Assembly (NCBI RefSeq): GCF_005405285.1
Contig: NZ_BJDT01000011.1
Span: forward strand, 1 to 46,424
Length of the DNA stretch: 46,424 nucleotides
Reading direction: 5' to 3'
DNA from: Weissella sagaensis
GTDB taxonomy: Bacteria > Bacillota > Bacilli > Lactobacillales > Lactobacillaceae
Each line of letters begins with the position of its first letter. The first letter of the stretch is position 1. The position numbers and the translations under genes are program-made. The notes under the pieces are model-generated. The model was not told the DNA's origin, did no database searches, and saw nothing but the letters and a program-made list of their open reading frames with translations. Below, one piece after another: positions 1 to 46,424 of the stretch.

Positions 1-98
1 AGGTCACACCTGTTCCCATACCGAACACAGAAGTTAAGCTCAGTAGTGCCAAAAGTAGTTGGAGGATCGCCTCCTGCGAGGATAGGACGTCGCGATGC
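1..98 (+). rRNA. rrf: 5S ribosomal RNA, 5'-truncated by window edge
   Basis: The sequence has the 5S hallmarks: CCGAACACAGAAGTTAAGCT near the start and GGAGGATCGCCTCC followed by GCGAGGATAGGACG toward the 3' end. About 12-20 bases of the 5' end lie outside the window. It is followed within about 8 bases by a tRNA, so this is the distal part of an rRNA operon. The 3' end is placed approximately. Confidence 0.93.
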
Positions 99-105
99 AT
101 ATCAT

Positions 106-178
106 TCCGAATTAGCTCAGTTGGTAGAGCACACGACTGTTAATCGTGCTGTCGTCGGTTCGAGCCCGACATTCGGAG
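106..178 (+). tRNA. tRNA-Asn (anticodon GTT)
   Basis: A complete 73-nt cloverleaf is visible. The acceptor stem is TCCGAAT (106-112) with ATTCGGA (171-177), and the discriminator base is G178. The anticodon stem CACGA/TCGTG encloses loop CTGTTAA with anticodon GTT at 139-141. The T arm is GTCGG-TTCGAGC-CCGAC. CCA is not encoded. It lies directly after the 5S gene. Confidence 0.98.
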
Positions 179-183
179 TAATT

Positions 184-256
184 GCCGACTTAGCTCAGTT
201 GGTAGAGCAACGGTATCGTAAACCGTAGGTCGAGGGTTCGAATCCCCCAGTCGGCA
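184..256 (+). tRNA. tRNA-Thr (anticodon CGT)
   Basis: The acceptor stem GCCGACT (184-190) pairs with AGTCGGC (249-255). The anticodon stem ACGGT/ACCGT encloses loop ATCGTAA with anticodon CGT at 217-219. It is the last gene of the rRNA/tRNA operon and lies next to the integrase end of the prophage. No copy of its 3' end is visible at the right end of the prophage, so I have no evidence that this tRNA itself is the attachment site. Confidence 0.97.
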
Positions 257-263
257 TGCGATG

Positions 264-308
264 ACTCTTACAACCCTTGATATCAAGGGATTTGTAAGAG
301 TATTTTTT
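264..308 (+). terminator. Rho-independent terminator of the rRNA/tRNA operon
   Basis: A long hairpin has arms ACTCTTACAA and CCCTTGA opposed by TCAAGGG and TTGTAAGAGT (264-301), followed by a T7 run. It is well placed to end rRNA/tRNA transcription. In the other direction it could also serve the leftward integrase gene, whose stop is at 332. Confidence 0.9.
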
Positions 309-310
309 TG

Positions 311-332
311 TTTTGTAGCACTTTTGTAGCAC
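311..332. repeat. Tandem 11-bp repeat next to integrase end, candidate integrase arm sites
   Basis: The 11-mer TTTTGTAGCAC occurs twice head to tail (311-321 and 322-332), between the tRNA operon terminator and the integrase stop codon. Tyrosine integrases usually bind short repeated arm sites beside the att core, and this is where such sites would be expected in attL. The functional assignment is inference. Confidence 0.4.
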
Positions 333-1423
333 TAAAGATTATTTAGTAGTGCCATTGACTTGTTTGTTTGGTCATTTCTTTGAGTTTGTAGTAAATGAGT
401 GTAAACTGAAAGTGTAATATCTATGCTCGAATGACCAAGTCTTTCAGAGACATATTTCACATCAACCCCTTGAGATAATAACCAACTAGCATGTGTGTGA
501 CGTAGTCCATGAAATGTAATTATTTTATCAGAGTTAATTTCTTTTAGATTACGTGTTAATTGTTTATTAGCTGCTTCATTTGTTGGGGGATAACTGTTAG
601 ATCCAGTAAATACAAATGTGGTATTTTGATGTAGTTTATACCATTCAGTTAAATCTTTAATTAATACGTCAGGAACATCAACTTTTCTAGTTGATGTTTT
701 TGTTTTAGTTGGCTTAAATAATTTACGTGGACTATCCCAAGTTTTATTGATTGAAATAACATTATTAGTAAAATTAATATCTGACCATTCTAGTGCTGCA
801 ATTTCAGAATAACGGCATCCTGTGTGAAGACCTGTTAAAATCATCATATCTGTAACAGGACGTTCATCAACGGGACGAGATACTAAATTATTGACTAATA
901 ACTTCATTGTATCGGCTTCTAAAAACTTTAGGCCACTATCTTTACCATCAAGTCCTGTTGTATTTGTACCCTTAGTAAAATCTTTTATTATAACGTCCTC
1001 TACAATAGCTGAATTAACCATTTGGTGAACGTGCATTTTTATTTTTTTAGTTGTTTCTATTGCATATTTTTCTCCCATTTCGTTTAAAAACTTTTGAAAA
1101 CGAGCTCTAGTCATATTTTCGATTGTGACATTTTCAAATGCATTGTGTAGATGCTTACTAGTTAATTCATACCACTTGATTGTCGAATACGTTACGAATG
1201 GTTTTTTATATATTTCAAACCATTTATCAAAGTAAACGGGAAGTGGTGTTTTCGTATTAAAAGTAATTGCATGTTTTTGTTTTGCTACTTCTATTTCATT
1301 TGCCCAGCCCTGCGCTTCTGATTTTGTTCTGAAGCCCGATTTTGTTTTTCTACGGCGTTCTCCATCTTTCAATACGAAAACGTTGGCAGTCCAAGTTTTA
1401 CCACGCTTATAAATGCTTGCCAT
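332..1423 (-). CDS. int: Phage tyrosine-family integrase
   Basis: This 363-aa site-specific recombinase would integrate and excise the prophage. The N-terminal ~50 residues form an AP2-like arm-binding domain (MASIYKRGKTW onward). Residues about 60-155 are a SAM-like core-binding domain, and the catalytic domain follows. The catalytic set is visible: R204 (in HTGCRYSE), H305-x-x-R308 (HGLRH), H331 (LGH) and nucleophile Y341 (VYTHL). Length is normal for Lactobacillales phage integrases. The start has AAAGG about 14 bases upstream. It is the outermost gene of the prophage and reads toward the tRNA-Thr gene. Confidence 0.97.
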   Translation of the reverse strand: MASIYKRGKTWTANVFVLKDGERRRKTKSGFRTKSEAQGWANEIEVAKQKHAITFNTKTPLPVYFDKWFEIYKKPFVTYSTIKWYELTSKHLHNAFENVTIENMTRARFQKFLNEMGEKYAIETTKKIKMHVHQMVNSAIVEDVIIKDFTKGTNTTGLDGKDSGLKFLEADTMKLLVNNLVSRPVDERPVTDMMILTGLHTGCRYSEIAALEWSDINFTNNVISINKTWDSPRKLFKPTKTKTSTRKVDVPDVLIKDLTEWYKLHQNTTFVFTGSNSYPPTNEAANKQLTRNLKEINSDKIITFHGLRHTHASWLLSQGVDVKYVSERLGHSSIDITLSVYTHLLQTQRNDQTNKSMALLNNL

Positions 1424-1462
1424 TAGTTTAAACCTAACCTTTCTTGTTTAAAATTAGACAGT

Positions 1463-1491
1463 TTATTGACTTGTCTGGGTCATGTTATACT
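1463..1491 (+). promoter_or_regulatory. Possible extended -10 promoter for a small rightward RNA
   Basis: TGTTATACT (1483-1491) is an extended -10 element on the plus strand. The -35 is poor: TTATTG at 17-bp spacing, or TTGACT at only 14 bp. The same bases read on the minus strand as TATAAC, which could instead belong to an integrase promoter, so orientation is uncertain. Confidence 0.35.
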
Positions 1492-1497
1492 GAGAGA

Positions 1498-1571
1498 AGT
1501 AAACAAAAACGCTTGTTAATATATATGCACCTACACTTCTAGCTTGCCGGCGGGAGTGTGCATGTTTTTTG
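1498..1571 (+). ncRNA. Candidate small RNA between int and the AbiF-like gene
   Basis: Downstream of the possible extended -10 is a 70-75 nt stretch with no convincing reading frame. It ends in a hairpin (ATGCAC 1525-1530 with GTGCAT 1558-1563, plus inner ACT/AGT pairs) followed by T6 (1565-1570). This is terminator-like on the plus strand, convergent with the leftward abi gene that ends at 1572. The transcript would be antisense to any abi readthrough RNA. An AACAAAAACGCTTGTT element lies near its 5' end. Expression and function are unproven. Confidence 0.35.
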
Positions 1572-2558
1572 TTAGAGAAGATAGTCTTTATAATGCTGAG
1601 GAAAATTCATGTCGTTCAAAATTGAGTTGAACGAAATTGATGTGAATTCTTTGGAATAGTCATCTAATAGTTCGATTATTCTCTTTGACAAACGCTTAAA
1701 GTCCTTTTTTTCGAGTACAACATGTAGAGAAAGTATTAGTTCAAAAACACCGGATTTAGTTGGAAATGAGTAGTCAATCCCCAAACTTTGCTTTATTTCT
1801 CCAATCGTAGAAGGCTTTTTTATTTTCTTTGAAAATGTAACCTCATCATGAGCAACAGAATTCCTGAAAATGTTTACCAAATGATTTATGGTGTCTAAGG
1901 CATCCGGTCGAATTCCATGCGTGAAACTCTCGTTACCATATGATCGACGCTGTGTTTTTTTAAAATCCTTAGCGATTATCAATCGTAAGTCGTCTGGAAT
2001 TATGCGGTAAAAATAGTTATAATCACCAAAACTAAGGTAGTTAACAAGAACCCACAGAGGGACATGACCATGGTTTTTTACATAGTGTTTTATAGCCGTA
2101 TCTTTTGTTGATTGTTTTTTAATCGTATTTGATAGGTTGCTGATTGTCGTTACAATATTTCTCATCGTTTCAGCATTAGAAGTAGGACGGTAATTGTCAA
2201 TTGCAAGGTAAGAGTGTTCTGCTTGATTTTTTTCGGAAAAACGATAAGCAAGGGTAGCACTAAGCGTTGATTCATAACGTAGCAAGGCTTCAAATAAAAT
2301 TGCTCTAAGTTCACGGTCAAAATCGTATAGTGCTTTAATTTCTAAAAAATTTGCACCTTGCACAAATTGCTCTGGACGAACAACATCACCAGTAGATGTT
2401 CGTTGCAAAAAGGACCATTTGTAGCCGTTTATTATAGCGTAGTAACCGTAGTGTTCTAGTGCACGTAATGCAGGACTTCCATTTGGAATATTGAGACCTC
2501 GTTCACGTAAGATGTTTAATTGTTGGCGATGTGTTTTAAAAGGTTTGTTGTTTGCCAT
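1572..2558 (-). CDS. Abi_2 family (AbiD/AbiF-like) abortive infection HEPN protein
   Basis: This 328-aa protein belongs to the Abi_2 family. Family features are the N-terminal LxxRGL..A...L...GYY.INGYK block, the middle DRELRAILFEALLRYES helix, the PLWVLVNYLSFGDYNYFY segment, and an R-x4-H HEPN motif RNSVAH at residues 232-237. HEPN proteins of this type are RNases, so it probably cleaves RNA to stop phage growth. The start MANNKPF at 2558 is set by GGAGGT ending six bases upstream. A longer in-frame extension (to 2648) would run back through a structured RNA and its terminator, so I reject it. The gene sits in the cargo arm, behind its own promoter and a small RNA (2576-2659), an arrangement like RNA-antitoxin systems. 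AbiD and AbiF cannot be told apart with certainty here. Confidence 0.9.
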   Translation of the reverse strand: MANNKPFKTHRQQLNILRERGLNIPNGSPALRALEHYGYYAIINGYKWSFLQRTSTGDVVRPEQFVQGANFLEIKALYDFDRELRAILFEALLRYESTLSATLAYRFSEKNQAEHSYLAIDNYRPTSNAETMRNIVTTISNLSNTIKKQSTKDTAIKHYVKNHGHVPLWVLVNYLSFGDYNYFYRIIPDDLRLIIAKDFKKTQRRSYGNESFTHGIRPDALDTINHLVNIFRNSVAHDEVTFSKKIKKPSTIGEIKQSLGIDYSFPTKSGVFELILSLHVVLEKKDFKRLSKRIIELLDDYSKEFTSISFNSILNDMNFPQHYKDYLL

Positions 2559-2575
2559 TGCGTACCTCCGAGTAC

Positions 2576-2659
2576 AAAAAAAGCTAGTCCATGTTTTCAC
2601 AAAGACTAGCAAATTGGTAGTTCGGAACCTACTCCCAGGGCCCTCCAAACTTGATCTAT
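2576..2659 (-). ncRNA. Candidate RNA antitoxin preceding the AbiF-like gene
   Basis: On the minus strand a strong promoter (2666-2694) should start an RNA near 2659. It contains a GGGCCC palindrome (2638-2643), a small GTAG/CTAC hairpin (2617-2620 with 2629-2632), possible TTGG/CCAA closing pairs (2645-2648 with 2614-2617), and a final GCTAGTC...GACTAGC hairpin followed by seven U (2610 down to 2576). The terminator stops 17 bases before the abi start codon, so abi expression would depend on readthrough. AbiF genes have been reported to be stably associated with a conserved noncoding RNA acting as antitoxin. Position, size and layout match, but no homology search was possible. Confidence 0.75.
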
Positions 2660-2665
2660 GTGATA

Positions 2666-2694
2666 AATATATATTAACATTGCTTTTTTGTCAA
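2666..2694 (-). promoter_or_regulatory. Promoter of the AbiF-associated RNA
   Basis: On the minus strand a perfect -35 TTGACA (2694-2689) is separated by exactly 17 bp from -10 TATATT (2671-2666). This is the best sigma-A-type promoter in the left arm, and it fires toward the small RNA and the abi gene. Confidence 0.85.
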
Positions 2695-2726
2695 TTCTAA
2701 CGTTCGGGTGTGAATGTTAGAATTGA
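2691..2726. repeat. 15-bp inverted repeat overlapping the abi -35, candidate operator
   Basis: Arms TCAATTCTAACGTTC (2691-2705) and GAATGTTAGAATTGA (2712-2726) are complementary except at one position and are separated by 6 bp. The inner arm covers the first four bases of the -35 TTGACA on the minus strand. A protein bound here could block or stimulate the abi promoter. Further AACGTT motifs lie at 2819-2824 and 2833-2838. Confidence 0.55.
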
Positions 2727-2994
2727 GGTAAAAAAGAATTATAAATTCAAGATTCCTGTTTTAACTAGTTAAAAACGAATTAAAAATAATTATAAAAGAT
2801 AAAATTTACCGATTTCTTAACGTTAGTAACGCAACGTTATATATTAAAATTTTGAATTTTTCTGAAAGCCCGACATATATATCAAAGAAATTAATGACCA
2901 TAAATGTTGCATATTAATTTACCAACATTTTGTCTATCCCTCATTCAAAACGGGTGGCTTTTTTACATGTCCCACAGAGCAGGATACGCGTGTT
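2727..2994. other. AT-rich intergenic stretch without a gene
   Basis: No reading frame here is convincing. It contains a perfect 16-bp palindrome TTTTAACTAGTTAAAA (2759-2774), a 7-bp inverted repeat TAACGTT/AACGTTA (2818-2824, 2833-2839), and a GGGTGGCTTTTTTA segment (2952-2965) that is identical to the tail of a terminator at 4481-4494. It probably marks a cassette boundary between abi and the exonuclease gene. Confidence 0.5.
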
Positions 2995-4005
2995 TTATTT
3001 ATTTATTGTTTCAGCAACCATTTTTAAAAACTCCTCATCTGAAATAATAGAAATTTCAGATTTTCCTTGTTTATTAAAAGATTCAGCTTTAATTTGTTTT
3101 GATGACTTATTATCTTCTTTGGTGTTGTTTTGGTAAGAACCAACAACTAATAAATCAGTATCAGTTCTAACATTTTTTTGTGGTGTAGCTCCTAAATTGG
3201 CTATAAATTCATGAGCATCATTTCTTGTAAATTTTTCTAAAGTACCTGTAAAAACGACATTTAGACCATAAAATGAATTTGTTTCATCTGCATCTAGATT
3301 AGCGTTAAATGTTTTATACTCGTATTTATTATTATTATGAGTACCATGTTGAACGGACCAGTCATCACCTAATTTTTCTCTTTCTAAATCGAAAATTTGT
3401 TTTTCGAACAATGAATCATTTAAAGCGCGATGAGTGTGATTAAAACCATCCTCATTAGATAAATTGTATTTTTTAATAAAATCAATAACTCGATGTCTAT
3501 TCATTTCAGGACTTTTAAATGCATAGAAGTGCCCTAAATTATATGTGTCAATATAGTTATTTTTAAATTCAATATCAAATTCTTCTAATATTTCATCATA
3601 AATAAAATTAATATCAAAAGATGCTCTATGTGCCACTATGATAGAATCGCTAACGAAGTCTAAAAACTCTTCTAACACATTTGATTTAGAGTGACCAAAG
3701 TTATTAATTTCATCATTTGAAATTCCTGTTAATTCACTAGTGAAACTGGGTAAATCATAATTATCAGGGAAACATGGATTAATGAGTTTATCAAACGTAT
3801 CCACAATTTCATTATTAATCACTTTAACTGCGCCAATTTCAATTATGGCTCCCCATTCAGGTGATAAGTCAGTTGTTTCTATATCAATGACCGTGTAATC
3901 TTTTGGAAAGAAATGTTTTAATTTTCCCTTATTTCTTATCTTGACTTTCTTAGAGGCAGTAGTAACACTAGAAGATATATTAAAGCCAAATTCTATTCCA
4001 AACAT
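2995..4005 (-). CDS. DnaQ-like 3'-5' exonuclease with C-terminal BRCT domain
   Basis: This 336-aa protein has an N-terminal DEDDh exonuclease domain. Its active-site residues are visible: D41 and E43 in VIDIETTD, D131 in AHRASFD, and H192 with D197 in THRALND. Residues about 246-336 form a BRCT domain (LNVVFTGTLEKFTR, then LVVG). DnaQ-like exonucleases of this build resemble the epsilon subunit of DNA polymerase III and are found as accessory repair or proofreading nucleases. Start MFGIEF has GGGGA eight bases upstream. It lies in the cargo arm beside a broken DNA-repair glycosylase gene. Its role in the phage is unknown; DNA repair or defence are both possible. Confidence 0.88.
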   Translation of the reverse strand: MFGIEFGFNISSSVTTASKKVKIRNKGKLKHFFPKDYTVIDIETTDLSPEWGAIIEIGAVKVINNEIVDTFDKLINPCFPDNYDLPSFTSELTGISNDEINNFGHSKSNVLEEFLDFVSDSIIVAHRASFDINFIYDEILEEFDIEFKNNYIDTYNLGHFYAFKSPEMNRHRVIDFIKKYNLSNEDGFNHTHRALNDSLFEKQIFDLEREKLGDDWSVQHGTHNNNKYEYKTFNANLDADETNSFYGLNVVFTGTLEKFTRNDAHEFIANLGATPQKNVRTDTDLLVVGSYQNNTKEDNKSSKQIKAESFNKQGKSEISIISDEEFLKMVAETINK

Positions 4006-4046
4006 AGTAAATTCCCCAAAGCTTTTAACGTGGTTCCGTTCTGCAC

Positions 4047-4071
4047 GTATATGTATGCCACCAATTAGTGG
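4047..4071. repeat. Left copy of direct repeat flanking the glycosylase pseudogene
   Basis: GTATATGTAtGCCACCAAT (from 4047) recurs as GTATATGTAcGCCACCAAT (from 4461), 414 bp away, with one mismatch in 19. The two copies bracket the broken glycosylase gene. They may be remnants of a recombination or cassette insertion. Confidence 0.6.
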
Positions 4072-4079
4072 ACTTACTA

Positions 4080-4442
4080 TTAAATCTCAATACCTTTACT
4101 TGCCAAATTTTCAATGCATTCGTTAAGATAGGTATCATCATGTTCAGGATAAATGGGTGATGCTAGCTTCACAGCTGGTAATGAATCATATGGCGGCACT
4201 TTAGTACCTCGATATAATGGATCTAGCCAAAGCTCATTAGGCTGGTAGCCTCGACTCTGCATTTCATGTATCACTTTTTCATGGAACTGAAATAACTTGT
4301 AGGGTGAGTGGGTGAATACATAATCGACCGTTCGGTGTTTCTTACCCCAGCCACCACCACGAAGTGCACAGCATTCTCTATGTTAGCCAAGCAATTGTTG
4401 CCTGGGTAATTTAGGTATTAACTTTTCATGCCATAGCCTCAT
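4080..4442 (-). pseudogene. Pyrimidine dimer DNA glycosylase-like gene with in-frame stop
   Basis: Read from ATG 4442 the frame gives MRLWHEKLIPKLPRQQLLG, then TAA (4385-4383), then HRECCALRGGGWGKK..., and stays open to 4080 (about 120 codons). The N-terminal MRLWH..LIP.LP..QLLGQHRE and the later WLDP.YRG block are typical of the small pyrimidine-dimer glycosylase (Pyr_excise) family. The stop stands where family members have Gln, so one CAA to TAA change explains it. AAAGGA precedes the ATG. A 64-aa piece could restart at 4274, but it lacks the N-terminal catalytic part. It is probably dead, unless the stop is a sequencing error. Confidence 0.82.
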
Positions 4443-4460
4443 TATATTTCCTTTCAGTGG

Positions 4461-4493
4461 GTATATGTACGCCACCAATAGGGTGGCTTTTTT
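4461..4493 (+). terminator. Terminator-like hairpin inside right copy of the flanking repeat
   Basis: GCCACC (4471-4476) pairs with GGTGGC (4482-4487) and is followed by T6, so it would terminate plus-strand transcripts. All annotated genes here read leftward, so its purpose is unclear. It overlaps the right copy of the 19-bp direct repeat and ends against the stop codon of the 4495-6003 gene. Confidence 0.6.
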
Positions 4494-4494
4494 A

Positions 4495-6003
4495 TTAATC
4501 ACTATTTTTTACGAACATATTATCTGTAAAATAAACATTTAAATATATACCAGATAACAGTATTATTTGTGGTAAGAATTGAATTAAATATCTACTTCTG
4601 CCACCTTCAAAGAGTAGAAGATACATTAATGAACCAATAATTGATAATTTTAATATCATTATGATAGATTCTAATTTTTGGGGTGATTTATATCCCAAGG
4701 TTAAAATTACGAGCAAGATGATCCATACAATCTGTGAAATAAAAAAATAATCAAGTAAATGTGAACCATTCGGGTAAACAAGCTGTTGTAACCTGTTAGT
4801 TGCAGGAGCAAGTATAAAATTACCTTCTTGTAACCAACCGAAAGCACCATTTGAAGTATTATTTGTATTTTTCTTAAGCAAAAATTGTAGGTAACCAAAA
4901 ATACCATAACTGTGTAGAGTATCTTTGATTTGTTTTACTGCAAATGTCTTCTTTTCATGTTGTGTTTTCAATGAGTTTACCGTGTTTGTTAACATTGTGT
5001 TATAACCCCCGTTACCAACCATACCCATAGCAAGGAATAATTCTGGTGGTTTTTTCATACTAGGATTGACTTTAATATATTGTTGGTCATGCAAGTAAGA
5101 GTTATATATTTGTTTAACACCAAAAGCGGAACCAAAGCTAACTAACAAAATTGAAATAATATAGAATACCTTTACTTTTTTATTTTTGAATAATAAATAA
5201 AATATTTCAACAAAGATAATAGCGATAATGAAAATTACAGATGATGGCTTGAGTAAAAATGAAAGTGTTCCAAAAATTCCAATTAATAAGGAACCTAATA
5301 ATTTTATATATAGATTATTGTTTTTCTTAGCAATTAAGTATCCTAAAAATGCCAGACTTACTAACGGCAAAACTAATACATCGGTATATGGGACGATTAT
5401 GTAAGGAAAACAACCTAAAAGCAGTAAAGATAGTAACCAGGTTGTGTACATACTATTTTTGTTAATATATCTAGCCGTTAATATAGTGATTATAAATCCT
5501 AAATCAGTACTTAATAACGACATGACATTAAATGAAACCCAATTCGCCCCGAAATGACTGCCCCAAAAATTTTCTAAGAATAGAAGTGGTAAATTGTTGG
5601 GATTATAACTAAAATAGTTAGGCATTGAAGTACCATAAATTACTTGACCAACTACACCACCAACGTCAAATCCAATTGTAGTGGTTGTTTGGGCTATGAA
5701 AACTATCTGCCCAATTATTAATAAAAGTGACCAAATAGATAGCAAAGTTAATTTGTAACCCAACACTAGGGGCGTTACTTTATTTTTGATAAATGACTTA
5801 ATGTTGTTTGATGCAAAATATATAACTATGCATATTGCAAATAGTGAAATAAGTGTAAACAGTTCTGGAGACACTTCGGCTATGTTTAAATGAGTGGATC
5901 TAATTGAACCGATAAAGATTAATATCATCCAAACTAGAAATACAATGTTAATCGCTTTTTTTAAAAAGTTGAATGTAGATACTTTTATTTTATTTTTTTC
6001 CAT
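4495..6003 (-). CDS. Polytopic membrane protein, probable GT-C type glycosyltransferase
   Basis: This 502-aa protein has roughly eleven or more hydrophobic membrane segments. Between them are loops such as the one with TSNGAFGWLQEGNF and a large extracellular-type stretch around residues 290-410. Architecture and motifs resemble membrane glycosyltransferases of the GT-C fold (I recall similarity to the XrtG-associated family TIGR03766, not verified). Phages often carry such genes to modify the lysogen's cell surface and exclude other phages. It is very AT-rich compared with the virion genes, which suggests recent acquisition. The start follows a weak site, and the next gene leftward in the operon is the glycosylase pseudogene. 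Confidence 0.65.
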   Translation of the reverse strand: MEKNKIKVSTFNFLKKAINIVFLVWMILIFIGSIRSTHLNIAEVSPELFTLISLFAICIVIYFASNNIKSFIKNKVTPLVLGYKLTLLSIWSLLLIIGQIVFIAQTTTTIGFDVGGVVGQVIYGTSMPNYFSYNPNNLPLLFLENFWGSHFGANWVSFNVMSLLSTDLGFIITILTARYINKNSMYTTWLLSLLLLGCFPYIIVPYTDVLVLPLVSLAFLGYLIAKKNNNLYIKLLGSLLIGIFGTLSFLLKPSSVIFIIAIIFVEIFYLLFKNKKVKVFYIISILLVSFGSAFGVKQIYNSYLHDQQYIKVNPSMKKPPELFLAMGMVGNGGYNTMLTNTVNSLKTQHEKKTFAVKQIKDTLHSYGIFGYLQFLLKKNTNNTSNGAFGWLQEGNFILAPATNRLQQLVYPNGSHLLDYFFISQIVWIILLVILTLGYKSPQKLESIIMILKLSIIGSLMYLLLFEGGRSRYLIQFLPQIILLSGIYLNVYFTDNMFVKNSD

Positions 6004-6029
6004 AATGATTATTCGATAATTCCTAATAT

Positions 6030-6188
6030 TTATTTTTTATAAGCGCCCGTTTTTATTTCTTCTATAGTCTCATCAAATATTTTTTTCCACTGCTTCATCT
6101 TTTGATGTTCTTCATCAGTAAAATCACCATTATGAGGCTTTTCACTTAGTTCACGTAATATCTGCATGTTCGATTTACTATTGGACAT
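6030..6188 (-). CDS. Small hypothetical protein next to the repressor operon
   Basis: This is a 52-aa charged, helical protein with no recognised domain. The start MSNSKSN at 6188 is chosen because GGAGG lies eight bases upstream; a nine-residue-longer version from 6215 has no comparable site. It lies between the ImmA-like gene and the membrane protein gene on the same strand and is probably cotranscribed with the repressor in the lysogen. Confidence 0.6.
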   Translation of the reverse strand: MSNSKSNMQILRELSEKPHNGDFTDEEHQKMKQWKKIFDETIEEIKTGAYKK

Positions 6189-6230
6189 TTTTAAATCCTC
6201 CGTAGCCATCTTCACGAGTGGTTTCTTTGT

Positions 6231-6629
6231 TTACTCATAAATCAAATCTTTAACCAGTGGCTCAAACCAACTAGGTAGGTTAAATTCGGTCATAAAATCT
6301 GACCAGTTGCGATATTCATTAGGTGTATCTATGTATACTAGCCTTGCAATTATGCGGATAGCTCGTTCATTAGTTTCTCGTTCCTCCTTATTCTTGATGT
6401 AAGGGGAGAACCTGTATAGGAATGACGGGTTAGAGAATTCAATGTGACTAATCTCATGAGCTAACCTAAATGCAACGCTAATACGTGAATTATAGTTACG
6501 ATTTATGTTAATAATTCTATCGTTGCAAAAAGCAACGTCTGGGTCATTTGGCCCGCCTAAAATATCAGTTATTACAATGCCTGACTTTTCAGCCATAGCT
6601 AATAACTGCCTTAAAAGTTCTTCGTGCAT
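6231..6629 (-). CDS. ImmA/IrrE-type metallopeptidase
   Basis: This 132-aa protein has the zinc-protease motif HEISH (H58-E59-x-x-H62) in LAHEISHIEF. Members of this family, such as ImmA of ICEBs1, cleave their cognate repressor to release the lytic or transfer programme. It starts four bases after the CI-like repressor gene, so the two form a repressor-protease operon. The repressor lacks a LexA-type autocleavage domain, which fits cleavage by this partner. Confidence 0.92.
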   Translation of the reverse strand: MHEELLRQLLAMAEKSGIVITDILGGPNDPDVAFCNDRIININRNYNSRISVAFRLAHEISHIEFSNPSFLYRFSPYIKNKEERETNERAIRIIARLVYIDTPNEYRNWSDFMTEFNLPSWFEPLVKDLIYE

Positions 6630-6633
6630 AAGC

Positions 6634-7005
6634 TTACTTACCGTTATCTTTCATGGTATTAAGCATAGCAAGAAGGGCTCTTTTATATTCTTCTGATAAT
6701 GGTTGGCCATCAAACATAGCCATGCCTTCTTCTGACAATGCTTTATCTAGATCTACTGGCTCATCGCTGGTAGATTTTTTATTTGTTTCTGTTTTATCTT
6801 CTACTAAGTCACTTTTAGTAATTCCGAAGTAGCCTGCTAGAAGTTCTATTTTGTCAATGCGGGGGTAAGATACGCCATTCAACCAGTTGTAGACAGTTGA
6901 TCTTTTAATGCCAAGATCAGCTATTAGATTGGCCGGAGTTTTGCCATTCTTATTTAGGTAGAGCTTTATGTTCTCTGCCATTATTTCAGTTGCTTTATTA
7001 GCCAT
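6634..7005 (-). CDS. CI-like phage repressor, XRE family
   Basis: This 123-aa protein has an N-terminal HTH_3 domain (residues about 8-65, with IADLGIKRSTVYNWLNG as the recognition region). A short acidic C-terminal tail replaces a LexA/S24 peptidase domain. That shape matches ImmR-type repressors inactivated by an ImmA partner, which is the next gene. It is transcribed leftward from a promoter at 7050-7078 that abuts operator-like palindromes, so it should regulate itself and cro. Confidence 0.92.
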   Translation of the reverse strand: MANKATEIMAENIKLYLNKNGKTPANLIADLGIKRSTVYNWLNGVSYPRIDKIELLAGYFGITKSDLVEDKTETNKKSTSDEPVDLDKALSEEGMAMFDGQPLSEEYKRALLAMLNTMKDNGK

Positions 7006-7049
7006 TTTTAACCTCTTAATATTTTCTTAATTAGTTATTCGATACGTTG

Positions 7050-7078
7050 ATATTACTGCTTTTTACGTAGTTTTTCAA
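7050..7078 (-). promoter_or_regulatory. Promoter of the repressor operon
   Basis: On the minus strand -35 TTGAAA (7078-7073) and -10 TAATAT (7055-7050) are 17 bp apart, reading toward the repressor start at 7005. An operator-like element lies just upstream (7082-7106). Confidence 0.65.
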
Positions 7079-7081
7079 GTT

Positions 7082-7106
7082 TTTAAATGGGACTTTCCTA
7101 TTTAAA
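7082..7106. promoter_or_regulatory. Operator-like palindrome near the repressor promoter
   Basis: TTTAAATGGGAC...TCCTATTTAAA is an imperfect palindrome (arms TTTAAAT 7082-7088 and ATTTAAA 7100-7106). It contains the ATGGG half-site of the two better operators. It lies immediately upstream of the -35 of the repressor promoter. Confidence 0.5.
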
Positions 7107-7119
7107 AGTGTATTTTACC

Positions 7120-7149
7120 TTGCTTTTACCCATTTAATGGGTATATAAT
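7120..7149 (+). promoter_or_regulatory. Early rightward promoter with embedded operator
   Basis: A consensus -10 TATAAT (7144-7149) with -35 TTGCTT (7120-7125) at 18 bp drives cro. The spacer is almost filled by the perfect 17-bp palindrome TACCCATTTAATGGGTA (7127-7143). A repressor bound there would block RNA polymerase. Confidence 0.85.
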
Positions 7150-7178
7150 AATCACATCAAGTAAAAGGAGGTTTCAAA

Positions 7179-7373
7179 ATGAGCGTTAAATTAACATTGA
7201 AAGCACTCCGAGCAAATAACAACATGACACAGCCTCAACTAGCTGAAAAGATTGGTGTATCAGTAAGTACGGTGCAATCTTGGGAGAATAAAGGAGTTCA
7301 ACCAAGAGCCGATCAAATCGTTAGATTGTTGAATTTGTTTCATGTTAATTTTGAGGATGTTATTTTTTTCTAG
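7179..7373 (+). CDS. Cro-like XRE family regulator
   Basis: This 64-aa protein is a single HTH_3 domain (MTQPQLAEKIGVSVSTVQSWE). It is divergent from the CI-like repressor and is preceded by GGAGG. By position and size it is the lytic Cro-type switch protein. It is flanked by CCCATTTAATGGG operators upstream (7127-7143) and just after its stop codon (7380-7392). Confidence 0.9.
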   Translation: MSVKLTLKALRANNNMTQPQLAEKIGVSVSTVQSWENKGVQPRADQIVRLLNLFHVNFEDVIFF

Positions 7374-7379
7374 CCGTTT

Positions 7380-7392
7380 CCCATTTAATGGG
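7380..7392. promoter_or_regulatory. Second operator, downstream of cro
   Basis: CCCATTTAATGGG is a perfect 13-bp palindrome identical to the core of the operator at 7127-7143. It lies between the cro stop and the ribosome binding site of the next gene. It could act as a roadblock or loop with the other sites. Confidence 0.7.
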
Positions 7393-7424
7393 TATTGTTA
7401 AAAGTTTTTAAAGGAGGAAAAACT

Positions 7425-7673
7425 ATGTCAAATAATATTCAAATTTTTAACGGACTAAAGGTTAAAGAATTAAACGGAAAAGTTGAGCAAATAAAAAGTC
7501 TCATCAGCGAATTAGTTGATGAGACATCCGAGAATGAACTAAATTTAGCTATTTCTGAAATATTAAAAACTTTGGAAATTCAAACTCGTGGCATGAGTTT
7601 GAATATTACCAAAGAAGGGTTGAAAGCACTATCTAACCTTCAATCTCGAAATCCAATTGAACGAGGTATATAA
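7425..7673 (+). CDS. Hypothetical early phage protein
   Basis: This is an 82-aa soluble protein, helical by composition, with no recognised domain. The start MSNNIQ at 7425 follows AAGGAGG by seven bases; a ten-residue-longer form from 7395 would begin inside the operator region and has no site. It is second in the early operon after cro. Confidence 0.65.
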   Translation: MSNNIQIFNGLKVKELNGKVEQIKSLISELVDETSENELNLAISEILKTLEIQTRGMSLNITKEGLKALSNLQSRNPIERGI

Positions 7674-7674
7674 A

Positions 7675-7815
7675 ATGGCAATAAATTCTGTTGAAGTTAC
7701 ACAAAATGTTGATGAATTAAAAAAACTCCTCAATCGTGCTGCAACACAAATTGAGGAGTTAAATAAAACTTTAAACGAAATTGAATCTTTTAAAGCTTTT
7801 GTGCACGTTCAATAA
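7675..7815 (+). CDS. Small early ORF, 46 aa, with leucine-rich helix
   Basis: The frame MAINSVEVTQNVDELKKLLN... runs to TAA at 7815 and starts two bases after the previous stop. The ribosome binding site GAGG is weak. It looks like a short amphipathic helix or coiled coil. Its 3' end overlaps the convergent gene at 7790-8107 by 26 bases, and its middle contains that gene's terminator hairpin, so the coding function is moderately uncertain. Confidence 0.5.
   Translation: MAINSVEVTQNVDELKKLLNRAATQIEELNKTLNEIESFKAFVHVQ
7717..7760 (-). terminator. Terminator of the reverse acidic gene, inside a plus-strand ORF
   Basis: An 11-bp perfect stem, AACTCCTCAAT (7724-7734) with ATTGAGGAGTT (7750-7760), is followed on the minus strand by a seven-T run. 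It would end transcription of the leftward gene at 7790-8107, 30 bp past its stop. Confidence 0.8.
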
Positions 7816-8107
7816 AGGCATCCACAGCACTATCTAGTGCATCTGACCAATTATTAAAATCGGATTGATTATTGATGGCATGGTCCATGGCATCGTCTGA
7901 AATATCATCAATATCAGAATTGAAATTATTGAAATCTAAAAACTCAATAAAAGTTTTTTGCTGAAAATTATGTTTTTGCATAAATTCTGGTGTAAAGAAT
8001 TCAGATGCTTTATGTTCACCTAAAACTTGCTGAATTGCTTCTAGGTGAGCAAGAACATCATCAAATCCTGATGTTTCAACATTAAAATTAATAAAATTGT
8101 CGCTCAT
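7790..8107 (-). CDS. Acidic hypothetical protein, reverse-oriented cargo gene
   Basis: This is a 105-aa, strongly acidic protein rich in Asp, Asn and Phe, with no domain I recognise. It reads against the early operon. It has its own AAAGGAG site, an extended -10 promoter (TGCTATAAT, 8170-8162) and its own terminator (7717-7760). That self-contained layout is typical of genes expressed in the lysogen. The acidic, small nature would fit a DNA-mimic or inhibitor, but that is speculation. Confidence 0.7.
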   Translation of the reverse strand: MSDNFINFNVETSGFDDVLAHLEAIQQVLGEHKASEFFTPEFMQKHNFQQKTFIEFLDFNNFNSDIDDISDDAMDHAINNQSDFNNWSDALDSAVDAFIERAQKL

Positions 8108-8141
8108 GAGTTAGTTGCTCCTTTCGTCAATGTAGAGAGAA

Positions 8142-8170
8142 TTGCGACACTCACAAATTAAATTATAGCA
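8142..8170. promoter_or_regulatory. Opposed promoters between reverse gene and antirepressor
   Basis: On the minus strand TGCTATAAT (8170-8162) is an extended -10 for the gene at 7790-8107. On the plus strand TTGCGA (8142-8147) and TATAGC (8164-8169), 16 bp apart, could start the antirepressor operon. The -10 elements overlap, so the two transcripts would interfere. The leftward element is the stronger. Confidence 0.5.
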
Positions 8171-8194
8171 AGAAAGAATATAGGAGAAGTAAAA

Positions 8195-8938
8195 ATGAAT
8201 AATGAATTAATTAAAGTTCATGAAACTGAACAAGGTGAGCAACGAGTTAGTGCCCGTGACTTGTATAAAGCTCTGGAAATTAAGAAACGATTTAGCGCTT
8301 GGTTTGACACAAACTCAAAGCTGTTTATTCGAGACGTTGATTTTACAACTGTGAAAACGGGTACGGTTGTTAACAATGGTGCCGTCCTTCAGCTTGATGA
8401 CTTTGAAATAACTATCGAAATGGCAAAGTCACTGTCAATGATGAGTCGCACCAAAAAAGGACAAGACATTCGTAATTATTTCATCCAAGTTGAGAAGGAC
8501 CACAAAGCGTTAATGTCGGATCCACGAATGCAAATGGCAATGGGTTTGAAGTCAGCTCAAATGATGTTAGACCACAAGGACAAAATTATTGAAGAGATGA
8601 AACCTAAAGCAGTATTTGCTGATGCAGTAAATACAAGTAAGCAATCAATTCTGGTTGGTGATTTAGCTAAGTTGATTTCACAAAATGGTGTGAAAATCGG
8701 GCAAAACAGGTTATTTGCATATCTACGTGATAATGGCTATTTACACAAATCGGGTAGTCAGTGCAACCGTCCAACGCAACGTTACATTGACCAAGGGTTA
8801 TTCGAAGTGAAAGAGAGTTCTCATACAAATCCGGATGGGTCAATTCGATTAACTTTTACAACCAAGGTTACCGGTAAGGGACAGCAATATTTTGTTAATA
8901 AGTTTCTTGCAAGTGATGATCAAATGAAAATTGGTTAG
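8195..8938 (+). CDS. Phage antirepressor (AntA N-terminus, KilAC C-terminus)
   Basis: This 247-aa protein has an AntA/AntB domain (VSARDLYKALEIKKRFSAWF, then MAKSLSMMSRTKKG) in residues 15-105. A C-terminal KilAC/ANT domain (LVGDLAKLISQNG...RLFAYLRDNGYL) spans residues about 130-240. Antirepressors bind or displace phage repressors to favour lytic growth. AGGAG lies six to seven bases before the ATG. It heads the next block of early genes. Confidence 0.93.
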   Translation: MNNELIKVHETEQGEQRVSARDLYKALEIKKRFSAWFDTNSKLFIRDVDFTTVKTGTVVNNGAVLQLDDFEITIEMAKSLSMMSRTKKGQDIRNYFIQVEKDHKALMSDPRMQMAMGLKSAQMMLDHKDKIIEEMKPKAVFADAVNTSKQSILVGDLAKLISQNGVKIGQNRLFAYLRDNGYLHKSGSQCNRPTQRYIDQGLFEVKESSHTNPDGSIRLTFTTKVTGKGQQYFVNKFLASDDQMKIG

Positions 8939-8973
8939 TGATGTTAATTAAGAATTATTTGGAGGTATAGATA

Positions 8974-9315
8974 ATGGCAGAAGGAGCAACAATACAATTG
9001 CCAATAGAAATGCTGACACATTTGAGTGAGTCAGTTGTTGAACAAGCAGTTGCATTAGCAGAACAAAATATTCTACATCATGATGAATTTGTTCAATTAA
9101 ATCGGACAAATAAAACGCCAAAAAGCAAACGGACTTTAGAAGATTACTTGGGTGGCATGAGTTTGAACGATTTCAATCTTTACTGGCGTAGACGGGTTGA
9201 AGCTGAGCCAGGATTGACAATTCCGAAAGGGGAGAGACAACTTTTATATCACGGTAGAAAAGTTCAACAGTACATTGCAGAACATGCTGCGGAAGTTACA
9301 AATAAAAGAAGATAG
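8974..9315 (+). CDS. Hypothetical early phage protein
   Basis: This is a 113-aa soluble protein with a basic C-terminus and a WRRRVE segment around residue 70. I do not recognise the family. TGGAGG precedes the start. It lies between the antirepressor and a small membrane protein in the early operon. Confidence 0.75.
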   Translation: MAEGATIQLPIEMLTHLSESVVEQAVALAEQNILHHDEFVQLNRTNKTPKSKRTLEDYLGGMSLNDFNLYWRRRVEAEPGLTIPKGERQLLYHGRKVQQYIAEHAAEVTNKRR

Positions 9316-9350
9316 GTAATCGGCAAAGTAATTTAGGGGGCAACAATAAT

Positions 9351-9611
9351 ATGTCAACAGGAACGAAAGATTTTCTATTAGCTTTACAAATCGCATTTAA
9401 TAATTTCATTGCTCCAATGATAGCAGTTCTTATGTTACTTGGATTGATTTACTTTTTCTGGGATGAATTGGCACTGGTTTTAAAAGTTATCAGTCGCATT
9501 ATCAGCTTAGGATTCTTGATGGTAGCCTGGTTTATTTTTGTTTTAACTGACGGTAAAAAAGTTGCAAATGAGCGGTTAAAAGGAATTAGAGATGATGGAA
9601 ATTCAAAATAA
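9351..9611 (+). CDS. Small membrane protein, two predicted helices
   Basis: This 86-aa protein has hydrophobic segments at about residues 18-36 and 43-64, then a charged tail (DGKKVANERLKG). AGGGGG lies upstream. The function is unknown; it overlaps the next gene by 20 bases, which suggests coupled translation. Confidence 0.7.
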   Translation: MSTGTKDFLLALQIAFNNFIAPMIAVLMLLGLIYFFWDELALVLKVISRIISLGFLMVAWFIFVLTDGKKVANERLKGIRDDGNSK

Positions 9612-9846
9612 CATGATGTCTCGTATAAATTTTATAAGAGTTGTTGCGATTGCAGGCATTCTTGGCATGACTGATGAAGAGCTTGCATTAGAGCTTGGAA
9701 CAGAAACGGATGCTATTCGAATGTTTAGGACATTGAGAACAGATGCTTTGGTAGCACCATGGTTATCAAATAATCTATATCAATTTTTAAATAAAAATAG
9801 CCATCTACTCATTGGCGTGAGTGATGGCTTGGGTAATTTGAATTAG
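9592..9846 (+). CDS. Hypothetical protein with HTH-like segment
   Basis: This 84-aa protein has a segment MTDEELALELGTETDAIRMF that resembles a helix-turn-helix. It overlaps the upstream membrane protein gene, and AAAGGA inside that gene serves as ribosome binding site. The start could be either of two adjacent ATGs (9592 or 9595). Its last codons contain two inverted repeats (9799-9829 and 9831-9860). Confidence 0.65.
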   Translation: MMEIQNNMMSRINFIRVVAIAGILGMTDEELALELGTETDAIRMFRTLRTDALVAPWLSNNLYQFLNKNSHLLIGVSDGLGNLN

Positions 9847-9860
9847 AAGCTCAATTACCC
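9799..9860. repeat. Two successive hairpins across a stop codon
   Basis: AGCCATC/GATGGCT with inner ACTC/GAGT (9799-9829) forms one hairpin. GGGTAATT/AATTACCC (9831-9838, 9853-9860) forms a second, whose loop carries the TAG stop. Neither has a T run, so they are more likely RNA processing or stability elements than terminators. Confidence 0.5.
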
Positions 9861-9886
9861 TTCTAACTTAACATAAGGAGGCGCTT

Positions 9887-10084
9887 ATGCCAAATGACTT
9901 GGTAGATCCACCAGATGATGAAGAGCCTTGGGGCTATGATTTTGAAGGTGATGAAATCGTAATTGGGGATGACGTTGTCGAAATCGACAATGAATATATT
10001 CCCCTTGAGAAAGCAATGGCTTACTTAATCTCATACGGAAGTGCAGTTAATACGGAGGAATATCAAAATGACAGAGACTTTTAA
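9887..10084 (+). CDS. Acidic hypothetical protein
   Basis: This 65-aa protein is very rich in Asp and Glu (DLVDPPDDEEPWGYDFEGDE). AAGGAGG precedes it, and it overlaps the RecT gene start by 17 bases. No family is recognised. Confidence 0.65.
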   Translation: MPNDLVDPPDDEEPWGYDFEGDEIVIGDDVVEIDNEYIPLEKAMAYLISYGSAVNTEEYQNDRDF

Positions 10085-11216
10085 TATCGCAAATACAGCA
10101 TCACAACAACTAGTTGCAAACTCAGTAACGGCCGATTTTAAGGGCTTGGTTCAATCACAAGGTTTCAAAGTTCCTGATGGTTATCATGTTGCTAATGCTT
10201 TGCAAGAGGCAGTCGCAATGTTACCAACAGTCAATGGAATTAACAAAGTTTCAGCTGATTCAATTAAGAAAACATTGTTCGATATGGTTGTACAGGGATT
10301 AAGTCCAGCTAAAACTCAAGTCTATTTCATCGCTTACGGCAATCAATTACAAATGCAACGTTCTTATTTCGGAACACAACAAGTCTTAAAACGCTTGAAG
10401 GATATTGAAGATATTCAAGCTTATGTTGTTCGTAAGGATGAACAGTTTGATGTTGATTATGATGACAATGGTGGGCTAGTAGTGGTAGCTCATCACACTG
10501 ATTTCATGAAGTTAGATAACGAAATCATTGGTGCATATGCAGTTATCACTAAGGCTGACGGACATAAGCAATATGAAGTCATGACTAAGAAACAAATCGA
10601 CACATCTTGGACACAAGCACGGACTAATAACGTGCACAAGAAGTTCCCTGAAGAAATGGCTAAACGTACCGTTATCAATCGTGCTGCGAAGAATATCATT
10701 AACACATCTAGTGATGATGATAATTTGATTGCTGCAATCAATGGTACGACAGCAAATGAATTTGGTGATGATCCAAAGGATGTTACTCCACAAACGGTTG
10801 AGAAACCAAAACAAAATGCTTTGTCACGAATGGCTAAGGCTGCGCCTAAGCAAGCTGAAAACCCAAAAGAACAAAAGCAAGTTGAACCACAAAAAAATGA
10901 TGAAAAACAACAACCTGTAGAACAGCCAGAATCAACTTCTAATGACGTTTCACATGAAGATGAACAAATACCTGAAGAACCTGTGAAAGACGTTCCTGAG
11001 ACAGTAGATGGTAAGAATACGGTAGTTGAAATTAAAAGCTGGTTAGATAGTCATCAAATTCCGTATCAACAAGGTTTAACCAAGAATGAATTGCTAGAAA
11101 TTGTAGATCAGTACCAAAAATCACAAGAAGTAGACGATGATGAAGAAATCATTCTTGATGATGATGGTGGATTTAGTCTAGGCGATTTGTTTAATGATTC
11201 GAAAGAAGGTGAATAG
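10068..11216 (+). CDS. recT: RecT-family single-strand annealing protein with C-terminal HeH/SAP-like domain
   Basis: This 382-aa protein has the RecT core in about residues 1-215 (GLSPAKTQVYFIAYGNQLQMQ, RTVINRAAKNIIN). RecT anneals complementary single strands during phage recombination. A long low-complexity Gln/Pro/Glu linker (about 235-315) follows, then a ~35-residue helical HeH/SAP-like module beginning NTVVEIKSWLDSH and an acidic tail. Start MTETFN at 10068 has GGAGG nine bases upstream. The partner exonuclease is the next gene, giving an annealase-exonuclease pair. A closely similar module occurs at the N-terminus of the virion protein at 24894. Confidence 0.93.
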   Translation: MTETFNIANTASQQLVANSVTADFKGLVQSQGFKVPDGYHVANALQEAVAMLPTVNGINKVSADSIKKTLFDMVVQGLSPAKTQVYFIAYGNQLQMQRSYFGTQQVLKRLKDIEDIQAYVVRKDEQFDVDYDDNGGLVVVAHHTDFMKLDNEIIGAYAVITKADGHKQYEVMTKKQIDTSWTQARTNNVHKKFPEEMAKRTVINRAAKNIINTSSDDDNLIAAINGTTANEFGDDPKDVTPQTVEKPKQNALSRMAKAAPKQAENPKEQKQVEPQKNDEKQQPVEQPESTSNDVSHEDEQIPEEPVKDVPETVDGKNTVVEIKSWLDSHQIPYQQGLTKNELLEIVDQYQKSQEVDDDEEIILDDDGGFSLGDLFNDSKEGE

Positions 11217-11218
11217 TT

Positions 11219-12037
11219 ATGGCAGAAGAACTAAATTATTATGATCCAAAAGATGCATATGTTCACATGCATGCATCAAACTTTAAAAACTTTTTATTCA
11301 ATGGTGAAGCTGAAGCACTTGCCAATATGGCAGGAACTTACGACATTTTTGAAAATAAAACAGCTTTACTAGTTGGCAACTTCTTGCATTCATATTTTGA
11401 AAGTAAAGAAGCACATCAAGAATTTAAAGATAATCATCCAGAAATCATTTCACAACGTGGTAAGTCAAAAGGTGAGTTAAAGAGTGAATTTAAGGTAACT
11501 CAAAAGATGATTAAACGAATTAAGTTGGACCCTGTGATTATGGCGCTCGTTAATGGAGCGCCTGACAAAGAATATGTGATTGATGGCGATATCAATGGAG
11601 TTGCATGGCGTGGGAAGTTAGATGCAGTCAATTTAGAAGAACAGTATTTTATAGATTTTAAAACTGTTAAATCGTTGAAAGAATTCCATGGCTTAGTTGG
11701 TGGTGAATGGTCTGATTACTACAATGAATATACAAATTTCTTTGTTAGTCGTGGTTATCACATTCAAATGGCAGCATATCAAGAAATGTTAAAGCAAATG
11801 ACGGGTCAAGATTTTGAAGTGTACGTGGTTGCTGTAAGCAAAGAGGATGAGCCATTGGCTGATATTTATAAGATTGACCAAGATACTTTGGATAGTGGAA
11901 TGCGTGAAATACTAGCTAATCAAGACCATATTGTGAAATTAATCAACGGTGAAGTACAACCTGTTCAAGCAAAAACATATAGTCGATTATATCGGTCAAC
12001 CTATCGTGTTGATCCAGAACATGTAGGAGTTTTGTAA
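11219..12037 (+). CDS. PD-(D/E)XK exonuclease (RecE/DUF3799-like), RecT partner
   Basis: This is a 272-aa protein of the PD-(D/E)XK nuclease fold. The core catalytic pattern is visible as GKLDAV (the metal-binding Asp) followed by FIDFKTVKS (D-x-K), and downstream HIQMAAYQEML matches the family's QL.YY helix. It should resect DNA ends to produce single strands for the RecT protein encoded immediately upstream (2-bp gap). Confidence 0.88.
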   Translation: MAEELNYYDPKDAYVHMHASNFKNFLFNGEAEALANMAGTYDIFENKTALLVGNFLHSYFESKEAHQEFKDNHPEIISQRGKSKGELKSEFKVTQKMIKRIKLDPVIMALVNGAPDKEYVIDGDINGVAWRGKLDAVNLEEQYFIDFKTVKSLKEFHGLVGGEWSDYYNEYTNFFVSRGYHIQMAAYQEMLKQMTGQDFEVYVVAVSKEDEPLADIYKIDQDTLDSGMREILANQDHIVKLINGEVQPVQAKTYSRLYRSTYRVDPEHVGVL

Positions 12038-12736
12038 ATGGATTTATGGGGACGAATTACAGCCATCAAAGGTAATCAAGTGGTTATTAATCTTGAAAAT
12101 CGTGAAGAGCTAGCTAATTTGTCTCTTTTTACTAAAGATGGTCAACCACAAGTGGTCGTTGAAGTACAAGATGAAAGACAATTGAGTAACTTGCAACGTA
12201 AGAAAGCTTATGCCGTGATGGGAGAGATTGCTAAATACACGGGATATTTACCTGAAGAAGCCAAAGAGTGGATGAAATATTTGTTCACAGCAGAGACGGG
12301 ACATCCTTATTTTAGCTTTTCAGATGCTGATATGACGACAGCAAGAGAATTTATCACTTTCTTGTTAGATTATGCAATTAAACATCACATACCAATGATG
12401 CACAGTGGACTAACTTATCAGGACGATTTGGATGCATATATGTACCAGTCATTGAAGTATCGTTCCTGTGTCATTTGTGGGGAACGTGCTGATGTTCATC
12501 ACATCGATACGGTAGGAATGGGAAATGATAGAGCTCTTGTTGATCATAGAAAAAAAGATTTAATTGCTTTATGCAGAGAACACCACCAGGAAGCACATCA
12601 GTTAGGTTGGCCTACTTTCAAGAAAAAATATCACGTCAAAGGCATTAAATTAAATGCTCAAACGCTAAATCAACTCGGAATTATGACATATAAACGAATG
12701 AAGGAGATTGATAATGATCAGACGAGAACGACGTAA
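12038..12736 (+). CDS. Putative HNH nuclease (HNHc_6 type)
   Basis: This 232-aa protein has an N-terminal single-strand-binding-like region and a C-terminal zinc HNH motif (CVICG...VHHID...ALCREHHQEAH, residues about 142-185). Such proteins are common next to RecT/exonuclease in Lactobacillales phages and are thought to act in recombination. The start directly abuts the preceding stop, and translation is probably coupled. Confidence 0.87.
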   Translation: MDLWGRITAIKGNQVVINLENREELANLSLFTKDGQPQVVVEVQDERQLSNLQRKKAYAVMGEIAKYTGYLPEEAKEWMKYLFTAETGHPYFSFSDADMTTAREFITFLLDYAIKHHIPMMHSGLTYQDDLDAYMYQSLKYRSCVICGERADVHHIDTVGMGNDRALVDHRKKDLIALCREHHQEAHQLGWPTFKKKYHVKGIKLNAQTLNQLGIMTYKRMKEIDNDQTRTT

Positions 12737-13034
12737 AAGTCATTTTAGCCAAATACCAAATGTGACATTACGTGATGCAAGTTTATCGAATAGTGCATTT
12801 AGATTATTGATGTACATGTTATCAATGTCAGACGATTGGATTTTTAGGAACAGTAAGATTGCTAAAGATTTAGGGCATAATGCTCGGTGGGTTTCAAATA
12901 ACATTTCTGAGCTTGAAAAAGCTGGTTATATTACCCGCAACACCGTTCGAAATAAACGCGGTCAAATTGTTGAATGGGAGCGTATTTTACACGAATTACC
13001 ACATGTCGCAAAAGGGACATCTGGTAAACGTTGA
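12714..13034 (+). CDS. Replication initiator N-terminal HTH fragment
   Basis: This 106-aa protein carries a winged-helix domain (NVTLRDASLSNSAFRLLMYM, WIFRNSKIAKDLG, VSNNISELEKAGYI) like the N-terminus of phage replisome-organiser/DnaD-type proteins. Start MIRRER at 12714 has GGAG eight bases upstream. The frame ends early at 13034, although downstream sequence still resembles the usual C-terminal tail read across two other frames. It is therefore probably the N-terminal half of a gene that has been broken; the following ORF (13224) may hold the rest. Confidence 0.75.
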   Translation: MIRRERRKSHFSQIPNVTLRDASLSNSAFRLLMYMLSMSDDWIFRNSKIAKDLGHNARWVSNNISELEKAGYITRNTVRNKRGQIVEWERILHELPHVAKGTSGKR

Positions 13035-13223
13035 TACGACGGGGTTAGCCACATGTCTTAAAAACGACATGTAGTAAAAGGACACCCTAAGAATATCAAT
13101 ATTATAAGAATATCAATTATTAAGAATATCAAGGCGCTGGTGTTGGAGTAGCCGCTATCAAAGTATGGGAATAAAGTTAGCAATTAACACCAGCACCAAC
13201 ACACATAAAATGAGATATAAATT
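13035..13223 (+). pseudogene. Decayed linker of the replication initiator with iteron-like repeats
   Basis: In-frame codons after 13034 hit stops at 13032, 13059 and further on. A shifted frame gives EYQYYKNINY then EYQGAGVGVAAIKVWE, each preceded by TAA where AAA would be expected. Three copies of TAAGAATATCAA lie at 13088, 13105 and 13121 (17- and 16-bp spacing). A 9-bp inverted repeat GCTGGTGTT/AACACCAGC (13136-13144, 13186-13194) follows. The repeats could be binding sites for the initiator, making this a candidate replication origin. Confidence 0.5.
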
Positions 13224-13751
13224 ATGGATAAACAAGCAGATTCACAGGTAGAAAATGAGTGGAAGTTAGCAGACATTGAATACAATGGTTATTCAAACAA
13301 TGACATTATTAAATTTTTATCTCAACTACAAAATCAAACTCATGACTATCTTGAAGCAAAAAAGATGTTAATTTCAGCTATTAGGCTAGTTAAGAAAAAA
13401 GGACTGACAACTAATAAAAAAATGACCGGTGGTTATGTTAAAGATTATGTTGATACATGGATTGCAAATGGATTAACTAGTGTTGATGAAATGGTCAAAT
13501 TTGAAAATAACAGAAATGAAAGATCAACTGATAATCAACGAGAATCAAACGTTCTTATACCTACATCTGATCAAATTCAAAAGCAAAATGAGAAATTAGC
13601 TAAACAGCTAGGCTATAACACTGTTGAAGAAATGGGCAAGGCTTCATGGAACTTGTTAGTTGAGTTACGAAATACACGGCCTGAACGAATGGCTAATAAA
13701 GCTAAAACTGGATTAACAGCAACAGGCCACCAAGTTTTGAAGAGGTTTTAA
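13224..13751 (+). CDS. DnaD-like C-terminal domain protein
   Basis: This 175-aa protein has the DnaD/DnaB_2-type helical pattern, with a block around YVKDYVDTWIANGLTSVDEM. The domain normally follows an HTH domain in phage replisome organisers that load the helicase. There is no clear Shine-Dalgarno sequence at the start, consistent with it once having been an internal part of a longer gene whose N-terminus is at 12714. It may still be made by weak initiation. Confidence 0.65.
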   Translation: MDKQADSQVENEWKLADIEYNGYSNNDIIKFLSQLQNQTHDYLEAKKMLISAIRLVKKKGLTTNKKMTGGYVKDYVDTWIANGLTSVDEMVKFENNRNERSTDNQRESNVLIPTSDQIQKQNEKLAKQLGYNTVEEMGKASWNLLVELRNTRPERMANKAKTGLTATGHQVLKRF

Positions 13752-14189
13752 ATGACAAAACTAGTAATACCATTAACGGCGTTTATCTTGCCAATGAAAA
13801 AACAAGGTAAGCTGCGAATGGTCAAGATGACTTTAAACAATTGGATCATGATTCATGGTATGAAAGCTGGACGAATGATTGCGAATAAACGTAAGCATCA
13901 AATTCAAGCCAAAATCATGCCAGTAGTTGACCGAGCAATGGTTAACGGTGTAGCACCGATTGAAAAAAATACCAAATTTAAGTTTGATTGGTACTTTCCT
14001 GACAGACGAACAGACTTAGACAACTGGACCTTTACGCATAAGTTCATTTTTGATGCGTTTCAGGCGAGTTCGGTACGTGGTCAGGTATTTATGCCAAACG
14101 ATAACTTAAACTTCGTAGTAGCGACATATGACGATTTCAGGGGCGTTGATAAAGCCAATCCACGAGTAGAAATAGATTGGAGTGATTAG
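13752..14189 (+). CDS. RusA-family Holliday junction resolvase
   Basis: This 145-aa protein has the RusA signature DRRTDLDNWTFTHKFIFDAF with acidic residues that bind metal, and MPNDNL downstream. RusA cuts four-way DNA junctions during phage recombination and before packaging. The start abuts the preceding stop. Confidence 0.9.
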   Translation: MTKLVIPLTAFILPMKKQGKLRMVKMTLNNWIMIHGMKAGRMIANKRKHQIQAKIMPVVDRAMVNGVAPIEKNTKFKFDWYFPDRRTDLDNWTFTHKFIFDAFQASSVRGQVFMPNDNLNFVVATYDDFRGVDKANPRVEIDWSD

Positions 14190-14190
14190 T

Positions 14191-14397
14191 TTGGGGTCTA
14201 GTAGTGAATATACACAGAAAAAAGAGAATAACACTAAGATTGACAGACAAGAAATGATGCGTTTGATTCATGAATTGGAGAAAAAATATCATGTTGGTGA
14301 TTATGTGAATGATCGTCAAATCAAATTCAATGATGAAACCATCCCCAATGAAGAGCCAATGATGATTGAACTTCATAAAGTTGTTAGTGTTCGTTAG
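14191..14397 (+). CDS. Hypothetical early protein, TTG start
   Basis: This is a 68-aa charged protein with a helix around residues 15-35 and no recognised domain. TTG 14191 is chosen because GGAG lies about eight to nine bases upstream; a GTG at 14182 would overlap the resolvase end without a ribosome binding site. Confidence 0.55.
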   Translation: MGSSSEYTQKKENNTKIDRQEMMRLIHELEKKYHVGDYVNDRQIKFNDETIPNEEPMMIELHKVVSVR

Positions 14398-14439
14398 ACA
14401 AAACAGCCAAGGGTGAGACGACTGTGAGCCCGTATAAAA

Positions 14440-14865
14440 ATGACACGAGAAATTAAATTCAGAGTTTGGAATGAGATGTATCATTGCTATTTCAGTAGTG
14501 ATCATGCAGGTATTTATGCAATCGGTGAGGATGGTGGAATCATTGAAAGTACTGATTACGAGTATTTTGATGATGTACCAGATAACCAAGGCTGTGTTGC
14601 TGAACAGTGGACTGGGTTAAAAGATATGAACGATACGGAAATCTATGAAGGGGATATTGTTAAGGTATTGCGTACAGGAACAAGAAGAAGTATTGGATTT
14701 GATGAAATTACATTCTTAGAAGCTTGTTTCTGTTTCAAGTATAAAAATGTACGAGATAATATTCTACCTCTCTTATCACATTCTGATATTTATAATTTAA
14801 AAGTCATAGGTAACAGACATGAAAATATGGAACTAGTCGAAGAAACAAGGGGAGCTGAGTTATGA
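14440..14865 (+). CDS. YopX family protein
   Basis: This 141-aa protein has the YopX signature: MTREIKFRVWNEMYHCY at the start, then QWTGLKDMNDTEIYEGDIVK. YopX proteins are common in Gram-positive phages and their function is unknown. No good ribosome binding site is visible before the ATG. Confidence 0.9.
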   Translation: MTREIKFRVWNEMYHCYFSSDHAGIYAIGEDGGIIESTDYEYFDDVPDNQGCVAEQWTGLKDMNDTEIYEGDIVKVLRTGTRRSIGFDEITFLEACFCFKYKNVRDNILPLLSHSDIYNLKVIGNRHENMELVEETRGAEL

Positions 14866-14960
14866 AAAATATTAAGCCTGTCAAATTAGCAATGCTTCTA
14901 ATAGCCTTAGTAACAATTGTTGGCGTGATATGCGAAACGGTGATTGAGGTGATGAATTAG
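14862..14960 (+). CDS. Tiny single-pass membrane protein
   Basis: This 32-aa frame (MKNIKPVKLAMLLIALVTIV...) overlaps the YopX stop in an ATGA arrangement and has AAGGGGAG upstream. It is one transmembrane helix with a basic N-terminus. The function is unknown. Confidence 0.55.
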   Translation: MKNIKPVKLAMLLIALVTIVGVICETVIEVMN

Positions 14961-14964
14961 AAAA

Positions 14965-15042
14965 ATGGAAAAATTTATTACGTTTATATTCTTCTTAATG
15001 CTGTTGGCAATAGCTATATTAGGATATTTTGGAACATTGTAG
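14965..15042 (+). CDS. Tiny hydrophobic peptide
   Basis: A 25-aa frame (MEKFITFIFFLMLLAIAILG...) is almost entirely one membrane helix. A GAGGTGA sequence lies somewhat far upstream. It follows the previous small membrane ORF by four bases. Coding status is plausible but unproven. Confidence 0.4.
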   Translation: MEKFITFIFFLMLLAIAILGYFGTL

Positions 15043-15148
15043 CAGATGTAAAACCGTTTTATGCAAGAAATTGTGTAAGCCGGTTTTGTTTGGGTTAACG
15101 GATGCCAATAAATGAAATAAGATAAAAGTTTACGTGGAGGTTGTTCTA

Positions 15149-15577
15149 ATGGGGTTGTTAGGATTATTAGGTGATTTTGAGTTAGATGAAAAAGCAACAA
15201 TTGAGAATGTCCGTCGTTTCTTTGAACACGATTGGCCAATTATTCAAAGCAGAGCACACATTAGTTTTGTAGACGTGAAGTCGCCAGTGATAAGTGGGAT
15301 GCCAAGTGGTGGTATGACTGGAAATGCAAGTGATGATAAATATTCAATCCACGCCCAAGCATCTAAATGGTTAAATGATGTGATTCAAGCTTGTCAGGGG
15401 ATGAAGCAGCCGCATAGATCGTTCCTAGAATTGCGTTATTTTAAAGGTTTGAAGTGGCTAGAAGTTGAAGAACGTACGGGTTACTCATCAAAGCGTGGAC
15501 AAGAGATTATCAATGAAGCATTTTTAGGGTTTGCAGAAGCATTTGCAGATACATATGATTATCGAGAGTACAAATGA
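15149..15577 (+). CDS. ArpU family late transcription regulator
   Basis: This 142-aa protein belongs to the ArpU/RinA-like group. It is a helical protein with a C-terminal sigma-region-4-like HTH (LELRYFKGLKWLEVEERTGY). ArpU proteins turn on packaging and lysis genes of Gram-positive phages. Start MGLLGL at 15149 has GGAGG eight bases upstream; a five-residue-longer form from 15134 lacks a site. Right after its stop there is a striking 11-bp repeat array, probably its binding region. Confidence 0.88.
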   Translation: MGLLGLLGDFELDEKATIENVRRFFEHDWPIIQSRAHISFVDVKSPVISGMPSGGMTGNASDDKYSIHAQASKWLNDVIQACQGMKQPHRSFLELRYFKGLKWLEVEERTGYSSKRGQEIINEAFLGFAEAFADTYDYREYK

Positions 15578-15583
15578 TAAAAA

Positions 15584-15660
15584 AGTTCGCTATTAGTTCG
15601 CATAAAGCGCGCATTTACCGCGCATTTGTCAGCCACATAGCGCGCACTAATCGTTATATT
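15584..15660 (+). promoter_or_regulatory. Array of 11-bp repeats, candidate ArpU-dependent late promoter
   Basis: Six to seven consecutive 11-bp blocks share the form AGnnCGCAnnn, starting at 15584: AGTTCGCTATT, AGTTCGCATAA, AGCGCGCATTT, ACCGCGCATTT, a diverged GTCAGCCACAT, then AGCGCGCACTA. CGCGCA cores at 15608, 15619 and 15641 are exactly 11 and 22 bp apart. A -10-like TATATT (15655-15660) follows without a recognisable -35, as expected for an activator-dependent promoter. It precedes the methyltransferase and the late operon. Confidence 0.7.
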
Positions 15661-15726
15661 ATGGTATTGTCGAATAATTGATAAAGAAGACAGCAGTAGG
15701 CTGTGATTACCTGGAGGAATTGAATA

Positions 15727-16446
15727 GTGAAATTAATCAATGGTGAAACATTGACAGAAATGTCTAAGTTACCTGATGAATCAGTTGATATGATTTTGGC
15801 AGATTTACCTTATGGCACAACAGCTAATGAATGGGATGTGTTAATTCCGTTTGATCAGTTGTGGGAACAGTATAATCGGATTATCAAAGAACATGGTGCG
15901 ATTGTGTTGTTTGGCCAAGGAATATTTGCCAATCATTTAATCTCGTCAAACGAGAAGATGTACCGCTACAAATGGACTTGGAAGAAAGCACGAGCCGTTG
16001 GCTTTTTAAATGCAAAACGAATGCCGTTACGAACTGTAGAAGAAATTCTCATTTTCTATAAGAAGCTGCCTACCTACAACCCCCAAATGCGACAGGGTAA
16101 ACAGTATAAATCGGTCACTAAGCCACGTTTGGCACGTAATTACCGGGCAACTAAGAAAACAGTAGTAACGGAGAATAAAGGTGAGCGTTATCCAATCGAT
16201 ATATTGGAGTATAGTCAACCATCAGTGCATGGTAAAGGTGTACATCCAACTGAAAAGCCGGTTAATTTGTTGAGTTACTTGATTAAAACCTATACAAAGC
16301 CAGGTGATTTGGTACTAGACAACACAATGGGTAGTGGCTCAACTGGAGTTGCTGCTAAGTTAACGAATCGTAATTTTATTGGTATTGAGCTAAACAAAGA
16401 GTTCTATCAAATTGCAGTTCGGCGCATAAATGATTTAAACAATTAG
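15727..16446 (+). CDS. Site-specific DNA methyltransferase (N6-adenine/N4-cytosine type)
   Basis: This 239-aa protein has catalytic motif DLPY (residues 26-29) before the SAM-binding motif NTMGSGSTG (199-207), so it is a beta-class-like permuted enzyme. HPTEKP (173-178) is also typical. It probably modifies phage DNA against host restriction. It starts with GTG behind TGGAGG. There is no restriction endonuclease beside it, so it is an orphan enzyme. DLPY instead of DPPY/SPPY leaves the target base open. Confidence 0.93.
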   Translation: MKLINGETLTEMSKLPDESVDMILADLPYGTTANEWDVLIPFDQLWEQYNRIIKEHGAIVLFGQGIFANHLISSNEKMYRYKWTWKKARAVGFLNAKRMPLRTVEEILIFYKKLPTYNPQMRQGKQYKSVTKPRLARNYRATKKTVVTENKGERYPIDILEYSQPSVHGKGVHPTEKPVNLLSYLIKTYTKPGDLVLDNTMGSGSTGVAAKLTNRNFIGIELNKEFYQIAVRRINDLNN

Positions 16447-16468
16447 ATAATTTACTTTTAATTCTTGA

Positions 16469-16474
16469 TATAAT
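16469..16474 (+). promoter_or_regulatory. Extended -10 promoter of the membrane-protein cargo gene
   Basis: TGATATAAT (16466-16474) is a perfect extended -10. There is no good -35. It lies 22 bp before the start of the 16497 gene. Confidence 0.55.
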
Positions 16475-16496
16475 TTACTTTGAAAAGAGGTAGGTT

Positions 16497-17231
16497 ATGA
16501 AAGAACATTTTAATAAATACAAATATGTTTATTTTATTGTTTTTATCGTTTTAATAATAGGGATACCATTGGCAATACAGTGCCATTGGGGAGTTTTTTA
16601 CAAATTAGCATTGTGGGCAACACCAGGTAACCATGGAAATTGGATGAGCTTTTGGGGTAGTTATTTAGGAGTTATATCTTCGGGAATTATTGCTTTTTCA
16701 GTTGCTAAATTTGAAATAGATCATAGTGATGAAAAAGAGAGGCAACGAATTATCGGAGATAGATATATAAAAGACCTCCGTGAAATGCGTAATTTGTTAT
16801 TAAAGTATAGATATAATGGGACTGTTCCACCCTTATACAGAGGATGGAACGTTCGTTTGAGTCAAGAAGAAATAATAGATCTTAAAAGAGTTTTCTTCAA
16901 TGAAAAAGATATTAATGGTGAAATAACGTATCTAACTTCAGAGCCATGGGATATTAGGTTGATAGTAGATACCCTTCCAAGCAAGCAAAGAGAAAAATTC
17001 CATTCCAATATCAATGATTTATGTGAAAATTTGGAAAAATTTGGTCAATTAGATGAAGAAAAATTTTTAACAAATGATCAGTTAAAGCAATCCATGTATG
17101 AAAATAAGCTGAAATTAGATGATGAATACTCAAAAAGAGCAATTAATTTAGTTCAAAAAATCTCCAGTAATTACAATGACCTTAATAAGAAAATAATTGA
17201 TGAGGTGGATGCTACATACTTAATATTATAA
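16497..17231 (+). CDS. Membrane-anchored protein with cytoplasmic helical domain (cargo gene)
   Basis: This 244-aa protein has two N-terminal membrane helices (about 9-28 and 48-70, the second in WMSFWGSYLGVISSGIIAFS) and a long charged, helical C-terminal domain. It is not a virion family I know. A W..FWGSYLG membrane entry is seen in many uncharacterised membrane proteins, including some putative abortive-infection ones, but I cannot claim that role. It has its own extended -10 promoter and terminator and is more AT-rich than the flanking late genes, so it looks like an inserted moron. Confidence 0.7.
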   Translation: MKEHFNKYKYVYFIVFIVLIIGIPLAIQCHWGVFYKLALWATPGNHGNWMSFWGSYLGVISSGIIAFSVAKFEIDHSDEKERQRIIGDRYIKDLREMRNLLLKYRYNGTVPPLYRGWNVRLSQEEIIDLKRVFFNEKDINGEITYLTSEPWDIRLIVDTLPSKQREKFHSNINDLCENLEKFGQLDEEKFLTNDQLKQSMYENKLKLDDEYSKRAINLVQKISSNYNDLNKKIIDEVDATYLIL

Positions 17232-17252
17232 AAACTATTCTAGTAATTAGGG

Positions 17253-17288
17253 CTAGTCTACAAAAAATGTGGACTAGTCTTTTATTTT
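17253..17288 (+). terminator. Terminator after the membrane-protein cargo gene
   Basis: CTAGTCTAC (17253-17261) pairs with GTGGACTAG (17269-17277) with one G-U pair, followed by TCTTTTATTTT. It closes the cargo gene off from the terminase operon. Confidence 0.85.
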
Positions 17289-17313
17289 GCAGAAAATCAG
17301 GAGTAAATATGAA

Positions 17314-17448
17314 ATGGAACCATGGTATCGAAATGTTGAGGCCTCCATTATTGGTAAATTGGATGCACAAGAACGAAAAGAATTAAAGAAACAAGCTCAG
17401 ATTAAGCAACACAAGTCAGTTAAAAAGAAACGAGGTGGTGATATGTAA
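17314..17448 (+). CDS. Small basic protein preceding terminase
   Basis: This is a 44-aa protein (MEPWYRNVEASIIGKLDAQE...), with a Lys-rich C-terminus. AGGAG lies about ten bases upstream, and the stop overlaps the terminase start (TAATG). It is probably a packaging accessory protein, but no family is recognised. Confidence 0.6.
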   Translation: MEPWYRNVEASIIGKLDAQERKELKKQAQIKQHKSVKKKRGGDM

Positions 17449-18362
17449 TGGATCTAAAAGAACAGGCTAAGCAAGATTACTTAGCTGGTATGAAGATTAA
17501 AGATATTGCGCAAAAGATTGGTAAATCTGCCTCGACTATTCGTTCATGGAAATCACGTTACAAATGGGATGATGTTTCAGATAGAGTTTATAAAGCTGCA
17601 ACAAAAAGTGTTGCAACAAAACGCAACAAAAATGCAACGCAACACAAAAACGTTGCAACGTCTCAAATGGCGGACCAAGTGATTGATGAGTTAGCTGATA
17701 GCGACTTAACGGATAAGCAAAAAGCCTTTGTTATCGAGTATGTGAGACTTTTCAACGCAACGCAGGCATATATAAATGTGTATGATGTGGACTATGAAAC
17801 GGCAAAGGTTAATGCATCTAGAATGCTAACAAATGCTAACCTAAAATCTGCTATTGAAATGCTGAGAAAGGCACGTTTGCATGATTTAGGAGCTAATCGA
17901 CAAGATATTTTAACTGACCTGATGAAACAGTCGTTTTCAGATATTGGGAGTTACTTAGATTTTGGTGAGCATGACGAATATGCACAAGATGCAATGGGTG
18001 AACCAATAGTTGATATCGATGGTAATCGTGTGATTAAACATATGTCGTGGGTGCAACTCAAAGACAAGTCAAAGGTCGATACGAGCCTAATTAAAAAGGT
18101 ATCGATAGGTCGTGACGGTGTTGTCCTTGATTTATACGATAAACAAGCTGCACAGGCACGTTTATTAGCTGAGTTGAATAAACAGCAACCAGATGCATTA
18201 AGTGATGCACAAGTTAGACGTGCCAAAGCTGAAGCAATATTGGCTGAGGCAAAAGCAGCTCGTGTTGATGATGATCAATCGAGTGAAGAAGTGATGTTGG
18301 CTAAGATTATGGATGCACTACAAGCAGGTGAACAAAATGATGAAGCAGAAACTAACACTTAA
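17448..18362 (+). CDS. terS: Terminase small subunit
   Basis: This 304-aa protein has an N-terminal HTH (KIKDIAQKIGKSASTIRSWK), then a Terminase_2 domain (LTDKQKAFVIEYVRLFNATQ). It recognises phage DNA and starts packaging with the large subunit. It overlaps the large-subunit gene by 26 bases. Confidence 0.95.
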   Translation: MDLKEQAKQDYLAGMKIKDIAQKIGKSASTIRSWKSRYKWDDVSDRVYKAATKSVATKRNKNATQHKNVATSQMADQVIDELADSDLTDKQKAFVIEYVRLFNATQAYINVYDVDYETAKVNASRMLTNANLKSAIEMLRKARLHDLGANRQDILTDLMKQSFSDIGSYLDFGEHDEYAQDAMGEPIVDIDGNRVIKHMSWVQLKDKSKVDTSLIKKVSIGRDGVVLDLYDKQAAQARLLAELNKQQPDALSDAQVRRAKAEAILAEAKAARVDDDQSSEEVMLAKIMDALQAGEQNDEAETNT

Positions 18363-19578
18363 AAAAGCATACACACGTAAACAACGTCAGGTATTGAACA
18401 TTGCCATGTCAGACGACTTTAGAACGTTAATATTAGACGGTGCTGTTCGTACTGGTAAGACAGTGGTTAATAATGATGTGTTTTTGCATGACGTGTTACG
18501 AGTTAGTCGTATCGCTAAAAGTAATGGTGATTACAGCCCCCAATACATATTGGCTGGTTACTCAAGTAAAACGTTAGATAACAATGTCATTAATGAGCTG
18601 ACTAAGAAATACGGTTGGGAGCCTAAATACGATAAACACGGTAGCTTTAAGTTATTCGGTGTGAAGATTGTCGTTGCTTTTACCAATTCTGAACGTGGTG
18701 TTGGTGCTGTTCGTGGTATGACTGCATATGGTGCTTATATTAATGAGGCGTCCCTTGCTAATCGTGCCGTCTTTGATGAAATATTGTCGCGTGTTTCAAT
18801 GCCTAATTCACATATCTTGCTAGATACTAATCCGGATTCACCAACGCATTGGCTGAAAAAGGAGTATATCGATAATAAGAACCCTGAGGCAGGTATTAAA
18901 CGAGTGCATTTTGTCCTTGATGATAATACATTCTTATCTCCCGATTACGTGAAGCATTTGAAAGCTGAAACGCCAACGGGGATGTATTATGATCGTAAAA
19001 TTTTAGGCTTGTGGGTTAATGGTGAAGGTGCTGTTTATCGAGATTTTAACGATAAGAAACATTTTGTTAATGTTCAAGATGTGCCAAATATCACTAATTA
19101 TTTCGCTGGCGTTGACTGGGGATATGAACACTCAGGCGTTATTCAAGTTTGGGGCGAAACTGATGATCATAAATATTACCTAGTTGAAGAGCATGCATCA
19201 CAACATGAAGAGATTGATTATTGGACTGATATTGCGTTAGACGTTAAACGTCGTTATGGTGACATCCCCTTTTGGTGTGATTCTGCTCGACCTGAACATG
19301 TCGCTAGATTCATTAACGAAGATTTAGATGCACGTAACGCTGACAAAAAAATCATGAAGGGTGTTGAAGATGTCGCCAAGATGATTAAAGCCAATCGTTT
19401 ATTTGTTGTGCGAGATGCAGCTAAAGAGTTTGAGAATGAAATTTTTGATTACGTTTGGGATGAGAAAAAGGGATTGCCCATTAAAGAGAATGACCACGCA
19501 ATGGACACAATGAGGTATGCAATACATAACCATATCAGTGAAGATAATGAAGTTGAAATTTTTGGAGGAATTTTCTAA
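18337..19578 (+). CDS. terL: Terminase large subunit
   Basis: This 413-aa ATPase/nuclease packages DNA into procapsids. Walker A is GAVRTGKT (35-42), and the RNase-H-like nuclease begins at FAGVDWGYEHSG and ends with the ENDHAMDTMRYA segment. Start 18337 (ATG) lies behind AGGTGA inside the terS gene; an earlier ATG at 18313 lacks a site. Confidence 0.96.
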   Translation: MMKQKLTLKKAYTRKQRQVLNIAMSDDFRTLILDGAVRTGKTVVNNDVFLHDVLRVSRIAKSNGDYSPQYILAGYSSKTLDNNVINELTKKYGWEPKYDKHGSFKLFGVKIVVAFTNSERGVGAVRGMTAYGAYINEASLANRAVFDEILSRVSMPNSHILLDTNPDSPTHWLKKEYIDNKNPEAGIKRVHFVLDDNTFLSPDYVKHLKAETPTGMYYDRKILGLWVNGEGAVYRDFNDKKHFVNVQDVPNITNYFAGVDWGYEHSGVIQVWGETDDHKYYLVEEHASQHEEIDYWTDIALDVKRRYGDIPFWCDSARPEHVARFINEDLDARNADKKIMKGVEDVAKMIKANRLFVVRDAAKEFENEIFDYVWDEKKGLPIKENDHAMDTMRYAIHNHISEDNEVEIFGGIF

Positions 19579-20993
19579 TGGCGATAAATTTTAATAGTGA
19601 TCGGTTGTCGTCTGACGAAAACCATGTCTTTTATTCTGAAAGCATTGGGGATGACTTACCAGCAGAAACTGATGTAAATGAGTTGATCAATGCGCACGCT
19701 AATCGATTGAATAATCGCTATAACCGCTTAATGAATTACTATTTAGGTAAACATAGTATTTTACGTAAGTTGGCCAAAGCAAAAGGAAAGCCAGATAATC
19801 GCTTAGTTATCAACTTTGCTAAGGAATTAGTCGATAATGAAGTCGGGTTCTTTGCTGGAACGCCAGTTAAGTTTGATTATGATAACAATGGTCACGACAA
19901 CAATGAATTAGATCAACGAATTGCTGATTTTGTGGCGATTAATGATTTAACCGATACAATTGCCGAGTTGGCCAAGCAGGTTGATATCTTTGGCCGGTCA
20001 TACACGTTGCTTTATCAAGATGAGGATAGCAATACCAGAGTGGCACCAATCGACCCACGCAATGCTTTTGCGGTTTATGGCACACAAATCGGTGCGCCCA
20101 TTGAATATGCCGTGTATTACACGCAACGACAACGCAATGGCACAATCAGTGGCACGCTGTACACAAAACATTCAGTAGTAACGTTCCATGGTAGTGCATC
20201 AGCTGGTATTCAGTACGACGAAGTAACAGATAACCTATTCACTAACGTGCCGTTGGTTGAATTCTTTGCCTCGATTGAACGACAAGGACTATTTGAGCAA
20301 GTGATTAGCTTGATTGATGCCGTTGATATGGCAATGAGCAACAAAGGTAACGACATTGACTACTTTAGCAACACGATCATGAAAGTCATCAACGCTAAAT
20401 TAAGAAAAGAAACGATTGATGAGATGATTGATAAACGAGTAATCAATGTTCCGTCCGTTGATTCTGATAGGCAAGTCGATATTGATTTTCTAAACAAACC
20501 TGATGCTGATTTAATTCAGGAACATTTCTTGGACCGTGCAATTGATGCCATTTACACCAAGTCAAACGTTGCTAATTTCAATGATGATGTGTTTGGTAAT
20601 GCGTCCGGTACGGCGTTAGAGTTTAAGCTGCAGTCAATGAGCAATGCAGCAAATATGAAAGAGCGGAAGTTCAAGTTATCAATCAGGCAGCTATTTAAGT
20701 TAGCCTTTGCGATTGGTGCCACGTTGCCGCTTGATATGACTGGCGAGTTAGCTAAGAACGTCAAAGCGACATTTAAACGAACCGTTCCCCATAACGTCCA
20801 AGATGAAGCAACAACTGCTAAGACATTGCTTGATGTAGTTGACCGCAAGACAGCTATTTCAGCGATTTCAACAGTTGATGATCCTGATGCCGTTATCAAG
20901 GCACGAGATGAGGAGCAACGCAACAATGCTAACAATGCCTTAGCAACTCTCGGGGATGTTAGCGAGAATGATTTCAAAGGTGGTGACAAGTAA
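19578..20993 (+). CDS. Portal protein (SPP1 gp6-like)
   Basis: This 471-aa protein matches the SPP1 gp6/Phage_prot_Gp6 portal family: NHANRLNNRYNRLMNYYLGKH-type start, NFAKELVDNEVGFFAGTPV, and a C-terminal NFNDDVFGNASGTALEFKL segment. The portal forms the dodecameric gate for DNA at one capsid vertex. Its start overlaps the terL stop by one base. Confidence 0.95.
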   Translation: MAINFNSDRLSSDENHVFYSESIGDDLPAETDVNELINAHANRLNNRYNRLMNYYLGKHSILRKLAKAKGKPDNRLVINFAKELVDNEVGFFAGTPVKFDYDNNGHDNNELDQRIADFVAINDLTDTIAELAKQVDIFGRSYTLLYQDEDSNTRVAPIDPRNAFAVYGTQIGAPIEYAVYYTQRQRNGTISGTLYTKHSVVTFHGSASAGIQYDEVTDNLFTNVPLVEFFASIERQGLFEQVISLIDAVDMAMSNKGNDIDYFSNTIMKVINAKLRKETIDEMIDKRVINVPSVDSDRQVDIDFLNKPDADLIQEHFLDRAIDAIYTKSNVANFNDDVFGNASGTALEFKLQSMSNAANMKERKFKLSIRQLFKLAFAIGATLPLDMTGELAKNVKATFKRTVPHNVQDEATTAKTLLDVVDRKTAISAISTVDDPDAVIKARDEEQRNNANNALATLGDVSENDFKGGDK

Positions 20994-21607
20994 TGCGAGC
21001 CATTGATGAAAAGCGCCACATGTTGGAAACCATGAAGCAAGATTACGACATTAATGTTGGCCTTGAACGGGCAGCAGACAAGCATATTAAACGAATTAGC
21101 GCTGAATTAAGCGCCTTTTTTATTGCTCATGAAAAAGATGATCATATCGACACGTCTATCTTGCGTAAATCGCCCACCATTCACGATTTAACGCAATTAA
21201 AGACGTTGGCTAAGGAATTATCCAAGATTAACGAAATCAACGTTAAAAAGCGCAAAATGATGTATTTAAGTATGGGTACAACAGACATGGAAATGTACCT
21301 GCAATCATTAATGGGTTTGATGATGCTGCCAATGGCTAATAATGCTTTTCAGATCATGGAAAAGACGTTGTTAAATGAGTTTCGTGACGAATATCAACGC
21401 CAATCAGACGATTTGGGTATTGATAAGCCATTAACTACCGCAAAAATGCAGGAATTGTCTCATCAAGCGTTTGACAACAAAAAGCCCGTGAATGCGTTCT
21501 GGCAGTCGTTTGACAAGATACTGGCTAACTTATCGATTGAGCTAATTAAAGCTGTTCAGCAAGGTGTCAGTGCGAAAAATTGGGCAAAGATTGTCGGAGG
21601 TAGGTAG
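20993..21607 (+). CDS. Minor head protein, N-terminal part (SPP1 gp7-like)
   Basis: This 204-aa helical protein begins MRAIDEKRHMLE and resembles the N-terminal half of phage minor head/MuF proteins. The MuF core itself is in the next gene, two bases after the stop, in the same frame register. The two genes together correspond to the usual single minor head protein, so the family is split here. It is probably packaged inside the capsid near the portal. Confidence 0.7.
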   Translation: MRAIDEKRHMLETMKQDYDINVGLERAADKHIKRISAELSAFFIAHEKDDHIDTSILRKSPTIHDLTQLKTLAKELSKINEINVKKRKMMYLSMGTTDMEMYLQSLMGLMMLPMANNAFQIMEKTLLNEFRDEYQRQSDDLGIDKPLTTAKMQELSHQAFDNKKPVNAFWQSFDKILANLSIELIKAVQQGVSAKNWAKIVGGR

Positions 21608-21609
21608 TA

Positions 21610-22494
21610 ATGAGTGAAGATAAATACGATAACTACACCGATGATGATTTTCTGGCTGATTTAAATGCTTATGCGGACCAACGAGATGCGGAACAGGCAG
21701 AAGATAATGCTGAATTAAAGCAACATCTAGGCGAAATGGTCGGTGGGTTTCTGGGTGTTTGGTGGTATTTGCAAGCATTTAGCGCTGCTTCATCTCGTAA
21801 TATTCGAACTTATGCTGCAGTTGCTGATAAACAGGCTAAGTTAACGGCTTGGGAAACGGCTGATGACAAGATTAATCAGGAGCATCCCTATTATCAGAGC
21901 AAAGTCACGATCATGAATGAATTTGGTGCTTGTAGTAAGTGTTTGCCATATCTCGGCAGTGACTACACATTGGCAGAAGCTAAGAGTTTAGTACCGTTTC
22001 ATTACAACTGTCGCTGTACTATTGTTAGAGATACAAGCGACTTTGATTCTGTGATTGCTGGAGTAACGACTGCAGTTGCTCAATCAGAGCAAAGTAAACA
22101 AGATGCTGCTGATGAAGCAAGAATTGCTGATATGATTGAAATTGGAAATTTGTCGCCATTAACAACTAAACAAGATTATGTTGATATGCGAAAAAGATTA
22201 CAAAAAGAGATTGTTGGTTTACGGTTAAGCAATGGTGTAGAGGTAAAAAGTTTTTCAAATCACTTTATCGATCGTGCAATTGGTGGTGGCTGGCAAAATA
22301 AAAATAGTGAACCGTGGAAAGGTCGCCGTTCAGGTGTTAAAATAGAGGACATTAAGGTTGCGTTAGAAAAAGGTACTATTGTTCCTGACAGACGTGATAG
22401 AAATGTATTGGTCATTAAATTACCACCAGTTGAGGTAACTTTTAATACAGAAACTGGTAATTTAATTCAAGTTAATCCTGTTGGAAAGGAGTAG
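21610..22494 (+). CDS. MuF-type minor head protein with C-terminal toxin-like domain
   Basis: This 294-aa protein has a MuF head-morphogenesis core, with the characteristic Cys/His set C108-x-x-C111 and H131-x-x-C134-x-C136 (ACSKC ... FHYNCRC). After a linker (about 150-170) comes a separate ~125-residue domain. It contains SFSNHFIDRAIG (H218, R222), RSGVKIEDIKVALEKG and alternating strands to the end. This resembles nuclease-type polymorphic toxin tips (BECR-like fold). MuF proteins carrying C-terminal toxins in temperate phages are described. The adjacent small gene at 22497 would be the immunity protein. Toxin activity is inferred. Confidence 0.82.
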   Translation: MSEDKYDNYTDDDFLADLNAYADQRDAEQAEDNAELKQHLGEMVGGFLGVWWYLQAFSAASSRNIRTYAAVADKQAKLTAWETADDKINQEHPYYQSKVTIMNEFGACSKCLPYLGSDYTLAEAKSLVPFHYNCRCTIVRDTSDFDSVIAGVTTAVAQSEQSKQDAADEARIADMIEIGNLSPLTTKQDYVDMRKRLQKEIVGLRLSNGVEVKSFSNHFIDRAIGGGWQNKNSEPWKGRRSGVKIEDIKVALEKGTIVPDRRDRNVLVIKLPPVEVTFNTETGNLIQVNPVGKE

Positions 22495-22496
22495 TT

Positions 22497-22769
22497 ATGT
22501 TGAAATTAAAATTAAAAAAAGATGACTACGACTTTTTAGAAGGAGTTGGACATGATATTTTTGATTTTTCTAGTGGTATAGAAGAGTCAAAAGATGATGT
22601 TTTTGTTTTATTCAAGGATGTTGAGCAATGGAATGCCTTTGACGCAGATTATTCTGGTGCAATTGTCCATTATGGCATGACACCTAGTCCAGAATATGAA
22701 ATTACTGATATTGGTAATAGAATGGAGTATATCCATGACAAATATTTTGGAATGTTAGTTAATAATTAA
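22497..22769 (+). CDS. Putative immunity protein for the MuF toxin
   Basis: This is a 90-aa acidic protein, AT-rich, starting two bases after the MuF-toxin stop with AAGGAG upstream. It is unlike any head protein I know, and head operons of this type normally proceed straight to scaffold. Its position after a MuF protein with an extra C-terminal domain, its size and its acidity fit an immunity protein. A terminator follows it. The family is not recognised. Confidence 0.55.
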   Translation: MLKLKLKKDDYDFLEGVGHDIFDFSSGIEESKDDVFVLFKDVEQWNAFDADYSGAIVHYGMTPSPEYEITDIGNRMEYIHDKYFGMLVNN

Positions 22770-22780
22770 ATAAATCTACT

Positions 22781-22814
22781 AAAACGCTTAGTTATCGCAA
22801 CTAGGCGTTTTTAT
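22781..22814 (+). terminator. Terminator within the head operon
   Basis: AAAACGCTTAGTT (22781-22793) pairs with AACTAGGCGTTTT (22799-22811), with one G-U, followed by TTATT. It lies after the immunity-like gene and before scaffold. It may partly attenuate late transcription or be left from a cassette insertion. Confidence 0.7.
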
Positions 22815-22890
22815 TATGCCCAAAACGTGCTTATGGCTTAAAACTGTGCAAGGAAATTACAGGCGACGGCCTTAAAACGGAGGTAAAAAC

Positions 22891-23520
22891 ATGGCTGAAG
22901 AGAATACTAGTGCACAGGGACAACAACAAGGTTCTGATGCAGACAACAATGGCGTAACTTTTACAGATGAGCAACAAGCCCATGTTGATTCATTGATTGC
23001 TGATCGTCTATCTCGTGCTGATAAGGCAAACGAATCAAAGCTACAAAAAGCACTTGATGATGCTCGTGCTAAGTGGGACGAAGAGCAAAAGGAAGCAGCT
23101 GATATTGCCAACATGTCTGATAAGCAACGTCAAAAACATGAGCAAGAGAAATCTAATGAAGCGCTGAATAAAGCACAAGCTGAGGCGGATAAATTACGTG
23201 CTGAACTAAACCATACCAATATGGTAAATGAGGCAAGTAAGATGTTGGCTGATAAGGGCTTTACGGCTGATGAAGAGACATTAAACTTTGTTGTTCGTGA
23301 CACAGCAGAGGATACGACCCAGGCAGTGACAGCATTTGCAAAGCTTGTTGATGACAAAGTGGAAGCTAAGCGACAAGAAGCTTTGCATGGACAAACCCCC
23401 AACAATGCGAGTGCCAGTCAGGGACAAGGTAAGTCCTTTGGTGCACAAATGGCTGAAAAGTCTAACAGTCGTTCTCTCAGCGGTGTTGCTGATGATTTCT
23501 TTGGCACAAAAGCCAAGTAA
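22891..23520 (+). CDS. Capsid scaffolding protein (DUF4355 type)
   Basis: This 209-aa protein has a Gln-rich N-terminus, a central charged coiled coil (about 40-115) and a C-terminal basic tail. This is the standard shape of Gram-positive phage scaffolds. It lies directly before the decoration and capsid genes. ACGGAGG precedes the start. Confidence 0.88.
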   Translation: MAEENTSAQGQQQGSDADNNGVTFTDEQQAHVDSLIADRLSRADKANESKLQKALDDARAKWDEEQKEAADIANMSDKQRQKHEQEKSNEALNKAQAEADKLRAELNHTNMVNEASKMLADKGFTADEETLNFVVRDTAEDTTQAVTAFAKLVDDKVEAKRQEALHGQTPNNASASQGQGKSFGAQMAEKSNSRSLSGVADDFFGTKAK

Positions 23521-23535
23521 AAGGAGGATATACGC

Positions 23536-23856
23536 ATGAAGTATACGAAAACTACTGCTGATCAAATTAGTTGGTTAGCATCGACACATTTGCAATCGTT
23601 TACGGAATCAGCTGATGCTGAATATGTGAGTGGTGATGTGTTCAAGAAGGACAATGTGGCCATTGGATTAGTCTTAAATGACGTTAAGGGCTCAACTAAT
23701 GACCCAATGCCCGCTGCAGTAATGGTTGAGGGTTGGGTACTAGAAGATCGTTTGCCTGCTACATTGTCTGCTGACGACAAAACAGCCTTGAAAGCTGTTG
23801 GAATTAAATTCCGTGGGGATGTTCCTGCAGCTGCTACAGCACCATCGGAAGGATAA
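23536..23856 (+). CDS. Putative head decoration/stabilising protein
   Basis: This is a 106-aa protein between scaffold and major capsid genes, with an IGLVLNDVKGS...MVEGWVLEDRLPA segment. Position matches capsid decoration proteins such as lambda gpD; the sequence match is only general. AAGGAGG precedes it. Confidence 0.65.
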   Translation: MKYTKTTADQISWLASTHLQSFTESADAEYVSGDVFKKDNVAIGLVLNDVKGSTNDPMPAAVMVEGWVLEDRLPATLSADDKTALKAVGIKFRGDVPAAATAPSEG

Positions 23857-23869
23857 GGTAATTTAAATT

Positions 23870-24880
23870 ATGGCAAGTATTTTTGATTTATTTCCACACC
23901 AAGATATCTTGGACTATACCAAGGCGGTGGCAACACCTAATTTGCTAGGAGCGGAGCTATTTCCAGCACGTAAGGTGCAATCAAATGATATTAAGATTTT
24001 AACATCGGGAACTAAGACACCAGTCATTGCTCATGTTCATGCATTCGATACTGAGGCAGAGCTTGGTGATCGTACAGCGCAAGTATCAGAAACTGAACCA
24101 TTCTTCCTAAAGAAGAAGTTTGCGCTTAAAGAAGATGATTTGGTTAAGTTACGCAAACCACGTACACCTGAAGAACAAGCTTATATTCAAGGCACTGTTT
24201 ATGACGACATGGGCAACTTGATTAAGTCACTGGATGCCGCTACTGAATTAATGCGTATGCAAGCTTTGATGTCAGGTAAGATTACTGTTAAAGATGCTCA
24301 AGGTGGTTCATATAAGGTTGATTATGGTATCGGTTCCAATCAAAAAGGTTCTACTAACTTTGCTGATGAATCAGTGGACCCAATCGAAACAATTTTGGCA
24401 TGGGCTGACAAGGTTGATATCACACCAACTCGTGCAATTATGTCTACTAAGGCATTAATGTCATTGCGTAAGAACCCACATGTTGTGGCTAATATCTTTG
24501 GTTCAAACAATGGTCGTACAGTGTTGCAATCTGACTTGGATGCATTTATGCAAGCGAATGGGTTGCCAGTATTACGTGCTTATCGTGGTAAGTATGCTGA
24601 TACTGATGCAAAGGGTAAGCGTACAGTTTCAAATTATGTGGCTGATAATCAATTTGCCATGTTTGCTGACGGGACTGTTGGTGAAACTGTTTACGGTATT
24701 ACTCCTGAAGAGTCTCGTGCCATTGCTGATGGTGCTGTTCAAGCTTCACAAGTAGGGAATATCTTTACTGAAATGTTTGACGAAACTAATGACCCAATTC
24801 GTACGATCATTAAGGCATCAACTATGGTTGTGCCAACGCTTGCGCAAGCTGATAATATTTTCCAAGCCACTGTTTTATAA
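23870..24880 (+). CDS. Major capsid protein (phage capsid E family)
   Basis: This 336-aa protein matches the lambda gpE-like capsid family: MASIFDLFPHQDILDYTK at the start, then NLLGAELFPARKV and a GDRTAQVSETEPFFLKKKFA region. It forms the procapsid shell with the scaffold encoded upstream. Length is typical. Confidence 0.95.
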   Translation: MASIFDLFPHQDILDYTKAVATPNLLGAELFPARKVQSNDIKILTSGTKTPVIAHVHAFDTEAELGDRTAQVSETEPFFLKKKFALKEDDLVKLRKPRTPEEQAYIQGTVYDDMGNLIKSLDAATELMRMQALMSGKITVKDAQGGSYKVDYGIGSNQKGSTNFADESVDPIETILAWADKVDITPTRAIMSTKALMSLRKNPHVVANIFGSNNGRTVLQSDLDAFMQANGLPVLRAYRGKYADTDAKGKRTVSNYVADNQFAMFADGTVGETVYGITPEESRAIADGAVQASQVGNIFTEMFDETNDPIRTIIKASTMVVPTLAQADNIFQATVL

Positions 24881-24893
24881 GGAGGTGGGCTAA

Positions 24894-25601
24894 ATGGATA
24901 CAGTAACTGATCAAAATACAGTTGCAGAAATTAAGGCGTATCTAGATGCACACAATATCGCTTACTCTTCTAGCGCAACTAAAGCTGATTTGTTGGCATT
25001 AGTACCTGCACAAGAAGATGGCGCAGAACCAACTGATACAACTAGCGAAGCGCCAAGTGATGATACAGATTCTGGGGATGAACCAATTGAACCAGAGCAA
25101 CCAGCAGAACCAATTAAGGTATCATCGTTTGACCTCGATAAAACGTCATTATCTGGCGAAGCTGGTAGTACTGAAGTCGTGACTTTGTCAAATATCCAAC
25201 CAACCAATGCTACCGATAAGACGGTTGAGGCAATTTTGGATGACGGTTCAATTGTTAGCGTGCAGGACAACGGTGATAGCACATATACTGTTAGTTTCTT
25301 AGCTGCTGGATCAACAACCATTCATTGGAACTCTCGTGACGATGGCACCACTCTGGCAGTCCCAGTAACTGTCACTGAACCAGTGCCAACTGCACCTGAG
25401 TTGCAACCATGGGAGATTATGCTAATCAATCATGAGAGTGCACCTTATCCAGTACCTACAACTGATACCTACACGGTTCAAGCTGGTGAAACGTTAGCAG
25501 ATATTGCAACAGCACATATGATGAGTTTGGCACGATTGAAAAAGTTAAATGGCTTAACTGTTAATGTATTGTCAGCTGGTCGTGTGATTCGTTTATCTTA
25601 G
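24894..25601 (+). CDS. Virion protein with HeH, Ig-like and LysM domains
   Basis: This 235-aa protein has an unusual modular build. Residues 8-41 are an HeH/SAP-like helical module (NTVAEIKAYLDAH). An acidic Thr/Ser/Asp/Pro linker follows. Residues about 75-145 are a bacterial Ig-like (BIG) domain (KTSLSGEAGSTEVVTLSN). Residues about 188-235 are a LysM domain (TYTVQAGETLADIA, ending GRVIRLS). It lies between the capsid and neck genes, where short HeH proteins often occur. The LysM domain would bind peptidoglycan, so it may decorate heads or help adsorption. GGAGG precedes the start. Confidence 0.8.
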   Translation: MDTVTDQNTVAEIKAYLDAHNIAYSSSATKADLLALVPAQEDGAEPTDTTSEAPSDDTDSGDEPIEPEQPAEPIKVSSFDLDKTSLSGEAGSTEVVTLSNIQPTNATDKTVEAILDDGSIVSVQDNGDSTYTVSFLAAGSTTIHWNSRDDGTTLAVPVTVTEPVPTAPELQPWEIMLINHESAPYPVPTTDTYTVQAGETLADIATAHMMSLARLKKLNGLTVNVLSAGRVIRLS

Positions 25602-25614
25602 AAAGCGTGGTCAT

Positions 25615-25941
25615 ATGGTCGATGTTCAAAATGTGATTAAGCGTATTAAACGCAATACAAAGCTTGATGATGAAGAATTGCTTGCTGAAATTGCACAAGA
25701 TGCCATTGATAATGCAACGGCTGATGGTTTTACTGGACCAAAGTTAGAAATAGCTGCAGGTTGGTTGGGTTCTCATTTTGCTTCACTGATTAGTGGGGCA
25801 AATAGCAATATTAAAAAGCAAACATTGGCTGTTATGTCTATCGAATATCAAAGCTCTGACGGTTCCTCAACTTATTTAGTTGAATATGAACGTATGCGGG
25901 ACTTGTTAAATGGTGGATCTAATCAAGTGGAATTCATTTAG
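25615..25941 (+). CDS. Head-tail connector protein (DUF4054-like)
   Basis: This 108-aa, mostly helical protein (LAEIAQDAIDNATADGF, LEIAAGWLGSHFASL) resembles neck adaptor proteins that bind beneath the portal. It opens the neck module. The ribosome binding site is weak. Confidence 0.75.
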   Translation: MVDVQNVIKRIKRNTKLDDEELLAEIAQDAIDNATADGFTGPKLEIAAGWLGSHFASLISGANSNIKKQTLAVMSIEYQSSDGSSTYLVEYERMRDLLNGGSNQVEFI

Positions 25942-25952
25942 GATGTGAGCTT

Positions 25953-26393
25953 ATGGATATTAGTTTTAGTACAGAGGTTGAATCGAATGTTGATGAGCTA
26001 GATGAGGCAATCGCCCGTTTAGAGCAACTTGACGGCAAGACAGCTGAGGCAGGACTATTTGGTGGCTTTGCTGCTAAAAAAGCAACATGGCAAGAATATG
26101 GGACGAGTAGGGGCATACCTGCACGTCCTTTTTTGCGCAACACACAATACGAGAATGAAAATCAGTGGGGTCAGAAAATTGGCCAAGATATTATTCAAGT
26201 ATTTGAAGGTGGGTTATCAAGCAGTGCTGTCTTATCAAAACTTGGGGTACTCATGGTTCAGGATATTCGTAAAACAATTGATGCTGGTAATTTTGCACCG
26301 CTTAGTCCAGTCACAATTGCTAAAAAGGGCAGCAGTAAGCCGTTGGTTGATACTGGAGACATGTACGGTGCAATCACACATAGGGAGATTTAA
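25953..26393 (+). CDS. HK97 gp10-like neck/tail completion protein
   Basis: This 146-aa protein has the pattern AxxxExGTSRGIPARPFLR followed by GxFAPLSPVTIAKKGSSKPL, typical of the gp10/virion-morphogenesis neck family. It sits between connector and terminator genes as expected. Confidence 0.78.
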   Translation: MDISFSTEVESNVDELDEAIARLEQLDGKTAEAGLFGGFAAKKATWQEYGTSRGIPARPFLRNTQYENENQWGQKIGQDIIQVFEGGLSSSAVLSKLGVLMVQDIRKTIDAGNFAPLSPVTIAKKGSSKPLVDTGDMYGAITHREI

Positions 26394-26395
26394 AT

Positions 26396-26773
26396 ATGGC
26401 TTTTTATTTAGATATGAGTGCGCTAATCGACATGTTTGGCACCAAATTAACAGTATTGGCCAATAGTGATGATGGTGAATGGGTAGAAGGTATTTGGCAT
26501 CAAACAGAAAGCAAGGAAATTGATTTGTATGAGCCATTCCTAACGTTCAACATCAACTCAACACTATTGTCCGGTCAATTGATGCCTGCTGAGACGGGTG
26601 AATTTGATACAGATAAGGCTTATTGGTTTTCTGAAAATGATTATGTCATCGGGACCAGGGTAAAACACAATGATGAGTTTTATCGGGTTACCGGCAAGCA
26701 AAATTATAGTGATTATTCAAACGTCCTGGAATATGAGTTAAAGAAAGAGAGTCCAAACAATGAGCAAACTTGA
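26396..26773 (+). CDS. Head closure / minor tail joining protein
   Basis: This is a 125-aa beta-rich protein. Position in the neck module and the DLYEPFLTFN/FYRVTGKQNYSDYSN segments suggest a head-closure protein. The assignment is mostly by order. It overlaps the next gene by 14 bases. Confidence 0.62.
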   Translation: MAFYLDMSALIDMFGTKLTVLANSDDGEWVEGIWHQTESKEIDLYEPFLTFNINSTLLSGQLMPAETGEFDTDKAYWFSENDYVIGTRVKHNDEFYRVTGKQNYSDYSNVLEYELKKESPNNEQT

Positions 26774-27260
26774 TGAAATCAATAGTTTTGATTATTCAAA
26801 ATTAAATAAAGTTTTTTCGTCAATTGCCATGGATCACTTAGGTTTAGTTTTAACTGAAGCCAATGGTGGAGGTAAGCAACCAGAAGGAACGTTTATCTCA
26901 TTTGACATAATCAGTCCGTATATTCCCATTGATGAATTCTTTGATGTGACACAGGAAGAAGCGTTTGAAGCTGTTGTTAGTTTTACGTTGTTCGATATCA
27001 GTAAAACCAACGCTTTGTTTGCTGCACAAGCATGGCGTAAAACATTGACACAGTTTGATGTGGATATTCAGTTGCGACAACAAGGCATCATCATTGCGGA
27101 AATAATGCCTACTAATATCCGTTCTATTCCAGAACAAGTTTTTGACAAACACATGGTTGGCTTTGACGTTCGGCTACGCTTACAAGAAACATATACAGAT
27201 GGCACCATTGATTCAATCAGTGATGTAGAAATTGAAAAGAGAGGTAACCTAAATGGTTAA
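26760..27260 (+). CDS. Phage neck/tail terminator protein
   Basis: This 166-aa protein matches the neck-terminator family of Gram-positive myophages (FISFDIISPYIP, FDVRLRLQETYTD). It caps the tail tube before joining to the head. It overlaps the sheath gene by eight bases. Confidence 0.8.
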   Translation: MSKLDEINSFDYSKLNKVFSSIAMDHLGLVLTEANGGGKQPEGTFISFDIISPYIPIDEFFDVTQEEAFEAVVSFTLFDISKTNALFAAQAWRKTLTQFDVDIQLRQQGIIIAEIMPTNIRSIPEQVFDKHMVGFDVRLRLQETYTDGTIDSISDVEIEKRGNLNG

Positions 27261-28329
27261 TGAAAACTTAGACGTTCAAGTTATTTTGGACGTTGTTAAT
27301 CCTGCATCCCCAGTTAATTTGGGGAACTTGGCAGTTTACGTCGTCTCAGATGAGTCAAATTCTGAAGAAACCTTACCAGACGTACAACTACATGCAGCTG
27401 CTGATATTGCTAATTTAGGATTGGCAGTTAATACAGCAACTGAAGAAATTGTGAAGTCATTTTTTGCGCAACCTAATCATGGTGACACGATTTATCTATA
27501 CGGTATTGAATCTTCTGTTGATCAATCAACTACCAAGGAAAAGGTTGAATCTACTCTAACGGATGGTTGGGAATTTGCAACGATGATTTCAGCAACATCA
27601 TTAGACACAGTAGTGTTAACTAATGCTATCGAGCAATATGGACGTAAGTTAGCCGTATTGGGGATGGATGTTAATTTATCAACGGCAAAGGTAAGTGATA
27701 TTGAATCAATTACTGATGCACCATTTTACGGCAATGAACGCACTGTTGTATTCCTTGGCAATCGTGAAGCAGGTGCTAATGAAAAGTTTAAGGGTGTTGG
27801 TGCATTAGTTGGTGCGCTAGGAAACCTACAACCTGGCTCAATTACTTGGAAGTTTAAGAAGTTAAAGGGCATTACCGCTACCCAAGTAAATGGTACTGTC
27901 GTTTCTAAAGCAACAGAACTTGGTGCAGTGATGTATGTTTACAAGGCTGGTATGCCTCAAACATCAGAAGGCTTAACAACAGGGCTTGAGTACATTGATA
28001 ATTTGCATTCAGATGACTGGGTACGCGCTGAAATTGAATCGTCAATCCAAAATCTATTGCAAACAACTGATAAGTTACCGTATGGTGCACAAGGTATCGC
28101 CCAATTAGAAGCGGCTGTCACAACTGTCTTGCGTACAGCAACTGAAAACGGCGTCATCTTAATTGACCCTGAAACAAATTCGGGAAAGTTTACGGTAACT
28201 GCTGGTTCACGAGAGGAACAAGCAGCTACTGATATTGCTAGTCGTTCTTACAAGGGCTTGTCATTTGATTACACACGAGCTGGTGCAATTCATGATGTCA
28301 CTGTTCATGGAACTATTTCAAACGTTTAA
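27253..28329 (+). CDS. Contractile tail sheath protein (DUF3383)
   Basis: This 358-aa protein belongs to the DUF3383 sheath family. Segments such as AVLGMDVNLS, RTVVFLGNREAG and a conserved C-terminal RSYKGLSFDYTRAGAIH match it. Its presence identifies the phage as a contractile-tailed myovirus. Confidence 0.92.
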   Translation: MVNENLDVQVILDVVNPASPVNLGNLAVYVVSDESNSEETLPDVQLHAAADIANLGLAVNTATEEIVKSFFAQPNHGDTIYLYGIESSVDQSTTKEKVESTLTDGWEFATMISATSLDTVVLTNAIEQYGRKLAVLGMDVNLSTAKVSDIESITDAPFYGNERTVVFLGNREAGANEKFKGVGALVGALGNLQPGSITWKFKKLKGITATQVNGTVVSKATELGAVMYVYKAGMPQTSEGLTTGLEYIDNLHSDDWVRAEIESSIQNLLQTTDKLPYGAQGIAQLEAAVTTVLRTATENGVILIDPETNSGKFTVTAGSREEQAATDIASRSYKGLSFDYTRAGAIHDVTVHGTISNV

Positions 28330-28347
28330 TAAGTGAGGTGATAAATA

Positions 28348-28749
28348 ATGGCAGATATTCCAGTTTATAATGCAAAAGACGTTGTTCTAACAATTAACAG
28401 TGTTGTTGTCCAAGGTTTCCAAGATGGTGATATGATTTCATATACGATTAAGGAAGATCGTGTGCAAACAGAAGTTGATGCGCAAGGTGTGCCATCAATT
28501 GCCGTTAATAACAATCGATTAGGTCAAATTACGATTAACTTATCGGGAAATTCAGCATCACATAAGTATCTTAATGGTTTGGCAAACTCTAACAAGGTAG
28601 TACCAATTGTCATTAAGACACCTAGTGAAAAAATATCAGGTAATCAAGCAATTATTGCTAAGCCTGCTGATGGACAATTTGGTAAGCAAACACCAAAGCG
28701 TACTTACACCATTGAAGTTTTGGATATGGATGTTCAAGTAACTGCATAA
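28348..28749 (+). CDS. Tail tube protein (DUF3277-like)
   Basis: This 133-aa protein follows the sheath gene and has the tube-protein pattern (YNAKDVVLTINSVVVQGF, NNRLGQITINLSGNSASH). It polymerises inside the sheath. A hairpin (GCGTTTAAGG/CCTTAAGCGC then TTTT) follows at 28758-28788 and may attenuate transcription. Confidence 0.9.
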   Translation: MADIPVYNAKDVVLTINSVVVQGFQDGDMISYTIKEDRVQTEVDAQGVPSIAVNNNRLGQITINLSGNSASHKYLNGLANSNKVVPIVIKTPSEKISGNQAIIAKPADGQFGKQTPKRTYTIEVLDMDVQVTA

Positions 28750-28757
28750 TTTTTCAG

Positions 28758-28805
28758 GCGTTTAAGGTTCGATTCCTTAAGCGCTTTTAGTTTGCAATCG
28801 CAAAC
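28758..28805 (+). terminator. Attenuator-like hairpins after the tail tube gene
   Basis: GCGTTTAAGG (28758-28767) pairs with CCTTAAGCGC (28775-28784), followed by TTTT. A second hairpin GTTTGC/GCAAAC (28790-28805) follows. Strongly expressed capsid and tube genes are often followed by partial terminators that lower expression of distal tail genes. Confidence 0.55.
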
Positions 28806-28850
28806 ATTAACTTACACAGGGCTGGTGCCCATTTTTGGAGGAATTAAATC

Positions 28851-29213
28851 ATGGCAGAAGAATTACAAGCACAACAAGCAGTTTCAGCACAAGCACAACA
28901 ACCGGTACAAATTCCAGAGGTTGCTAAGCCAGTTTCAAAGTTTGGTCAACAAAAAAAGGTTGAAATCAAGCGTGCAGATGGTGGAATGGATGAGTATTTG
29001 TTGCAATATCCTGGCATTCGTAAGTCTATGGAAATTATTGATAATTCAACTATGCCAAATGGTCAAATGGCACGTTCAATTTTTGCGGATCAATTACTAG
29101 AACATGTTGTTGTTCAACCAGCTAACTTAACGCTTGATGACTTTGATGAGCGTGAGGGAATCAATCAATTGATTGATGAAGCTGATGAATTTCTTGGCGA
29201 ATTCTGGCAGTAA
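28851..29213 (+). CDS. Tail assembly chaperone, upstream frame
   Basis: This is a 120-aa protein with a Gln-rich N-terminus, between the tube and tape-measure genes where tail chaperones (lambda gpG analogues) lie. It overlaps the 29173 frame by 41 bases in the +1 register. Together they probably yield a short and a frameshifted long product that bind the tape measure. Confidence 0.78.
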   Translation: MAEELQAQQAVSAQAQQPVQIPEVAKPVSKFGQQKKVEIKRADGGMDEYLLQYPGIRKSMEIIDNSTMPNGQMARSIFADQLLEHVVVQPANLTLDDFDEREGINQLIDEADEFLGEFWQ

Positions 29214-29427
29214 AAAATATTTAAATGATCAATTATTAGAATCTGACTTAGATGAAGAATGGGCTTTTGTATGGCCTGTTTATCAGGGCGTTGCTACTGC
29301 TGAAGAAGTTGATCAAGCAACGCTTAAAAAATTACAGTTTTTAAACGGATTAGCAGATAGGAAGCAAGAATCATTAGCTAATGCAATTGCAAACGCAATG
29401 GCTAACGTTATGTTTCCTAAAGATTAA
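29173..29427 (+). CDS. Tail assembly chaperone, frameshift extension
   Basis: This 84-codon frame follows the first chaperone frame and opens directly after a TGA at 29170-29172. There is no ribosome binding site before its TTG/ATG codons, so it is most likely reached by +1 (or -2) ribosomal frameshifting within 29173-29213. Candidate shift sites are TTT-C (29190s) and GGCGA. This gpG/gpGT-style arrangement is common in tailed phages. Confidence 0.7.
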   Translation: MMKLMNFLANSGSKKYLNDQLLESDLDEEWAFVWPVYQGVATAEEVDQATLKKLQFLNGLADRKQESLANAIANAMANVMFPKD

Positions 29428-29454
29428 ACACATATTGAAAGGGTGGTGGAATTA

Positions 29455-32400
29455 ATGGGATATACCACAACAATTAAAGCACAAGCTGAAGTAAGTGGAT
29501 TAGGAGAACTGAAGAAAGCTAGTTCTGCTATTAAAGAACTTAACGAAGCTGCCCGTTCACTGAGCTCTGTTCGTGCCTCAAATATGGCATCAGGCTTTAG
29601 TAAGGTCGTTACAGAAGCCAATAAAGTAGTTGATGCATATAAACGAGTATCAAGCGCAGCAAAAACAGCGACAGAAGTACAAAAAAGGGCTTCTGCCGCT
29701 GATACATACGGTAATCAAGTTAACAATATAAATAAAGTTACTGAAGCTTATAAGAGACAATCGAGCGCAGCCAAACAAGGTGATTCAGCTTCAACAAAGT
29801 CTTTACTAAATGCTGAAAAGTTGGCACAAGCACAATCAAAAACAGCAGAAATGGCCGCTAAAGCTACAACTGCACAATCACGACAAGCTGAAGGATTGGC
29901 CAAAGTAGCACAAGCGCAATCTAAGGCTGAACAATATGCTGTTCGTGCTGCCAGTGCCCAAGAAAAAGAAACAGCGGCAATTGCTAAATCAGTTGCTCAA
30001 GCTGACAAATTGGCATCAGCAAGACAAAAAGATTTAGCTTTAACTCAAAAATATGCTGCTCAAACTAATCAGATTAATAAACAAGCTGCTATGTACGGCG
30101 CTGGTGGCTCAAATGGTGCAATGATTGCTGGCCGAGCAGGTGCTAAGAAGCCTGGTCGCATTCGAGAAGCATTAGGCACTGGCTTATCAATGTTTGGTCC
30201 TTCAATGCTAATTGCTAGTGGCGTAATGGCAGCAGCAGGCGGTGTTAGCAAGTTAGCAACTGGAAGTTTCGACGTGTTAAAAGAACGTCAGAACGGTCAA
30301 GCAATGTGGGCAACATCAATTCAAGATGCACATAGTAGTATCTCTGGTAAGCGATTAACTCAACAGTCAGTAGCTGCCAATAACGCGATCATGAAAACCA
30401 GTTTAAAAGCGGGTAATAGTTTTGAAGAAGGTAATGCAATTGCCAAGCAAATCTATTCATCGGATGCTGGTGAATATTCTGGTAACACTAAAAAAACCAA
30501 CTCAATGTTGAAAGGAATGTTCAACATCCAAGATGCGAACGCCTTAACGCAAGGTGAAATGCAACGATTCCGAACAGCTGTTGGTAATATTGGAGATACT
30601 GGTAAAGTGTCAGGTATGCAAATTAAGTCTTTGCGTTTGCTTGATGGTAAAATGGTTCGTGCTATTCGTAAGCAATACGAAAAGGAAACCGGACACAAAC
30701 TGGGCAAAAACCAAACAGGTAGTGACTATGATTGGAAACAAGTTTCTGCGAAAACAGCATTTCGTGCGATTGATAAGTACGGTAATTCTGGTGGTATTGG
30801 TAAGGCTTCTGAACGCTACAATTCGACTTTACCCGGTATGTTACGTTCTGGTACTAACGCAGCGTTAGACGCTGGATCTGAAATTATGGATCGTTTTGGT
30901 AAAGCCGTTGGTAAAGGTGGTGGTTTCAGTAACTTAATTGGTAATTTATCAAAAGCGTTTACCAATTATGACGGTATTATAAAAATGGCAGATGGTGCAG
31001 CTGATGGACTAGCTTCGGTAGCTAATTCACTTGGTACCGGAATTAGTGCCATTGCAAGTGTTGCAAAAAGTGGATGGAGTACCATTAAACCATTAGCTAG
31101 TGGGTTCGCTCATGGTTTCATGAAAGAAATTAACAGCATAGGTGACGCATTATCAAGTGCAGGTCAATTCGTTAGTTCAGCTATCAACAAGTTCAAAGGC
31201 ATGTTGCCAAAAGGTAGTGGTAAGATAATGGACAGCTTTGGTAATGGTGCTGGTAAAGTATCTGCCTTGTTGCTAGCTCTAAAAGGTGCTTCTAAATTGC
31301 CTGTGGTTGGGAACTTGTTCAAGGGTGTCGTTGGTCAAGCGGGTAAATTGTTAGGTAAAGTGCCTGTAATTGGTGGCCTTTTATCAAAAATTTTTGGTAA
31401 TGGTGCTAAGAATACTGCCGCAGGTACTATGATGAACGCAGCTAATACAATGATGTCAGCGGCAAATAAAATGAATGGTAATGGTTATGGTACAGGAGTT
31501 GGTGGTGATTATGTCAATGGATCCGCAGTATCAGGAACTGGCAAGTTTACGCTTGGCCAGAAGTTGGCTAATTCAAAGTTTAGTTCAATTATTGATAAAA
31601 CTTTCTTAAAGGGTGCATCACTTGCAGGTAAAGGTGGTCTTAAAGGCGGTCTTGGGAAATTACTAATGGGTGGTGCTTCAGGAATAGGTAAGTTATCACT
31701 TGGCGGAGCTGGGTTACTTTCAAAATTCGGTAAAACAGGACTTGGTAAATTTTTGGGTGGTTCAGGTAAATTACTTGGTGCTATTGGTAAACGTGGTGCT
31801 GGTGGTTTAAATGCCTTATTTGCCGGTTTTGATGTTTTCAGTGCTCTAAAGAATAACAAAGCAGGTACTACAGGACGATACAAAGGTGTTGGTTCAGGTA
31901 TTGGTGGCGGTGTTGGTGGAACATTGGGTGCTGCATTAGGTTCTTTCTTGGGACCAGTTGGAACTATAGCTGGTGGTGCTTTAGGATCATGGGCAGGCGG
32001 TAAGGCTGGCTCTTGGGTTGGAAGTAAGTGGACAGGTATTAAAGAGGGCACTAGTCGCTTGTGGGACAAAACCAAGATGGGTGCTTCTAACCTGTATGGT
32101 AAAGCCAGCATTGCTTACTGGGATACGAAAGATAAAATCAGTGGTGGCTATAATAAAGGTAAAAACTGGGTAGGTGACAAATGGAGTGGATTAAAGGAGG
32201 GCACTGGTCGTTTATGGGATAAAACCAAGATGGGTGCCTCTGATTTATTTGGAAAAGCAAGTATTAAATTTTGGGATATAAAAGACAAGTTGTCAGGTTT
32301 TAAGTTACCTAAATTGAAATTTGAAATGCCTAAGCTAAGTAACCCACTAAAGAACTTTAAACTTCCTAAACTAAGTAATCCGTTCAAAGGTTTGAAACTA

Positions 32401-34440
32401 CCAAATATTACTAAAGGACTAAAGGTTCCTAAGATTAGTAATCCATTTAAGGATTTTAAATTACCTAAGTTTAAAATGCCAAAACTATCCAATCCGTTTA
32501 AGGGTTTCAAAATGCCTAATATCACAAAAGGTTTGAAACTACCAAAGCTAAACATTAAGAATCCATTTAAGGGATGGAAGATGCCTAAGATTAAGATGCC
32601 TAAAATTAAAAATCCATTTAAGAACTTTAAATTACCAAAATTTATGAAGAGCAGCCCGTTTAAGAAGTTTAAAATGCCTAAAATTAAGTTTCCGAAAGCA
32701 CCAAATTGGTTAAAGAAAATCACTGGCTGGTCTAAAGGTGCTAATAAAGCAAAGAAGGAAACTGATGGTGCTAACAAGTCGACCAAGGCATCTTCTAAGC
32801 ATTTAAAAAATGCGGGTAAGAATGGTAAAAATTCTGGTAAATCAATTGGTAGTTCATTTAAAAAGGCATTTGATAAGGCTGGCAAATCAACAAGTAAGTT
32901 TAGTAAGTCAGTCGGTAAAGCATTTAAGGGTGTTGGAAAATCTGGTAAAAGCTCAATGAGCAAAATTGCTTCAAGCATTAAATCAGGTATGAACAAAGCC
33001 AAGCGCGCTGCCAAATCAGGTGCAAAGGGCATTACTAGTGCGTTGAAGTTTAAGAATATTGGAAAATCAGCTAAGTCAGCTTTTAATAAGCTAAGTTCAT
33101 CTGTTAAAAGTGGTATGAATAAGGCTAAACGAGCCGCTAGAAGTGGGTCTAAGGGAATTACTAGATCAATTAAGTCAGGGTTACGTGGTGTAAGTCGTGC
33201 AGGTAAGAGTTCATTTAATAAACTTTCATCAAGTGTTAAGTCAGGCATGAATAAAGCTAAAAGAGCAGCACGTTCTGGTTCTAAGGGTATAGCACGTTCT
33301 GTGAAATCTGGTTTAAGAAGTGTTGGAAATGCTGGCAAGAGTAGCTTTAATAAATTGGCAAGTTCAGTAAGAAGTGGCATGAATAAAGCTAAGCGCTCAG
33401 CTCGTTCAGGAGCAAGAGGTATAGCTAATTCTGTAAAGTCAGGTCTACGAGGTGTTGGAAATGCAGGAAAAAGTAGTTTCAATAGATTAGCAAGTTCAGT
33501 AAGAAGTGGCATGAACCGAGCCAAGCGAGCAGCACGTTCTGGTGCAAATGGTATTGTTAGTTCAATTAGATCAGGAATGAATAAAGCTTCATCTGCTGGC
33601 CGTAGCTCTATGAGTAAGTTTAGTAGTTCTATTACGAGTGGAATGAGCAAAGCTAAGAGTGCAGCACGTTCTGGTGCTAATCAAATATCATCTGCAATTA
33701 AAAGTGGATTATCAAAGGCTTCTACTGCTGGTACTAGTGCTATGAACAAGTTAACTAACACGATTACTAGTGGTATGAATAAAGCAGCTAGTTCGGCAAA
33801 GTCTGGTGCTAATAAAATTAGTACAGCACTCAAATCAGGGTTTGACCGTGCCGTATCGGCAGCTCAGTCAGCAACTTCAAGAATTGCATCATCAATGAGC
33901 AAAATTGGTTCAAGTGCTAGCTCGGCAGCATCACAGGTTCGTTCATTAGCCTCAGCAATTAATTCATTGCACTCAAAAACTGTTACAATCACAGCTAATG
34001 TAAAAGGAAAGGGAGCAAGTAAATTAGCCAAAGGTACAACTGGTGCCAAAAGTGCATTTGCTTCATTAACACCGCATTATGCTAAAGGAACTAATAAGAG
34101 TGGTGCTCATCCAGGTGGATTAGCTTTGGTTAACGATTCTAAGACATCTAATTGGCGTGAAGCCTTTATGTTACCTGACGGACTAGTAGGTATCTTCCCT
34201 AAGAAACGTAACTTAACAGTGCCATTGCCAACTGGTACACAAGTATTAAATGGGGATGACACAAAGAAGATGTTCCCACATTATGCAAAGGGTACTGGTG
34301 GTGCAAAGCCTTTTAAACAAGGTGGCACGATTAACGTGACTGTCAATATTAATGGTAATGCCTCGGCAAATGATGCCAACATGATTGCTAATACTATTGG
34401 TGAAAAGTTACTGACAATTATGCCAGCACAAACGATTTAG
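29455..34440 (+). CDS. Tail tape measure protein
   Basis: This 1661-aa protein sets tail length. The N-terminal ~200 residues are an Ala/Lys/Gln-rich coiled coil, and hydrophobic Gly-rich segments lie around residues 600-860. Residues about 945-1090 contain Lys-Leu-Pro-Lys-x-x-Asn-Pro-Phe-Lys repeats. Residues about 1160-1480 contain roughly seven copies of a 43-residue Ser/Lys/Gly/Ala repeat around SGMNKAKRAARSG. The C-terminus has the usual HYAKGT and LPTGTQVLNGDD motifs. Start MGYTTT at 29455 is chosen; a four-residue-longer GTG start (29443) lies too close to the ribosome binding site. Confidence 0.95.
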   Translation: MGYTTTIKAQAEVSGLGELKKASSAIKELNEAARSLSSVRASNMASGFSKVVTEANKVVDAYKRVSSAAKTATEVQKRASAADTYGNQVNNINKVTEAYKRQSSAAKQGDSASTKSLLNAEKLAQAQSKTAEMAAKATTAQSRQAEGLAKVAQAQSKAEQYAVRAASAQEKETAAIAKSVAQADKLASARQKDLALTQKYAAQTNQINKQAAMYGAGGSNGAMIAGRAGAKKPGRIREALGTGLSMFGPSMLIASGVMAAAGGVSKLATGSFDVLKERQNGQAMWATSIQDAHSSISGKRLTQQSVAANNAIMKTSLKAGNSFEEGNAIAKQIYSSDAGEYSGNTKKTNSMLKGMFNIQDANALTQGEMQRFRTAVGNIGDTGKVSGMQIKSLRLLDGKMVRAIRKQYEKETGHKLGKNQTGSDYDWKQVSAKTAFRAIDKYGNSGGIGKASERYNSTLPGMLRSGTNAALDAGSEIMDRFGKAVGKGGGFSNLIGNLSKAFTNYDGIIKMADGAADGLASVANSLGTGISAIASVAKSGWSTIKPLASGFAHGFMKEINSIGDALSSAGQFVSSAINKFKGMLPKGSGKIMDSFGNGAGKVSALLLALKGASKLPVVGNLFKGVVGQAGKLLGKVPVIGGLLSKIFGNGAKNTAAGTMMNAANTMMSAANKMNGNGYGTGVGGDYVNGSAVSGTGKFTLGQKLANSKFSSIIDKTFLKGASLAGKGGLKGGLGKLLMGGASGIGKLSLGGAGLLSKFGKTGLGKFLGGSGKLLGAIGKRGAGGLNALFAGFDVFSALKNNKAGTTGRYKGVGSGIGGGVGGTLGAALGSFLGPVGTIAGGALGSWAGGKAGSWVGSKWTGIKEGTSRLWDKTKMGASNLYGKASIAYWDTKDKISGGYNKGKNWVGDKWSGLKEGTGRLWDKTKMGASDLFGKASIKFWDIKDKLSGFKLPKLKFEMPKLSNPLKNFKLPKLSNPFKGLKLPNITKGLKVPKISNPFKDFKLPKFKMPKLSNPFKGFKMPNITKGLKLPKLNIKNPFKGWKMPKIKMPKIKNPFKNFKLPKFMKSSPFKKFKMPKIKFPKAPNWLKKITGWSKGANKAKKETDGANKSTKASSKHLKNAGKNGKNSGKSIGSSFKKAFDKAGKSTSKFSKSVGKAFKGVGKSGKSSMSKIASSIKSGMNKAKRAAKSGAKGITSALKFKNIGKSAKSAFNKLSSSVKSGMNKAKRAARSGSKGITRSIKSGLRGVSRAGKSSFNKLSSSVKSGMNKAKRAARSGSKGIARSVKSGLRSVGNAGKSSFNKLASSVRSGMNKAKRSARSGARGIANSVKSGLRGVGNAGKSSFNRLASSVRSGMNRAKRAARSGANGIVSSIRSGMNKASSAGRSSMSKFSSSITSGMSKAKSAARSGANQISSAIKSGLSKASTAGTSAMNKLTNTITSGMNKAASSAKSGANKISTALKSGFDRAVSAAQSATSRIASSMSKIGSSASSAASQVRSLASAINSLHSKTVTITANVKGKGASKLAKGTTGAKSAFASLTPHYAKGTNKSGAHPGGLALVNDSKTSNWREAFMLPDGLVGIFPKKRNLTVPLPTGTQVLNGDDTKKMFPHYAKGTGGAKPFKQGGTINVTVNINGNASANDANMIANTIGEKLLTIMPAQTI
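32284..32715 (+). repeat. Tandem Lys/Pro/Phe-rich coding repeats in tape measure
   Basis: The encoded protein repeats units such as LPKLSNPFKG and MPKIKNPFKN about a dozen times with a period near 10-20 residues. The DNA is correspondingly repetitive. Such regions expand and contract by slippage and could change tail length. Confidence 0.75.
32950..33890 (+). repeat. 129-bp tandem repeats in tape measure
   Basis: About seven units of 43 codons encode SGMNKAKRAARSGxxGIxxSxKSGLRxV-type sequence, with each unit itself made of two related halves. Codons differ between units, so the repeats are old and held by protein selection. This basic Ser-rich helical region is unusual for a tape measure. 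Confidence 0.8.
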
Positions 34441-34451
34441 GAGGTGTAGTT

Positions 34452-35012
34452 ATGGCAAAATTAACTGATGCAAAAGGTAAAACCGTTGTATTGTCTGTTG
34501 AAACCGAAAATGAGCAATTAGAAAATACGGTTGCTACGCATCCTGTTGAAAATGGGTCGCCAATAACAGATCATGCGCAAATGGAAAGTAAAACTTTTGA
34601 ATTTAGCGGTAAAATTATCGGTAAAAATCAATCAGAAGTTGATGATAAATATATGCAGTTATTAACCTGGTTCCACCAAAGTACGTTATTACAATTTCGA
34701 GGTGCGATTCGTCATAATAATATGTTAATTAGCCATTTGGAAAAGACCTATGATGAAGGTGGTTATAAGAATGCTGTTAAATTCAACATTTCCTTGATTG
34801 CGATTTACACCGTCAATGTTTATTGGAAAAAGGCTAAAAATTCAGGGAAAAAGCAAGCTAAGCCAAGTGGTGCTGTATATGTCACTGTTCGACCTGGTAA
34901 CACTTATTGGGGGTGGTGGGTGAAATATGGCACACCAATTCAAACGCTTAGAAATTGGAATCATTGGCCAGATAGACGTATTCCGATTGGTGTTAGAGCG
35001 AGGGTTAAATAA
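34452..35012 (+). CDS. LysM-like tail/baseplate protein
   Basis: This 186-aa protein follows the tape measure. Its N-terminal part resembles myophage baseplate-hub accessory proteins, and its C-terminal 50 residues (TVRPGNTYWGWWVKYGTPIQ) are LysM-like. XkdP/gp53-type proteins with LysM sit at this position and attach tube to baseplate. It overlaps the next gene by one base. Confidence 0.75.
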   Translation: MAKLTDAKGKTVVLSVETENEQLENTVATHPVENGSPITDHAQMESKTFEFSGKIIGKNQSEVDDKYMQLLTWFHQSTLLQFRGAIRHNNMLISHLEKTYDEGGYKNAVKFNISLIAIYTVNVYWKKAKNSGKKQAKPSGAVYVTVRPGNTYWGWWVKYGTPIQTLRNWNHWPDRRIPIGVRARVK

Positions 35013-35350
35013 TGGAAGAACGTTCATATATTGATGTAGATATTGATAATCTACCTGAGGAATTTGAAATTGAGTTAGCTGGTGATAATGTTTATTTACG
35101 TTTTGACTTTAATGATGAAGGTCAGTTTTATACTGTTGATCTATTCAACAATGCGTATGAACCAATCATTACTGGTGAACGCTTAGTATATGGTCAGCGC
35201 TTATGGCGAGATTTTACCAAGCCAGAGATACCACAAGTTGATATTGTCCCCTTTGATATTTCACACAAAGAAAATACCGTCACGTCTGATAATTTTGGAC
35301 GGACGGTATTCTTGTACCTGATGACTTTTGAAGATGATGAGGTGATGTAA
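35012..35350 (+). CDS. Baseplate plug protein (Pam3 gp18-like)
   Basis: This is a 112-aa beta-rich acidic protein (IELAGDNVYLRFDFNDEG ... LYLMTFEDDEV) between the LysM and hub genes, matching the small plug family of Gram-positive myophage baseplates. The call rests on position and general resemblance. Confidence 0.7.
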   Translation: MEERSYIDVDIDNLPEEFEIELAGDNVYLRFDFNDEGQFYTVDLFNNAYEPIITGERLVYGQRLWRDFTKPEIPQVDIVPFDISHKENTVTSDNFGRTVFLYLMTFEDDEVM

Positions 35351-36216
35351 TGGCTGTGACAATGCAATATTTGTTTGAAGTGTATGTTGAAATATACACC
35401 AATGGCGGAACGTTGAAATATGTTCATAACAATAATTCAAGCCAATCAATGGATATTGAATTTAGTTTGCCATTTGATAATACAAGTGATCGAAGCGTTG
35501 GGGAAGTAACCATCTGGAACATGAGCAAAATTAGTTTTAATCGCATTGCTCAGGGAAATCGAATTGTTATTAAAGCTGGTTACCATGGTGATGTGGGTGT
35601 TATTTTTGACGGCGAAATATTCAGGCCAACCGTACCAAGTCGTGAAGGTGGTGATTTAAATTACACTTTGCGAGTGGTTGAAGGCAAAGAGTATCGCAAA
35701 CTAAAGCATGTTTCGTTAACGTTCGGTGAAGGAACCACTGCTAAGACAATCATCAATAAAATCGTGCAAACAACAGGTATTAATTTGAACTTCGTCTCAT
35801 TAGGACGTAATTACGTGTTCAAAGAGGGGTACACGGTAGACGGTTCACCTTTTGATGCACTTAGTGACGTAGCTGAACAAGCACGAGCAGCATTATTTTA
35901 TCGACGTGGTCAATTAACTATGCGCTGGCTATATGACGATAAAGTGACGGGTAATTTTTACCTGGCTAATAATACTGGCCTTATCTCATCCCCAACAATG
36001 GAAAGACGTGATGATGATTGGGTGGAAGATGATGACAACGATGGGCTAGGTCGATACAGTTATTCAGCGGATTCAATCTTGAATTATCGCATCACAACTG
36101 GTGAACATATTCATTTAAAGAGTGAATTTGTAGATGTTTGGGCAGCAGTACTGAGTGGTGAACATACATTTGATGGTGAAAGTCCCACTACATCATTAGA
36201 GTTAGGGGTGAAGTAA
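35350..36216 (+). CDS. Baseplate hub protein
   Basis: This 288-aa protein has the gpD/gp44-like hub pattern: a beta-barrel N-terminus, GDLNYTLRVVEGKEYRKLKH, and KTIINKIVQTTGINL (a pilus-assembly-like helix repeat). It forms the trimeric hub below the tube. Confidence 0.82.
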   Translation: MAVTMQYLFEVYVEIYTNGGTLKYVHNNNSSQSMDIEFSLPFDNTSDRSVGEVTIWNMSKISFNRIAQGNRIVIKAGYHGDVGVIFDGEIFRPTVPSREGGDLNYTLRVVEGKEYRKLKHVSLTFGEGTTAKTIINKIVQTTGINLNFVSLGRNYVFKEGYTVDGSPFDALSDVAEQARAALFYRRGQLTMRWLYDDKVTGNFYLANNTGLISSPTMERRDDDWVEDDDNDGLGRYSYSADSILNYRITTGEHIHLKSEFVDVWAAVLSGEHTFDGESPTTSLELGVK

Positions 36217-36585
36217 ATGGCAGATACTGGACAAAGGCCAAAAATGCGTGACAATGATGTCGCTTTTTTCTTAAAAGTTTTACCAGACACTATTAAAGCA
36301 ACGCTAAACGTTGCGCAATTAGGTAAAGTAACTCGTTTATATGATGATAAAAAGAAGGCAGAAGTTCAACCATTGGCACTTACGTCTGAAGGTAAAAAAC
36401 GTGCCCAATTAATTGGTGTTCATGTAGGTAAAACAAAGCGAGATTTTATAGAAATTGGGGATGTTGTAGTGGTGCTTTTCATGGACAGATCAATCGCTAA
36501 TTTTGACGGTTCTAGTAACACATTTAAATTGTCTGCAAAGCGACTGCATGATTTGAATGATTCATTTATTGTGGAGGTTTATTAA
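36217..36585 (+). CDS. Baseplate spike / gp138-like OB-fold protein
   Basis: This 122-aa protein has an OB-fold-like segment (LGKVTRLYDDKKKAEVQPLA ... IEIGDVVVVLFMDRSI), as in gp138-N spike proteins. It lies between the hub and gp25-like genes. It is short and has no long beta-helix tip. Confidence 0.78.
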   Translation: MADTGQRPKMRDNDVAFFLKVLPDTIKATLNVAQLGKVTRLYDDKKKAEVQPLALTSEGKKRAQLIGVHVGKTKRDFIEIGDVVVVLFMDRSIANFDGSSNTFKLSAKRLHDLNDSFIVEVY

Positions 36586-36929
36586 TGCGAGATATTTATT
36601 TAGACAAAAATGGTGGTCTAGATTTTAAAACGATTATTGATAGATCAGATGAAGTATTGCAATCGATACGAATAATTCTAGAGACAAAATTAGGCGAGTT
36701 TATTGGTGATCCAGAATTAGGGTTGGATCGAACTGATTTGTTAGAGAAAAATTTTAATGCGAGATATGCAACGCAGGCTATTCACGATGCATTAGAACAA
36801 GATAATCGTATTGGAGTACTAAGCGTTGAGGTAGTGCCTGATTTCTATAAACGTACAGCTTTGGCCAAACTAACCTTAACTGTTGATGGGGAAGCGAAAA
36901 AAACGGAGGTAGCGCTAAATGTTGGATGA
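36585..36929 (+). CDS. Baseplate wedge protein, gp25/DUF2634-like
   Basis: This 114-aa protein resembles T4 gp25/XkdS: QSIRIILETKLGEFIGDPELGL is the typical motif. It nucleates the sheath on the baseplate. It overlaps the baseplate J gene by 11 bases. Confidence 0.88.
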   Translation: MRDIYLDKNGGLDFKTIIDRSDEVLQSIRIILETKLGEFIGDPELGLDRTDLLEKNFNARYATQAIHDALEQDNRIGVLSVEVVPDFYKRTALAKLTLTVDGEAKKTEVALNVG

Positions 36930-38073
36930 TAATGGTTTTACTCGGCCCACATATGAAGAGCTGATAAGCGATTTAACGGCAAAATGGTTAGAACTATTTG
37001 GTAGTGATTCTGATACAAGTTCACATTCAGTTGCTGGTGTCTTTATTAGATTGATTGCTTATTTTATGAATATACTCTATCAACTTGCAGAAAAAGTTTA
37101 TAATGCCCAATTTCTAAGCACAGCAACAGGTGTTTCCTTGGATAAGTTAGCAGCTAACTACGGGATTTATCGTAATCCAGCAGCACAAGCCATAACTGAA
37201 TTAACATTCACTGGAACTCCAGGCTATATTTTGCCGGCTAATACACTATTTAAAACGGCAGAAGGTATTCAATTTCAGACGGCTGATGATTTAATATTTT
37301 CAGTTGATGGTACAGGTACTACTATTGCCTATGCAGCTGACGTTGGTAAAACCTACAATGTACCAACTAATACGATTATTTATCAAGTTGAACCAACTTC
37401 GGATATTATTTCTGTTACCAATACTGAACCTGTCGAATCCGGTGCAGATTCTGAAACAGATTTAGAGTTGGCCAATCGAATTAGAATTGCGAATGATACA
37501 CGACCATCAAGTCCAGCCAATGGCATTATTTCAGCTATTATGGCCGTCAATGGTGTCAAAACGGTGCAAGTGGTTCAGAATAATACTTTAACTAAAGATG
37601 AATTTGGTAATCCACCTAAGACGATTCATGTGTATGTCGATGGCGGAGATGAAGAAAAGATTGCTGATGCTCTGTTTAATTCTGTGTCAGCAGGTATTCA
37701 AACAGTTGGATCTAAACAGAAAGCAATGACGGATAACGCTGGCTTTAGCGATAACGTCATTGCTTTTGATTATGCACAACAAAGCGCGATTTACGTGTCA
37801 ATTGATGCGCAAACTAATCTAGATTTTGAGACAGACGGTATTCAACAAATTAAAAATGCAGTTAATGATTATCTAACCAAAGTGCCAATGGGGGGCATTG
37901 TTAGATTTTCATATTTGTATAAATACGTTTATGACAAAGTTCCCGGAATTGATGTTATTGAAGTGAGAATTGGTTCAAGCAAGGATGACTTAGCAATGGC
38001 TGATGTTCAATTACAGCAATTTGCTATTCCAGTAACAACTGCAGATAGTTTGGTGGTGACAGAAAATGCATGA
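36919..38073 (+). CDS. Baseplate J family protein
   Basis: This 384-aa protein matches Baseplate_J/XkdT: RPTYEELISDLTAKWLELFG at the N-terminus, TGTPGYILPANTLFKTAEG, and the central ESGADSETDLELANRIR motif. It is a main wedge subunit. Confidence 0.95.
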   Translation: MLDDNGFTRPTYEELISDLTAKWLELFGSDSDTSSHSVAGVFIRLIAYFMNILYQLAEKVYNAQFLSTATGVSLDKLAANYGIYRNPAAQAITELTFTGTPGYILPANTLFKTAEGIQFQTADDLIFSVDGTGTTIAYAADVGKTYNVPTNTIIYQVEPTSDIISVTNTEPVESGADSETDLELANRIRIANDTRPSSPANGIISAIMAVNGVKTVQVVQNNTLTKDEFGNPPKTIHVYVDGGDEEKIADALFNSVSAGIQTVGSKQKAMTDNAGFSDNVIAFDYAQQSAIYVSIDAQTNLDFETDGIQQIKNAVNDYLTKVPMGGIVRFSYLYKYVYDKVPGIDVIEVRIGSSKDDLAMADVQLQQFAIPVTTADSLVVTENA

Positions 38074-38659
38074 TTTTAAAGAGTTGTTTTTATCAAAATT
38101 ACCTGGTCCAATTAATAGATTTGCGGCAGATACAATTACTTTTGCGGAATGGCTAAATGCGACATTTCAAAAACTAATTGGTTTGTATCAAACAATTGAA
38201 GCATTTCGAGACATCAATAAAGCAAACGGTAAGGCGCTAGATAGAATTGGTGATCAATTTAATCAGCAACGTGGATCAGCAGATGATGATTTTTACCGTA
38301 TCATGATTAGGTCTAAGCAAGCGACCAATATGGGTAATTCAACGATCAATGGCTTAATCAATATGATTGCACGTTCGTTAGACATTCAGCCAGATAAAAT
38401 TCGAATTGAATCATTGCGACAATATGAAAACGGTACTCTGAATGACGGTGAGCCATTGGCAATTAGAATTAGCAATATTCCACTAGAATGGGCCCGCTCT
38501 GATTTTGAACAAAATTATATTTTGGAACGAATTAAAAATGGTGTTGCTGCTGGTGTCCGAGTAGATGAAGTGAGTTTTGTTGATAATTCTAATGCTGTGT
38601 TATCTGTTCGTGGCTTAACATCTGCTACTGTCACATACGAGGTCAAAGGAGAGGAGTAA
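38066..38659 (+). CDS. Baseplate tail protein I-like (XkdU/DUF2313)
   Basis: This 197-aa protein follows baseplate J and has the NKANGKALDRIGDQFNQQRG motif of tail protein I/XkdU-type proteins. It links the wedge to the fibre encoded next. Confidence 0.83.
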   Translation: MHDFKELFLSKLPGPINRFAADTITFAEWLNATFQKLIGLYQTIEAFRDINKANGKALDRIGDQFNQQRGSADDDFYRIMIRSKQATNMGNSTINGLINMIARSLDIQPDKIRIESLRQYENGTLNDGEPLAIRISNIPLEWARSDFEQNYILERIKNGVAAGVRVDEVSFVDNSNAVLSVRGLTSATVTYEVKGEE

Positions 38660-38662
38660 TAG

Positions 38663-41600
38663 ATGGCAAATAAATTTACGAATTTTAAATTCACCACTGA
38701 AGGTAAAGATACCTTAACTGAAGTACTTGCTGCAAAAGGCAGTATTGATATCACACAGGTTTATACTTTTGCGACAAAGTTAACGGATACTTTGGTATTC
38801 ACGCAACTTTCATCACTAGGTCCTAAGCAAATTAAGTCAGTTGGAACTGTATCAGCACAAAGCAACACGGTTGAAACTCGGTTGCAGATTGATAATGCGG
38901 ATTTAACATCTGATTATAATCTACAAGGAATCGCTCTTGTAGGGACGTTTAACAAGACTAATTTCGTGTTAGGTTATATTAACACCAATGAAGCTACCAA
39001 TGTGCCAGCATTCAGTGGAAATCAGGTTCAAACAATTGCCTTAGATGTTTCTTTTGCAATTTCTGATACATCTGTTATCACGATCAACACACAAACTGCT
39101 GGAATGTTGACGGTTGCTGATTACAATGCTTTGGTTGCTTATATTAAAGACCAAGTGGCACCATTATCAGTAGATAAAAAGGTTGTTCACTTAACTAACA
39201 ATGAAATCATTGATGGTATTAAGACATTCAAGCAAAAAATTACTGGTTCGATATCGGGCAATGCCAATACAGTTGATTACATTAATATTCACCAAATTAC
39301 TGCAAATATTGATTTAAATACTCTGACTACAAATGGTAACTATTTATCGACTTTAGAGACGAAGACTACCAGCAATAAGCCAGGTGGAACATCAGAACAG
39401 TACACGCTTATTTCCACCGGTAATATTCAAGTATTTAACGATATAAAGACGGATAAAACATATATACGTAATTACATTAAATCTGATACATTTACATCTT
39501 GGAAGGTTGTTATTGAAGACATTGATCAAACATTAAATGCACAATTTAATTTCACTAAAGTGCCAACTGTTAATAGTAAGCCAGTGGCAATTCAGGCTGA
39601 TTTACAAACTGAAACCACTAATCGTACTAATGCAGACAAGACTATTAACAATTCTCTAACAACAGAAGTTTCTGACCGTAAAAGTGGGGACGCTATAAAT
39701 GCAAATGCTATTCAAGCTGAAGCTACCGCACGTTCGCAAGCGGATAGTTCAGCCACTGCTGCCCTTAATACTGAAAAAACAACACGTTCAGCTGCAGATA
39801 CAAGTCTTTCAAATAATTTAGCCTCAGAGGCAAGTGCTAGATCAGCTGCAGATGTAGGGCTAACCAATCAATTTAATACCGTGAATAGTGGATTGAACAG
39901 TGAAAGTGTGGCTCGTTCATCTGCAGATGCAACTCTAACAAAAGCAGTTAGTGATACCCAAAAACAAGTGCAAACTGAAACTACTAATCGTACTAATGCA
40001 GATAACAAAATTGATAGTGCTGCAGTTCATAAGACTGGTAATGAGTCTATATCAGGCGTTAAAACATTTTCAGATACCGCAAAATTTAGTAAACAAATTG
40101 AAGGAGCTTTTTCGAATAGAACTGCTCCATTTAGTGAGTTAAGTGATTTAATTACTAAAATGGCAACATATGCAGGTCAGTGGAGAATTTATACTGGTCA
40201 AGTGAGTGGGCTGCCAATTGGTGATAACCAGTGGGGAGTTATGGAGGTGATTCCATATAATAATTCTGAAGATGGTGGCCTTTTATTGCTTTATGGATTA
40301 AAAACTATGGATGCTTATATAGGCTACACATCAGGCAGTACTGTTCAATGGGAAAAGATTGCTAATGATGCGGAATTAGTCCATTTATCTGGAAATGAGA
40401 CATTGGCTGGTACCAAAACTTTCAGTTCCGCTATTAACGGTAATTTATCCGGAAACGCAAGCACGGCTGATAAATTACGTACTGCTAGGACAATTGGTGG
40501 TGTTAGTTTCGATGGTGGCAGTAACATCAATCTACCAGGAGTTAATACTGCTGGAAATCAAAACACCACAGGAAACGCAGCATCAGCAACTAAATTGCAA
40601 GTGGCTCGCAAGGTAAATGGAACTGCATTTGATGGAACAAAAGATATCAGTGTTAATGCAGCAAATGATAGTAACCTTGTTCACCAATCTGGCAATGAAT
40701 CAATTTCTGGTTATAAGACATTCAACAATACTTTGACTGTTAATGGTATTTCAAAAGCTAATTATTTTTATAAAGAGGTAACTTCTACAGATGAGACTGC
40801 AATACTTGAATTTGAAGATTCAAGCGGCGATTCAACGATTGTCAGAAGAATGGGTTCATATTATGCACAAGATAGTTATGGTGCAGGTATCGCATTAAGT
40901 TCAGGTGGATTAACAGTTATAGGTGGTGGTGAATCTCCATTTAATGTTATTAATAAAATTAAAGATGGAACCATAGATTCAACTGCTATTCCATCCGTGA
41001 ACCCTGGTTCTGAAGACATGATTGTGGCATCTGACCAATCTATTTATTTCTTACCTAACTTTCAAAATAATAATAGTTATAATGCAATGTGGCGAATGAC
41101 CCAAGGTGGATACTTACAAAACTATAATGGGAAAAGTTGGGTAAATGTATTACCTAGTAATAGTGGCCTTGTTGCGCAAGATTCAGCTGTAGTTCATAAC
41201 TCGGGTAATGAGAATATAACAGGCACTAAAACATTTAGTTCAACTATTAGTGGTAGCGTGTCGGGAAATGCAGGTTCCGCAGATAAACTGAAGACTGCAC
41301 GTAAAATTAATGGTGTTAATTTTAACGGAACGGGAGATATAAACGTCAAAGCCTCAAATGATTCAGATATCGTCCACAAATCTAGTAACGAGACTATTGG
41401 CGGTAACAATACATTTTCTGGAAGCACAACATTTAAAAATAATGTCGTCTTGCAAGGCAATGTATCAAGTCGTAGTAATGCTACATCTGCTAGTATTAAA
41501 TATCAATCCGTCATTGTTGAATTCTATGAAACAGCTGTTGGCGTACAGGTATCGATACATGGTGCGTTTGACAATTTAACTGCAAAAAGTCGAGCTACAT

Positions 41601-41839
41601 ACCTTAAAATTGGTAACATTCCTAGCAATATTACTAATCCAGGTATTATAACTTATGCTTCATCTGCATCATCTTCTGGTGTAGATAAAGTGACAAACAA
41701 CACTGGAGTACATGTTGATTTCGTGTTCGATACAAATGGTGAAGTTGGCATTTACGCCGGTCATACATTAACTAATAAGACTGATGCATTTAACAATTTA
41801 TGGACCGAGCCAAGAGCTTCGACGTATTGGATCAAGTAA
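38663..41839 (+). CDS. Tail fibre / receptor-binding protein
   Basis: This 1058-aa protein has an N-terminal fibre-attachment domain (about 1-160, FTTEGKDTLTEVLAAKG). A coiled-coil region of Ala/Asp/Arg-rich heptads (about 310-450; TNRTNAD, SARSAAD repeats) follows. Four repeated shaft modules of about 60-100 residues are built on HxSGNExxxGxKTF and GNAxxADKLxxARxxxG. The unique C-terminal domain is probably the receptor-binding tip. GGAGAGGAG precedes the start. Confidence 0.9.
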   Translation: MANKFTNFKFTTEGKDTLTEVLAAKGSIDITQVYTFATKLTDTLVFTQLSSLGPKQIKSVGTVSAQSNTVETRLQIDNADLTSDYNLQGIALVGTFNKTNFVLGYINTNEATNVPAFSGNQVQTIALDVSFAISDTSVITINTQTAGMLTVADYNALVAYIKDQVAPLSVDKKVVHLTNNEIIDGIKTFKQKITGSISGNANTVDYINIHQITANIDLNTLTTNGNYLSTLETKTTSNKPGGTSEQYTLISTGNIQVFNDIKTDKTYIRNYIKSDTFTSWKVVIEDIDQTLNAQFNFTKVPTVNSKPVAIQADLQTETTNRTNADKTINNSLTTEVSDRKSGDAINANAIQAEATARSQADSSATAALNTEKTTRSAADTSLSNNLASEASARSAADVGLTNQFNTVNSGLNSESVARSSADATLTKAVSDTQKQVQTETTNRTNADNKIDSAAVHKTGNESISGVKTFSDTAKFSKQIEGAFSNRTAPFSELSDLITKMATYAGQWRIYTGQVSGLPIGDNQWGVMEVIPYNNSEDGGLLLLYGLKTMDAYIGYTSGSTVQWEKIANDAELVHLSGNETLAGTKTFSSAINGNLSGNASTADKLRTARTIGGVSFDGGSNINLPGVNTAGNQNTTGNAASATKLQVARKVNGTAFDGTKDISVNAANDSNLVHQSGNESISGYKTFNNTLTVNGISKANYFYKEVTSTDETAILEFEDSSGDSTIVRRMGSYYAQDSYGAGIALSSGGLTVIGGGESPFNVINKIKDGTIDSTAIPSVNPGSEDMIVASDQSIYFLPNFQNNNSYNAMWRMTQGGYLQNYNGKSWVNVLPSNSGLVAQDSAVVHNSGNENITGTKTFSSTISGSVSGNAGSADKLKTARKINGVNFNGTGDINVKASNDSDIVHKSSNETIGGNNTFSGSTTFKNNVVLQGNVSSRSNATSASIKYQSVIVEFYETAVGVQVSIHGAFDNLTAKSRATYLKIGNIPSNITNPGIITYASSASSSGVDKVTNNTGVHVDFVFDTNGEVGIYAGHTLTNKTDAFNNLWTEPRASTYWIK

Positions 41840-41861
41840 CATGAAAGGAACATTTAATTTG

Positions 41862-42254
41862 ATGATTAAACATATTATAAAAAATAGATTCTGGATAATA
41901 ACCGGTGCTGAGCTGATAACCGTTGCGTTTATGTTTAGTATCGGTTTTTCTGTATTGGATGTCCATATTCCAGCATCATTTCAATTGGTGGCGCAACCTA
42001 GCTTTCGTTTAATAGTTATAGCAATTGGTGTAGCAATGATAGTGCAATCGGTTTGGGACATTACTTGGTACTACATCCGTGAAGTGACACGATTAGCTGC
42101 AGCAGGCGTCGTGGGCATGATGATGAGTGCATTTTTGTTGAGTGATCTGAACATACTTCACATTACATTGGTTCCGCTTGGTTTGATGTTTCTATTAGTC
42201 AGAATACTGATTGATTTGTTGACTGACAATACATTGTTTAAAGTACGGAGGTAG
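41862..42254 (+). CDS. Membrane protein in lysis module, four helices
   Basis: This ~130-aa protein has four membrane segments (GAELITVAFMFSIGF; LIVIAIGVAMIVQSV; AAAGVVGMMMSAFLL; VPLGLMFLLVRIL). It lies between the fibre and holin genes. AAAGGA precedes ATG 41862 at a rather long 12-base spacing; ATG 41841 is an alternative start. It may aid lysis, but no family is recognised. Confidence 0.65.
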   Translation: MIKHIIKNRFWIITGAELITVAFMFSIGFSVLDVHIPASFQLVAQPSFRLIVIAIGVAMIVQSVWDITWYYIREVTRLAAAGVVGMMMSAFLLSDLNILHITLVPLGLMFLLVRILIDLLTDNTLFKVRR

Positions 42255-42258
42255 GTTA

Positions 42259-42525
42259 ATGAGTCAAGCTACTTGGACAGCTTTATTGGGCTTTCTTTCC
42301 GCCTCAGTGGCTGGAGTGTTGGCCATTTGGAAAATGAATGTCGCTAAAACTGTCTCAGCTGATAAAGATTTTATTACGATGTATAACGAGTTGATGAAAT
42401 CAAACAATAAGCTGATTGAACAAAATGCTGAACTAACAGCAGAGTTGCAAAAAGCACATGCATCTATTGAAAAATTGACGCAACGCATTAAAGAATTGGA
42501 GGATAAGTTAGAAAATGAACATTAA
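42259..42525 (+). CDS. XhlA-like membrane-anchored coiled-coil protein
   Basis: This 88-aa protein has one N-terminal membrane helix (ALLGFLSASVAGVLAI) followed by a long coiled coil (ELMKSNNKLIEQNAELTAEL). It lies just before the holin and overlaps it by 11 bases. It probably assists the holin; spanin-like roles are not expected in Gram-positives. Confidence 0.68.
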   Translation: MSQATWTALLGFLSASVAGVLAIWKMNVAKTVSADKDFITMYNELMKSNNKLIEQNAELTAELQKAHASIEKLTQRIKELEDKLENEH

Positions 42526-42838
42526 TCATATTAGTGAATGGGTGTTAGCTCTTTGGAGCACGGGAGTATTAACGGCAGTTGCACACGCAGCAAGCCGTTT
42601 TTTTGTTGCCCATACGAAAAATAAAAATTTGTTACTATTGAACGAGTGGGCAATGCAGGCGGTGCAATATGCAGAAACACATTTACAAGGATCAGCAGAA
42701 AAGAAACAATCTGCTTTGAATTTCTTAACTAACAAACTGAATGCTAATAAGCTGGGATTAAAATTTGATAGTAAGCAATTGGATGCAGTAATTGAATTGG
42801 CAGTTTCAACATTACATGGAGGTAAGACTAATGACTAA
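42515..42838 (+). CDS. Phage holin, LLH family
   Basis: This 107-aa protein has an N-terminal membrane helix and the LLH-holin C-terminal pattern WAMQAVQYAETHLQGSAEKK ... LNFLTNKLN. It forms the membrane lesions that release the endolysin encoded next. Confidence 0.85.
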   Translation: MNINHISEWVLALWSTGVLTAVAHAASRFFVAHTKNKNLLLLNEWAMQAVQYAETHLQGSAEKKQSALNFLTNKLNANKLGLKFDSKQLDAVIELAVSTLHGGKTND

Positions 42839-43838
42839 ATTTGAATTTAATGATGTGGCAAATTATCAACCCGATACATTGGCTTACTTCCAAGGATTGA
42901 AAGCTAAGGGCTCTGGTGCAGCAATTGTCAAAATTACACAGGGGACAGGCTACATTAACCCTAAAGCAACTAATCAAGTGAATCACGCTGATCAAGCAGG
43001 ACTAAAAACTGCCGGTTATCATTACGCAATGTTTGGTTGCAATGTTGCAAATGCTCATGCTGAAGCTAAGTATTTCCTTACACAAGCAAAGGCACGACTA
43101 GCTCAGGGCTCAATCTTGGCGCTGGACTATGAAGATGCTGCCACAACCGGTACCAATAAGAACGCCAATGCCAATGCAATTATTGCTTTTATGCAAGACG
43201 TTAAGAATGCTGGCTTTATTCCATGGTTCTACACTGGTAAGTACTTCATTAATGAACATGTTAACCATGCTGCCGTTAATAAAGCATTTCCTAATGTAAC
43301 TTGGATAGCTGGTTATCCTGGAACGTCATATCCAGATTTTAACTACTTCCCATCAGTAGACGGGGTGATTGCTTGGCAATACACTAACAATTGGAAGTCA
43401 TTAGGACTGGACGGTTCAACATTGCTTCTTGATTGGTCAGAAAAAACTGTTCAGGCGCAAGCGACTACAAAACCAGGTGCTAAGCCAACTGTGAACCAGC
43501 CCGATCAGGTCTTACATGTTGGTGAGCATTTCAAGGGTCGTCCTGCATATCGAGTAGATGCCATGAAATATGTCAATGGTATGTGGCAGGTTGTTAACTA
43601 TGAACTTGCTGGCGGTAAGGATATCAATTGGATCACTAATGGACTAGGCGTTGCATCAGTCGATAAGGTCGACAAGAATGGTAAGAAAACTGCTAGTCAA
43701 AAATTGGCAGTTGGCGATTACTTCCGACTACATTCTGATCGGATTGAAGTACTTGGTGTTGATAAGAACGGAATTGCATTTGGAACACGTTATGGCAACG
43801 TGTGGGAGGATGCAGGAACACTAACTGAAGTTAAATAA
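42831..43838 (+). CDS. GH25 endolysin (lysozyme) with C-terminal cell-wall binding domain
   Basis: This 335-aa muramidase has a GH25 catalytic domain in residues 1-205. D8 lies in the opening strand (EFNDVANYQ), and the catalytic D99-x-E101 is in ALDYEDA. A Pro/Thr linker leads to an SH3b-like cell-wall binding region (about 230-335). It cuts peptidoglycan to lyse the host. Start MTKFEF at 42831 follows GGAGG; an in-frame start at 42792 lies inside the holin and lacks a site. There is no signal peptide, so export depends on the holin. Confidence 0.95.
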   Translation: MTKFEFNDVANYQPDTLAYFQGLKAKGSGAAIVKITQGTGYINPKATNQVNHADQAGLKTAGYHYAMFGCNVANAHAEAKYFLTQAKARLAQGSILALDYEDAATTGTNKNANANAIIAFMQDVKNAGFIPWFYTGKYFINEHVNHAAVNKAFPNVTWIAGYPGTSYPDFNYFPSVDGVIAWQYTNNWKSLGLDGSTLLLDWSEKTVQAQATTKPGAKPTVNQPDQVLHVGEHFKGRPAYRVDAMKYVNGMWQVVNYELAGGKDINWITNGLGVASVDKVDKNGKKTASQKLAVGDYFRLHSDRIEVLGVDKNGIAFGTRYGNVWEDAGTLTEVK

Positions 43839-43842
43839 AATC

Positions 43843-43889
43843 AAGCCCACTAGGTTATTCTGAAAGAATGACTTAGTGGGCTTTTTTTT
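43843..43889 (+). terminator. Terminator at the end of the prophage late operon
   Basis: AAGCCCACTA (43843-43852) pairs with TAGTGGGCTT (43874-43883), followed by a long T run. It ends late transcription and isolates the downstream chromosomal operon. Confidence 0.93.
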
Positions 43890-43970
43890 ATAAGAAGATA
43901 TTAAATATCAGTATTTTTAGAAGAAATCAGATAAGCATTTTAAATAATTATAAGAACGGTTTGTTACAAA
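43890..43970. other. Right prophage boundary region, attR not resolved
   Basis: The prophage should end between the lysin terminator and the MarR promoter. The best exact match to the left boundary is only AGTATTTTT (43910-43918 and 299-307). This AT-rich 9-mer is too weak to be called an att core. Confidence 0.3.
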
Positions 43971-43977
43971 GTTGATA

Positions 43978-44005
43978 TTGATGATTATGTCGTGTACGAT
44001 ATAAT
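43978..44005 (+). promoter_or_regulatory. Promoter and putative operator of the marR operon
   Basis: The -35 TTGATG (43978-43983) and -10 TATAAT (44000-44005) are 16 bp apart. An imperfect palindrome TCGTGTACGA (43990-43999) fills the end of the spacer, a natural place for autoregulation by the MarR protein. Confidence 0.65.
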
Positions 44006-44025
44006 TATCAGAAAGGAGATCATAT

Positions 44026-44496
44026 ATGTCTAATAAAGATACACTGTATGATGAATTGTGTTTGTCTGTATATACTACAAATCGTTATTTTCATCATTTA
44101 TATGGAGAGGTTCTAGGAGATTATGACTTGTCTTACTTGCAGTATATGTCATTGCTTATCGTTTATAAAAATAAATCTGCTAAGTTAATGGATGTCGGTA
44201 AAGCATTAGATCTATCAAGTAATACACTTACACCAGTAATTGATAGATTGGTTAGTAAAAAATGGCTTATCAAGGTACCTAGTGAAGTGGATCGACGTGT
44301 AAAATATTTGAAAATATCAGAATCAAAGCGTTTAGTTTTTGAACAAATATTATTGAATATTGCAATTATACGAGATGAATTGATTGCAACTAGTACCAAA
44401 CCAGTATCTACAATTATTTCTGAAAATAAAGTTTTAAACGAGACATTACAGAAAATGATTTTAGCTCGTAAACGGGAGGATCAATTAAATGGATAA
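44026..44496 (+). CDS. MarR family transcriptional regulator
   Basis: This 156-aa protein has a winged-helix domain (LMDVGKALDLSSNTLTPVIDRL, then VDRRVKYLKIS, the wing). AAAGGAG precedes the start. It overlaps the oxidoreductase gene by eight bases, so it probably regulates this redox operon. There is one Cys near the N-terminus (C12) and no second, which could make it a one-Cys redox sensor; that is speculation. Confidence 0.93.
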   Translation: MSNKDTLYDELCLSVYTTNRYFHHLYGEVLGDYDLSYLQYMSLLIVYKNKSAKLMDVGKALDLSSNTLTPVIDRLVSKKWLIKVPSEVDRRVKYLKISESKRLVFEQILLNIAIIRDELIATSTKPVSTIISENKVLNETLQKMILARKREDQLNG

Positions 44497-45832
44497 CTAT
44501 GATGTAATATTTATTGGGAGTGGTCATGCAGCATGGCACGGAGCACAAACCTTATCAAGAGCTGGTAAAAGAGTTGCCTTGGTAGAAGAAAATAAAGTTG
44601 CTGGTACTTGTACCAACTTTGGATGTAACGCTAAAATCTTGCTAGATGGTCCAGCAGAATTAATCCATCATTTGCATCACTATCATGGAATAGGAATTGA
44701 TGAAACACCAAATATTATTTGGCCAGAATTAATGGCATACAAACATAAGGTAATTGATCCGTTGTCCGAAGGCCTTGCACATATGCTTTCAGTAGATGGT
44801 ATTGATATTATTTCAGGACATGCCAAATTTACGGATGTAAAAACATTGATGGTAAATGATATAACATACCAAGCAGATAAATTTGTTATTGCTACAGGAC
44901 AAAAACCTGCAAAATTACCTATTCCTGGTAATGAATTATTACATGATAGTACTGATTTTTTGGAATTATCAGAAATGCCACATTCAATTGTGTTTATCGG
45001 TGCAGGGTATATTGCAATGGAATTTGCATCAATTGCTCGTGCTGCCGGTAGTGAGGTGACTATAGTTGAATATAGTGATCATGCACTTTCTGGTTTTGAT
45101 AGTGAATATTCGCAAGAAGTTGTGAGAGATATGATTAATAGGGGTATTAAATTTGACTTTAATCAGCGTGTTTCTCAAGTAATTTCGACAGAAAATAATC
45201 AGTATATTCTTGAAACAGCTCAAGGAAAAAAGTACACGACTGAATACGTGATGGATACAACTGGACGTATACCTAATATTGAAAATCTTGGATTAGATGC
45301 TGCTAACGTTGAATATAACAATCATGGTGTCGCTGTTAACGACTATCTACAAACGTCTAATGTAAATATTTATGCTAGTGGCGACGTTATAGATAAATTA
45401 ATACCGCGCCTTACACCAACTGCAACGTTTGAATCAAACTACATTGCTAGAATTTTATTAGGTGATTCTAATCCTATAAAATATCCTGTTGTGCCATCGG
45501 TTGCGTTTACCCTGCCGCGATTAGCTCAAGTTGGTGTCACAGTTGGTATGGCAAAAAATGACCAACAATTAAAGATATACGAAATACCATATGGTAAACT
45601 TATGCGTTTTCAGACTTTGAATGATGAAAATGCCAAGATAAAAATTATTCTCAATAAAGACAAAAGATTAGTAGGTGCTTCGATAATTGGCGATTTCGCG
45701 CCAGAGATCATTAATGATCTTGTTCAGGTAATAAATCATCAATACACTTCTGAAGATATTCAAAATCAAATTTTTGCCTTTCCGACACATTCTGGTATCT
45801 TGTTGCCTATGATTGCCCAGTATTTAGCTTAG
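44489..45832 (+). CDS. FAD-dependent pyridine nucleotide-disulfide oxidoreductase
   Basis: This 447-aa flavoprotein has an N-terminal FAD-binding motif (VIFIGSGHAAWHGAQ), a redox-active pair C41-x4-C46 in GTCTNFGCNAK, and an NAD(P)-binding motif FIGAGYIAMEFASIA. The second FAD site is IYASGDVID. The C-terminal dimer interface has FAFPTHS in place of the usual HPT. It resembles glutathione/mercuric-reductase-like enzymes; the substrate is unknown. It is cotranscribed with marR and the following dehydrogenase. Confidence 0.92.
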   Translation: MDNYDVIFIGSGHAAWHGAQTLSRAGKRVALVEENKVAGTCTNFGCNAKILLDGPAELIHHLHHYHGIGIDETPNIIWPELMAYKHKVIDPLSEGLAHMLSVDGIDIISGHAKFTDVKTLMVNDITYQADKFVIATGQKPAKLPIPGNELLHDSTDFLELSEMPHSIVFIGAGYIAMEFASIARAAGSEVTIVEYSDHALSGFDSEYSQEVVRDMINRGIKFDFNQRVSQVISTENNQYILETAQGKKYTTEYVMDTTGRIPNIENLGLDAANVEYNNHGVAVNDYLQTSNVNIYASGDVIDKLIPRLTPTATFESNYIARILLGDSNPIKYPVVPSVAFTLPRLAQVGVTVGMAKNDQQLKIYEIPYGKLMRFQTLNDENAKIKIILNKDKRLVGASIIGDFAPEIINDLVQVINHQYTSEDIQNQIFAFPTHSGILLPMIAQYLA

Positions 45833-45842
45833 GAGAATAATA

Positions 45843-46424
45843 ATGAAAGCAGCTATTATTAAAGAATATGGTGATGTAACTCAACTTGAGGTTACTGATA
45901 TAGATAAGCCTATCCTAAAAGAGGATGAGGTGTTAGTAAAAAATTTTGCTAGTAGTATAAATCCGATTGATTATAAAGCTCGTCAAGGTTTACTTCAATC
46001 AATGTTTAAATGGCAATTTCCAGTAGTATTAGGTTGGGACTTAGCTGGAAAAATTGTTGCTTTGGGAGATAAAGTACAAGGCTTTAAAATTGGAGATGAG
46101 GTATTTGCTCGGCCAGATATAGATCCTATTGGTACGAACGGATCTTATGCAGAATATACGGCTGTAAAAGAGGATAAACTAGCGTTGAAGCCTGAAAATA
46201 TTAGTTTCGAAGAAGCAGCTGCAGTTCCTCTGGCAGGCTTAACAGCTTTACAAATGTTAAGACAACTCAATTTAGAAGCTGGTCAAAAAATACTTATCCA
46301 GGGTGGTGCAGGTGGCGTAGGTATCTTTGCAATCCAATTAGCAAAAATATTTGGCGCTTTTGTTGCTACTACTGCTAGTGAAAATAACACTGAATTTGTG
46401 AAGTCGTTAGGTGCGGATTTAGTA
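45843..46424 (+). CDS. NADP-dependent alcohol dehydrogenase/quinone oxidoreductase, 3'-truncated by window
   Basis: The first 194 residues are visible. The start is MKAAIIKEYG after AGGAG. INPIDYKARQG and GWDLAGKIVALG are typical of zinc-independent medium-chain quinone oxidoreductases, and the nucleotide-binding site GGAGGVG lies near residue 158. It is the third gene of the marR operon and probably detoxifies reactive carbonyls or quinones. It runs off the window end. Confidence 0.92.
   Translation, partial: MKAAIIKEYGDVTQLEVTDIDKPILKEDEVLVKNFASSINPIDYKARQGLLQSMFKWQFPVVLGWDLAGKIVALGDKVQGFKIGDEVFARPDIDPIGTNGSYAEYTAVKEDKLALKPENISFEEAAAVPLAGLTALQMLRQLNLEAGQKILIQGGAGGVGIFAIQLAKIFGAFVATTASENNTEFVKSLGADLV

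What the first reader, a model, noticed from the sequence alone, without database searches (positions are those of the whole stretch)
1572..2694. AbiF-like HEPN toxin gene behind a terminator-capped structured RNA: probable RNA-antitoxin system
Seen directly: TTGACA-17 bp-TATATT promoter, a ~84-nt non-coding stretch with a small hairpin, a GGGCCC palindrome and a GCTAGTC hairpin plus U7, then 17 bases later a GGAGG-led Abi_2 gene with an RNSVAH HEPN motif. Known: Abi_2/AbiF proteins are HEPN RNases of abortive infection, and recent work on Cas13 ancestry reported AbiF genes stably linked to a noncoding RNA acting as antitoxin. The order promoter-RNA-terminator-toxin is also that of type III (ToxIN) systems. 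Inference: this prophage carries such a system as lysogen defence. In automatic annotation the RNA is easily lost because a longer in-frame ORF start (2648) runs over it.
Basis: partly seen in the sequence, partly recalled or inferred. Interest (0 to 1): 0.88.

Follow-up and report, generated by a model that had tools for sequence, protein, structure and literature searches.

The report
AbiF toxin, RNA antitoxin, phage decoys
A prophage carries a predicted RNA-cutting toxin gene behind a small conserved RNA that likely keeps the toxin switched off, and look-alike RNAs without the toxin gene sit beside tRNA or tRNA-like sequences in other phages, where they would act as decoy antidotes.

Summary
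In detail: on the minus strand a promoter (2694-2666), a structured RNA, a terminator with U7, then an Abi_2 gene (ATG 2558) with a HEPN motif. Its only PDB fold match with E<=0.001 is 8vz6, the AbiF dimer with its ncRNA. AbiF with an RNA antitoxin is already published, so the kind is known. New here: (1) The RNA is not Rfam's abiF family; it is a separate class with a 7-bp covarying stem (98.5% of cells paired). In 397 Lactobacillaceae genomes it precedes 12 of 12 Abi_2 genes of one clade and 0 of 24 others. (2) 12 of its 24 genomic copies have no Abi_2 gene behind them, yet mostly keep stem and terminator. Some sit behind tRNA or tRNA-like sequences in phages and prophages of lactobacilli, J-1 and PL-1 included. 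The published lytic cyanophage S-CREM1 has an RF03085 abiF RNA between two tRNA genes. None of 12 phage records searched (11 with the new RNA, plus S-CREM1) has an Abi_2 match. Best reading: a type III-like toxin and RNA antitoxin, whose antitoxin some phages likely copy as a decoy. Toxicity, neutralisation and decoy action are untested.

The parts
2666..2694 (-). promoter TTGACA-17-TATATT
   Evidence: 11 of 12 consensus letters; 16 of 17 toxin-linked copies of the RNA have a promoter score of 10 or more just upstream, against 2.6% of 660 random positions with 9 or more
2576..2659 (-). predicted antitoxin RNA, about 84 nt, terminator included
   Evidence: covariance model R1 match 2614-2661, 72.6 bits; fold z -2.8; transcript itself not tested
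2619..2651 (-). 7-bp covarying stem P1 (2651-2645 with 2625-2619) and its loop with GGAGUAGGU (2635-2627)
   Evidence: 98.5% of cells paired over 28 distinct sequences, 4 pairs with changes on both sides; 99.0% in 14 toxin-linked sequences
2576..2610 (-). intrinsic terminator: hairpin 2610-2583 and U7 2582-2576
   Evidence: RNAfold; hairpin with T-run of -10 kcal/mol or better in 16 of 17 toxin-linked copies, 4.7% of 660 random positions
2565..2569 (-). ribosome binding site GGAGG
   Evidence: sequence
1572..2558 (-). Abi_2 / AbiF-family HEPN gene, 328 aa
   Evidence: PF07751 E 1.9e-35; profile match to 8vz6 E 6.6e-34; AlphaFold2 model with Foldseek match to 8vz6 only, E 5.5e-10
1848..1865 (-). 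HEPN motif RNSVAH, R232 to H237
   Evidence: R232, N233, A236, H237 invariant in 37 relatives

Best explanation
The window encodes an AbiF-family (Abi_2) HEPN protein, predicted to be an RNase toxin, behind a conserved one-stem RNA that likely is transcribed from its own promoter, mostly stops at the terminator, and would bind and silence the toxin as a type III-like RNA antitoxin. Shown here: the gene, its HEPN motif and predicted fold; the covarying stem; the order promoter, RNA, terminator, gene in relatives; and the pairing of this RNA class with one toxin clade. Inferred: some read-through makes toxin mRNA; the RNA binds the toxin dimer; infection disturbs the RNA supply and frees the RNase, which stops growth. 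Copies of the RNA without the toxin gene are shown in bacterial and phage genomes; that the phage copies serve as decoy antitoxins, cut out of tRNA-type transcripts, is inferred.
For: Only fold match with E<=0.001 is the AbiF-ncRNA complex 8vz6. Stem paired in 98.5% of cells, 33 cells changed on both sides. 12 of 12 clade members against 0 of 24 other Abi_2 matches have the RNA upstream. The 14 toxin proteins with this RNA form one group in a tree of 50 (95/90). Copies without toxin keep 87 of 89 stem cells paired, which a purely cis-acting leader would not need. RCd22, the RNA of a C. difficile AbiF, neutralises its toxin in cis and in trans (PMC12373285, abstract).
Against: No expression, binding or toxicity data for this locus. 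The RNA does not match RF03085, the class with known antitoxin action. In the covariation counts only three of five measures exceed the shuffles; the number of pairs with a change on both sides is reached by 194 of 500 and the number of pair types by 494 of 500, and related sequences can exceed such shuffles without structure. Two of the 12 toxin genes look broken (G404 internal stop, G551 frame ends near residue 261). In AbiD1, removing the terminator did not change reporter activity and a phage protein acts on translation (PMC2661086, passages), so control may differ.
Confidence: 0.83

Rival explanations
1. The RNA is only a cis-acting attenuator: it lowers expression of the downstream gene by early termination or by hiding the ribosome site and never binds the protein.
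For: The terminator lies between RNA and gene. Premature termination alone lowers abiF expression in C. difficile (PMC12373285, part 1 of section 13), and AbiD1 is controlled at translation (PMC2661086, passages).
Against: 12 of 24 genomic copies have no Abi_2 gene behind them and keep the stem (87 of 89 cells); R2, built only from toxin-linked copies, scores them up to 76.7 bits.
Confidence: 0.1
2. The copies without toxin are relics of lost systems, not decoys: the costly toxin gene decays first and the RNA lingers.
For: L081 keeps a truncated Abi start behind the RNA (by eye). L080 has no terminator and lies beside a transposase gene. Two of 12 paired toxin genes look broken. In the B. velezensis plasmid L037 the toxin gene is split by a transposase gene.
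Against: Several copies score as high as paired ones (L072 76.7, L073 71.0 bits), and 11 of 13 measured keep a terminator. Phage copies recur at one genome position in different phages, which decay does not explain.
Confidence: 0.4
3. The phage RNAs are parts of a tRNA array or late-operon leader (for example its terminator) and resemble the antitoxin by chance or by shared origin only.
For: They lie between a late-regulator-type gene and the packaging or methylase/HNH genes. Scores in named phages are modest (18-36.5 bits), and Lrm1, Lc-Nu and JNU_P9 give no R2 match.
Against: In L075, L084 and L089 the scores are 61.6-63.8 bits over the full motif, too high for chance. S-CREM1, an unrelated lytic phage, has the other abiF RNA class (52.2 bits) also among tRNA genes.
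Confidence: 0.25
4. There is no RNA: 2648-2559 is the coding start of a longer protein.
For: The frame is open from TTG 2648.
Against: Relatives align from the ATG region on; the stem covaries; the stretch is kept where there is no gene behind it.
Confidence: 0.02

Closest known systems
AbiF-Cd / RCd22 of C. difficile phage phi027 (PMC12373285; abstract, sections 6 and 12, part 1 of section 13, passages)
   Same: Prophage-borne Abi_2 HEPN gene; promoter, ncRNA, terminator, toxin gene; RNxxxH motif.
   Different: RCd22 has two RF03085 motifs; here one stem of another class. There the RNA-protein binding and neutralisation are shown by experiment; here not tested. The published gene lies in the lysis module, this one next to the integrase.
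PbAbiF with AbiFr ncRNA, PDB 8vz6 (structure entry; the paper of Zilberzwige-Tal et al. was not held, and is known to me only through PMC12373285 and passages of PMC12737573)
   Same: Fold (TM 0.73/0.80) and sequence profile (E 6.6e-34).
   Different: 18% identity in the structural alignment; the RNA of 8vz6 was not compared here.
AbiD1 of Lactococcus lactis (PMC2661086, passages)
   Same: Same protein group, terminator before the gene, short promoter-proximal transcript (50 b in the supplementary legend).
   Different: Translational activation by a phage protein is the published control; an antitoxin RNA is not described in the passages seen.
ToxIN and phage pseudo-ToxI (PMC3475682, abstract; PMC5449768, passages)
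   Same: Phage-encoded RNA that mimics an RNA antitoxin; the closest precedent for decoys.
   Different: Other toxin family; ToxI is a tandem repeat, here a single motif; PhiTE escape mutants expanded the repeats, here the copies occur in deposited phage genomes.
abiF sRNA of cyanophage S-CREM1 (PMC9964418, passages)
   Same: abiF-type RNA in a phage with no Abi_2 match, among tRNA genes.
   Different: RF03085 class; in the passages seen, the authors report the sRNA as possibly functional in infection but give it no decoy role.

Membership tests
AbiD/AbiF (Abi_2, PF07751) HEPN proteins | Abi_2 domain above the curated cut-off | tested here: met
   123.3 bits, cut-off 25.6
AbiD/AbiF (Abi_2, PF07751) HEPN proteins | RNxxxH HEPN motif | tested here: met
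   RNSVAH, invariant R, N, A, H in 37 relatives
AbiD/AbiF (Abi_2, PF07751) HEPN proteins | AbiF fold | tested here: met
   predicted model matches 8vz6 only at E<=0.001
AbiD/AbiF (Abi_2, PF07751) HEPN proteins | abortive infection of phage | not testable with these tools
   needs plaque assays in a laboratory strain
abiF RNA, Rfam RF03085 | match to the family model | tested here: not met
   no match in 1500-3000 at E<=10, none in 11 class relatives at E<=1, while phiC2 (37.6 bits) and L035 match in the same call
type III toxin-antitoxin system | structured RNA directly upstream of the toxin gene, with a terminator between | tested here: met
type III toxin-antitoxin system | RNA neutralises the toxin by binding it | not testable with these tools
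   needs co-expression and binding assays
type III toxin-antitoxin system | tandem repeats in the antitoxin RNA (ToxI-like) | tested here: not met
   one R1 match only in the window
phage-borne antitoxin mimic (pseudo-ToxI kind) | antitoxin-like RNA in a phage without the toxin gene | tested here: met
   R2 match at E<=0.1 in 8 of 12 phage records, Abi_2 match in 0 of 12
phage-borne antitoxin mimic (pseudo-ToxI kind) | suppresses abortive infection | not testable with these tools
   needs infection of hosts with and without the toxin

The most novel reading that the evidence does not exclude
Phages carry stand-alone AbiF antitoxin RNAs as decoys. The RNA is cut out of tRNA or tRNA-like transcripts by the tRNA-processing enzymes and disarms AbiF toxins during infection. 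It arose at least twice: the new class in phages of lactobacilli (J-1, PL-1, CL1, CL2 and relatives) and the RF03085 class in the lytic cyanophage S-CREM1. Phage tRNA arrays would thus also be armouries of RNA counter-defences.
Probability: 0.45. Interest if true: 0.84.

Novelty: new variant of a known kind. Interest (0 to 1): 0.7.

Why it matters
AbiF proteins are placed near the origin of Cas13 (PMC12165695 and PMC12737573, passages). A second RNA class, tied to its own toxin clade and not recognised by the Rfam model, means that AbiF systems have diverged in their RNA as well, so toxin-RNA specificity can be tested by swapping pairs. The RNAs without toxin give a concrete hypothesis for what some odd tRNA-like sequences and RNAs in phage arrays are for, with ready-made pairs to test in laboratory strains.

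Tried and rejected
Rfam at gathering score: only two tRNAs and a 5S in the window. Sub-threshold hits and those in the phage arrays were judged chance or tRNA-like. A second helix in the loop (CCU/AGG) was counted and not kept: 77.8% of cells paired, no change on both sides. A pseudoknot of GU(U)A with UA(A)C was considered by eye and dropped for want of a linker. blastn of the RNA or the arrays: no match in phages or plasmids; only the weak L082 copy led to named phages. The pattern was too strict (it missed the window's own copy), as was that. Of the 11 stretches, L083, L087 and L088 give no model hit at E<=1. Of the 9 stretches, L046 was already known; the other 8 give no credible model hit. 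L136 (G544, 25.1 bits, E 0.033) looks like a chance hit in coding sequence. My automatic label for a second RNA type caught only 2 rows and is not used. In one search the script's pattern caught 4 copies only; it was widened. Papers: searches showed nothing on AbiF decoys in the listings or passages seen, apart from the S-CREM1 sRNA report; the library is open-licence PMC only.

Rows left out before counts: 7 short or broken ORFs under 230 aa and L037 (no row written), leaving 56; 6 near-copies or truncated rows before the tree (50 left); 5 before the promoter and terminator count (51 left). In one search the script dropped matches with fewer than 5 of 7 stem pairs, so its pair count is biased upwards, and its pattern missed CL1. 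Of the 21 records, 9 were fetched; the rest are listed twins, one unlisted, or records whose match stops before or just at the start of the RNA.

Full report
What is there. On the minus strand, TTGACA-17-TATATT (2694-2666) precedes a predicted RNA of about 84 nt that ends in a hairpin and U7 (2576); 17 bases on, ATG 2558 opens a 328-aa gene with GGAGG before it. The stretch folds as well as or better than 199 of 200 shuffles. The gene lies next to an integrase, beside a 5S rRNA and two tRNAs. The host is likely a Weissella: the nearest named proteins are Abi proteins of W. confusa at 60-61% (120 of 153 hits listed), and G712, of the window's genus, has a 62% relative. This is inference.

The protein. 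PF07751 scores 123.3 bits. R232, N233, A236 and H237 are among 12 invariant positions of 37 relatives. A profile of these relatives hits one PDB sequence at E<=0.01, 8vz6 (PbAbiF), E 6.6e-34. The AlphaFold2 model (33 rows, mean pLDDT 93.6) has a single Foldseek match with E<=0.001, 8vz6, E 5.5e-10. So the gene is an AbiF-family gene. RNase action and toxicity are inferred from AbiF-Cd, whose R202/H207 substitutions abolish toxicity (PMC12373285, section 12).

The RNA is its own class. RF03085 does not match 1500-3000 at E<=10 nor 11 relatives at E<=1, while it does match phiC2 and L035 in the same call. A model from 6 sequences (R1) found 24 places in 22 of 397 Lactobacillaceae genomes, 11 of 40 genera, and none outside that family in a class sample of 299 genomes. 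Over 33 matches (28 distinct) the 7-bp stem is paired in 98.5% of cells, with changes on both sides in 4 pairs and 33 cells. For the percentage, the cells and the covariation score no shuffle of 500 reaches the observed value; for the number of pairs with such a change 194 do, and for pair types 494. Slid pairings give 6-46%. The 14 toxin-linked sequences alone give 99.0%, 4 pairs and 16 cells, with the same pattern of measures.

The RNA goes with one toxin clade. In a family sample of 397 genomes, 36 Abi_2 matches have E<=1e-20. The 12 with at least 46% identity (248 bits or more) all have the RNA directly upstream; the other 24, at 41% or less, have no R1 match next to them (coordinates compared). 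Two of the 12 toxin genes look broken. In a tree of 50 proteins the 14 with this RNA form one group (95/90). A Bacillus velezensis plasmid has the RNA (55.1 bits) before an Abi gene whose N-terminal piece (residues 5-60) and remainder are split by a transposase gene. Other Abi_2 clades have other RNAs in the same place (by eye): a promoter and a hairpin with U-run precede 44 of 51 genes, against 15 of 144 control ORF starts.

Copies without the toxin. Of the 24 genomic copies, 12 have no Abi_2 gene in the 0.9-1.5 kb behind them; two of these are identical copies in one genome. Of the 11 genomes that hold them, 7 have no Abi_2 match at all. These copies, with the viral ones, keep 87 of 89 stem cells paired (13 distinct). 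A model built only from toxin-linked copies (R2) scores them up to 76.7 bits and hits none of 44 loci of other Abi_2 clades or RF03085 type given in the same call. Five copies without a recognisable promoter (L072, L075, L084, L089, L082; scores 5-6) are those behind a tRNA or tRNA-like sequence; five others score 9-10. A hairpin with T-run follows 11 of 13 measured, not L080 and L082. Some look like relics: L081 has a truncated Abi start (by eye).

Phage copies. In a prophage (L075, G681) and the phage L089 the RNA ends a non-coding array between a transcriptional activator (phrog_248) and methylase, HNH or terminase genes; L084 carries the same array, of which 2.1 kb were seen. They score 61.6-63.8 bits. 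Named phages have a like layout: J-1 and PL-1, where the upstream gene is annotated ArpU, and CL1, CL2, Lrm1, Lc-Nu, R24.1, R24.2, where a 429-nt gene without that name holds the place; of JNU_P9 only the stretch from the array on was seen. R2 rings at E<=0.1 in 8 of 12 records: CL1 8.7e-7, PL-1 1.9e-6, J-1 2.0e-6, CL2 1.6e-4, R24.1 0.007, R24.2 0.025, and the two IMG/VR phages; not in Lrm1, Lc-Nu, JNU_P9 or S-CREM1. In the first three of these the motif was found by pattern, with a loop 30 nt longer in Lrm1 and Lc-Nu. In 12 phage or prophage copies the motif starts 13-15 nt after a T-arm-like sequence, in the bacterial copy of G449 20 nt after that of tRNA-Ser; 89 of 91 stem pairs form, a count biased by the script's own threshold. 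CL1 has no terminator. J-1 and PL-1 are nearly identical, so not independent. The lead that opened this path, L082, has E 0.0078 in one of 397 genomes; about four such chance hits would be expected, so alone it means nothing. Its context and the J-1, CL1 and G574 copies make it credible. Most of the tRNA-like units are recognised only with relaxed settings. None of the 12 phage records has an Abi_2 match; a very divergent AbiF, or one on a missing part of an IMG/VR record, is not excluded.

Independent case. The lytic cyanophage S-CREM1 was reported to hold an abiF sRNA (PMC9964418, passages). Its record shows this RF03085 RNA (52.2 bits) between tRNA-Asn and tRNA-Gly, with no Abi_2 match. Two phage groups and two RNA classes thus show a like arrangement.

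Mechanism. Most likely the RNA is made in excess by termination and binds the AbiF dimer, while read-through supplies a little toxin; infection upsets this balance. This follows RCd22 (PMC12373285) and is not tested here. Phage copies would top up the antitoxin, as pseudo-ToxI does for ToxIN (PMC3475682, abstract). Against it: no expression data, modest scores in named phages, and the chance that these RNAs belong to late-operon leaders.

Verdict. A real RNA-toxin pair of a published kind, with an RNA class that Rfam does not recognise, and a testable phage counter-defence hypothesis.

Noticed in passing
L089 about 2100-2350 and L075 about 8000-8150 (minus strand); L125 2225-2520; L082 7650-7900: The phage arrays hold a further structured element (GCYTGCRAYGACCC ... 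GAGC, folds at -13 to -20 kcal/mol) and tRNA acceptor/T-arm-like units; cmscan of the L089 and L075 stretches names no fitting Rfam family. They could be decoys for other defences.
   Followed up: partly
window 1520-1570 (+): A hairpin followed by a T-run on the plus strand between abi and int (CACTTCTAGCTTGCCGGCGGGAGTG); similar stretches lie beside Abi_2 in L016, L017 and L025 (by eye).
   Followed up: no
window 28757-28786 (+): A T-arm-like hairpin (GGTTCGATTCC at 28766-28776) between two prophage genes; the pattern is expected 0.08 times per window by chance, and the only other match is in a real tRNA.
   Followed up: no
window 15655-15675 (+): TATTATGGTATTGTCGAA before the methylase gene resembles the stretch at the head of the RNA arrays in L075 and L089; this prophage has the stretch but no array.
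   Followed up: no
window 2995-4005 (-): A DEDDh exonuclease fused to a BRCT domain lies just upstream of the AbiF pair, maybe another accessory gene of the prophage.
   Followed up: no
L018, L024, L026, L027, L106, L108-L111, upstream of Abi_2: Another Abi_2 clade has its own RNA type with a CUCUACGG-like loop; in some the start codon and ribosome site lie in or right behind the terminator (by eye).
   Followed up: no
L080 8009-8056 and upstream: A weak copy of the RNA (41.6 bits) without terminator lies near a CRISPR-repeat-like sequence and a transposase gene.
   Followed up: no
L060 268-1296: A second, distant Abi_2-like stretch (20% identity) lies just upstream of the RNA-toxin pair.
   Followed up: no
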